Part shown: positions 1-32,851 of the stretch, piece after piece
How positions within the stretch are numbered: position 1 is the stretch's first letter
How the letters are laid out: each line of letters opens with the position of its first letter
Notes under the pieces: model-generated
The model's input: only the letters and a program-made list of their open reading frames with translations
Told to the model about the DNA's origin: nothing
The model's database searches: none
NCBI GenBank assembly: GCA_903908535.1
Contig: CAIVSE010000009.1
Coordinates: 1 to 32,851 of the forward strand
Direction of reading: 5' to 3'
DNA: 32,851 nt
From: Candidatus Doudnabacteria bacterium
GTDB taxonomy: Bacteria; Patescibacteriota; Doudnabacteria; UBA920
Made by a program: the position numbers and the translations under genes

Positions 1-160
1 AAATAAAACCGGAAAAATAATTAATAAGAGGGCGTACGTTACTTTTTTTTCTTCTACTAAATTCTGATTTTATTATCGGATTGGATCTTGCAGACGCAAA
101 GGAGACATATAAAATTAAAATCGGTAAAACTATTTCCATTATTTTAATAAGTGTTTGCAT
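1..160 (-). CDS. Unknown ORF, 5' part only (MQTLIKIMEIVLPILILYVSFASARSNPIIKSEFSRRKKSNVRPLINYFSGFI...), hydrophobic N-terminus; runs off left edge
   Basis: Own reverse-complement translation: 53 codons without a stop from ATG at 160; AAAGGA 4-5 nt upstream; starts 1 nt after atpH TAG (TAG-T-ATG). Not in the ORF track because it is truncated. Confidence 0.4.
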   Translation of the reverse strand, partial: MQTLIKIMEIVLPILILYVSFASARSNPIIKSEFSRRKKSNVRPLINYFSGFI

Positions 161-161
161 A

Positions 162-554
162 CTATCCTTTCAACTCTCTATTCAAATTTTCTAATTGCGT
201 TTTTACGCTTCCATCTATTAATGTATCGTCAACCCTTACTACCACGCCGCCGATTATACTCCCATCTGTTGAAGTTTTAAATTCCACTTTACCTTCAACT
301 ACTTTGTTCAGCTCGTCCATTATCTGATGGTTCTTTTCCAGGGGATGCGCAAAGGTTACGTTGACTTCTTTTATCCCTTTGGCTTCGCGCTCGATGGTTT
401 TAAATTCTGCTTCAATTTCCTCAAACTTTGCCAAGTCCCCGTTCTCGGCCAAAATTTTTACAAAATTATCCAGGACCTTGTCGTGGTCTTTGGGGCCGGT
501 TTCGTGGACGGCATCGTATAAAGCTTGCGCGTATTGTGTGGTCGTTAGCTTCAT
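162..554 (-). CDS. atpH: F0F1 ATP synthase subunit delta
   Basis: Sequence pattern (YAQALYDAV..., C-terminal GGVVVRVDDTLIDGSVKTQLENL) and position after atpF. Confidence 0.9.
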   Translation of the reverse strand: MKLTTTQYAQALYDAVHETGPKDHDKVLDNFVKILAENGDLAKFEEIEAEFKTIEREAKGIKEVNVTFAHPLEKNHQIMDELNKVVEGKVEFKTSTDGSIIGGVVVRVDDTLIDGSVKTQLENLNRELKG

Positions 555-1099
555 TAAATATTTTTTAGGGTTTCTTTAACTAATTCCGCGTCTTTTTTGT
601 CATCCAATTTTTGGCGCAAAATCTTTTCCGCGGCCGTGGTTACCAAGTTAGCCAATTCAGATTTAGCAGATGTTAAGGCTTGTTCCTTTTCCTGATAAAT
701 TTGTTCTTTTGCTTGGTCAACCAACTTTTGCTGGTCTTCCTTGGCCTTAATTAAAATTTCTTCCCGCGCTTTGGTGGCGTCGGTCTGGGATTTATTAACA
801 ATCTCCGAAGCTTCCTTGCGGGCCACGTTCATTTGTTCCTGGCGCCACTTTTCAAATTCCGCTTTTTCTTTGGTAATGCGGTCGGCGTCGCTCATGGCTT
901 TTTCCACTTTATCGGTACGTTCCTGGAGTTTTTTAGCAACCGGACCGAACACAAACTTCCACAAAATTAACAAGACAATGGCAAAGGTAATGAGTTGGCC
1001 AATAAAATAAGTTAAGTTCAAACCTAAAGTGCCGGCTACGCCCCCCGAAGCCGCTTCCTGCGCGTAAACAACGGAATTTAAAATTTCAGGTAATATCAT
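554..1099 (-). CDS. atpF: F0F1 ATP synthase subunit b
   Basis: N-terminal TM followed by long charged helix; position between atpE and atpH. Confidence 0.93.
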   Translation of the reverse strand: MILPEILNSVVYAQEAASGGVAGTLGLNLTYFIGQLITFAIVLLILWKFVFGPVAKKLQERTDKVEKAMSDADRITKEKAEFEKWRQEQMNVARKEASEIVNKSQTDATKAREEILIKAKEDQQKLVDQAKEQIYQEKEQALTSAKSELANLVTTAAEKILRQKLDDKKDAELVKETLKNI

Positions 1100-1151
1100 A
1101 TCTATAGATTAGTTTTAAATCCAAGGGAAGAATGTTTCCGCCCTTGAACCT

Positions 1152-1183
1152 AATGGGAACCATTGTGCACAATGGTTCCCATT
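1152..1183. repeat. Perfect 32-bp palindrome AATGGGAACCATTGTGCACAATGGTTCCCATT in the atpE-atpF spacer
   Basis: Read directly; reverse complement identical; no U-tract follows on the minus strand, so not a standard terminator. Confidence 0.9.
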
Positions 1184-1187
1184 GTGA

Positions 1188-1406
1188 CTACAAGGTAAAA
1201 CAGACCACCAGCGCGTAAATGGCGATGGCTTCGGCAAAGGCCATGCCGAGCAACAGCGGGACAAACAATTTGTCGGCGCTCTCCGGGTTGCGGCCAATAC
1301 TTTCCATGGCTTTGCTGGCAGTTTTGCCAATGGCCCAGGCCGGCAACATGCCGCCTAAGGCGATGGTGGCGGCTTTGGCCACGGCGATTAAGGCTTCGGG
1401 ACTCAT
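1188..1406 (-). CDS. atpE: F0F1 ATP synthase subunit c
   Basis: 72 aa, two TM helices, polar loop SIGRNPE, carboxylate in helix 2 (GMAFAEAIAIYALVV); AAGGA upstream. Confidence 0.95.
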   Translation of the reverse strand: MSPEALIAVAKAATIALGGMLPAWAIGKTASKAMESIGRNPESADKLFVPLLLGMAFAEAIAIYALVVCFTL

Positions 1407-1489
1407 AACTATTCCTTTCTTTTACGCTCTGTCGATCGGTTTAATAGAGATTATTTAACGTCGCTCGGCGTAAAAATTAATTAATGTAT

Positions 1490-2380
1490 TTATAACCTTT
1501 CCACTTCGCTGAATTCCATCGTGTCGTGTTTGTGGTCAATATTACTTTCAACATGGGCATGCGGTTCGGTAGTGGCCATGGTCAAATAAACCAGGGTCAG
1601 CATGGAAAAGACAATGGCCTGAATCAATCCAACCAATAATTCCAAACCTTCAAACGGCAACGGGATAATATAGGCGCCATAACCGCCAATTAGGCCGGCC
1701 AAAACGGTAAGCAAAACTTCGCCGGCAAAAATGTTGCCAAATAACCGTAGACTCAAAGAGACCATTTTAGCGATTTCGGAAAAAACTTCAATCAAACCCA
1801 CAAAAAATTCAATTATGGCAGTTAAAATGTTAATAGGCTTTAAGGTCTTGATGGCATGGTATAAATCGCCAAACTTTATGAATTTGTTGACATATTTAAA
1901 AAAACCAATGGTGAAGATGCCAATTAAGTGCGCGCCAATAACCGCAAACACGGCCATGGCTAAAGTCATATTTAAGTCGGTATCAGCCGGGCGGAACACC
2001 GGGATGGCAGTTAAGTGGCCATTTTCGCTGACCCATCTTATTATAGAGCCGGTACCGGGAATCAATCCCATCCAATTGGAAATTAAAATAAACAGGAACA
2101 AACTGCCCACTATGGGCAAAAACTTTAAGGTCTTTTTGCGGTCTTTGGTCACGTTATCAATATAGCCCAAAACAACTTCCAAAATGCTTTCAAAAAAATT
2201 AACCAGGCCCTTGGGGGCTTGGTTTTTGGCATAATACTTTTTCATGCCCAAATTTAGGAAAAAGGCAAAAATGGCGAACAAAACGAGTGCGATAAAAGAA
2301 TTGACCATGGTATTGGTCACGGGCAGGGCTCCCAAATGGAACACGACTTCTGATGCTAATGGCGGTAAGGCTATGGTCAT
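1490..2380 (-). CDS. atpB: F0F1 ATP synthase subunit a
   Basis: SLSLRLFGNIFAGEVLL conserved Arg motif; multi-TM; operon position. Confidence 0.95.
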   Translation of the reverse strand: MTIALPPLASEVVFHLGALPVTNTMVNSFIALVLFAIFAFFLNLGMKKYYAKNQAPKGLVNFFESILEVVLGYIDNVTKDRKKTLKFLPIVGSLFLFILISNWMGLIPGTGSIIRWVSENGHLTAIPVFRPADTDLNMTLAMAVFAVIGAHLIGIFTIGFFKYVNKFIKFGDLYHAIKTLKPINILTAIIEFFVGLIEVFSEIAKMVSLSLRLFGNIFAGEVLLTVLAGLIGGYGAYIIPLPFEGLELLVGLIQAIVFSMLTLVYLTMATTEPHAHVESNIDHKHDTMEFSEVERL

Positions 2381-2643
2381 TTGCTCTTTAAAATTCTTTG
2401 ATAATCTTTAATTTTTTTAGTAATGCCGGCCACACTAATGGAAAGGGCTAATAGTATGCCCACTATTACATAGGCGTGGGTGTTGTGTTTAGTGTCAAGC
2501 CATTTGCCTAATAGCGTAAAGACTATTAGCGGAAGGGCTATGATCACCGCGAATTCTATCCCCGCTTCAAAAAGCATCAGGCCCACGACTTTCTGTTTAT
2601 CCTTGCTAGGGTCGGTGCTTGGCTTTTGTGGTAAATTTTCCAT
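2377..2643 (-). CDS. AtpZ/AtpI-like small membrane protein (track ORF to 2652; start moved to the internal ATG at 2643 because of promoter position)
   Basis: Two TM segments with GKWLD motif, first gene of atp operon. Confidence 0.7.
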   Translation of the reverse strand: MENLPQKPSTDPSKDKQKVVGLMLFEAGIEFAVIIALPLIVFTLLGKWLDTKHNTHAYVIVGILLALSISVAGITKKIKDYQRILKSK

Positions 2644-2654
2644 TGAACGCAATT

Positions 2655-2683
2655 ATCTTATGTAAATTAAGGACTTTTGTCAA
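2655..2683 (-). promoter_or_regulatory. Predicted sigma70-type promoter of atp operon: TTGACA-17-TAAGAT
   Basis: Minus strand TTGACA AAAGTCCTTAATTTACA TAAGAT AATTGCGTTCA ATG. Confidence 0.8.
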
Positions 2684-2709
2684 GCCCGGCCTTTTTTCGG
2701 GGCCTTGAC
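2679..2709. repeat. Inverted repeat GTCAAGCCCG...CGGGGCCTTGAC abutting the atp -35 box
   Basis: Read directly. Confidence 0.7.
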
Positions 2710-2722
2710 ATTTTTTGTTTTT

Positions 2723-2763
2723 GTCCCCTAAGGGTGCCCCCAATTTTATTGGGGTAAGGGGAC
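2723..2763. repeat. Nested palindrome GTCCCCT...CCCCAAT-TTT-ATTGGGG...AGGGGAC
   Basis: Read directly; inner 7-3-7 hairpin perfect, outer 7 bp perfect. Confidence 0.85.
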
Positions 2764-2797
2764 GTAATAAGGATTGGAGTGAGTGATTATAAACCCG

Positions 2798-2873
2798 TGG
2801 AGCCGAGAAGAGGAATTGAACCTCCAACCTGCGGTTTACGATACCGCTGCTCTACCAATTGAGCTATCTCGGC
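2798..2873 (-). tRNA. tRNA-Thr(CGU), CCA encoded
   Basis: GCCGAGA acceptor / TCTCGGC, D-arm GCTC...GAGC, anticodon stem GCGGT-ATCGTAA-ACCGC (anticodon CGT), T-arm GGAGG-TTCAATT-CCTCT, TCCA end. Confidence 0.92.
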
Positions 2874-2895
2874 AAGTTATTCTTAATTTTATTGG

Positions 2896-2979
2896 TGCGG
2901 TTTATCCCCCTTCGTCCCGACAAGTCGTGACTACGGAGGACAGGCGATACCGCTGCTCTACCAGATGAGCTAAGCCGGC
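2896..2979 (-). pseudogene. Broken tRNA gene: 5' half (acceptor strand, D-arm, anticodon stem) split in the anticodon loop by a 40-bp palindromic element; T-arm and 3' acceptor absent
   Basis: Plus strand TGCGGTTTA-[40 bp]-CGATACCGCTGCTCTACC against TGCGGTTTACGATACCGCTGCTCTACC in the intact neighbouring tRNA. Confidence 0.75.
2905..2944 (-). repeat. Palindromic element copy A: CCTGTCCTCCGTAGTCACGACTTGTCGGGACGAAGGGGGA
   Basis: Shares CCTGTCC, CGTAG and CGAAG core with copies at 16046-16075 and 26914-26944. Confidence 0.75.
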
Positions 2980-2984
2980 GCAAT

Positions 2985-4097
2985 TTAGAGATAATACTTT
3001 TTGATGAGCGGGTTCAGGCGCGTAACAATTTCGTAACAGCTGGTGTTGGCCAATTTACCGAGTTCGTCAGCTGTGACTTCTTCCTTACCCTGCTTACCTA
3101 TTAACACAACTTCATCCCCGACCTTGACATTTTTTACGGCGGTGACGTCTACAACCACCATATCCATACTGACTCTCCCAATCAGTTTACAGCGCTGACC
3201 TTTTACCAAGACTTCAGCTTTAGACGAAAACGCGCGCCAATAGCCGTGCCAGTAGCCAATAGGCAAAACGGCCAGCTTCGTGGTCTTTATGACCGTTTCA
3301 GTATAATCATAGCCTACTTTCTGGCCTTTATCAACCGTTTTAACCTCGGAAATAATGGTTTTCCAGGTTAACACCGGCTTAAGTTCAATATCTTTATGTA
3401 ATTTTCTGGTTTCGTCCGAAGGCCACAGCCCATACATGCCTATTCCTACCCTGACCAAATCAAAATTGGCTTCGGGGTAATTTAAAATTCCGGCTGTGGC
3501 CGAAGCATGGGCCAGCGCCTGCGGATATACAGCTTTAACCATTGCTACCGCATCTTTAAATTTTACAATCTGCTTTTCCGTCTCGTGACTACTGTCCGGC
3601 CGCTTGGCTGACGCAAAATGCGTAAACACGCCGGCAACTTTTATTTGCGGGAGTTTCTTAATTATAAATAAGACTTTTTGCAGGTCGGAAACAAAAAACC
3701 CCTGCCGGTGCATGCCGGTATCTATTTTTAAGTGGATTACAATCGTTTTTTTTTGCGTAGCCAAAAAATTTAAACTTTCAAAAGTGGAAACAGCCAGGGA
3801 AATATTTTTGCTGTGGGCATCTTTAAAATTGGCCGGCAGAGTATAGCCTAAAACCAAAATGGGCAGTGAAATGCCGTGGCGTCTTAAGGCCACAGCTTCG
3901 GTAATGCTGTCCACGCCCAAAAAATTTGCGCTTAATTTTTGCATTTCCGCGGTAAAACCAAAAAGCCCGTGGCCGTAAGCATTAGACTTAACAACGCCAA
4001 GGAGCTTTACGGGCTTTGGCAACAATTTGCGGAAAATCCGGTAATTGTGTTTTATGGCGGAACTGGATATTTCTATCCAGGTGCGGTATTGGTTCAT
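2985..4097 (-). CDS. alr: Alanine racemase
   Basis: PLP motif GVVKSNAYGHG, C-terminal GRVSMDMVVVDVT. Confidence 0.95.
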   Translation of the reverse strand: MNQYRTWIEISSSAIKHNYRIFRKLLPKPVKLLGVVKSNAYGHGLFGFTAEMQKLSANFLGVDSITEAVALRRHGISLPILVLGYTLPANFKDAHSKNISLAVSTFESLNFLATQKKTIVIHLKIDTGMHRQGFFVSDLQKVLFIIKKLPQIKVAGVFTHFASAKRPDSSHETEKQIVKFKDAVAMVKAVYPQALAHASATAGILNYPEANFDLVRVGIGMYGLWPSDETRKLHKDIELKPVLTWKTIISEVKTVDKGQKVGYDYTETVIKTTKLAVLPIGYWHGYWRAFSSKAEVLVKGQRCKLIGRVSMDMVVVDVTAVKNVKVGDEVVLIGKQGKEEVTADELGKLANTSCYEIVTRLNPLIKKYYL

Positions 4098-4099
4098 GA

Positions 4100-5809
4100 T
4101 TAAGGTGTGGTACTTGTAGAAACGCCCATTAGGCTGTAAATATCAATTGCATTACTTGGCGGTACAATGTTTTCTGTTTTGCCATAATCAGAAAGCGAAT
4201 CACTGAAAGAAATTTCAGCTGTAGTTGGAGTCGTGGAAGCGATGGCCTGGTTTGTGTTTGAACATTGTGACGATGTTCCAGTGCAAGCTATACTATCCTT
4301 AATTCCTAATGGGCTTAATTGCGCTATGCCCGCTTTATGCGCACCGGCATCCGCTCCAATACAAAAGGAATAAGTATAAGAGCTGTAAACTGTTTGTCCT
4401 TTTATAATTTGCTTGGTTCCCATAGGCGTGTACCAATAAGTGTTATAGTAATTACTGCAGTTTCCGTCACTAGGTTCCGGGGCTGTTGGAAGCACGCCGA
4501 TATAATATGGCGTCAGACCCATTGGTTCACCATTGCTGTCGACGGTAGGATAGCCCCCAAAATCGTTATAATATAACTCCAGAGCGGAAGATATCTGCAT
4601 CATGTCCGCCTCTCGTTTAGCGTCCCGAGCCTTAGCCCGGGCAGTTGCCAAAGCCTCTACTCCAACAGAGGTAAGAAACGAGGGCATAGTTGCCGAAGCG
4701 GAAATTTGGTAAAGTCTGGCATCGGTTGCGCCAATCCAGGTTTGAAAATTTTCTACCTGTAAGCTGTTTATTACAGAATCAATTGACGCCTTAATTAAGG
4801 CTAAGCTTACGGGATCAATCGTCAAAGATGGATCCTTTTGCGTTTCAAATGCCGCCAAAGCGTCAAAAGACTGATTAATGGCGTTTACCAACGCGGTTTT
4901 ATCTACTTGATTATTAAAATGGAAAGTCCGTACGCCACTAACTGTTTCCACACCGACGTAATTTTTAATCCCTATTATTCCGGCCTTGGCCCATATGGAT
5001 TTAATTTGGCTGTCTAATTGTGAATCCGGCAAAGCGGAACCGTCCGAAGTAGCCATTGATTCCAATTTCTGCAAATCGATTTTAACCCAGCCAACGGGCT
5101 GTCCCGGGAAGTATTTTTGGAAATATTGGCTCAAAACTGTAGAAGAAGCTACGTTGACATAAATAATATTATCTTTTAACACCACATCCGCCCCCAAATT
5201 AAAATTTATCCCGGAGTCGGTATTAAAGGCTGCCTGGTAACTGCCGCTGGAAACCGGATTCGCGGGGTTGAAGACATCGGAATAGGTATTACCCGACAAA
5301 TTTAGGGTAAAATTATTAAACGGTGGCTGCTCTTGGCTAAAGGCAGCCAAAGAATCCTTGTAGGTGAAATTAAACTGCGATTTAACTTGGGGCGAAGCCT
5401 GGGCCCCTGAAACTAAAAATTTTTGCCAAACTTTAGTCGGGTTGTAAAAACCATAAACAAAATAGGCATAAGCCGCGCCGCCTAAAATAATAACCGCGGC
5501 GGCGACCAGGGCGATTTTGGCACTGCGGCGGGATTTTTGTGCGCCTGATGGCGCCGGGGTTTGGGTCACGCCCGGAGACGTGATAATGGTGGTATGGGCC
5601 GGCCGGAGCTGGCTGATTTCGGCATGAACTAAATTGGCCGGGTTAAAAGCCTGGGCGGCGACCGGAGCCTGTACGGTTTTTTCGTATACAAAACTTTCTT
5701 CCACCACGGCCGCGTCCCAGCCGGCGTTTAAAAGATTTTGCTTAATAGCGACATCCTCCAGGCCGTGTTTGCGCGCTTCCCTTATGTAATTGACAATTGC
5801 TTGTTCCAT
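4100..5809 (-). CDS. Membrane-anchored protein with N-terminal small helical domain, one TM, large extracellular region and C-terminal type IV pilin/GspG-like domain
   Basis: IREARKHGLEDVAIKQNLLNAGWDAAVVEESF N-term; TM at IALVAAAVIILGGAAYAYFVYG; ARAKARDAKREADMMQISSALELYYNDFGGYPT pseudopilin-like segment. Confidence 0.6.
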   Translation of the reverse strand: MEQAIVNYIREARKHGLEDVAIKQNLLNAGWDAAVVEESFVYEKTVQAPVAAQAFNPANLVHAEISQLRPAHTTIITSPGVTQTPAPSGAQKSRRSAKIALVAAAVIILGGAAYAYFVYGFYNPTKVWQKFLVSGAQASPQVKSQFNFTYKDSLAAFSQEQPPFNNFTLNLSGNTYSDVFNPANPVSSGSYQAAFNTDSGINFNLGADVVLKDNIIYVNVASSTVLSQYFQKYFPGQPVGWVKIDLQKLESMATSDGSALPDSQLDSQIKSIWAKAGIIGIKNYVGVETVSGVRTFHFNNQVDKTALVNAINQSFDALAAFETQKDPSLTIDPVSLALIKASIDSVINSLQVENFQTWIGATDARLYQISASATMPSFLTSVGVEALATARAKARDAKREADMMQISSALELYYNDFGGYPTVDSNGEPMGLTPYYIGVLPTAPEPSDGNCSNYYNTYWYTPMGTKQIIKGQTVYSSYTYSFCIGADAGAHKAGIAQLSPLGIKDSIACTGTSSQCSNTNQAIASTTPTTAEISFSDSLSDYGKTENIVPPSNAIDIYSLMGVSTSTTP

Positions 5810-5836
5810 GGTTTAGATTATTTTTTATTAACGGAG

Positions 5837-6685
5837 TTAATACAGGTTAAAAACTTTTATTTTGATGCTTTTGATTTCATTGTTATACCAGCCCTGGAAA
5901 TTCTCGCCCGGAAGATAGATCTCGGCGAGCTCGGCGCGGGGCGAGCTGCCCGGGCCGTTGTTATCTTTGGCTTGAATTTGGAAAATATACAACCCGTCGC
6001 GCCCGGCAGCCGCCACTACCGAACCGGGACCGGCCGATTCCACCGCGCCCTGGAACTCCGGCCACAGGCTGCTAATTTCCACAAAACCCAAATTGCCGTC
6101 AAGCAGCTTGGTACTGCTGTCGTGGCTATATTCCTGTACCAGCGAAACAAAGGTGCCGCTGGCCGTGTTTTGGGCCATTTGCTGTTTAATAGTATCCTCC
6201 ACCGCGTAAGCCGCGGGATTTAAGGAGCGTTGCCCGTTAAACCAGAGCTCAAGGTTATTATACAACAATTGCGGTTTTAGGACATTATTTTCAAACCCAT
6301 CTCCCGTAAGATTATAACTGGACAGTAAAGCAGAAAAATTTGGCTGCTGCTTTAACAAGTAAAGCTGGCTGTTTAATTGCGTATTGCTGACGTCGACCCC
6401 GTATTTTTTGGCCACAATGGCAATTTGTTTTTCCGTAACCATCTCCGCCAGAATTTCGTCGGGAGTAGATGACGAAACCGCTTCCCGCGCCAAAACATCC
6501 CTAAACGGAATTGGCTGCCCGTCAACCAGGGCCGCCGGCAAAACAGGCAGGGCTTCGGCAACTTTTTCTTTGAAAACAGACAGCGGCGAAAGATAAAACC
6601 AGCCAATAAGCAGCGCGGATATTATCAGTAAAACTAAAACCGACACCACCGCAACAGACAACAATCTTTTAAAGGGGTATTTCAT
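5837..6685 (-). CDS. SurA/PrsA-like membrane-anchored protein with parvulin-type region
   Basis: N-terminal TM, SurA-N-like helices, LLDGNLGFVEISSLWPEFQGAV parvulin-like segment. Confidence 0.65.
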   Translation of the reverse strand: MKYPFKRLLSVAVVSVLVLLIISALLIGWFYLSPLSVFKEKVAEALPVLPAALVDGQPIPFRDVLAREAVSSSTPDEILAEMVTEKQIAIVAKKYGVDVSNTQLNSQLYLLKQQPNFSALLSSYNLTGDGFENNVLKPQLLYNNLELWFNGQRSLNPAAYAVEDTIKQQMAQNTASGTFVSLVQEYSHDSSTKLLDGNLGFVEISSLWPEFQGAVESAGPGSVVAAAGRDGLYIFQIQAKDNNGPGSSPRAELAEIYLPGENFQGWYNNEIKSIKIKVFNLY

Positions 6686-7057
6686 CTATTGAAAAAAATA
6701 ATTCCACCATTTTTGGGGATTACCTGCCTGGGCAGAGGCCGCTGCAACCTGGCCTGTGGTTGTAGAAACATCCTGCCCCTGGGTAAAACTGTAAACCACT
6801 TCGCCGTTCTTTTTTAAATTCAGCTGCTGGCGAGCCACCTGCTCCTGGAAGTCGTCAGAATTGATAAAATTAATGGAAGTCGCCAGTTCCTGGTTTTTTT
6901 GCTCCTGCACATTGGCCTGCCTAAGCAGGTCATCCTTCAGCGCGTTAATAGTTTTGGTTTGCTGCCACTGTTTGTATTTAGAGTTAACTAAAAACGCCAA
7001 AAGGACAATAAGCAACCCAATGGCAATTTTGGAGGATAATATTTGTTTGCCGGTCAT
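6686..7057 (-). CDS. FtsB/DivIC-like septum formation initiator protein
   Basis: Short TM followed by coiled coil and EQVARQQLNLKKNGEVVYSF. Confidence 0.75.
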   Translation of the reverse strand: MTGKQILSSKIAIGLLIVLLAFLVNSKYKQWQQTKTINALKDDLLRQANVQEQKNQELATSINFINSDDFQEQVARQQLNLKKNGEVVYSFTQGQDVSTTTGQVAAASAQAGNPQKWWNYFFQ

Positions 7058-7521
7058 GTGGTTTTAAGCCTGTCAATTAACTCTTTAGCTTCGGTTGGCC
7101 CGGAGATACTTTCAAAAACCACAGCCGATCCGCCGCCCTGCAGTTCCAAAGTCCCAAATTTGAATAAATGTGAAAATAATCCGCTGGATTTTTGGCGGAC
7201 CGTGGTGATGTCCTTAATCTGCAGCTCTACGGTTTGGCGTTTGGCCAATGACTTGTAAGTTACGGCCACCACCCGCTGGTCGGTAATTAAATAAGTGGTA
7301 ACCAGCCATAGCAGGTATTTATTGATGGCATAAATTAAAACCAATAAAACCCACAGGACGAGCAACCAGGCCAATTTTTGGACCAAATAGTATTGGTAGG
7401 CCAAATATAGGGGTATATACAATGCCAGTATTATCAAAACTACCGGCTTAATGAGCAGGCTTTCAGACTGTCGGTAAACTTTCAGGAGCTTTTCGTTTTC
7501 GTGGAGGTCGAAACTGAACAT
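7054..7521 (-). CDS. PH-domain (YdbS/bPH2-like) membrane protein
   Basis: Two TMs then YLITDQRVVAVTYKSLAKRQTVELQIKDITTVRQKSSG. Confidence 0.7.
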   Translation of the reverse strand: MFSFDLHENEKLLKVYRQSESLLIKPVVLIILALYIPLYLAYQYYLVQKLAWLLVLWVLLVLIYAINKYLLWLVTTYLITDQRVVAVTYKSLAKRQTVELQIKDITTVRQKSSGLFSHLFKFGTLELQGGGSAVVFESISGPTEAKELIDRLKTT

Positions 7522-7525
7522 AGGC

Positions 7526-7633
7526 CTAGTGGTTTAACAGTCCCGGACCAAACAACGCTATGAGCATGCTCAAAATGACCAAAAACATAACTATAGCCAT
7601 AATCTTTTCCAGGATTTTGCGGTTGTTTTTCAT
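7526..7633 (-). CDS. 35-aa single-TM miniprotein MKNNRKILEKIMAIVMFLVILSMLIALFGPGLLNH
   Basis: Own translation; below the track's size cutoff; extended -10 TGGTATAAT 6 nt before ATG. Confidence 0.65.
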   Translation of the reverse strand: MKNNRKILEKIMAIVMFLVILSMLIALFGPGLLNH

Positions 7634-7639
7634 ACTTTC

Positions 7640-7648
7640 ATTATACCA
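7640..7648 (-). promoter_or_regulatory. Extended -10 TGGTATAAT, 6 nt before ATG of miniprotein
   Basis: Minus strand TGGTATAAT-GAAAGT-ATG. Confidence 0.7.
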
Positions 7649-7675
7649 TAGTTATAATGGGTCCCGTCAGTTTAT

Positions 7676-9520
7676 TTACTTTTTAAGTACAGCCAAAAAG
7701 GCTTCCTGTGGGATATCAACTTTGCCTATTCTTTTCATCCTTTTCTTGCCTTTTTTTTGCTTATTTAACAACTTCATTTTACGCGTCACATCCCCGCCGT
7801 ACAAATAACCGGTTACGTCCTTGCGCAGGGCGCTGATAGTTTCGCGGGCAATAACTTTGCCGCCAATTGTGGCCTGAATGGCCACTTCAAACTGGTGGCG
7901 GGGAATCAAAGTTTTCAGTTTTTCCACCAATTCTTTGCCATCCGCGGCCGCGGTAGACCGGTGCATAATGGCAGATAAAGCCACAACCGGCTCGCCAGCC
8001 ACTAAAATATCCACCTTCACCAAATCCCCCGCGCGCTCGGCAATTAACTCATAACTTAAGGATGCGTACCCGCTGGACACGGACTTTAGCTTGTCGTAAA
8101 AGTCGGAAATAATATTGGCCAGCGGCATTTCAAAAGTCATATCCACGCGGTCGTTACCCAAATATTTTATGTCTTTACTCACAGCCCGCCGCTGGGTGGC
8201 AATTTCCATTATCGGCCCTATATAAATTTGCGGCACAAGAATGTTGACCAGCATCCACGGTTCGTAAATTTCTTTGATGATTGACGGGTCGGGAAATTCT
8301 GCGGGGTTGTGGATATAAATATCTTTACCATTAGTGGTTAGCACGTGATAAGCCACCGAAGGCGCAGTAAGGATTAAGTCTAAATTATATTCGCGCGTTA
8401 AACGTTCCTGCACTATATCCATATGCAGCAAACCCAAAAAACCGGTGCGAAAACCAAAACCAATAGAGGGAATGTTAATGGGCTCAAATTCCAGAGCGGC
8501 ATCGGAAAGTTTAAGTTTATCCATGGCGTCACGTAGTATGGGATAGTCATCACCGCTGACCGGAAAGATTGTAGCATAGACCATGGGTTTAACGTGTTTA
8601 TACCCCGGCAACTGCTCAATATCCGTCTTGCGATCAAATATTGTTATGGTATCACCTACTCGCGCCTTACTCACGTCACGAAGTCCCGTGACAATATAGC
8701 CAACTTCGCCGGTTTTAATGCCGTCGCTTTTTTCTTTTTTAGGATGGAAATAACCAACCTCTAAACTTTCGGCTTCGCTTTGGCCGCCAATGGCATAAAT
8801 TTTTTGCTTATTTTTAAGCTCACCGTCAAAGCAGCGCACAAACACCACCACGCCGCGGTGGATATCATACATGGAATCAAAAATCAATCCGGTAAAGGGT
8901 TTTTCCGGGTCACCTTTGGGCGGCGGCACTTTTTGGATGACGGTTTTTAAAATTTCTTCCACGCCCTCGCCGGTCTTGCCGCTGGCATATAAAATTTCAT
9001 CATCCGTAAAACCAAAAGCCGTTTTAAGTTCCTTGGCGGTTTTTTCGCGATCGGAATTGGGCAAATCTATTTTGTTGACTACAGGGATTAACGTTAGATT
9101 ATGCTCCAAAGCCAAATAGACGTTAGCCAAAGTTTGGGCTTCAATCCCCTGCGTGGAATCCACTACCAAAATAGCTCCCTCGCAGCAGGCCAGCGAGCGA
9201 GAAACTTCATAAGTAAAATCCACATGGCCCGGGGTATCAATTAAGTTTAAAGTATAAAGTTGAAAGTTTAAAGGGCTGCCTTTTTCTCCTTCTTTTAACT
9301 TTCCACTTTCAACTTTCAACTCATATTCCATCCGTACCGGCTGCAATTTAATGGTTATCCCCCTTTCACGCTCCAAATCCATTGTGTCGAGCAGCTGGTC
9401 CTTCATCTCCCGTTTAGATACCGTATGGGTAATTTCCAAAAGCCGGTCAGCCAATGTGGACTTTCCGTGGTCAATGTGGGCGATAATCGAAAAATTTCTG
9501 ATATTCTTTTGTTCGGACAT
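7676..9520 (-). CDS. lepA: Elongation factor 4
   Basis: AHIDHGKSTLADRLLE, RGITIK, LIDTPGHVDF, NKIDLPNSD; full-length LepA architecture. Confidence 0.97.
   Translation of the reverse strand: MSEQKNIRNFSIIAHIDHGKSTLADRLLEITHTVSKREMKDQLLDTMDLERERGITIKLQPVRMEYELKVESGKLKEGEKGSPLNFQLYTLNLIDTPGHVDFTYEVSRSLACCEGAILVVDSTQGIEAQTLANVYLALEHNLTLIPVVNKIDLPNSDREKTAKELKTAFGFTDDEILYASGKTGEGVEEILKTVIQKVPPPKGDPEKPFTGLIFDSMYDIHRGVVVFVRCFDGELKNKQKIYAIGGQSEAESLEVGYFHPKKEKSDGIKTGEVGYIVTGLRDVSKARVGDTITIFDRKTDIEQLPGYKHVKPMVYATIFPVSGDDYPILRDAMDKLKLSDAALEFEPINIPSIGFGFRTGFLGLLHMDIVQERLTREYNLDLILTAPSVAYHVLTTNGKDIYIHNPAEFPDPSIIKEIYEPWMLVNILVPQIYIGPIMEIATQRRAVSKDIKYLGNDRVDMTFEMPLANIISDFYDKLKSVSSGYASLSYELIAERAGDLVKVDILVAGEPVVALSAIMHRSTAAADGKELVEKLKTLIPRHQFEVAIQATIGGKVIARETISALRKDVTGYLYGGDVTRKMKLLNKQKKGKKRMKRIGKVDIPQEAFLAVLKK
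9241..9322. repeat. Degenerate 7-nt repeats in two opposed blocks (AAGTTTA/AAGTTGA ... CTTTCAA) inside lepA
   Basis: Read directly; encodes ELKVESGKLKEGEKGSPLNFQLYTL in lepA. Confidence 0.8.
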
Positions 9521-9526
9521 GGGTAT

Positions 9527-9535
9527 ATTGTAGCA
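9527..9535 (-). promoter_or_regulatory. Extended -10 TGCTACAAT, 6 nt before lepA ATG
   Basis: Minus strand TGCTACAAT-ATACCC-ATG. Confidence 0.65.
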
Positions 9536-9576
9536 AAAATGGGCTAATAATAAAAGAGATTTTATATAAATAAGAA

Positions 9577-9605
9577 CCGCCGTATTCTGTTTTAGAACAC
9601 GGCGG
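9577..9605 (-). terminator. Hairpin terminator candidate downstream of the 9623 ORF: CCGCCGTGTTCT-aaaac-AGAATACGGCGG then TTCTTATTT
   Basis: Near-perfect inverted repeat followed by moderately T-rich sequence. Confidence 0.6.
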
Positions 9606-9622
9606 CGACCGTAATGCCCGAT

Positions 9623-10057
9623 TCAGTGAAAATCAAAGTCATTTACGCGACGAAACGGGGAATGCAGCCAACGAACACGATCCAAAACCCCTTTAAAAAA
9701 AGGTCTAGACACTTCGGATTCTTCATCAAGCAACCTGTCAATTTTCTTTGTGAATACAAAGTACCTATCGAAGGCTAGCAAGTAAACAACCATGTTGACT
9801 AACCAGACAATAGATATTTTGCCGTTCAGGCGTGCGCTGCCGGTCGTCGCCCAAAGCACCAAGGGGATACCAATTCCAGCACCAAGCGATCCAATTCCCA
9901 CCAAGCCCAAAATGTGCGATTTGCGCTTGGTATTTTTTCTATCCGAACCAAAGCACTCACTCCAAAAAAGGGTGTTAATCGGCCACGTCACTAAAATGGA
10001 AACGGTCAGTTCCATCAAGTAGCCAAGAAACCACAAAATCTTTTTTAACGTTTGCAT
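9623..10057 (-). CDS. Hypothetical small membrane protein (track start 10063 is TTG; ATG at 10057 better placed to SD)
   Basis: AGGAGG 7 nt before ATG, promoter TTGACA-18-TATAAT upstream, 2-3 TM segments. Confidence 0.65.
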   Translation of the reverse strand: MQTLKKILWFLGYLMELTVSILVTWPINTLFWSECFGSDRKNTKRKSHILGLVGIGSLGAGIGIPLVLWATTGSARLNGKISIVWLVNMVVYLLAFDRYFVFTKKIDRLLDEESEVSRPFFKGVLDRVRWLHSPFRRVNDFDFH

Positions 10058-10080
10058 TTCCAATCCTCCTTGGATTCACA

Positions 10081-10110
10081 ATTATAAACCCTAAAAAATG
10101 ATTTTGTCAA
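10081..10110 (-). promoter_or_regulatory. Consensus promoter TTGACA-18-TATAAT
   Basis: Minus strand TTGACA AAATCATTTTTTAGGGTT TATAAT. Confidence 0.8.
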
Positions 10111-10125
10111 GCTAAAAGTAGTGGC

Positions 10126-11052
10126 TTATTTTAAACTCTTATTAAACCTTTCAACTTCCTTTCTAACTTTTGCCTCCATATCTTTATGGGAAGTTTTGCC
10201 GGAATCCAATAAAATTTGCTTTTCGTTAAATATCAAAAATTCGTCTAACTTTTTTACCCAGTTTGCCATATACATTACCCGTTTTTCCACCGCCTGCAGT
10301 TCCGCAAACGACAAAAACTGCTCAACTAATAAAGTTAGGCGCTTAAGCTCTAATTCTCCTAGATAATTTTTGGCTACTTCCGCCTGTTCCCTAGTGATAA
10401 TCTCACCCTTCCAATTAGTTAGGCCCATGTTAAATTTATTGGCGTTTACCCTACTGGCCACAAGTTCGGCCGCAGTTTGGCCGGTAATAGCATAATGGAA
10501 TTTATTTTGCACCGTGGCAAAAAACTTTTGGGCGTAATCAGTTTTAGGGTCGTAATCCAGGCTGGTAGCAAAAACGTCCGTAACTTTTAAGTAAAAATTA
10601 CGTTCCGAGGTCCGGATTTGCCTAACGCGGTCCGACCATTCACCAAAATAACCTTTTCTGATTCCACCATTGGCCAGACGGTTATCATCCATAACAAAAC
10701 CCTTGATTATAAACTCTTTGAGTTGTTGGGTGGCCCAAATGCGAAACTGGGTGCCGCGAACAGAGTTGACTCGATAACCCACGGAAATAATGGCATCTAA
10801 GTTATAATGCCTTGTTTTATAAGCTTTTCCGTCAGAAGCAGTTGCCGAGTATTCCTCGGCAACTGAATTTGGCTCAAGTTCATGCTCATTAAATATATTC
10901 TTTAAATGAAGCGCCACGTTATCCACAGAACAATTAAATATTGTCGCCATTTGCTTTTGCGTAAGCCAAACGGTCTCTCCGTCCATCTGGACATCAATTT
11001 TAGTCTGGCCATCAACAGATGTGTAGATGATAATATTGCCTTGATTTTTCAT
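10126..11052 (-). CDS. RhuM-family (virulence protein RhuM-like)
   Basis: VWLTQKQMATIFNCSVDNVALHLKNIF, YNLDAIISVGYRVNSVRGTQFRIWATQQLKEFIIKGF. Confidence 0.88.
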   Translation of the reverse strand: MKNQGNIIIYTSVDGQTKIDVQMDGETVWLTQKQMATIFNCSVDNVALHLKNIFNEHELEPNSVAEEYSATASDGKAYKTRHYNLDAIISVGYRVNSVRGTQFRIWATQQLKEFIIKGFVMDDNRLANGGIRKGYFGEWSDRVRQIRTSERNFYLKVTDVFATSLDYDPKTDYAQKFFATVQNKFHYAITGQTAAELVASRVNANKFNMGLTNWKGEIITREQAEVAKNYLGELELKRLTLLVEQFLSFAELQAVEKRVMYMANWVKKLDEFLIFNEKQILLDSGKTSHKDMEAKVRKEVERFNKSLK

Positions 11053-11190
11053 ATTTTTTTCTTAATTATTTTAAATATAATTGAAAATCCGCCAGGCGCT
11101 GTAAGCCTGACGAATTATTTAGTTCAATAATCTTCCAGTCTGTCTTCTTTGTTTTATTCTAACAGGTTTTTAAATCCTGACAAGCGCTGG

Positions 11191-12780
11191 TTAAGCAAAT
11201 CTTTTAAATACTATCCCCAGCACCCTTTTGGTTTGCTCCACCCCCAATTTATATGAAATTCCCAGGAAGGCTAAAATGGCCACGCCAACTGCTAAGCCGG
11301 ATTGGATGACTATCCCCAAAGTGGTTTGCGTATTCACCAGCGGCGCGAACAAATAAATGCAGCCGTAACCGACCAGACCCATAACCAAACTGGAAATAAC
11401 AATTTTTATCAAAAAGCTGCCGACTTCGCGGTCGAACTCCCCAAGCGAAATATTATTTTTATGGAGATGCCAGCGCAAAAAACTAAACATCAGCAGGGCG
11501 TCAGAAGTACAGGCAATGGCAAAGCCGCTGGCAATGCCGATCAGGCCGAACCGCCTGCCCAAAACCACGGCCAAAATTATATCCAATGTGATGGAGCAAA
11601 TGTTAACCATAACCGGAATAACAGTATTTTGGCGCGAATAAAAACTGCGCGAAAACAGCGGCGATAGGCTTTGGCCGACCAAAGAAAAAGTCAGCACGCC
11701 AAAAGTGGAAAACATCAGCACTGTGTCATTCCAGTTGAATTTGCCGTGGCCGTAAATAATGCGCACAATATAGGCGCGGAAAATTAGCATTAGAATACTG
11801 ATAGGGATGATAAAAAATAAAACCATCATGACGTTATCTCCCAAAGTTTTGGTAAAGGCCTTATGGTCGCCGGTGGTAAAATGCTCGGACAAAAGCGGGA
11901 ATGACGCGGCCGAGACCGACAGCGCGAATACGCCCAGCGGCGCGGCCTGCAGGTTGTTGGCCAGGTTAAAGATGGTAACACTGCCCGCGGCTAAAATAGA
12001 GCCCACCGTGGTACCAACAATCAGACTGACCTGGGAAATATCCATGCCGATAATCCTGGGAATAAATAATTTAAGGATTTTATGCAGGGCCGGCTCTTTA
12101 AAATCAAATACCGCCCGCCAGCGGAAGCCGAAGCGCGCGGCCTCGGGAATCTGCACCAGCATATGGCATAGTGCGCCCAAAATTACGCCATAACCCAAGC
12201 CTATTAAACCAAAATGCGGATAGAATACAAATAACCCAAAAATAATGCCCAAATTGTATATGATGGGCGCAATACTCAAGACCAAAAACTTTTTGCTGGC
12301 CGTTAAATAGCTGGTAAAAACGTTGGAGGCCGTGAAAATTATGGGCGACAGCAAAAACAGGCGCATGAGCTGGGTGGTGCGGGCCAGTTTATCGCCGGTA
12401 AACCCGGGCACTAAAAGTTTGGTTAGCGGTGCGGAAAAAGCCAGTAAAATTAAACAAACTATTGCCATGCCGGAAACCGAAACATTCAGCACCGAACTGG
12501 TAATGCGGTTGGCTTTGGTTTTATCTTTAACTAACCATTCGGTAAACACCGGAATTAATGCCACCGAAAGCGTGCCCAATACTAAAAGATTAAAAATAAA
12601 ATCCGGAATGCGGAAAGCCGCGTAATAAATATCCAGGGTATTGCCCACACCAATTTTACCGGCCAATAATGGATCCCTGACAAGGCCGACCAGCTTGGAC
12701 AGTAATGTAAAAAAACCCACAATAATGGCGGCTTTACTGACGCTAAAACTGTTTTCCAAATTTTTCAATTTATCCAGCAT
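11191..12780 (-). CDS. murJ: Lipid II flippase MurJ/MviN
   Basis: 14-TM-type MviN sequence; KLVGLVRDPLLAGKIGVGNTLDIYYAAFRIPDFIFNLL. Confidence 0.92.
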   Translation of the reverse strand: MLDKLKNLENSFSVSKAAIIVGFFTLLSKLVGLVRDPLLAGKIGVGNTLDIYYAAFRIPDFIFNLLVLGTLSVALIPVFTEWLVKDKTKANRITSSVLNVSVSGMAIVCLILLAFSAPLTKLLVPGFTGDKLARTTQLMRLFLLSPIIFTASNVFTSYLTASKKFLVLSIAPIIYNLGIIFGLFVFYPHFGLIGLGYGVILGALCHMLVQIPEAARFGFRWRAVFDFKEPALHKILKLFIPRIIGMDISQVSLIVGTTVGSILAAGSVTIFNLANNLQAAPLGVFALSVSAASFPLLSEHFTTGDHKAFTKTLGDNVMMVLFFIIPISILMLIFRAYIVRIIYGHGKFNWNDTVLMFSTFGVLTFSLVGQSLSPLFSRSFYSRQNTVIPVMVNICSITLDIILAVVLGRRFGLIGIASGFAIACTSDALLMFSFLRWHLHKNNISLGEFDREVGSFLIKIVISSLVMGLVGYGCIYLFAPLVNTQTTLGIVIQSGLAVGVAILAFLGISYKLGVEQTKRVLGIVFKRFA

Positions 12781-12786
12781 AATAGG

Positions 12787-14910
12787 TCATGTCCCCTTTA
12801 ATACCAACCCAAAGAAATAATCCCGGTCTAGATTAATGCTTTTGGCCAGATTATCAGACCCTGTGGAATCCGGCACAAAGCTTTCCCATTGTAGCTGTTT
12901 TCCGCTGAATTGCACAGACCAATTAAACTGGGTGCTGACGCTGCCAATTTGTTTTTGCAGGACTAAACTGTAGCGGTCCGGGCTTTGCAGGATAAACGGG
13001 AGTTTGTAAACCAGGCGGATGATGCGGGTTTGGCCGCCCAAAACCGTCAGCCAGTTGCCAAAAAAAGTTTTGCCGCTTTCCGTGCCAATTAGCATACCGT
13101 TGGATACATCTTTAACCATGCCGTTTTCCCAGGCCGCCACATCCGGATCCTGGCGGTAACTCTGGCTGCTGGTAGCATACAAATTTTTCTGGTCAAAGCC
13201 GGTAACGGAAACCAACTGCGAGCCCTGCGGCACCAAAAAGCGGATGAAGCTGGTGTTTTCAGTATCTGCCAGCTGCGGCTGCTGGTCGGTTAAAGTTACG
13301 GTCAAATCGTCGGTAATATCGCCTTTACTGTCAATAGTTGTCGCTAAATCCATTTTTTTCTGCATGGATAAATCGGTTTTTGTGCCGCCCAAATTAGCGC
13401 TGACCATTTGCAAATAGTCCCGGTCGGCGGTTGCGACCTGGCCGGCCCAGTTGAAACTTTCCAATTGTGATTCCACGGCTGGATTATCGCTCTCCAAGAC
13501 TATTTGCTTTTGCTCAAGCTGTCCGAGCAACGCCGCCAAAACCTGTTTGGATTGCTGCGGGGTGAGAGTTTTTAATTTTTGCATAAACAGCGGAAAAAAA
13601 TCGGCCAAAATTTGTTTCGGCTGGTTTAGCGTCAAGTCATCAGACACGGTAGAAATGGCCTGGGTTTGCTCCACAAAATTATCCGCGTTAAGCGTAACTT
13701 TAAAATCCGGTACGCTTACAGGCCCGGTAATTTGCAACAAGCTCACAATAACATTGGGCGTTAAGGCAATTATAGTATCCGGCGCCTGTCCGCCTTCCAT
13801 AGCGTAAAATTCCCCGGCCTTGCGCGCGTCCGTAGGGAAGTCGGCAAACCAGTTACTGTCGCGCAGGAACCAGCGGTCGTTAACATTCAAAATCGGCTCG
13901 GGCGGAGCAATATAGGTTTTTAACTGGCCATCTACATCATAAATGCTGCTGATGGTTAAATTATTTATTTTCCCGCCATCAATAGCCGCGTCGCCGTAAG
14001 TGCCAATAAAACCGCCGCCCGGACGCAGTTCATTATTATTCTCAAACAGCAATAAAACCGTACCTTTGGGCATAACAATTTGCTGCAACAGGCCAAAGAC
14101 ATCTTTTAAATTATTCAGGGCAATTTGGGCTGAAGCCAATGTTGAGCTTAACTGTAAAAATTCCCGTTGTTTGCCGGAAGGGACAACAGAAAGGTTGGCG
14201 CCTACAAGTTTTTGGTTGGCGGAGCTGATTTCTGCAAGCGCGCTGTTTAGGGAAGCGTCCATGCTGTTGATGGTATCAGCGGTGTTGCCGGTGCTTTCCA
14301 GTCCCTGAACCGAAAAACTTAATGTTGAGGCCTCACTATAAAATTTTACCAAATCCTGGCCGCTTTGCGACAGCAGAGACGCGGCGTCTAAAAGATTTTT
14401 GGCGCTTTGGGTTTGCGGCAAAACATCCAGTAAATCCAGCATTTCAGCATTGCCCTTGTCCAGCTGCTGCCTGCTGGCCACAAAACTATTTTCCGCCTGG
14501 ACAAACTGGCTGCCGGCAAGCGCGGTATTTTGGGTGGCCAGGGCCTGCCCGGCCTGCGTTAAATGCGCCACCCCGGCCTGGACACCGCTGTAAACGCTGT
14601 TTTTTAAATCCAGGACCGCGGCCAAAAATCCGGCTGCGCGAAACAATCCCCAGCCAAACAGACTAAAAATTAAAAACAATAACACATTACGCGCGAGCTG
14701 CCGGGAACGCAAAGCCACTGAGCGTTTTTTTGCCAGCACCGCCGTCTTTTGAAAATCTTTGGCAATTAATACGAACGGCGCTTTAATAATTTTGATGATG
14801 GAGCTGCCGACATAAAAAAACACCAAAAACAGCCGGGATTCTTTTTTTTTCTTGTCCACGGATACGGAAGTAAAATGATGCGTCTGGAACTTAAACTTTT
14901 TTTGGGACAT
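12787..14910 (-). CDS. DUF4012-type large membrane-anchored extracellular protein (start set to ATG 14910, MSQKKFKF)
   Basis: FENNNELRPGGGFIGTYG motif typical of DUF4012; ATG 2 nt after ftsW TAA. Confidence 0.8.
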   Translation of the reverse strand: MSQKKFKFQTHHFTSVSVDKKKKESRLFLVFFYVGSSIIKIIKAPFVLIAKDFQKTAVLAKKRSVALRSRQLARNVLLFLIFSLFGWGLFRAAGFLAAVLDLKNSVYSGVQAGVAHLTQAGQALATQNTALAGSQFVQAENSFVASRQQLDKGNAEMLDLLDVLPQTQSAKNLLDAASLLSQSGQDLVKFYSEASTLSFSVQGLESTGNTADTINSMDASLNSALAEISSANQKLVGANLSVVPSGKQREFLQLSSTLASAQIALNNLKDVFGLLQQIVMPKGTVLLLFENNNELRPGGGFIGTYGDAAIDGGKINNLTISSIYDVDGQLKTYIAPPEPILNVNDRWFLRDSNWFADFPTDARKAGEFYAMEGGQAPDTIIALTPNVIVSLLQITGPVSVPDFKVTLNADNFVEQTQAISTVSDDLTLNQPKQILADFFPLFMQKLKTLTPQQSKQVLAALLGQLEQKQIVLESDNPAVESQLESFNWAGQVATADRDYLQMVSANLGGTKTDLSMQKKMDLATTIDSKGDITDDLTVTLTDQQPQLADTENTSFIRFLVPQGSQLVSVTGFDQKNLYATSSQSYRQDPDVAAWENGMVKDVSNGMLIGTESGKTFFGNWLTVLGGQTRIIRLVYKLPFILQSPDRYSLVLQKQIGSVSTQFNWSVQFSGKQLQWESFVPDSTGSDNLAKSINLDRDYFFGLVLKGT

Positions 14911-14912
14911 GG

Positions 14913-16025
14913 TTAATTTACGGCTCCCTGTTTCGATATATTTAACACTATCCCCACGGAGCATAACGTTATTAGCAGGGATGTGCTGCCATAGCTGAAA
15001 AACGGCAGCGGAATGCCGGTCAGCGGCAAAATATTCACCATGGCTCCAATATTAATTAAGGCCTGTACCGTAATAAACGTTACAATGCCGGCGGCCACCA
15101 TCTTGCCAAAAAAGTCCGGCGCATGTTTGGCAATGTAAAAACCGCGCAGGGCAAAAGCCGTAAATAATCCGAGCACCAAAAGTTCGCGGATGAACCCCAA
15201 TTCTTCCGAGAGCACGGCAAACACCGAGTCGCTGGTGGACTCCGGCAAATAATTATATTTTTGGCGCGACATGCCGTAGCCGTAGCCAAACCACCTGCCG
15301 CTGCCAATGGCTATTAAAGCCTGGTTAATTTGGTAACTTATGCCCTGCGGATCGCTGGCGGGGTTAAAAAAACTGGTGATGCGCTGGGCGCGGTAAGGCT
15401 CTATCTTTATAAACGCAAACAGAGCCACGGCGCCGCAAACCAGGGTCCAAAAAAAATATTTCCAGTCTATGCCGGCTATAAAAAGCATCAAAACAGCCGT
15501 GACCAGCAGTACCAGCATGGTGCCAAAATCCGGCTGCATTAAAATCAGCACGGCGAACAGCCCAATAATTAAAAATGCCGGCAAAATTCCCAGGTAAAAA
15601 TCGTTCAGCGACCGCCCCTTTTTATCCACCCACGCGGCAATGTAAAAAACAATAGCCACCTTAACCAGTTCAGACGGCTGGAACTGCACGGGCCCAAAAT
15701 GTATCCAGCGGCTGGCGCCGTTGGCCGCGTAGCTAAAGCCCGGGACCTTGGCCAAAATTAACAAAATAAACGATAGCAGCAAAATTCCCGGCAAAAGTTT
15801 CCGCCAAACGTGGTAGTCTATGTTGGCCAAAATGACCATGCCAATTAAGCCCAACACCGCGCCGTAAAGCAGTTGGTGGATTATTAAGTGCGTGGTGTTG
15901 CCGAAGTCATTGTAAGACTGTACGGTGGAAGCTGAATACAAAACAATCAGGCCAAAGGCCAAAAGGGCTAATGTTATTGCGAGAAACCAATAGTCAATTT
16001 TAGTTTTTGATTTAGAATTTTTCAT
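14913..16025 (-). CDS. ftsW: FtsW/RodA/SpoVE-family peptidoglycan polymerase
   Basis: SEDS family; ASRWIHFGPVQFQPSELVK, LPLTGIPLPFFSYGSTSLL. Confidence 0.9.
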   Translation of the reverse strand: MKNSKSKTKIDYWFLAITLALLAFGLIVLYSASTVQSYNDFGNTTHLIIHQLLYGAVLGLIGMVILANIDYHVWRKLLPGILLLSFILLILAKVPGFSYAANGASRWIHFGPVQFQPSELVKVAIVFYIAAWVDKKGRSLNDFYLGILPAFLIIGLFAVLILMQPDFGTMLVLLVTAVLMLFIAGIDWKYFFWTLVCGAVALFAFIKIEPYRAQRITSFFNPASDPQGISYQINQALIAIGSGRWFGYGYGMSRQKYNYLPESTSDSVFAVLSEELGFIRELLVLGLFTAFALRGFYIAKHAPDFFGKMVAAGIVTFITVQALINIGAMVNILPLTGIPLPFFSYGSTSLLITLCSVGIVLNISKQGAVN

Positions 16026-16033
16026 TAAATTGA

Positions 16034-17362
16034 TCAGATTTTTTCTTGTCCGCCGTAGCCTTTGGCGAAGGCGGAAAACTGCTCTCCCCTGTCCTTATAA
16101 TTCTTAAATATGCCAAAACTGGCGCAGGCCGGGGACAGCAAAACTACATCCCCTGCCGTTGCGATTGGTTTTATTTGCGCGAAAATTTCCGCCATATTTT
16201 TAGCGCCTCGCAATACTCGGCCGCCGAACTTCCCGTTTAAAGATTGTTCTATCCTGCCGGCTTCCTGGCCAATCAGTATTAAAACCCTGATATTTTTAGT
16301 TTGTACAATGGTTGCGCCCAAAGCTGTAAAGTCGGAATTCTTGGATGACCCGCCTAAAATTATAATCTCCGGTTCGGTAAAGGCCCTTATAGCCGCGGCG
16401 GCGGTTTCCGGCGTGGTGGAAAAGGAATCGTTATAATATTTTACGCCATTTTTTTCCGCCACAAATTCCAGGCGGTGGGTTAAACCTTTAAACTCATACA
16501 CAGCCTTTTCAATCGTAGCCTCGTCAATACTCAAAATTTTTGCCACGGCCACAGCAGCTTTAATGTTTTCCAAATTATGAGCACCCTTTAACTGGATTTT
16601 AAAGTGGTCAAAAGCCGTTTCCGTATTCATATTTGTGCCAATCGGAATTTTTTGCCCGTCTCCTAATTCTCCAATTTGCTTGGAAGCCTCATAATCTTTG
16701 TTATAAACAGTAAAATCGGCGCGCGTCTGGAATTTTGCAATAGCTTCCTTAGCCTGCCGGTATTCTTCCACGTCTTTATGGTAATCCAAATGCTCGGAAG
16801 TTACCATTAAGACCACGCCAATGTGGGGGCTTTTGGTTAAGTCCTGCAATTGGAAACTGGAGAGTTCATAAACAATAAAATCCTGCTTGGCCAGTCCATC
16901 TAAAATTTCCAACGGCTGGGTCTCGCCAATGTTGCCAACTAGGTAGGCTGATTTTCCCACCTGCTTGAGAATATTAAAAATCAAGGTGCAGGTTGTGCCT
17001 TTGCCTTTTGTCCCGGTAACGCCGATTATCGGCGCCGGGCAATGCTCAAAAAACCATTTGGTCTGACTGGTAATAACAGCTCCGGGCGTAACCGCTTTTT
17101 GGACGTCCGAAAGTTTTATGCCCGGGCTGCGGAATACAACATTAAAGCCTTTTAACTCCTTTAGATAATCCGGCCCAAAAATAAAATTGACCTTTAGGCT
17201 TTTTATGTATTCCTGCTCTTCCAAAGGCCAGTCCTGCCACGGACGCGCGTCAAACAACACGGGATTTAAACCGTGTTTAAGTAAATAATTAGCAGTCGCC
17301 TTCCCTTCCAGCCCAAACCCCAGCACCGCGACCATTTTTCCCTGCAAATCTGCAATATCCAT
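16034..17362 (-). CDS. murD: UDP-N-acetylmuramoylalanine--D-glutamate ligase
   Basis: GVTGTKGKGTTCTLI P-loop, YNDSFSTTPETAAAAI, LSPACASFGIFKNYKDRGEQF. Confidence 0.95.
   Translation of the reverse strand: MDIADLQGKMVAVLGFGLEGKATANYLLKHGLNPVLFDARPWQDWPLEEQEYIKSLKVNFIFGPDYLKELKGFNVVFRSPGIKLSDVQKAVTPGAVITSQTKWFFEHCPAPIIGVTGTKGKGTTCTLIFNILKQVGKSAYLVGNIGETQPLEILDGLAKQDFIVYELSSFQLQDLTKSPHIGVVLMVTSEHLDYHKDVEEYRQAKEAIAKFQTRADFTVYNKDYEASKQIGELGDGQKIPIGTNMNTETAFDHFKIQLKGAHNLENIKAAVAVAKILSIDEATIEKAVYEFKGLTHRLEFVAEKNGVKYYNDSFSTTPETAAAAIRAFTEPEIIILGGSSKNSDFTALGATIVQTKNIRVLILIGQEAGRIEQSLNGKFGGRVLRGAKNMAEIFAQIKPIATAGDVVLLSPACASFGIFKNYKDRGEQFSAFAKGYGGQEKI
16046..16075 (+). repeat. Palindromic element copy B: TTGTCCGCCGTAGCCTTTGGCGAAGGCGGA, overlapping the last codons of murD
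   Basis: Shared CGTAG...CGAAG core and TCCGC/GCGGA stem. Confidence 0.8.
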
Positions 17363-17368
17363 TAATTT

Positions 17369-17377
17369 ATTATACCA
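17369..17377 (-). promoter_or_regulatory. Extended -10 TGGTATAAT, 6 nt before murD ATG
   Basis: Minus strand TGGTATAAT-AAATTA-ATG. Confidence 0.7.
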
Positions 17378-18094
17378 CTATATTCCCTTAGCCCGAAATA
17401 CAGCAAAAATGGTATTCCACAATATACCGCTATCTTTTAAGACAATTTTCCAGCCGGAATTATTTTTTACGAATGCGATATAATCCATGTCCATTTCATT
17501 TTGTGACTGTAAGGCTGCCAGGCCTTTGGTGATCTGAAAAGGCCCTGTAATTCCACAGGTAAAAATCCAGCGCTGGAAACGCCCCTCTAGTAAATCCACT
17601 CCCGTAACAGCCACGTTGGAAGGCCGCGGCCCCACCAACGTCATGGAGCCGTTTAACACGCATAACAACTGGGGCAGTTCGTCCATATAAATTTGCTTCA
17701 AAATTTTGCCGGTAAAGGTTAAGTTTTTCGGATCGGATTCCAGTTCTTTGGTATGGACAATACCGTACTTAGCCAAGTAATCCGCGATAGCTTTGGTTTT
17801 AAAAATCCGAAATTTATACAAATAAAAAGGCCTGCCCTGCGAAACCCTAATATCTTTGTAAAGTATAGTACCGCGGGAAACCGGACTAAAAACCGCTTCC
17901 ACCAGCATGGCCATAACCGTCAAAAGGATAAAGGGGCTGAATAAAATCAGCAACAGGCAGCTTACGCAAATATCAAAAACACGTTTAGCTAAAGGCATAG
18001 CAACTACGAATTCTTGCCAGTTATCCCTGTTGATCATGTATTTTATGGAAAAATTCGTACTTGCGGCGCATATATTCCTTAAAGGATAGGCCAT
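17378..18094 (-). CDS. Bacterial sugar transferase (polyprenyl-phosphate glycosylphosphotransferase family); true start probably internal (MINRDNW at 18037 or MPLAKRVFD at 17998)
   Basis: KRVFDICVSCLLLILFSPFILL, YMDELPQLLCVLNGSMTLVGPRPSN. Confidence 0.85.
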   Translation of the reverse strand: MAYPLRNICAASTNFSIKYMINRDNWQEFVVAMPLAKRVFDICVSCLLLILFSPFILLTVMAMLVEAVFSPVSRGTILYKDIRVSQGRPFYLYKFRIFKTKAIADYLAKYGIVHTKELESDPKNLTFTGKILKQIYMDELPQLLCVLNGSMTLVGPRPSNVAVTGVDLLEGRFQRWIFTCGITGPFQITKGLAALQSQNEMDMDYIAFVKNNSGWKIVLKDSGILWNTIFAVFRAKGI

Positions 18095-18281
18095 TGCAAT
18101 TTACTTTGATTTGTTCGTATTCTTTTAGGATATCAGGATTGTCTCGTAAAATTTTATATACCTGAATTTGTCTCTGTAAAGACGGGGAAGTTTTGTCGGT
18201 CAGATATAGCTCAACCTCAAAAGCGCCGCGGATAAATTCCCATTTTACAAGTATGGCGGAGAAAAATTTGATTAATTTCCA
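18021..18281 (-). pseudogene. Open frame without start, C-terminal fragment possibly of a GrpB-like protein (...FEVELYLTDKTSPSLQRQIQVYKILRDNPDILKEYEQIKVNCNGLSFKEYMRRKYEFFHKIHDQQG)
   Basis: Own translation of a frame not in the track; protein-like composition; no ATG before the conserved-looking region. Confidence 0.4.
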
Positions 18282-18873
18282 CTAGATCCTCTGGCTTATT
18301 AATAATTTTCAAAGGTTTGCCTTTTGCCAATGTTTCCGCAGGCTGGTAGCCCCAGGTTACGGCAATAGCTTTTACGCCGCATTTTTCCGCTTCGCGAATG
18401 TCGCCTAACGTATCGGTAATAAAAACACAATCTCCGCTTAAAAATTTATACTTTTCCTGAATCATTTTAATTTTATTGACCTTGCTATAATCCACATCAT
18501 TACCGAGAACTTCAGTAAAGCAAGTAAGTAGGGCTTCCAGTGCCAAAAAATCCTTAATAATTCCGCTGTCTGTGGAAGAAATAATAAACAACATACTGCT
18601 TTCTGCCAGCTTTTTGATAACTTCCACCATTCCCGGCACGGGATGAAGCTTCATTAGCTCGGGCCGATAAAATTTAAAGAACTGGCCGTCGCCTTTTTTC
18701 TGCTCTCTTTTATCAACCGCTTGTTCTTTAAAATGGTCGTTGATATTACCGTTAAATAAATCGCGGTATTGGTCTTCTGTAAGCCCGGAGCCCAAACTTT
18801 TATTAATTTGATAACAAAAATCAAAAGTGTTGGCAATTACCCCATCAAAATCAAATAAAATAGCTTTTAGCAT
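18217..18873 (-). CDS. HAD-family phosphatase (start MLKAILFDFDG at 18873 rather than 18891)
   Basis: FDFDGVIANTF, ISSTDSGIIKDFL, VFITDTLGDIREAEKCGVKAIAVTWGY. Confidence 0.88.
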   Translation of the reverse strand: MLKAILFDFDGVIANTFDFCYQINKSLGSGLTEDQYRDLFNGNINDHFKEQAVDKREQKKGDGQFFKFYRPELMKLHPVPGMVEVIKKLAESSMLFIISSTDSGIIKDFLALEALLTCFTEVLGNDVDYSKVNKIKMIQEKYKFLSGDCVFITDTLGDIREAEKCGVKAIAVTWGYQPAETLAKGKPLKIINKPEDLVEINQIFLRHTCKMGIYPRRF

Positions 18874-18874
18874 A

Positions 18875-19108
18875 CTATAAAAAATATTCAATGTCCTTGT
18901 TTAACCTATCTTTAGCCAATTTTATCCCGGAAAGATTTTTCTCAATATAATAATACCCCAAATGTTGAACCCCTAAATAGACCTTCCATAAATGGAACCG
19001 ATATCCAAAATCACTTTCAAAAAGCGATTGATTTTGGTAGCCCTCTTTTAAAACATTCCAATCGGGTTTATTTGACCCAAAAAAATCCCAACGGGCGAAC
19101 TCACGCAC
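18875..19108 (-). pseudogene. C-terminal fragment resembling aminoglycoside-phosphotransferase-family proteins
   Basis: EGSDPVREFARWDFFGSNKPDWNVLKEGY...; open frame continues upstream only to a TGA near 19150, N-terminal domain absent. Confidence 0.45.
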
Positions 19109-19171
19109 AGGATCACTGCCTTCGGCGTTAGGGAGGTTTAGGCATAATCTACAAAAAGTTTGTCAACTGCT

Positions 19172-20737
19172 TTATTTGCGGAGTGTGTACCCCGGAAGCA
19201 AGCCGGTAATTGCGCCTTTGGCGACCACCGGTTTGCCGTTGACGAATACATATTCTATACCCTCGCTGAACTGGTAAGGATTTTGGTAGGTGGACTTGTC
19301 GGTAATAGTTTGCGGGTTAAATAACACCATGTCCGCGAAGTTACCTATTTTTAACTGCCCGCGCTTTTTAAGGCCAATTTTTTCGGCTGGCCCGGAAGTC
19401 AGCTTGCGGATGGCTTCTTCCAAAGTAATTTTTTTAGAGGCAATGGATTGTTTGATAAATTTTGGCGCCGTGCCGAAACAGCGCGGGTGCACCAAAGTGC
19501 TGGCGGCATTTTTCCCCACGCCCTCGCCGTCGGTAGCCACAAAACCAAGCGGATGGTTAACAAATTCTTCCACCTGCGTGGGATCCAAATTCTGCTCGAA
19601 CACTAAAACCTCGCTGCCGCCATTTTGGATAAGCTGCAGCACCGCCTCTTCGCTGGAGACCTCCATATTCTTGGCAATTTGCCCCAGAGTCTTGCCGACA
19701 AAATTCAACTTGTTGGCCGTGGAGGCCACCATCATTTCCGAAAATTTCACGCCCGTGGTATTTAGATAAGCCATTAGTTTATTCCGCTGGGCGGCATCTG
19801 AAAAATTCTTTAACATTAACGTACGGCCGCCTTCCATGGCCCATTTGGGCAAATAACTGTACAGCGGCAGCCACATAGTCTCGTAAGGATAGGCGTCAAA
19901 ATGCACGCGCGCACCCTTATGGTAAGCCGTATCCAGAGCATTAAAAACCTCCGGGGCCTTTTCCCAGTTTTGCCGGCCGCGGACTTTTAGATGCGAAATT
20001 TTTAAATTCACGTCAGTGTTGCGGGCAATATCCAAAGCCTCTTCCAGGGCTTCCACCACCTCTTCGCCTTCGCTCCGCAAATGTATGGAAAACAAGGCCT
20101 TCTGCTTGGCCAAAACTTTGGCCAGTTCAAACAGCTCCAGTTCGGAAATAATAATTTCATGCGCGTAAGAAAGCCCGCTGGATAAACCAAAGGCCCCGGC
20201 GTCCAAACTTTCTTCCAAAATCTTTTTTAAAGCCTCAAGCTCGTTTTTTTCCAGGCGGCGGATTTCGTCTCCCACCAGGCCGCGGCGCAGGGTGGCATAC
20301 CCCACCAGGCTGGCCACGTTACAGGCTAAAGGAGAGCGCGAAAGGGTTTCTATGTATTCACTGAACGACTGCCAGTTAACGTTGATGCCTTCCAAATTAT
20401 GCCACTTTTGCAAAGGCAACAGGCTGTCTTTGGAAAGCAGGGGCGCCAAACTGGCTCCGCAATTACCCACTAAAATAGTAGTAAAACCCTGGGTAATTAA
20501 GCTGCCTAATTGCGGATTATCAAACAGCTGCCAATAAGCGTCGCTGTGGTTTTGGATGTCCACAAAGCCGGGCGTTAAAATTTTACCGCTGCCGTCTATT
20601 ATGGTTTCCGCGCCGGAAGAAATATTTTTATCGATATTAACAATTTCATCGCCCTGCACGGCCACGTCCAAAAGCCCCTCGGCCGGCTGGCCGCTGCCGT
20701 CTATTACCCGCGCGTTTTTTATCAATAAATTATACAT
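19172..20737 (-). CDS. N-acyl-D-amino-acid deacylase-like amidohydrolase
   Basis: ARVIDGSG, LTPGFVDIQNHSD, ILVGNCGASLAPL, LKISHLKVRG, GFVATDGEGV. Confidence 0.88.
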   Translation of the reverse strand: MYNLLIKNARVIDGSGQPAEGLLDVAVQGDEIVNIDKNISSGAETIIDGSGKILTPGFVDIQNHSDAYWQLFDNPQLGSLITQGFTTILVGNCGASLAPLLSKDSLLPLQKWHNLEGINVNWQSFSEYIETLSRSPLACNVASLVGYATLRRGLVGDEIRRLEKNELEALKKILEESLDAGAFGLSSGLSYAHEIIISELELFELAKVLAKQKALFSIHLRSEGEEVVEALEEALDIARNTDVNLKISHLKVRGRQNWEKAPEVFNALDTAYHKGARVHFDAYPYETMWLPLYSYLPKWAMEGGRTLMLKNFSDAAQRNKLMAYLNTTGVKFSEMMVASTANKLNFVGKTLGQIAKNMEVSSEEAVLQLIQNGGSEVLVFEQNLDPTQVEEFVNHPLGFVATDGEGVGKNAASTLVHPRCFGTAPKFIKQSIASKKITLEEAIRKLTSGPAEKIGLKKRGQLKIGNFADMVLFNPQTITDKSTYQNPYQFSEGIEYVFVNGKPVVAKGAITGLLPGYTLRK

Positions 20738-20739
20738 AG

Positions 20740-21777
20740 TTACTTAACAAAATAGATGATGATGCCCACAATACTGAACACCGCGGCGATAATCCAAAAC
20801 CTCATGACAATTTTAGGCTCCGGCCAGCCCAGGGCCTCAAAATGGTGGTGGATGGGCGCGGACAGAAAAACTTTTTTATGGAAAACTTTTTTGGAAAATA
20901 TCTGGATAACGGTGGAGGCGGCTTCCAGAAGAAAAACAAAGCCGATAAAAATTAACAGCAGCGGGGCATTGGTTAAAAAAGCCACAATGGCCAACAGCAC
21001 ACCCAGGCCCATGGAGCCGGTATCGCCCATAAAAAACCTGGCCGGATTAACATTGAACCACAAAAAGGCCAGGAGGCTGCCGCAAACCACGCCAATGAAC
21101 GCGGCCAAATTATCGCGGCCCTGTAAATAAGCAATTACGCCGTAAGCAAAAAAAGCAATCATTAATGTGCCGCCGGCTAAACCATCCAAGCCGTCAGTTT
21201 GGTTGACGGCAAAGCTGGTGGCGATAACCGCCAAAATAAAGAACGGAATAAACCACCAACCCAGGGTAATATTACCCACGAACGGGACGTTAACATAATT
21301 AAAACCCAGTTTGGCGTAAAACCACCAGGCGCCAATAGCCGCGACAATCCCATAAAGTAAAATTTTAAACCTAAAACGGAAGCCGGATTTATTTTTGCCC
21401 AGTTTTTTGATTTCCAAAAAGTCATCGGCCAAACCCACCAGAGAAGCCCCTAAAAACGCGCCCAGGGGTAACAGTGTTTCTTTGCGCGTAAGGAAATTAA
21501 AATAATGGAAGGAGTTAATATGAAAGACGCGGTCGAAGCCCCAGAAAAATGCGGCCAGAAAAAAAGTTACGCCCCAAATAAGTACGCCCCCCATGGTTGG
21601 CGTGCCGGCTTTGGCCGCGTGCATTTTGGTAAACAGCGGGGTATCGCCATTACTGCGGATATTTTTACCCAGTTTGTACTTATACAAAAAGCCGGTTAAA
21701 AACGGGGTGACAACAAGCGAGACAACAAAACTTAAGGAAGTCAAAACAAAAATTTTGGTCAGCGCGGAATAGGGCAT
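20740..21777 (-). CDS. mraY: Phospho-N-acetylmuramoyl-pentapeptide-transferase
   Basis: KAGTPTMGGVLI, NQTDGLDGLAGG, GDTGSMGLG, PIHHHFEALGWPE. Confidence 0.97.
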   Translation of the reverse strand: MPYSALTKIFVLTSLSFVVSLVVTPFLTGFLYKYKLGKNIRSNGDTPLFTKMHAAKAGTPTMGGVLIWGVTFFLAAFFWGFDRVFHINSFHYFNFLTRKETLLPLGAFLGASLVGLADDFLEIKKLGKNKSGFRFRFKILLYGIVAAIGAWWFYAKLGFNYVNVPFVGNITLGWWFIPFFILAVIATSFAVNQTDGLDGLAGGTLMIAFFAYGVIAYLQGRDNLAAFIGVVCGSLLAFLWFNVNPARFFMGDTGSMGLGVLLAIVAFLTNAPLLLIFIGFVFLLEAASTVIQIFSKKVFHKKVFLSAPIHHHFEALGWPEPKIVMRFWIIAAVFSIVGIIIYFVK

Positions 21778-21781
21778 GGCT

Positions 21782-22741
21782 TCATTTTACCACAAATTGG
21801 GTATTGTTAAAAATCTGCTGTTCCAGCTCCAGAGTATCCCCTTCGCGGTCTTGGCTGTCTAAGACAATGATATAAATACTGTGGGTATTTTCGGTGGCTT
21901 TGGTTATCATGGCTTGTCCGGCGCCCTGGGTATAACCGGTTTTTATGGCCTGAATTTCGGGATGGCCGGCAATTAAGGTATCTGTGGCCTTGGCGCTGTA
22001 AAGCCGGCCCAAACTGCCGGTAAAATTATACCCGGTCTGACGACCCAGTGAAGTAAACACCGCGAGTTTCTGGGTCGCCATAACCAGCTTGAGTAAATCC
22101 TGGGCTGTGGAATAATTATTAGGACTGTCAAAACCCAAAGGGTTACTGAAATTGCTGGCCACCATCCCCAAAGCCCGGGCCCCGCTGTTCATCATATACA
22201 CAAAATTTCGGCCGGTCATGGTTGCCACATGGTTGGAGAGCGCCAAGGCCGCGTCGTTTTCCGAGCCCACCAGCATGGCATTAAATAAATCCACCAGTTT
22301 AACGCCGTCACCGGCCCGCAAATACAAGATCGGACTGACATTAAATTCATCGGCCGAAGTTAAGGTCACAGTGGCGTTAATGTCAACGCTCTGATAGGAG
22401 ACCAATCCGGTCAGTAGCTTAGTCAGGCTGGCTATATATTCTTTCTGGCCGCCGTTTTTTTCGGCGATAACATTGCCTGTTAAAACGTCCGCCACCAAAT
22501 AACTTTTAGCCGTGACCCGGCTGTCGTTAAAACCGCTGCCTAGAACCGGGGTTATTACTGCCGGTGCCTGGCCGCGTAAATCTATGGACGCGCCTAAAAC
22601 CTGCGGCTGCTGCGCCTGCGCTGAAGTTACAATCGGGATTTTATTTTGGTCCACAATGGCCCCGCAGATCACCAAAATCAGCATTAACCCTAAAACGACC
22701 CCCCATACCGGCAATATTTTTATAATTTTGTTTTTCAACAT
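21782..22741 (-). CDS. dacA: D-alanyl-D-alanine carboxypeptidase (serine, DacA-like)
   Basis: SLTK, SEN and KTG motifs (ASLTKLL, GSEND, IKTGYTQGAG). Confidence 0.92.
   Translation of the reverse strand: MLKNKIIKILPVWGVVLGLMLILVICGAIVDQNKIPIVTSAQAQQPQVLGASIDLRGQAPAVITPVLGSGFNDSRVTAKSYLVADVLTGNVIAEKNGGQKEYIASLTKLLTGLVSYQSVDINATVTLTSADEFNVSPILYLRAGDGVKLVDLFNAMLVGSENDAALALSNHVATMTGRNFVYMMNSGARALGMVASNFSNPLGFDSPNNYSTAQDLLKLVMATQKLAVFTSLGRQTGYNFTGSLGRLYSAKATDTLIAGHPEIQAIKTGYTQGAGQAMITKATENTHSIYIIVLDSQDREGDTLELEQQIFNNTQFVVK
21784..21792 (-). promoter_or_regulatory. Extended -10 TGGTAAAAT overlapping dacA 3' end, 6 nt before mraY ATG
   Basis: Minus strand TGGTAAAAT-GAAGCC-ATG. Confidence 0.55.
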
Positions 22742-22770
22742 TTTTATTTCGGTAAATCCGCCTTGTTGTA

Positions 22771-22798
22771 ATTATACAGTCTTAGGGGGCGTTGACAA
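22771..22798 (-). promoter_or_regulatory. dacA promoter TTGTCA-16-TATAAT
   Basis: Minus strand TTGTCA ACGCCCCCTAAGACTG TATAAT. Confidence 0.75.
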
Positions 22799-22820
22799 AG
22801 CCCGCGATTGTGGATAAGAT
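22792..22820 (+). promoter_or_regulatory. trxA promoter TTGACA-17-TAAGAT, sharing its -35 with the divergent dacA promoter
   Basis: Read directly. Confidence 0.8.
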
Positions 22821-22846
22821 AATAGGGCAACATTAACAACAAATAT

Positions 22847-23167
22847 ATGAGCGAACTCACAATAACTGAACAAAATTTTGACGTAGAAGTTTTAAGTTCC
22901 AACAAGCCCGTACTGGTGGATTTTTGGGCGGCATGGTGCGGCCCGTGCAAGATACTTTCGCCGATTGTAGAAGAAATCGCCAAGGAATACGAGGGTAAAA
23001 TTGTGGTCGGCAAAATCAACGTGGATGAAAACCCGGAACTGGCCAGGAAGTTTGACATTGTCAGCATCCCGACTTTGGTTTTATTCAAGAGCGGCAAAAT
23101 CGCCTCGCACATGGTGGGCGTGCAGCCAAAAAGCTTTATTACCGGGGAAGTGGACAAGAATCTATAG
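22847..23167 (+). CDS. trxA: Thioredoxin
   Basis: VDFWAAWCGPCKILSPIVEEIA, VSIPTLVLFKSG. Confidence 0.97.
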   Translation: MSELTITEQNFDVEVLSSNKPVLVDFWAAWCGPCKILSPIVEEIAKEYEGKIVVGKINVDENPELARKFDIVSIPTLVLFKSGKIASHMVGVQPKSFITGEVDKNL

Positions 23168-23203
23168 CAACGATGGGACCCATTGTGTAAAAAATCAGAT
23201 ACC

Positions 23204-23229
23204 AAAAACCCCTCGCGAGAGGGGTTTTT
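23204..23229 (+). terminator. Terminator AAAAACCCCTC-GCGA-GAGGGGTTTTT; also suitable on the opposite strand
   Basis: 11-bp perfect stem, GNRA loop, A/T tracts on both sides; between converging trxA and YrdC gene. Confidence 0.92.
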
Positions 23230-23264
23230 AAACTCTACCTTATTAAACTTTCCCGGCGCCCGGT

Positions 23265-23750
23265 CTAATAACTTCCACACCGTTTTTGATTAACCTGATT
23301 ATTGTTGAGGGAATAGGTTTTAGCCGGAGGCTGGCCTTCCAGGTTGGCACTGGGCGCGACTAACGGTCCGGTTTTGGCCAGAATACCCGTCAAAAATTTT
23401 ACCTTGGGCATACGGACAGCTAGAGTTTTGGTACCGCGATGCAAATATTCCAAAGACTTCTTAAAACACGGTAAAATAATGCTCACCGGCGCCGGCCAGA
23501 TTTTTTTTAATATCTTTTGTTCCGCCGGTTTAAGTTTTATCCCAAGCTTGGGAAGATCGGAAAAACTAGAAATTAAAACAATCAGCGGTTTGTGGGGTGC
23601 CCGATACCGCAGCTTGTAAATTTTGGCCACGGTTTTTTTGTTTAAAGCCGAGCCGACAATGCCATACATGGTATCTGTAGGCAACACGCCAACGCCGCCG
23701 GACTTTAAAATTTCCGCTATTTCTGATGTTGTTACCTGCTTTTTAGCCAT
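23265..23750 (-). CDS. YrdC/Sua5/TsaC-family threonylcarbamoyl-AMP synthase-like, with apparent 3' frameshift/internal deletion (remnant frame 23243-23314)
   Basis: VLPTDTMYGIVGSA, RAPHKPLIVLI, LVAPSANLEGQPPAKT; other-frame tail PSTIIRLIKNGVEVIRPGAGKV*. Confidence 0.85.
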   Translation of the reverse strand: MAKKQVTTSEIAEILKSGGVGVLPTDTMYGIVGSALNKKTVAKIYKLRYRAPHKPLIVLISSFSDLPKLGIKLKPAEQKILKKIWPAPVSIILPCFKKSLEYLHRGTKTLAVRMPKVKFLTGILAKTGPLVAPSANLEGQPPAKTYSLNNNQVNQKRCGSY

Positions 23751-26272
23751 TGTTCTATGTTCCTTTTATCGCGCTTAATCCAGGCGGCATTGGAAAGGAT
23801 TCTTTCCAGGCTTTGTTCAATCACCCTGGTGACATTAGGCGCGTGGTGGGTCTTGAAAAATTGGACGTAGTCTTTGGCATCGGCTTCCGTCTGAAACCTG
23901 GCAAACGGCGCCACAAACCATTCCAGCAGATGGCCGCCGACATTGTAATTTTGGTCTATAACTTTCCAATTCTTTTTTAAAAACTTCCATGCCAAACCTC
24001 GGCCATAAAAAGTCCTGGCCACGCTGTTAAAAATAAAGGCGGCGTCCTGCCGGCGGACATATTCGCTAAAAATAAATTTTAGCACATTGGCCAAAATCTT
24101 TTTGTCCTCAAAATTGCCAATGGCCCGGCCAATGCGGTCCTGTTCTTCATGGTGCTGGCCGGCGGCTTTGTACATGCTGATAAACTTTTGAAGTTCTTTT
24201 TGGCCGCCGTTTTGCGCTGCCAAATTATAAACCACGCCGCGCAAGTCCGGTTCCACGTTGCCGGATTTAAATAATTTTTGCGCCTGCGCAATGGTCGGCT
24301 TATCACCATAACTTCCGGCTTCCATCAGCGCCAGGTTCCTTAGCAAACCCTGCAAGTGCACTTCGCCTGTTTTTTTTTGCCAACCTAAAATTTTAATCAG
24401 CGGCAAATACAAATTTCTGCAATATTCCCGGTAATTTTTGTACCACGGTTCGCCTGCATAGAAATCCCCTGCCGTATGCAGCCCTCCGGCCACTACTTCC
24501 CAAACCGGAAACTCCGTCTCGTTCTTGTAGAATTCCGCCAGTTTTAAGGCTTCAACTGTGGAAAATTGCCCGGCTTCGGCCAAAGCAAAGGCGTCGCGGA
24601 TTATACCTAACCTGTCAGAAACTGGCAATTGACGTTCCGCTATGGCTGGCATCATAGCCTGGATTTTTTCCAAAGGGTACCTGACCCGCGTCAAACTGGT
24701 TTCTCCGCCGTTAAATTTTACAATCCCTGTTCTACCTTTAAGTAAAGCCTGTTTTGGTTTATTAACCAGCAATTGCGAAAGGGTCCCATCATTTTTAATG
24801 TAATTTAGCGGCACCGGCCAAACTGTCTTGGTTTTATTTTGCTTTCTGGAAATTTCGCTGGAAAAAAACCGGCTTTGGGACAAAATTAATTTACCGGTTT
24901 TTTCCTCCACTTCAATTAAAGGATAACCGGCCTGCCTGGTCCAGGCGGCCATTATCTTCCTGACCGGCTTTTTAGAAACTATCTCCAAGGACTTCCATAA
25001 ATCATTGGTGACTGTGTTTTTGTAGGCATGTTTTTTTAAATAGTGGCGCAGGCCGTCCCTAAATTTTTTGGCGCCCAAAAATTCCGCCAGCATTCTTAAA
25101 ATAACAGAGCCTTTGGCATAGCTGATTTGGTCAAAAATTTCGCTGATTTCGTCCGGATGATGGACTTCTATTTCTACGGGGTGGGAAGTTTGCAGCGCAT
25201 CCAAACGTAAAGCCACGGCAAAGCGCTCGGCCACATACTGGTTCCACATCTGCCATTCCGGAAACAGCGCGTTAACGCACAAATATTCCATGTAAGAGGC
25301 GAATCCCTCGTTGAGCCACAGGTCTGTCCACCATTCCATGGTCACCAAATTACCAAACCACTGGTGCGCAATTTCGTGGGCAATGACAATAGCCACCCAC
25401 TGCTTATTGGCGGCCGAAGAATGCAGCTCATTAAACAGCAAGGCAGATTCACGGTAAGTTATGGCGCCCCAGTTTTCCATGGCCGCCGAGGCAAAATCCG
25501 GAATGGCGATTAAATCCAAGACCGGCAGAGGGTAGGGAACGTTAAAATAGTCTTCGTAAAAATTCAGGGCGCGCGCCGCAGTCTCCAAAGCAAACTCGGC
25601 CTGCTGTTTTTTGCCTTGGGTAGTAAAAACTCTCACCGTAACTCCGCGCTTGCTTTTGGTTTCCACAAATTCCAATTCCCCCATAATAAAAGCCAGCAAA
25701 TAGGTGGACATTTTGGGGCTGGACGCGAACTGCACGGTTTTATAACCGCTATTGTGCTCTGTAACGGCCGTTTCTATGGTGTTTGATACCGCAGTCATGT
25801 GTCCGGGAATTTCCAGAGTCACGTCAAAAACCGCCTTAAGGGAGGGCTCGTCAAAACAGGGAAAAGCCCTCCGCGCATCCGTGGATTCAAACTGGGTGGT
25901 GGCTAAAAACTTTTCTTCACCATTATGCTCATACCGACTGCGGTAAAAACCCTTGAGCTTGTCTGTGAGCTCGCCCTTAAACTTTAAAAATAATTCCGCT
26001 TTACCTTTAGAAATAACTTTGTAAAAAGAAAAAGTTACGGTTTCATTTTTTTTATTAAAGGATATTTTACTGGCCTTAACATCCCCAACTTTAACATCCG
26101 TGATTTGCAAATCCACGGCATGCAAAATAATTTTCTTAACCGGTTTTAGGATATTTAAATAAATTGTCTCTTCGCCGGCAAAGGTAAAATCGGAAAACTG
26201 CGGCCGCATTAAGATTCGGTAGCGGGACGGGATAATGTGGGAAGGTAATCGTACGCTTTTTGATTTAGGCAT
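23732..26272 (-). CDS. M1-family aminopeptidase
   Basis: AAMENWGAITYRE, HEIAHQWFGNLVTMEWWTDLWLNEGFASYMEY. Confidence 0.96.
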   Translation of the reverse strand: MPKSKSVRLPSHIIPSRYRILMRPQFSDFTFAGEETIYLNILKPVKKIILHAVDLQITDVKVGDVKASKISFNKKNETVTFSFYKVISKGKAELFLKFKGELTDKLKGFYRSRYEHNGEEKFLATTQFESTDARRAFPCFDEPSLKAVFDVTLEIPGHMTAVSNTIETAVTEHNSGYKTVQFASSPKMSTYLLAFIMGELEFVETKSKRGVTVRVFTTQGKKQQAEFALETAARALNFYEDYFNVPYPLPVLDLIAIPDFASAAMENWGAITYRESALLFNELHSSAANKQWVAIVIAHEIAHQWFGNLVTMEWWTDLWLNEGFASYMEYLCVNALFPEWQMWNQYVAERFAVALRLDALQTSHPVEIEVHHPDEISEIFDQISYAKGSVILRMLAEFLGAKKFRDGLRHYLKKHAYKNTVTNDLWKSLEIVSKKPVRKIMAAWTRQAGYPLIEVEEKTGKLILSQSRFFSSEISRKQNKTKTVWPVPLNYIKNDGTLSQLLVNKPKQALLKGRTGIVKFNGGETSLTRVRYPLEKIQAMMPAIAERQLPVSDRLGIIRDAFALAEAGQFSTVEALKLAEFYKNETEFPVWEVVAGGLHTAGDFYAGEPWYKNYREYCRNLYLPLIKILGWQKKTGEVHLQGLLRNLALMEAGSYGDKPTIAQAQKLFKSGNVEPDLRGVVYNLAAQNGGQKELQKFISMYKAAGQHHEEQDRIGRAIGNFEDKKILANVLKFIFSEYVRRQDAAFIFNSVARTFYGRGLAWKFLKKNWKVIDQNYNVGGHLLEWFVAPFARFQTEADAKDYVQFFKTHHAPNVTRVIEQSLERILSNAAWIKRDKRNIEQWLKSR

Positions 26273-26816
26273 GGTTATTTCGTAAAAAATCTTTTAATTT
26301 TCCGGCGGCTATAGCCCTCATGGAAACTGAATATTTTTCTTCCCGCTCCATTTGACCGTAAGTTTTGTCGGATCCGTCTGGTTTGAATATCGGGCCCCAG
26401 CCAAAATCTTTGTCGCCGATTGGGGCGACCACTTCGCCATCGTTACGGCCTTCAAAAAACTCAACATTATCACCACTGGCATGTCCAAGAAGCGTCACGG
26501 CATAAGCTTTGGTGTTACCCATGCTTTTTGCCAGTTCAAAAATGCCTTGAGGCTGTAAACTCTCCAAAAACCATTTTATAAACGGGCCTGGTAACTGGTT
26601 ATTCAGGCACTCCAAATAAACCGATGTATCTTCAACAATAAATTCATCCTGCTCCTGCTTCATAGCTTCCGTCAGTTTATGACGAATAATTTCGTGCGCG
26701 TCCAAAGATTGAATTTCGGCTAAATCTAGATTGAATTGTTCAATCTCAATTGGCGCCAGCATGGACTGGATTTCTTTAAATTTGTTGTCATTGCCTGTAA
26801 TAAATTTTAATGCCAT
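26265..26816 (-). CDS. Non-canonical purine NTP pyrophosphatase (RdgB/HAM1-like)
   Basis: FITGNDNKFKEIQSML, VEDTSVYLECLNNQLPGPFIKWFL, GWGPIFKPDGSDKTYGQM. Confidence 0.9.
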   Translation of the reverse strand: MALKFITGNDNKFKEIQSMLAPIEIEQFNLDLAEIQSLDAHEIIRHKLTEAMKQEQDEFIVEDTSVYLECLNNQLPGPFIKWFLESLQPQGIFELAKSMGNTKAYAVTLLGHASGDNVEFFEGRNDGEVVAPIGDKDFGWGPIFKPDGSDKTYGQMEREEKYSVSMRAIAAGKLKDFLRNNHA

Positions 26817-26822
26817 AGCTGT

Positions 26823-26828
26823 ATCTTA
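26823..26828 (-). promoter_or_regulatory. -10 TAAGAT, 6 nt before ATG of RdgB-like gene; possible -35 GGGACA 17 nt upstream in the terminator stem
   Basis: Minus strand GGGACA-17-TAAGAT-ACAGCT-ATG. Confidence 0.6.
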
Positions 26829-26832
26829 ACAA

Positions 26833-26859
26833 AAAAAGACGGGATTGTCCCGCCTTTTT
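26833..26859 (-). terminator. Rho-independent terminator of the 26866 ORF
   Basis: Minus strand AAAAAGGCGGGA-CAA-TCCCGTCTTTTTTT. Confidence 0.85.
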
Positions 26860-26865
26860 ACAAAC

Positions 26866-27189
26866 TTATTCCGAGTGCTCATGACCCTCATGCTTTGGAT
26901 GGTCGTGGTCTTGCCTGTCCGACGTAGCATTTTGCGAAGTCGGATGCTTGGCTTCTTCCAGCTTTTTAATTTCGTCATTGATTTTTTGGCTGTATTCTTT
27001 TAACTTGGCGTCGCCGTTAACCATAAGTTCCGCAATTTCTTTGGGATCCTGTTTGGTCAGCATGGCTAAAGCCATGGCCACGGTGGAAGTGGACCACAAA
27101 CCTTTTTCCATTTGGTTGTGGGCCATGACCAGCTCGTACAACATTTTTTCGGTTTTGGTGGGTTCCTTTTGCTTAAAATCGTTTGCCAT
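26866..27189 (-). CDS. Hypothetical 107-aa protein with His-rich C-terminal tail (DHDHPKHEGHEHSE)
   Basis: SD AAGGA upstream; compact helical N-terminal part; terminator follows. Confidence 0.65.
   Translation of the reverse strand: MANDFKQKEPTKTEKMLYELVMAHNQMEKGLWSTSTVAMALAMLTKQDPKEIAELMVNGDAKLKEYSQKINDEIKKLEEAKHPTSQNATSDRQDHDHPKHEGHEHSE
26914..26944 (+). repeat. Palindromic element copy C: CCTGTCCGACGTAGCATTTTGCGAAGTCGGA, inside the 26866 ORF
   Basis: Differs from copy B by paired compensatory changes (C-G to A-T twice). Confidence 0.8.
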
Positions 27190-27203
27190 AAATCCTTGCT
27201 ACG

Positions 27204-27263
27204 TAGAGGGCCACCCTCTAGCTTAGTTTATTTTCTTGGCTTGAGGGTGGCCCTCAAGCTTAG
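27204..27263. repeat. Two 17-nt micro-hairpins (TAGAGGG-CCA-CCCTCTA and TTGAGGG-TGG-CCCTCAA), each followed by GCTTAG
   Basis: Read directly; loops are reverse complements and the stem difference is compensatory. Confidence 0.85.
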
Positions 27264-27264
27264 C

Positions 27265-30015
27265 CTACCCTCCGACTTTGGCCTGGTGCTGTACACCCGG
27301 CTTTATTATATTGACCTGATGCTCCGGCGTATTCAGCATGCCGCATTTTTTCCACTTTTTGCCGCTACCGCACGGGCAGGGATCGTTACGGCCAATCCCC
27401 TTTGCGGAGGGATCGGATAAATCTGCCACAACTGTTCCCGCCGCGGAGTTCATAACAATGTTCTGTGGTTGCTGATTTACAGGCTGAACCTGGACATTTA
27501 AATGGAAAACCATGTTAACAATCTGCCGGTTCATCTCCTTCAGCAGGCGCTGGAACATTTGGTGGCCCTCGCGTTTGTATTCCACCAAGGGGTCGCGCTG
27601 GCCGTAGCCGCGTAGCCTCACGCTGTCCCGCAAATGGTCCATGGTATCTAAATGCTCCATCCATAACTGATCCACTGACTGCAGAGCCACAAACCTTTGG
27701 CCGCCTTCAAAAATTTCCTTGCCCATTTCAGTTTCCTTTTGCTCCCAATATTTTTCCGCTTCGGCATATATGCTGTCTACCACTGCGAATTCACGGTCGG
27801 CCGCATTGGCGGATTCCTGTTTGATTTTTTCGCCCAAAGCGGCATCAAAAGGAATAATGCCGGAAACTGCTTTAAATAAACTTCCCCAGTCTTCTTTTTT
27901 AGCGCCATTCTCTTCTATAACGTTTAAATTGGCGGTAACAATATTGGTGACTTCCGCTTTAACCAGCTCCAATATCTCCGCCTTTAAGTCCACGTCCTTG
28001 CTTTCTTTAGTGTTGGCCAAATAGCGGCGGCGCCGTTTGTAAATGTTATTGCGCTGGTGGTTTAAGACATCGTCGTAATCCAGTACGTGTTTGCGGGTAT
28101 CAAAGTTCAGGCCTTCAATTTTTTTCTGCGCCGATTCTATGGATTTACTGACCATGCCGGCCTCAATCGGCTGGTCGTCCGGCAGGCCGAGGCGGTTCAT
28201 TAAGTTCTTCATCCGTTCACCGCCGAATAAACGCATAAGGTCATCTTCCATGGACACAAAAAATTGGGATGAACCCGGGTCGCCCTGCCGCCCGCTGCGG
28301 CCGCGCAGCTGGTTATCTATGCGCCGGCTTTCGTGCCGTTCCGTGCCCAAAATGTGCAGGCCGCCGGCTTCGCGCACCACTTTGGCTTCTTCCTCATCAA
28401 TAGGGTTGCCGCCCAGCAAAATGTCCACGCCGCGGCCGGCAATGTTGGTGGCCAAAGTAATTTGCCCGGGCCGCCCGGCCTGGGAAATAATCCTGGCTTC
28501 GTGCTCGTGGTTTTTGGCGTTTAAAATTTCAAACTTTAAGCCCTGTTTTTTAAATTCCTCAGCCAGCATTTCGTTTTTGGCAATACTGACCGTACCAATA
28601 AGCACCGGCTGGCCTTTTTGGTTGCGTTCTTTAACTTCCTTGGCAATGGCTGTAAATTTGGCGGCTTCGGTTTTATAAACCGTGTCATGCAAATCCTGCC
28701 GCACCATGGGCTTGTTGGTGGGAATTTGCTCAACCGTAAGCTGGTAGATTTTAAAGAATTCCTCTTCCTCGGTTTTGGCCGTACCGGTCATGCCGCTAAG
28801 TTTGGCATACAAGCGGAATAAATTCTGGAAGGTAATGGTCGCCAAAGTTTTGCTTTCCTGCTGGATTTTTACGCCTTCTTTGGCTTCTATGGCCTGGTGC
28901 AGGCCCTCTGAGTAGCGGCGGCCGAACATTAGCCGGCCGGTAAATTCATCCACAATAATAATTTCGCCGTCACGAATAACGTAGTCGCGGTCTTTTTTAA
29001 ACAAAGTTTTGGTGCGCAAAGCCTGTTCTATATGGTGGATGGTGGTGACGCCGCCGGAGGTGTCATAAATATTGGGGACGTTTAAAGCTGTTTCTATTTT
29101 ATTGATGCCCTCGTCAATTAAAGAAGCGGCCTTATGCTTTTCATCCACGGTGTAATCTTTGTCTTCTCCCAACTTCTCTACTAATTTCGCGAACTGATAA
29201 TATTTGTCCGTGGGTTCGGCATCCGGCATGCTGATAATTAACGGCGTGCGCGCTTCATCAATTAAAATGCTGTCAACTTCATCCACAATGACGTAAAACA
29301 GTTCGCGCTGCACTAGTTGCGGTTCCTGCTGGGCCATGTTGTCGCGCAAAAAATCAAACCCAAATTCGTTGTTGGTGCCATAAGTAATATCCGCGGCGTA
29401 AGCTTCGCGCCGCTTTACCGGACGCATATGTTTAACATCCATAACCAGTCCCTGGGTTTCGCCTTCCAGTTTGGTAATTTCTTCCTGCTCCGGCTGATAG
29501 CCGGGATCGTAAATAAAAGATTGCTCGTGCTGGATGGAAGAAACCGACAGGCCCAAATAGCGAAAGATGGGGCCCATCAGGGAAGCTTGCCAGCGGGAAA
29601 GATAGTCGTTAACCGTCACCAAATGCGCGCCCTTGCCGGCCAAAGCAAACAGCACCAACGGCAAAGTCGCGGTTAAAGTTTTGCCTTCGCCGGTCTTCAT
29701 TTCGGCAATCTTGTTGTCAGCCAGCACCAGCCCGCCAACTACCTGGACGTCGTAATGGAACTGGCCAATGCTGCGTTTGGCCGCTTCGCGCGTTAAAGCA
29801 AACACCCGCGGCCGAATAACCTTAAGCTGTTTAAAGATTTCTTCGTTGGTCTCCAGCTTGGAAATTTGTAATTGGAAATTGGAAATTTCCTGCTTTATTT
29901 GTTCCTCGCTTAAAGCAGCCACTTCGTCTGTAAAACTGTTGACCTCATCCAGCTCGCTACTATAGGAATCCAGGGCCGTCCTTGAGCCCCCGAACATGCG
30001 TGATAAAAATGACAT
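27265..30015 (-). CDS. secA: Preprotein translocase ATPase SecA
   Basis: MKTGEGKTLTATLP, VDEVDSILIDEARTPLIIS, C-terminal zinc motif GRNDPCPCGSGKKWKKCG. Confidence 0.97.
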   Translation of the reverse strand: MSFLSRMFGGSRTALDSYSSELDEVNSFTDEVAALSEEQIKQEISNFQLQISKLETNEEIFKQLKVIRPRVFALTREAAKRSIGQFHYDVQVVGGLVLADNKIAEMKTGEGKTLTATLPLVLFALAGKGAHLVTVNDYLSRWQASLMGPIFRYLGLSVSSIQHEQSFIYDPGYQPEQEEITKLEGETQGLVMDVKHMRPVKRREAYAADITYGTNNEFGFDFLRDNMAQQEPQLVQRELFYVIVDEVDSILIDEARTPLIISMPDAEPTDKYYQFAKLVEKLGEDKDYTVDEKHKAASLIDEGINKIETALNVPNIYDTSGGVTTIHHIEQALRTKTLFKKDRDYVIRDGEIIIVDEFTGRLMFGRRYSEGLHQAIEAKEGVKIQQESKTLATITFQNLFRLYAKLSGMTGTAKTEEEEFFKIYQLTVEQIPTNKPMVRQDLHDTVYKTEAAKFTAIAKEVKERNQKGQPVLIGTVSIAKNEMLAEEFKKQGLKFEILNAKNHEHEARIISQAGRPGQITLATNIAGRGVDILLGGNPIDEEEAKVVREAGGLHILGTERHESRRIDNQLRGRSGRQGDPGSSQFFVSMEDDLMRLFGGERMKNLMNRLGLPDDQPIEAGMVSKSIESAQKKIEGLNFDTRKHVLDYDDVLNHQRNNIYKRRRRYLANTKESKDVDLKAEILELVKAEVTNIVTANLNVIEENGAKKEDWGSLFKAVSGIIPFDAALGEKIKQESANAADREFAVVDSIYAEAEKYWEQKETEMGKEIFEGGQRFVALQSVDQLWMEHLDTMDHLRDSVRLRGYGQRDPLVEYKREGHQMFQRLLKEMNRQIVNMVFHLNVQVQPVNQQPQNIVMNSAAGTVVADLSDPSAKGIGRNDPCPCGSGKKWKKCGMLNTPEHQVNIIKPGVQHQAKVGG
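29857..29890. repeat. Degenerate 7-nt repeat block (AATTTCC units on minus strand) inside secA
   Basis: Minus strand GGAAATTTCCAATTTCCAATTACAAATTTCCAAG; encodes EISNFQLQISKL. Confidence 0.8.
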
Positions 30016-30022
30016 ATGCCTA

Positions 30023-30031
30023 ATTGTACCA
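30023..30031 (-). promoter_or_regulatory. Extended -10 TGGTACAAT, 7 nt before secA ATG
   Basis: Minus strand TGGTACAAT-TAGGCAT-ATG. Confidence 0.65.
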
Positions 30032-30054
30032 GAAAATGGGAAAGAAAAAAAGGG

Positions 30055-30384
30055 CTATTTCCCCTTAAATTTCCTGGCTGCCCGGCGCTTTTCGCTGATT
30101 TTGCGGTCTTTGGTTTTAACCAGCTGGTCCTTAATTTTGGGCAGAACAAGGTCCATGGCCATATAAAAATCCACGGCTTTGGCATCCGCAAAATGGCCGC
30201 GCGGCTGGATGTCTATTTCCACGCGAAAATTCAGGCCGTCTTTGTCGCCTTTACTGGCCTCCAACTCTATCCTGACCTTGTCTTCCGGCTTTAAAAACCT
30301 TTCCAAAATACTCAATTTATCGTTAACAAACTCTCTGATAGTCGGAGTCAACGTGGTGTTGGTGGCCTTTATGGTGAGGTTCAT
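30055..30384 (-). CDS. hpf: Ribosome hibernation promoting factor / RaiA-family (short form)
   Basis: TIKATNTTLTPTIREFVNDKLSILERFL, VEIDIQPRGHFADAKAVDFYMAMDLVLPKIKDQLVK. Confidence 0.85.
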   Translation of the reverse strand: MNLTIKATNTTLTPTIREFVNDKLSILERFLKPEDKVRIELEASKGDKDGLNFRVEIDIQPRGHFADAKAVDFYMAMDLVLPKIKDQLVKTKDRKISEKRRAARKFKGK

Positions 30385-30430
30385 GGGAATAAAGATTATT
30401 GATTTATTTAATTATAGCACAAACTCCTAG

Positions 30431-30810
30431 ATGGAAGCTTAATTTTTCCTTAGTCCCTCGCCGACCCACTTTGTCAGACACGTTCGGACTTCTCCTGCGG
30501 AAGTCCTTCACTCAACACAGAGTCAGAAAACTTTTATCCCGACTAGTCGGGATAAAAGGCCAAGCTTTTCTGCCTCTGTGATGGTCTTCCAAAGTGGGTT
30601 CGGCTCGGTCTGATACTGAAAAATTAAGCTTCATTTTCCCTATACAGCAGGAGTCGGATTCATTTTTCAGAACCCTCTTTACAGACCAAAAAGCCTGGTC
30701 TTTTTGACTTTCAGTCAAAAAGTTTTTGGGCTGAAAGCGGAGTGAGAATTTTCGCTGGGAAAATTCGAACGTGTTCTGAAAAATGATCCGGCGAGGTGCT
30801 AAGGGAAAAT
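30431..30810. repeat. ~380-bp nested inverted-repeat element in the murB-hpf spacer, including perfect 28-bp palindrome 30531-30558
   Basis: Multiple nested complementary arms read directly (see finding). Confidence 0.85.
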
Positions 30811-30815
30811 GGAGG

Positions 30816-31886
30816 TTAAAATCCAACCAATTCCGGTTCCACTTCCAGTTCTATGCCAAACGTCGCTTTTACCTTATCCAAAACATCATCTTTTAACTGC
30901 AAGACATCACGCGAGGTTGCGGTACCAGTAGCGTTTAAAACTATGGCCGGCTGGGAAAGGTTAATTTGTGCACCGCCTATTTGGTAACCTTTTAAGCCGC
31001 ATAATTCCAGTAAAAACGCGGTCGGAGTTTTATAACCCTGTGGGACTTTTAAGCTGTCCAGCATGCCCTGCAACCTTTGTGACGCATCTGGACCGAAATC
31101 CTGATTGATTTTAGCTTCAATAACTTTTAACTGGTCCGCGGAAATTACCGGCCCGCGGAAAAAGGAGCCGGCATTGCCGTTTACGGCCTGGGCGGGGTAA
31201 GGGAACTTAGAGTCCCTAATTTCTGTAATAGCCTGGCGAATCTGACCAATTGTAGGATCAACAATCTGCCGATCCGCAAAATATTTTTTAATGTCCCCAT
31301 ATTCCAAATTAGGTTTGGGAATTTTTGATAGCCTGATAGTTGTGGATAAAATTAAATATTTACCTTTGTCAGTAATGTTAAAAATGCTGTGCCGATAGGT
31401 AAACTTACAATCGGCGTTGGCAAAATTAATAACGTCCAGAGTTTCCATATCCAGGGCTTCTACGTCTTCCACCACAAAGCTGGCTTCCTGCCCGTACGCG
31501 CCTACGTTCTGCACGGCAAAACCGCCGCAGTTGCCCGGAATGTGCGAAAGATTTTCTATCCCCCACCAATTGTGGTTAACCGCGTATTCCACGGCTGTGT
31601 CCCAGGGTTCTCCCGGCATTAATTTAAGCAAAACCGAGGACTCGTCTTCGTTGACCAATTCCAGTCCGGCCATTTGCGGATGGATGACTAAACCGTTAAA
31701 TCCCCGGTCGCTGACCAAGATATTACTGCCGCCGCCCAAAACAAAAACTTCCAGAGCTTTGGCATTGGCAAACTGTAAAGCCTGTTTTATCTCTTCCAAA
31801 TTGGCAGCCACGCAAAAATATTTGGCCGGTCCGCCAATATGAAAAGTCGTATAAGGAACTAATGAGATTTCTGTTTGGATATCCAT
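30816..31886 (-). CDS. murB: UDP-N-acetylenolpyruvoylglucosamine reductase
   Basis: TTFHIGGPAKYF, LGGGSNILVSDRGFNGLVI, NGNAGSFFRGP. Confidence 0.95.
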   Translation of the reverse strand: MDIQTEISLVPYTTFHIGGPAKYFCVAANLEEIKQALQFANAKALEVFVLGGGSNILVSDRGFNGLVIHPQMAGLELVNEDESSVLLKLMPGEPWDTAVEYAVNHNWWGIENLSHIPGNCGGFAVQNVGAYGQEASFVVEDVEALDMETLDVINFANADCKFTYRHSIFNITDKGKYLILSTTIRLSKIPKPNLEYGDIKKYFADRQIVDPTIGQIRQAITEIRDSKFPYPAQAVNGNAGSFFRGPVISADQLKVIEAKINQDFGPDASQRLQGMLDSLKVPQGYKTPTAFLLELCGLKGYQIGGAQINLSQPAIVLNATGTATSRDVLQLKDDVLDKVKATFGIELEVEPELVGF

Positions 31887-31935
31887 AGATTAAGATACTT
31901 AATTTAAGACCAACCCTTGGCGGCCTTTTTCTTAT

Positions 31936-31973
31936 ATGTAGGCGATTTAAGGTTTGGCTTAATTCGCCTACAT
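31936..31973. repeat. Inverted repeat ATGTAGGCGATTTAAG-GTTTGG-CTTAATTCGCCTACAT between murC and murB
   Basis: 16-nt arms with one mismatch; no U-tract after it on the minus strand. Confidence 0.85.
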
Positions 31974-31988
31974 TACCAAAAAAATACC

Positions 31989-32851
31989 CTACCCAAGAGA
32001 TTTTTTTAATTCATATCCTAAACGGTTAAAATCACCGACTGCCATTACCACCACCACATCGCCGGATTTTAATTCCGCTTTTAAAATATTCAGGGCTGCC
32101 TGTTTGTTATGGACCAGCCGAATGTTAGAGGTTTTGTTTTCCGCTTTAATTCTTTCCACAACTTCCTCCGACTTAATTGTCGCTGCCGAAGCTTTTTCGC
32201 GCGCCGGATAGATTTCCGAAATTAAAACTTCATCAGCGGTGTCAAAGGCTTTAACCAAATATTCCAAGGTAGCTTTGGTGCGGCTAAAAGTATGCGGCTC
32301 AAACACCGCCCAGAGTTTGGAAATTGAAGATTGGGAATTGGAAATTTGAGGGAAATACTTTAACCTTGCCGCTTCCAAGGTTTCGCGCACGGCCGTGGGA
32401 TGATGGGCGTAATCATCCACAATAATAACCCCATTCTTTTCACCCACAACTTCAAACCGCCGTTTCACACCCTGGTAAGACAATAACTCCAAAGCAATCT
32501 GGTCCTGGGAAAACCCCAAGGTCCGCAAAGTGGCAATCACGGCCAAAGCATTGTAAACATTAATTTTCCCGGGCAGCTGGATTTTATAATCCTCTGTCAG
32601 CCCCATTAAATGCGCGCTGACATTTTTGGAAAAATTATTTAAGACTTCAATGGTGGTGTATTCCCGTCCGTACTGGATATTTTCAATCTTAAAATTGGCC
32701 GCGTCATCAAAACCAAAACTGGCCTGGGATATATTGGATTTATGCGCCAGTTTAACCAATCCCGGGTCATCGGCATTATAAACAATTAGGCCGTCTTCCG
32801 GCATGGCCTGCACCAGTTCATCAAATTCGTTTTCATAATCCGCAAAACTGG
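31989..32851 (-). CDS. murC: UDP-N-acetylmuramate--alanine ligase, C-terminal part; 5' end beyond right edge
   Basis: DDYAHHPTAVRETLEAA, FEPHTFSRTKATL, frame stays open to 32851. Confidence 0.93.
   Translation of the reverse strand, partial: SFADYENEFDELVQAMPEDGLIVYNADDPGLVKLAHKSNISQASFGFDDAANFKIENIQYGREYTTIEVLNNFSKNVSAHLMGLTEDYKIQLPGKINVYNALAVIATLRTLGFSQDQIALELLSYQGVKRRFEVVGEKNGVIIVDDYAHHPTAVRETLEAARLKYFPQISNSQSSISKLWAVFEPHTFSRTKATLEYLVKAFDTADEVLISEIYPAREKASAATIKSEEVVERIKAENKTSNIRLVHNKQAALNILKAELKSGDVVVVMAVGDFNRLGYELKKSLG
32313..32349. repeat. Degenerate 7-nt repeat block inside murC
   Basis: Minus strand CAAATTTCCAATTCCCAATCTTCAATTTCCAAACTC; encodes QISNSQSSISKL, like the secA block. Confidence 0.8.

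Follow-up and report, generated by a model that had tools for sequence, protein, structure and literature searches.

The window, that is, the whole stretch of 32,851 bp analyzed here from a Candidatus Doudnabacteria genome (G000), harbors on its minus strand, in this order, an alanine racemase gene (2985-4097; Pfam PF01168 and PF00842), the 5′ half of an older tRNA-Thr(CGU) (2945-2979), a 40-bp CYTG-tagged hairpin (2905-2944), nine further tRNA bases (2896-2904), a 22-bp spacer (2874-2895) and an intact tRNA-Thr(CGU) gene (2798-2873). The older half, GCCGGCTTAGCTCATCTGGTAGAGCAGCGGTATCG, extends from the 5′ strand of the acceptor to nucleotide 35 and is identical at 35/35 positions to the tRNA-Thr of G002, G017 and other relatives. 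Past the insertion, TAAACCGCA continues the tRNA from nucleotide 36 to 44; this right-hand match comprises nine bases (TGCGGTTTA), which agree with the empty-site tRNA described below. The original prediction of a tRNA-Thr split inside its anticodon loop by a 40-bp hairpin is borne out in both sequence and coordinates, and the intact gene lies where it was placed; the 25-bp spacing has to be corrected, as the relic is followed in the minus-strand sense by 22 bp and then by the intact tRNA.

The intact gene, the putative replacement, was called by ARAGORN and matched Rfam RF00005 with 69.4 bits. Positions 2839-2873 and 2945-2979 form a direct repeat of 86% identity, in which the acceptor strand reads GCCGGCT in the relic half versus GCCGAGA in the intact gene, and the relic is therefore no plain tandem copy of its neighbor. 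Close copies of the intact tRNA were found in G004 and G010 (97% and 99%, respectively), and remains of an older tRNA-Thr flank both of them. The missing 3′ end of the relic gave no match anywhere in the window with three mismatches allowed, and the relic matched no tRNA model even at E 10, in line with the earlier view of a relic rather than an intron-bearing tRNA.

No significant inverted-repeat arms were detected around the inner tRNA of the window (score 14, p about 0.2). The sequence CCGCACCAAT, lying across the edge of the spacer, bears a resemblance, and a resemblance only, to the arms of tRNA-carrying units in relatives; its motif gave five matches in the window genome versus 12 for the reversed pattern, which is not above background. 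A reading of TAAACCGC as a part of this arm, and not of the tRNA, was rejected for this reason and the tRNA reading was retained. Beyond the intact tRNA, positions 2700-2797 contain CCACGGG... and a GC-rich hairpin, a tail like those after other tRNAs of G000, and the post-tRNA sequences at L142, L151, L159 and L087 also begin with CCACGGG..., often ending in a CCCC/GGGG hairpin. Judged by its sequence, this stretch looks like a common tRNA 3′ tail or a further element.

Empty site and insertion point

The comparison genomes are mostly draft bins, with G037 belonging to the same order as the window genome. The empty-site orthologue that the original prediction had proposed to look for was found in G002 and G017, where an intact tRNA-Thr(CGU) lies downstream of an alanine racemase orthologue (60% identity in G002, L038; 64% in G017, L028). 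The tRNA of G002 directly follows the alanine racemase gene, as in the window. More than 100 bases separate the two genes in G017, whose tRNA-Thr(CGU) is also bordered by arm-like sequences, CCCGTTAAATA...TATTTAAC, with a 3′ fragment further downstream; G002 thus provides the cleaner empty site. When the 5′ half from the window was joined to the 3′ half from G002, ARAGORN called a tRNA-Thr(cgt) in which the two halves meet at 35|36; therefore, exactly 40 bp were added between anticodon positions 35 and 36 and no base was removed or duplicated, just as had been claimed. The empty site in relatives likewise upholds the claim that no target-site duplication was made. This is a precise insertion, with an empty site and defined element ends, of a member of a repeat family.

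A CYTG-tagged hairpin family

The 40-bp element consists of an unpaired CCTG tag, a stem of TCCTCC against GGGGGA, a 3 × 3 internal loop (GTA/GAA), an inner stem (GTC/GAC) and a tip hairpin. Its DNA fold taken alone is unremarkable in energy (z -1.28), and other copies reach z -4 to -5. Alignment of 11 copies from G000 revealed a covarying six-pair stem, the inner stem and an internal loop with GTA or GAA facing GAA (once GGA), and the covariation score of these 11 copies was reached by 0/500 shuffles. The covariance model R1 scored the copy in the tRNA relic at 37.8 bits and found at least 43 copies in G000, where 150 of the 308 candidates were scored, so the sequence is not unique; 48 copies were found in G002, 21 each in G010 and G037, and none in G054. 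The two further copies predicted in the window were recovered as well, with R1 matches at 2901-2944, 16045-16079 and 26914-26948. The third hairpin (26914-26944, plus strand) has a CCTG tag and scores 36.1 bits. The second (16045-16075, plus strand; 44.6 bits) has a CTTG tag and overlaps the final codons of a MurD-like ORF, whose 3′ coding end may thus derive in part from the repeat.

Across 35 copies, the CYTG just 5′ of the stem is conserved (C in 27, Y in 30, T in 25 and G in 32), and no comparable conservation was seen on the 3′ side of the stem in the same copies. The tag begins at the same base as the element ends CCTG...GGGGA proposed earlier, and conservation and the tRNA insertion thus give the 5′ end of the repeat independently. 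Such a one-sided conserved tag implies that recognition is strand-specific. The left flanks of the 35 copies vary, with no fixed target sequence seen. Five inverted neighboring pairs within about 70 bp were counted among 30 loci, some of which overlap. A GTAG or GAAG string is located inside the stem-loop and not as the tag.

In a tRNA-Thr(UGU) relic on contig C22 of the window genome, G35|T36 is again occupied by a hairpin, this one with a few additional bases to its left; the T-arm/T-loop of this relic carries a 19-bp version with the same ends, CCTGTCCTCCGAAGGGGGA, at which no target duplication was read by eye (L067). The REP-like copies at L242, L246, L249 and L253 of G002 have common flanks, such as GAGTGCATCCGA...AGCAATCT, and their sequences suggest a longer composite repeat in that genome.

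REPs are defined, in the passages cited here, as tagged, irregular and dispersed palindromes with the published tags GTAG or CGTC (PMC3733652). As in the REP/TnpA_REP (RAYT) system of these passages (PMC3733652, PMC8266576), the present repeats are short imperfect palindromes, falling by fold and covariation within the usual 20-50 nt, with an irregular stem and a conserved unpaired tetranucleotide at one foot; they are dispersed in tens of copies per genome, and RAYT-type genes occur in G000. The inverted pairs may correspond to REP dimers (BIMEs or REPINs). They differ in that the tag is CYTG and not GTAG or CGTC, that no RAYT gene or cognate tnpA_REP adjoins a repeat in the stretches fetched around four Y1 genes, that the host belongs to Patescibacteria, of which the passages cited from the two papers make no mention, and that the insertion can be read to the base against an empty orthologue. 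A hairpin substrate without target duplication is also typical of IS200/IS605 transposition; unlike that system, the repeat here is a single hairpin without a gene, and its varying left flanks show no conserved target tetranucleotide and no insertion 3′ of a fixed short target.

The search for a Y1 transposase that had been suggested revealed four Y1 genes in G000, on contigs C26, C33 (two genes) and C36, two of them IS200-type above the NCBIfam cut-off and two matching the RAYT model below it (66.2 and 32.3 versus a cut-off of 80). The presence of such genes is in favor of the single-strand HUH/Y1 mobilization put forward in the original prediction. This mobilization is weakened by the stretches fetched around the four genes, which contain no repeat copy, so the link between Y1 and repeat is circumstantial, and by G003, G004, G031 and G037, which gave no Y1 hit although nested tRNAs occur there. 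Even in model systems, REP insertion by TnpA_REP is described as unproven in the passage cited (PMC8266576).

Nested tRNA genes in relatives

The interpretation given in the original prediction is partly supported as a whole. It missed a recurrent pattern, of which the relic is probably part, where tRNA genes are nested within older ones of the same isotype. An intact tRNA-Thr occupies the anticodon loop of an older one in G010, G012, G014, G031, G049, G003, G020 and others, mostly between inverted-repeat arms and in places several layers deep, and the same nested anatomy was observed in G010 and G037 for Ala, Pro, Val, Leu, Arg, Gln, Met and Ile. When 85,488 species genomes were scanned with one right-hand junction, six contigs were recovered, labelled Endomicrobiia, Kerfeldbacteria, Campbellbacteria, Doudnabacteria, Ignavibacteriae and one unclassified bacterium, each with an intact tRNA-Thr beside an older 3′ part; five of the six also show the older 5′ side or clear arms, and the Ignavibacteriae contig shows the 3′ side only. 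The spread to other phyla is provisional, since labels of metagenome bins are sometimes wrong. The right junction gave no hits in a viral collection, and 384 genomes of the phylum yielded 11 pattern matches, of which some are further nested cases and the rest chance hits in protein-coding sequence.

A census was made of 201 tRNAs from five genomes with intact neighbors masked, nested meaning a same-isotype 5′ part upstream or 3′ part downstream. The nested order was found in 34/201 and the reverse order in 8/201, some of the latter stemming from multilayer loci, counts that are descriptive because the score threshold (24) was chosen after the first cases had been seen. Among the five genomes, G010 (16/45) and G037 (7/31) had the largest nested shares, whereas that of G000 was low (2/39), and inverted-repeat arms at p 0.01 or better surround 14 tRNAs in G010 and eight in G037.

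The outer halves were joined in 17 reconstructions, a non-random set chosen for readable halves, from some of which later hairpins had been removed by hand beforehand. The anticodon of the inner tRNA was obtained from the joined halves in ten cases besides the window. Five of the 17 were not called as tRNA (L022, L048, L069 and L046, which are decayed or incomplete, and L057, which has no anticodon 5′ strand), and the rebuilt Ala had no valid anticodon. The anticodon-loop insertions that could be positioned, 7/7 in relatives and the one in the window, all lie at 35|36 and cover six anticodons: Thr(cgt) in G010, L059 and the window, Thr(tgt), Pro(cgg), Pro(tgg), Arg(tct) and Ile(gat). The bases flanking 35|36 differ (CG|T, TG|T, CG|G, TG|G, TC|T and GA|T), so position and not sequence seems to be recognized, which points to a folded target. 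D-loop junctions fall at 19|20, 21|22 and 22|23 by the ARAGORN count.

Several units have arms resembling a REP-like hairpin cut in two, such as CCTGCCCGCCATAGCC ... GGCGATGGCAGGCGGG around tRNA-Pro in G037; similar arms flank the Arg unit of G037 and the Thr units of G004, G014 and G020. Other units have CCCCGCACCA arms in common, and 7/7 exact copies of this motif in G010 adjoin tRNAs. The flanks of near-identical GCCGAGA-type tRNA-Thr genes vary among G010, G004 and the window. Hence, tRNA and arms are not always moved as one; the arms may bring the tRNA, or the tRNA may enter a hairpin already present. No detached tRNA copies were apparent among the tRNA matches of G010, and a search limited to open papers found no earlier description of nested same-isotype tRNA insertion.

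Two copies of CTTTGAATAACGAAACC flank the anticodon of a tRNA-Arg(CCG) relic in G010. This terminal repeat was rejected as a driver, being multicopy at contig ends of G010 (13 matches, mostly near such ends, e.g., C60:108-124 and C67:13350-13366) and probably an ordinary insertion sequence. At L087 (G020:C24, about 2935-3001), the 3′ part of a tRNA-Met continues, past the anticodon stem, into unrelated sequence with a short ORF, and an intact tRNA-Met with the same 5′ half comes next, a case of a larger insertion or duplication at a tRNA.

Islands and phages that enter tRNA genes by tyrosine recombinases also use tRNA loops as insertion sites and keep the tRNA function. In contrast, the units described here hold a complete tRNA inside a broken one and not a restored half, and the units read have arms of tens of base pairs with no integrase gene or room for one. 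A dedicated recombinase might nevertheless recognize the arms together with a same-isotype tRNA gene, so that each insertion replaces the gene that it breaks. Such homing cassettes would fit the isotypes, which match in every nested case read, the CCCCGCACCA copies of G010 with none away from tRNAs, the apparent lack of detached copies in that genome and the similar arms of the Pro, Arg and Thr units. We regard them as rather unlikely, since no enzyme or gene for them was found, the arms differ between units with nearly the same tRNA, and selection for rescue could equally give the isotype match.

Selection alone, with units inserting widely and an insertion into a tRNA gene surviving only where the unit supplies the same tRNA and takes over the promoter, would explain the isotype match by pure reasoning and without a homing enzyme. 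It is an unlikely account, for it predicts common detached intergenic units, none of which is apparent among the tRNA matches of G010, and nesting is not concentrated in wobble-redundant tRNAs (11/54 versus 23/147, p 0.52 pooled). Wobble redundancy was accordingly rejected as a cause, with a weak signal in G010 only (p 0.037) and none in the pooled data.

We consider it improbable that no transposase took part and that a structure-specific nuclease opened exposed single-strand hairpins, such as the anticodon arm or the REP palindrome, near the tip, a foreign hairpin or tRNA fragment being captured during repair. Such breaks would account for insertion at 35|36, close to the middle of the anticodon arm, irrespective of sequence and in six different anticodons (Thr CGU and UGU, Pro CGG and UGG, Arg UCU, Ile GAU), as well as for arms of tRNA units that look like halves of a REP-like hairpin, but the D-loop insertions at 19|20 and 21|22 are off-center, the conserved tag at one end implies strand-specific recognition, and capture alone leaves the isotype matching unexplained.

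It is hardly conceivable that the relic is still spliced as an intron-bearing or split tRNA: although its anticodon-loop hairpin is placed like some archaeal introns, the window contains neither its T-arm nor its 3′ acceptor strand, leaving no 3′ exon with which to form a tRNA, it matches no tRNA model, an intact tRNA with the same anticodon adjoins it, and outer halves elsewhere hold further D- and T-arm insertions. Archaeal tRNA introns and split tRNAs likewise show D-, anticodon- and T-loop hairpins without base loss, but they usually lie at 37/38 and not at 35/36, and the interrupted tRNAs here are dead and replaced and belong to a bacterial host. A tRNA-like gene of G000 that does look intron-interrupted at the anticodon lies at about 16606-16878 of L089 (G000:C54:16400-17051), where 5′ and 3′ parts matching the tRNA-Asn of G010 are separated by about 230 bp that look like a group I intron.

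Proposed history of the locus

Taking the evidence together, it is quite likely that a REP-like hairpin inserted precisely into an old tRNA-Thr and that the window locus is a degraded nested replacement. The 40-bp piece would be a non-autonomous, REP-like mobile hairpin made of an unpaired CYTG tag and an imperfect palindrome. The tRNA-Thr(CGU) of the family would originally have stood 3′ of alanine racemase, as in G002, until a second tRNA-Thr(CGU) arrived and made the old gene redundant; the older tRNA-Thr is considered dead because the second now lies beside it. The hairpin would have entered the old anticodon loop before or after this arrival, most likely as single-stranded DNA through an HUH enzyme (IS200/IS605 or TnpA_REP-like), a route and enzyme that we infer, and the old 3′ half and any arms would then have been lost from the locus. 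The new tRNA of relatives, which is often part of a unit flanked by inverted-repeat arms, appears to insert into a loop of the old same-isotype tRNA, and the window relic is best read, by analogy with them, as the outer shell of a replaced tRNA; nesting at the window rests on this analogy because the locus has neither significant arms nor an old 3′ half downstream.

More tentatively, it is possible that in Patescibacteria, and perhaps in other phyla, mobile hairpin units with a complete tRNA in their loop insert at fixed positions (35|36 and the D- and T-loops) of a same-isotype tRNA gene and take over its function, renewing tRNA genes in place like nested dolls. The tRNA relics are base-exact insertion scars whose empty sequence is known, so that ends, orientation and target can be read from them directly. 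The nesting suggests that copies of the same isotype overwrite essential tRNA genes time and again in these reduced genomes, which bears on tRNA evolution, on gene transfer in uncultured bacteria and on the annotation of tRNA pseudogenes.

Follow-up and report, generated by a model that had tools for sequence, protein, structure and literature searches.

The spacer between murB and hpf in the window (the whole 32,851-nt stretch of Candidatus Doudnabacteria DNA analyzed here) consists of two inverted, tail-to-tail copies, A and B, of one repeat unit of about 150–190 bp. The explanation we favor, with a probability of roughly 0.6, is that the unit is a new non-autonomous, dispersed, branched DNA element resembling REPs, in which the constraint falls on the folded DNA strand.

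An earlier, sequence-only reading had described nearly the whole spacer as self-complementary, and folding confirmed this. The segment from 30400 to 30820 had folding energies of −170.1 and −174.3 kcal/mol on the two strands, compared with means of −105 and −110 for 100 dinucleotide-preserving shuffles of each strand (z = −10.3 and −10.9); on both strands, none of the 100 shuffles folded equally well. A repeat search recovered the main arm pairs proposed in that reading, 30434–30448 with 30618–30632 (15 of 15 bases) and 30660–30673 with 30773–30786 (14 of 14), as well as the palindrome at 30531–30558. It also gave the pairs 30464–30479/30584–30599, 30513–30530/30566–30583, and 30700–30709/30713–30722. 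The suggested cross-pairing of the outer arms was genuine (30624–30641 with 30802–30819) and follows from the two sub-elements being the same unit in opposite orientations. Among the hairpins proposed, that at 30700–30722 is present in the family consensus, and that at 30683–30701 competes with it; positions 30693–30699 are a conserved unpaired bulge in the consensus. Two sub-elements are indeed present, but the design does not rest on one long duplex: each half, of about 150–190 bp, is a unit, and units are frequently arranged tail to tail as a doublet. No convincing open reading frame had been seen, and the longest frame across the spacer was a TTG ORF of 104 aa on the minus strand.

The doublet occupies positions 30436–30811 (~376 bp). 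Unit A (30436–30634, plus strand) is full length, as its arms and fold show, has the terminal inverted repeat CTTAATTTTTC...GAAAAATTAAG, and matches covariance model R1 at 30450–30612 (150.4 bits). Unit B (30632–30811, minus strand), also full length, lies in the opposite orientation and matches R1 at 30645–30802 (153.4 bits); an AAGCTT junction is common to both units. In unit A, stem P2 is formed by 30460–30473 and 30590–30604; hairpin P3 (GGACTTC/GAAGTCC) lies at 30486–30506, with a conserved 7-nt loop, TCCTGCG, at 30493–30499; and arm P4/P5 spans 30516–30580, P5 being the perfect palindrome. At 30559–30565, a bulge on one side only reads GCCAAGC and is conserved (family motif ACC[AG]NGC). 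In unit B, stem P2 is formed by 30656–30673 and 30773–30789, hairpin P3 lies at 30746–30766 with the minus-strand loop CCCAGCG (CGCTGGG on the plus strand, 30753–30759), and P5 is the hairpin at 30700–30722. The conserved bulge of unit B, at 30693–30699, reads ACCAGGC on the minus strand. Stems P2, arm P4/P5 of unit A, and P5 of unit B were assigned from both the repeat search and the fold, the P3 hairpins from the fold, and the bulges of both units from the fold and the frequency of the motif in the family. The host flanks, both on the minus strand, are hpf/raiA (30055–30384; Ribosomal_S30AE, Pfam PF02482, E = 3.3e-15), which is outside the element, and murB (30816–31886; Pfam PF02873 and PF01565), whose stop codon is 4 bp from unit B.

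When the spacer was compared by blastn with the source genome (1.04 Mb in 93 contigs), 46 matches were found at some 25 places. Because many of these places held single units, to which A matched in one orientation and B in the other, we take the 150–190-bp half to be the basic element. Model R1 was built from 20 source-genome copies, and covariance-model searches put the number of units in this genome at about 32. The unit is an imperfect palindrome. Folded as a single strand, it forms a Y, in which the long stem P1/P2 leads to a three-way junction carrying the short hairpin P3 and arm P4/P5. A simple search found the P3 loop motif CC[ATG]GC in 41 of 43 units (loop consensus CC[ATG]GCG), and the motif ACC[AG]NGC was present in the one-sided P4/P5 bulge in 34 of 43. 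These loop and bulge letters are conserved; the stem letters vary while the arms stay complementary. In 30 units from other genera, double changes were seen at all 52 modeled pairs, with 613 double-change cells compared with 190 in shuffles. The covariation score was 0.907, compared with 0.222 for shuffled units and at most 0.18 when the partners were slid by 1–3 columns; the alignment of these 30 units had been fitted to the model, which biases it towards structure, though far less than would explain the excess. RNAalifold applied to a plain MAFFT alignment of the source-genome copies gave double changes at 39 of 49 pairs.

Comparison with relatives provided an empty site. murB was found in 17 family relatives, and in every one of them hpf was adjacent to it, with 50–131 bp between the matched coding regions. 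The source-genome spacer is 435 bp, of which 51 + 4 bp remain outside the doublet. Because 17 relatives keep this junction with so little between the genes, the ~376-bp doublet is an insertion a few bp past the murB stop, without which the spacer would be of normal size. The gene order secA-hpf-murB-murC (window 27265–32849) is retained in most family relatives. Elsewhere, a unit at L093:1501–1650 lies in frame within a 541-aa protein, and a PMT profile spans this unit with about 35 extra residues. Near-identical copies (93–95%) occupy different places in two genomes. The earlier suggestion of a non-autonomous mobile element is thus supported by dispersed copies, empty sites in 17 relatives, a patchy distribution in the phylum, and an in-frame insertion. 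No target-site duplication was seen by eye at 27 copies in the source genome or at the near-identical copies in two other genomes. Units also lie between apparent aspS and scpA genes at L030:2022–2176 and L110:1282–1427. These two units have opposite relative orientations and come from two different families, and so probably inserted independently at that one junction.

When 85,000 species were scanned for a pattern, ten stretches came up, and R1 confirmed four of them. All four were from CPR genomes: two Candidatus Wolfebacteria, one Paceibacterota, and one Parcubacteria. For the matches outside the CPR (L077, L078, L081, L082, L083, and L085), R1 did not confirm full units. A second model, R2, made from 37 copies from 5 genomes, identified 20 further unit-bearing genomes among 380 of the phylum, which together with the source genome represent 19 genera; overall, the patchy distribution of units within this phylum takes in at least 20 genera. 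A more sensitive model pass yielded 146 matches in 25 genomes, with 1–32 in each (32 in the source genome, then 15, 12, 11, 10, 10, and fewer). Units were about 59% identical between genomes (median), and the best pairs within a genome reached 93–95%. No unit was found in any of the 48 other genomes examined from the same order or class. Rfam contained no family for the unit, its only matches being weak ones between hairpins and plant miRNA families, under the gathering scores; a DNA-pattern search of IMG/VR and a distant blastn search against phages and plasmids gave no match; and open-licence papers yielded no account of CPR repeats that are palindromic or structured. The unit represents a previously undescribed, dispersed, and probably mobile repeat family. 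The small genomes of its phylum and the named matches suggest that the source genome belongs to the CPR. Ultra-small CPR genomes are regarded as streamlined, yet about 32 copies of a large structured repeat are present in this one, and other members of the phylum carry the family patchily.

The position of units relative to genes was scored in 57 units with usable gene calls, which were simple ORF picks. Thirty-one began no more than 30 nt from the stop of a co-oriented gene; the mirror arrangement, with the end of the unit near the stop codon of an oppositely oriented gene, was seen 6 times (p = 4e-5). In the source genome, the terminal repeat often begins 1–6 nt behind the stop. Where two units were less than 300 bp apart (10 pairs in four genomes), 9 pairs were tail to tail, 1 was head to head, and none was tandem; L107 contained one more tail-to-tail pair. 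Judged by eye from their sequences, the neighbors are ordinary genes, among them secA, dnaX, uvrB, pyrG, groEL, and trpS. Only housekeeping families recurred beside units, and the genes between neighboring units were housekeeping or of no known function.

Such placement would fit a structured RNA at mRNA 3′ ends, transcribed with the upstream gene, stabilizing or terminating its message, and spread by recombination but kept for its use. The strong conserved fold with fixed unpaired motifs, typical of structured RNA, also speaks for this explanation. We nevertheless consider it unlikely, since the neighboring genes are unrelated, G-U pairs are few, the sense strand shows no excess of G-T over A-C, Rfam has no match, and units are absent from all of the same-class genomes mentioned above. 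Moreover, a T-tract follows only some inner hairpins (three in units A and B) and does not follow the full unit. For the same reasons of unrelated neighbors, scarce G-U, and no Rfam match, the earlier alternative, that the murB-hpf transcript contains a large structured RNA, now has less support. The raiA RNA, which the adjacent raiA/hpf gene suggested, was rejected; other copies lie at unrelated genes.

Mismatches within the stems, whose pairs are nearly all Watson–Crick, bear on whether DNA or RNA is constrained. Watson–Crick-only folds, which treat G-T and A-C equally, were made for 82 units; on the plus strand they contained 10 isolated G-T and 35 isolated A-C mismatches, spread over many positions (two-sided binomial probability about 2e-4, computed for 10 of 46). 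When G-U pairing was permitted, it accounted for 2.9% of pairs on the plus strand and 3.9% on the minus strand, compared with 11.1% in shuffled units and 6.9% in a small control of 11 tRNAs from the same loci. In model-fitted alignments, which lean towards G-U, G-T and A-C were about equal (41 and 56, not significant). Because RNA from the plus strand should show the opposite, the mismatch lean favors DNA over RNA. We regard this as moderate evidence, only moderate because the control set is small, that the stems are constrained as DNA self-complementarity, perhaps with the bottom strand folded. The perfect stems could in part reflect template-switch repair of palindromes rather than selection, and the mRNA-sense orientation bias and the intricacy of the conserved unpaired motifs would also be compatible with some function as RNA at 3′ ends.

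Folded bottom strands are used by integrons. Their attC sites are placed behind cassette genes, and the sequence of the stem is free. These sites are folded bottom strands with extrahelical bases (PMC3053210), and the unit is like them in principle only, as a folded-strand palindrome with conserved unpaired bases. An attC-like site, whose folded bottom strand is recombined by a tyrosine recombinase and for which the genes ahead of units are cassettes, would account for the variable stems and conserved unpaired bases, the fixed orientation right behind a gene, and the mismatch lean towards a folded bottom strand. We give this explanation very little credence, because the unit is branched, its conserved motifs look different by eye, its neighbors are housekeeping genes rather than cassette arrays, and no dedicated integrase was found. 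Most copy-rich genomes encode one protein with a tyrosine recombinase domain, the same as unit-free genomes, and one genome with 6 units encodes none. A dedicated tyrosine recombinase was accordingly not found as a mobilizer.

Nor were units associated with the Y1_Tnp domain: of 25 genomes with units 11 had it, as did 20 of 40 without units, and it was missing from the copy-rich, near-complete genomes G080, G387, and G110. The four Y1 transposase copies of the source genome have ends unrelated to the unit, and this enzyme was rejected as mobilizer. These tests speak against both a Y1 transposase of the IS200 type and a dedicated tyrosine recombinase as mobilizer. The strand-specific hairpin recognition of IS200/IS605 elements remains a model for the mechanism that we infer for the unit, but the two IS200-type copies in the source genome carry simple hairpins of their own, unrelated to the unit. 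As a separate observation, a RAYT-like Y1 transposase gene at L045:1400–2180 is bounded by GGGGACATGACCC and GGGTCATGTCCCC, and this boundary sequence directly borders a unit in L041 (~1960–1982).

Units that were MITEs in the strict sense would be the remnant ends of a larger autonomous transposon. Source-genome units do end in a 10–12-bp inverted repeat, CTTMATTTTYCC, and tail-to-tail pairs and half-unit foldbacks exist. The terminal repeat is, however, private to the source genome, other genomes showing only a variable stem end, no clear target-site duplication was seen, and no Y1 transposase association was detected. A parent transposon with matching ends was not found: the source-genome Y1 transposases lack unit ends, and no transposase was found between neighboring units. 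We judge a MITE origin to be highly improbable.

In its behavior the branched element resembles REPs, palindromes of 20–50 nt with an unpaired GTAG or CGTC at the hairpin foot (PMC8266576). REPs are extragenic, lie mostly downstream of genes and sometimes in ORFs, have irregular stems, often form inverted dimers (head to head or tail to tail), and are served by the TnpA-REP enzyme (PMC3733652, PMC8266576). Like REP, BIME, and REPIN sequences, the units are dispersed, extragenic, mostly downstream of genes, often paired as inverted dimers, irregular in their stems, and in one case placed within an ORF. They differ in being 150–190 nt long and branched at a three-way junction rather than simple hairpins of 20–50 nt, in lacking the GTAG or CGTC tag, their conserved letters being in inner loops, and in lacking association with a Y1 transposase (TnpA-REP/RAYT). 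No shared foot motif was found by eye in the unit flanks across genomes, TTAG being common only at source-genome copies. The family works like REPs without being a member of them: it shares their habits but not their defining features. In the explanation we favor, selective constraint would act on the folded DNA strand, and a protein would read the unpaired loop and bulge motifs. The same protein may copy or insert the folded strand near gene ends, as is thought for TnpA-REP in the spreading of REPs, and the host would tolerate copies just after genes.

Rickettsia palindromic elements (RPE), palindromes of about 100–150 bp, are dispersed in a small genome and sometimes lie in frame within genes. 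Compared by description only, the unit is similar as a dispersed palindrome in a small genome with one copy in frame in a gene; it differs in its three-way junction and in belonging to another phylum. If folding at the DNA level is correct, the family would be a third kind of folded-strand recognition element beside REP and attC. A bolder proposal, which we hold to be doubtful, is that the units are phylum-wide, single-strand-folding mobile DNA recognized by the three-way junction plus two fixed unpaired motifs. Something other than a Y1/HUH transposase or dedicated tyrosine recombinase would move them (possibly XerD or another ssDNA enzyme), and insertion would be directed behind stop codons. 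The covariation is strong enough for a copy-finding model, so the distribution, spread, and enzyme can be searched for systematically.

Several variant structures were observed. Foldbacks of two left arms in inverted orientation occurred at L027:3236–3305, L034:489–600, and L035:137–341, as would result from loss of the central part of a tail-to-tail doublet. A second dispersed hairpin, CCGCCAGACC and GGTCTGGCGG around an AT-rich loop, lies beside many units (L033 ~4335–4385, L028 ~2358–2395, and the flanks of L027, L038, and L039). Because CAGACC...GGTCTG arms surround the whole unit in L032 and L040, this hairpin may be an empty or collapsed form of the unit. At L087:1489–1670, the flanks beyond the shared unit are complementary (TTACAGCGTC/GACGCTGTAA) and are followed by TTTTT, as if the unit lay in the loop of an intrinsic terminator.
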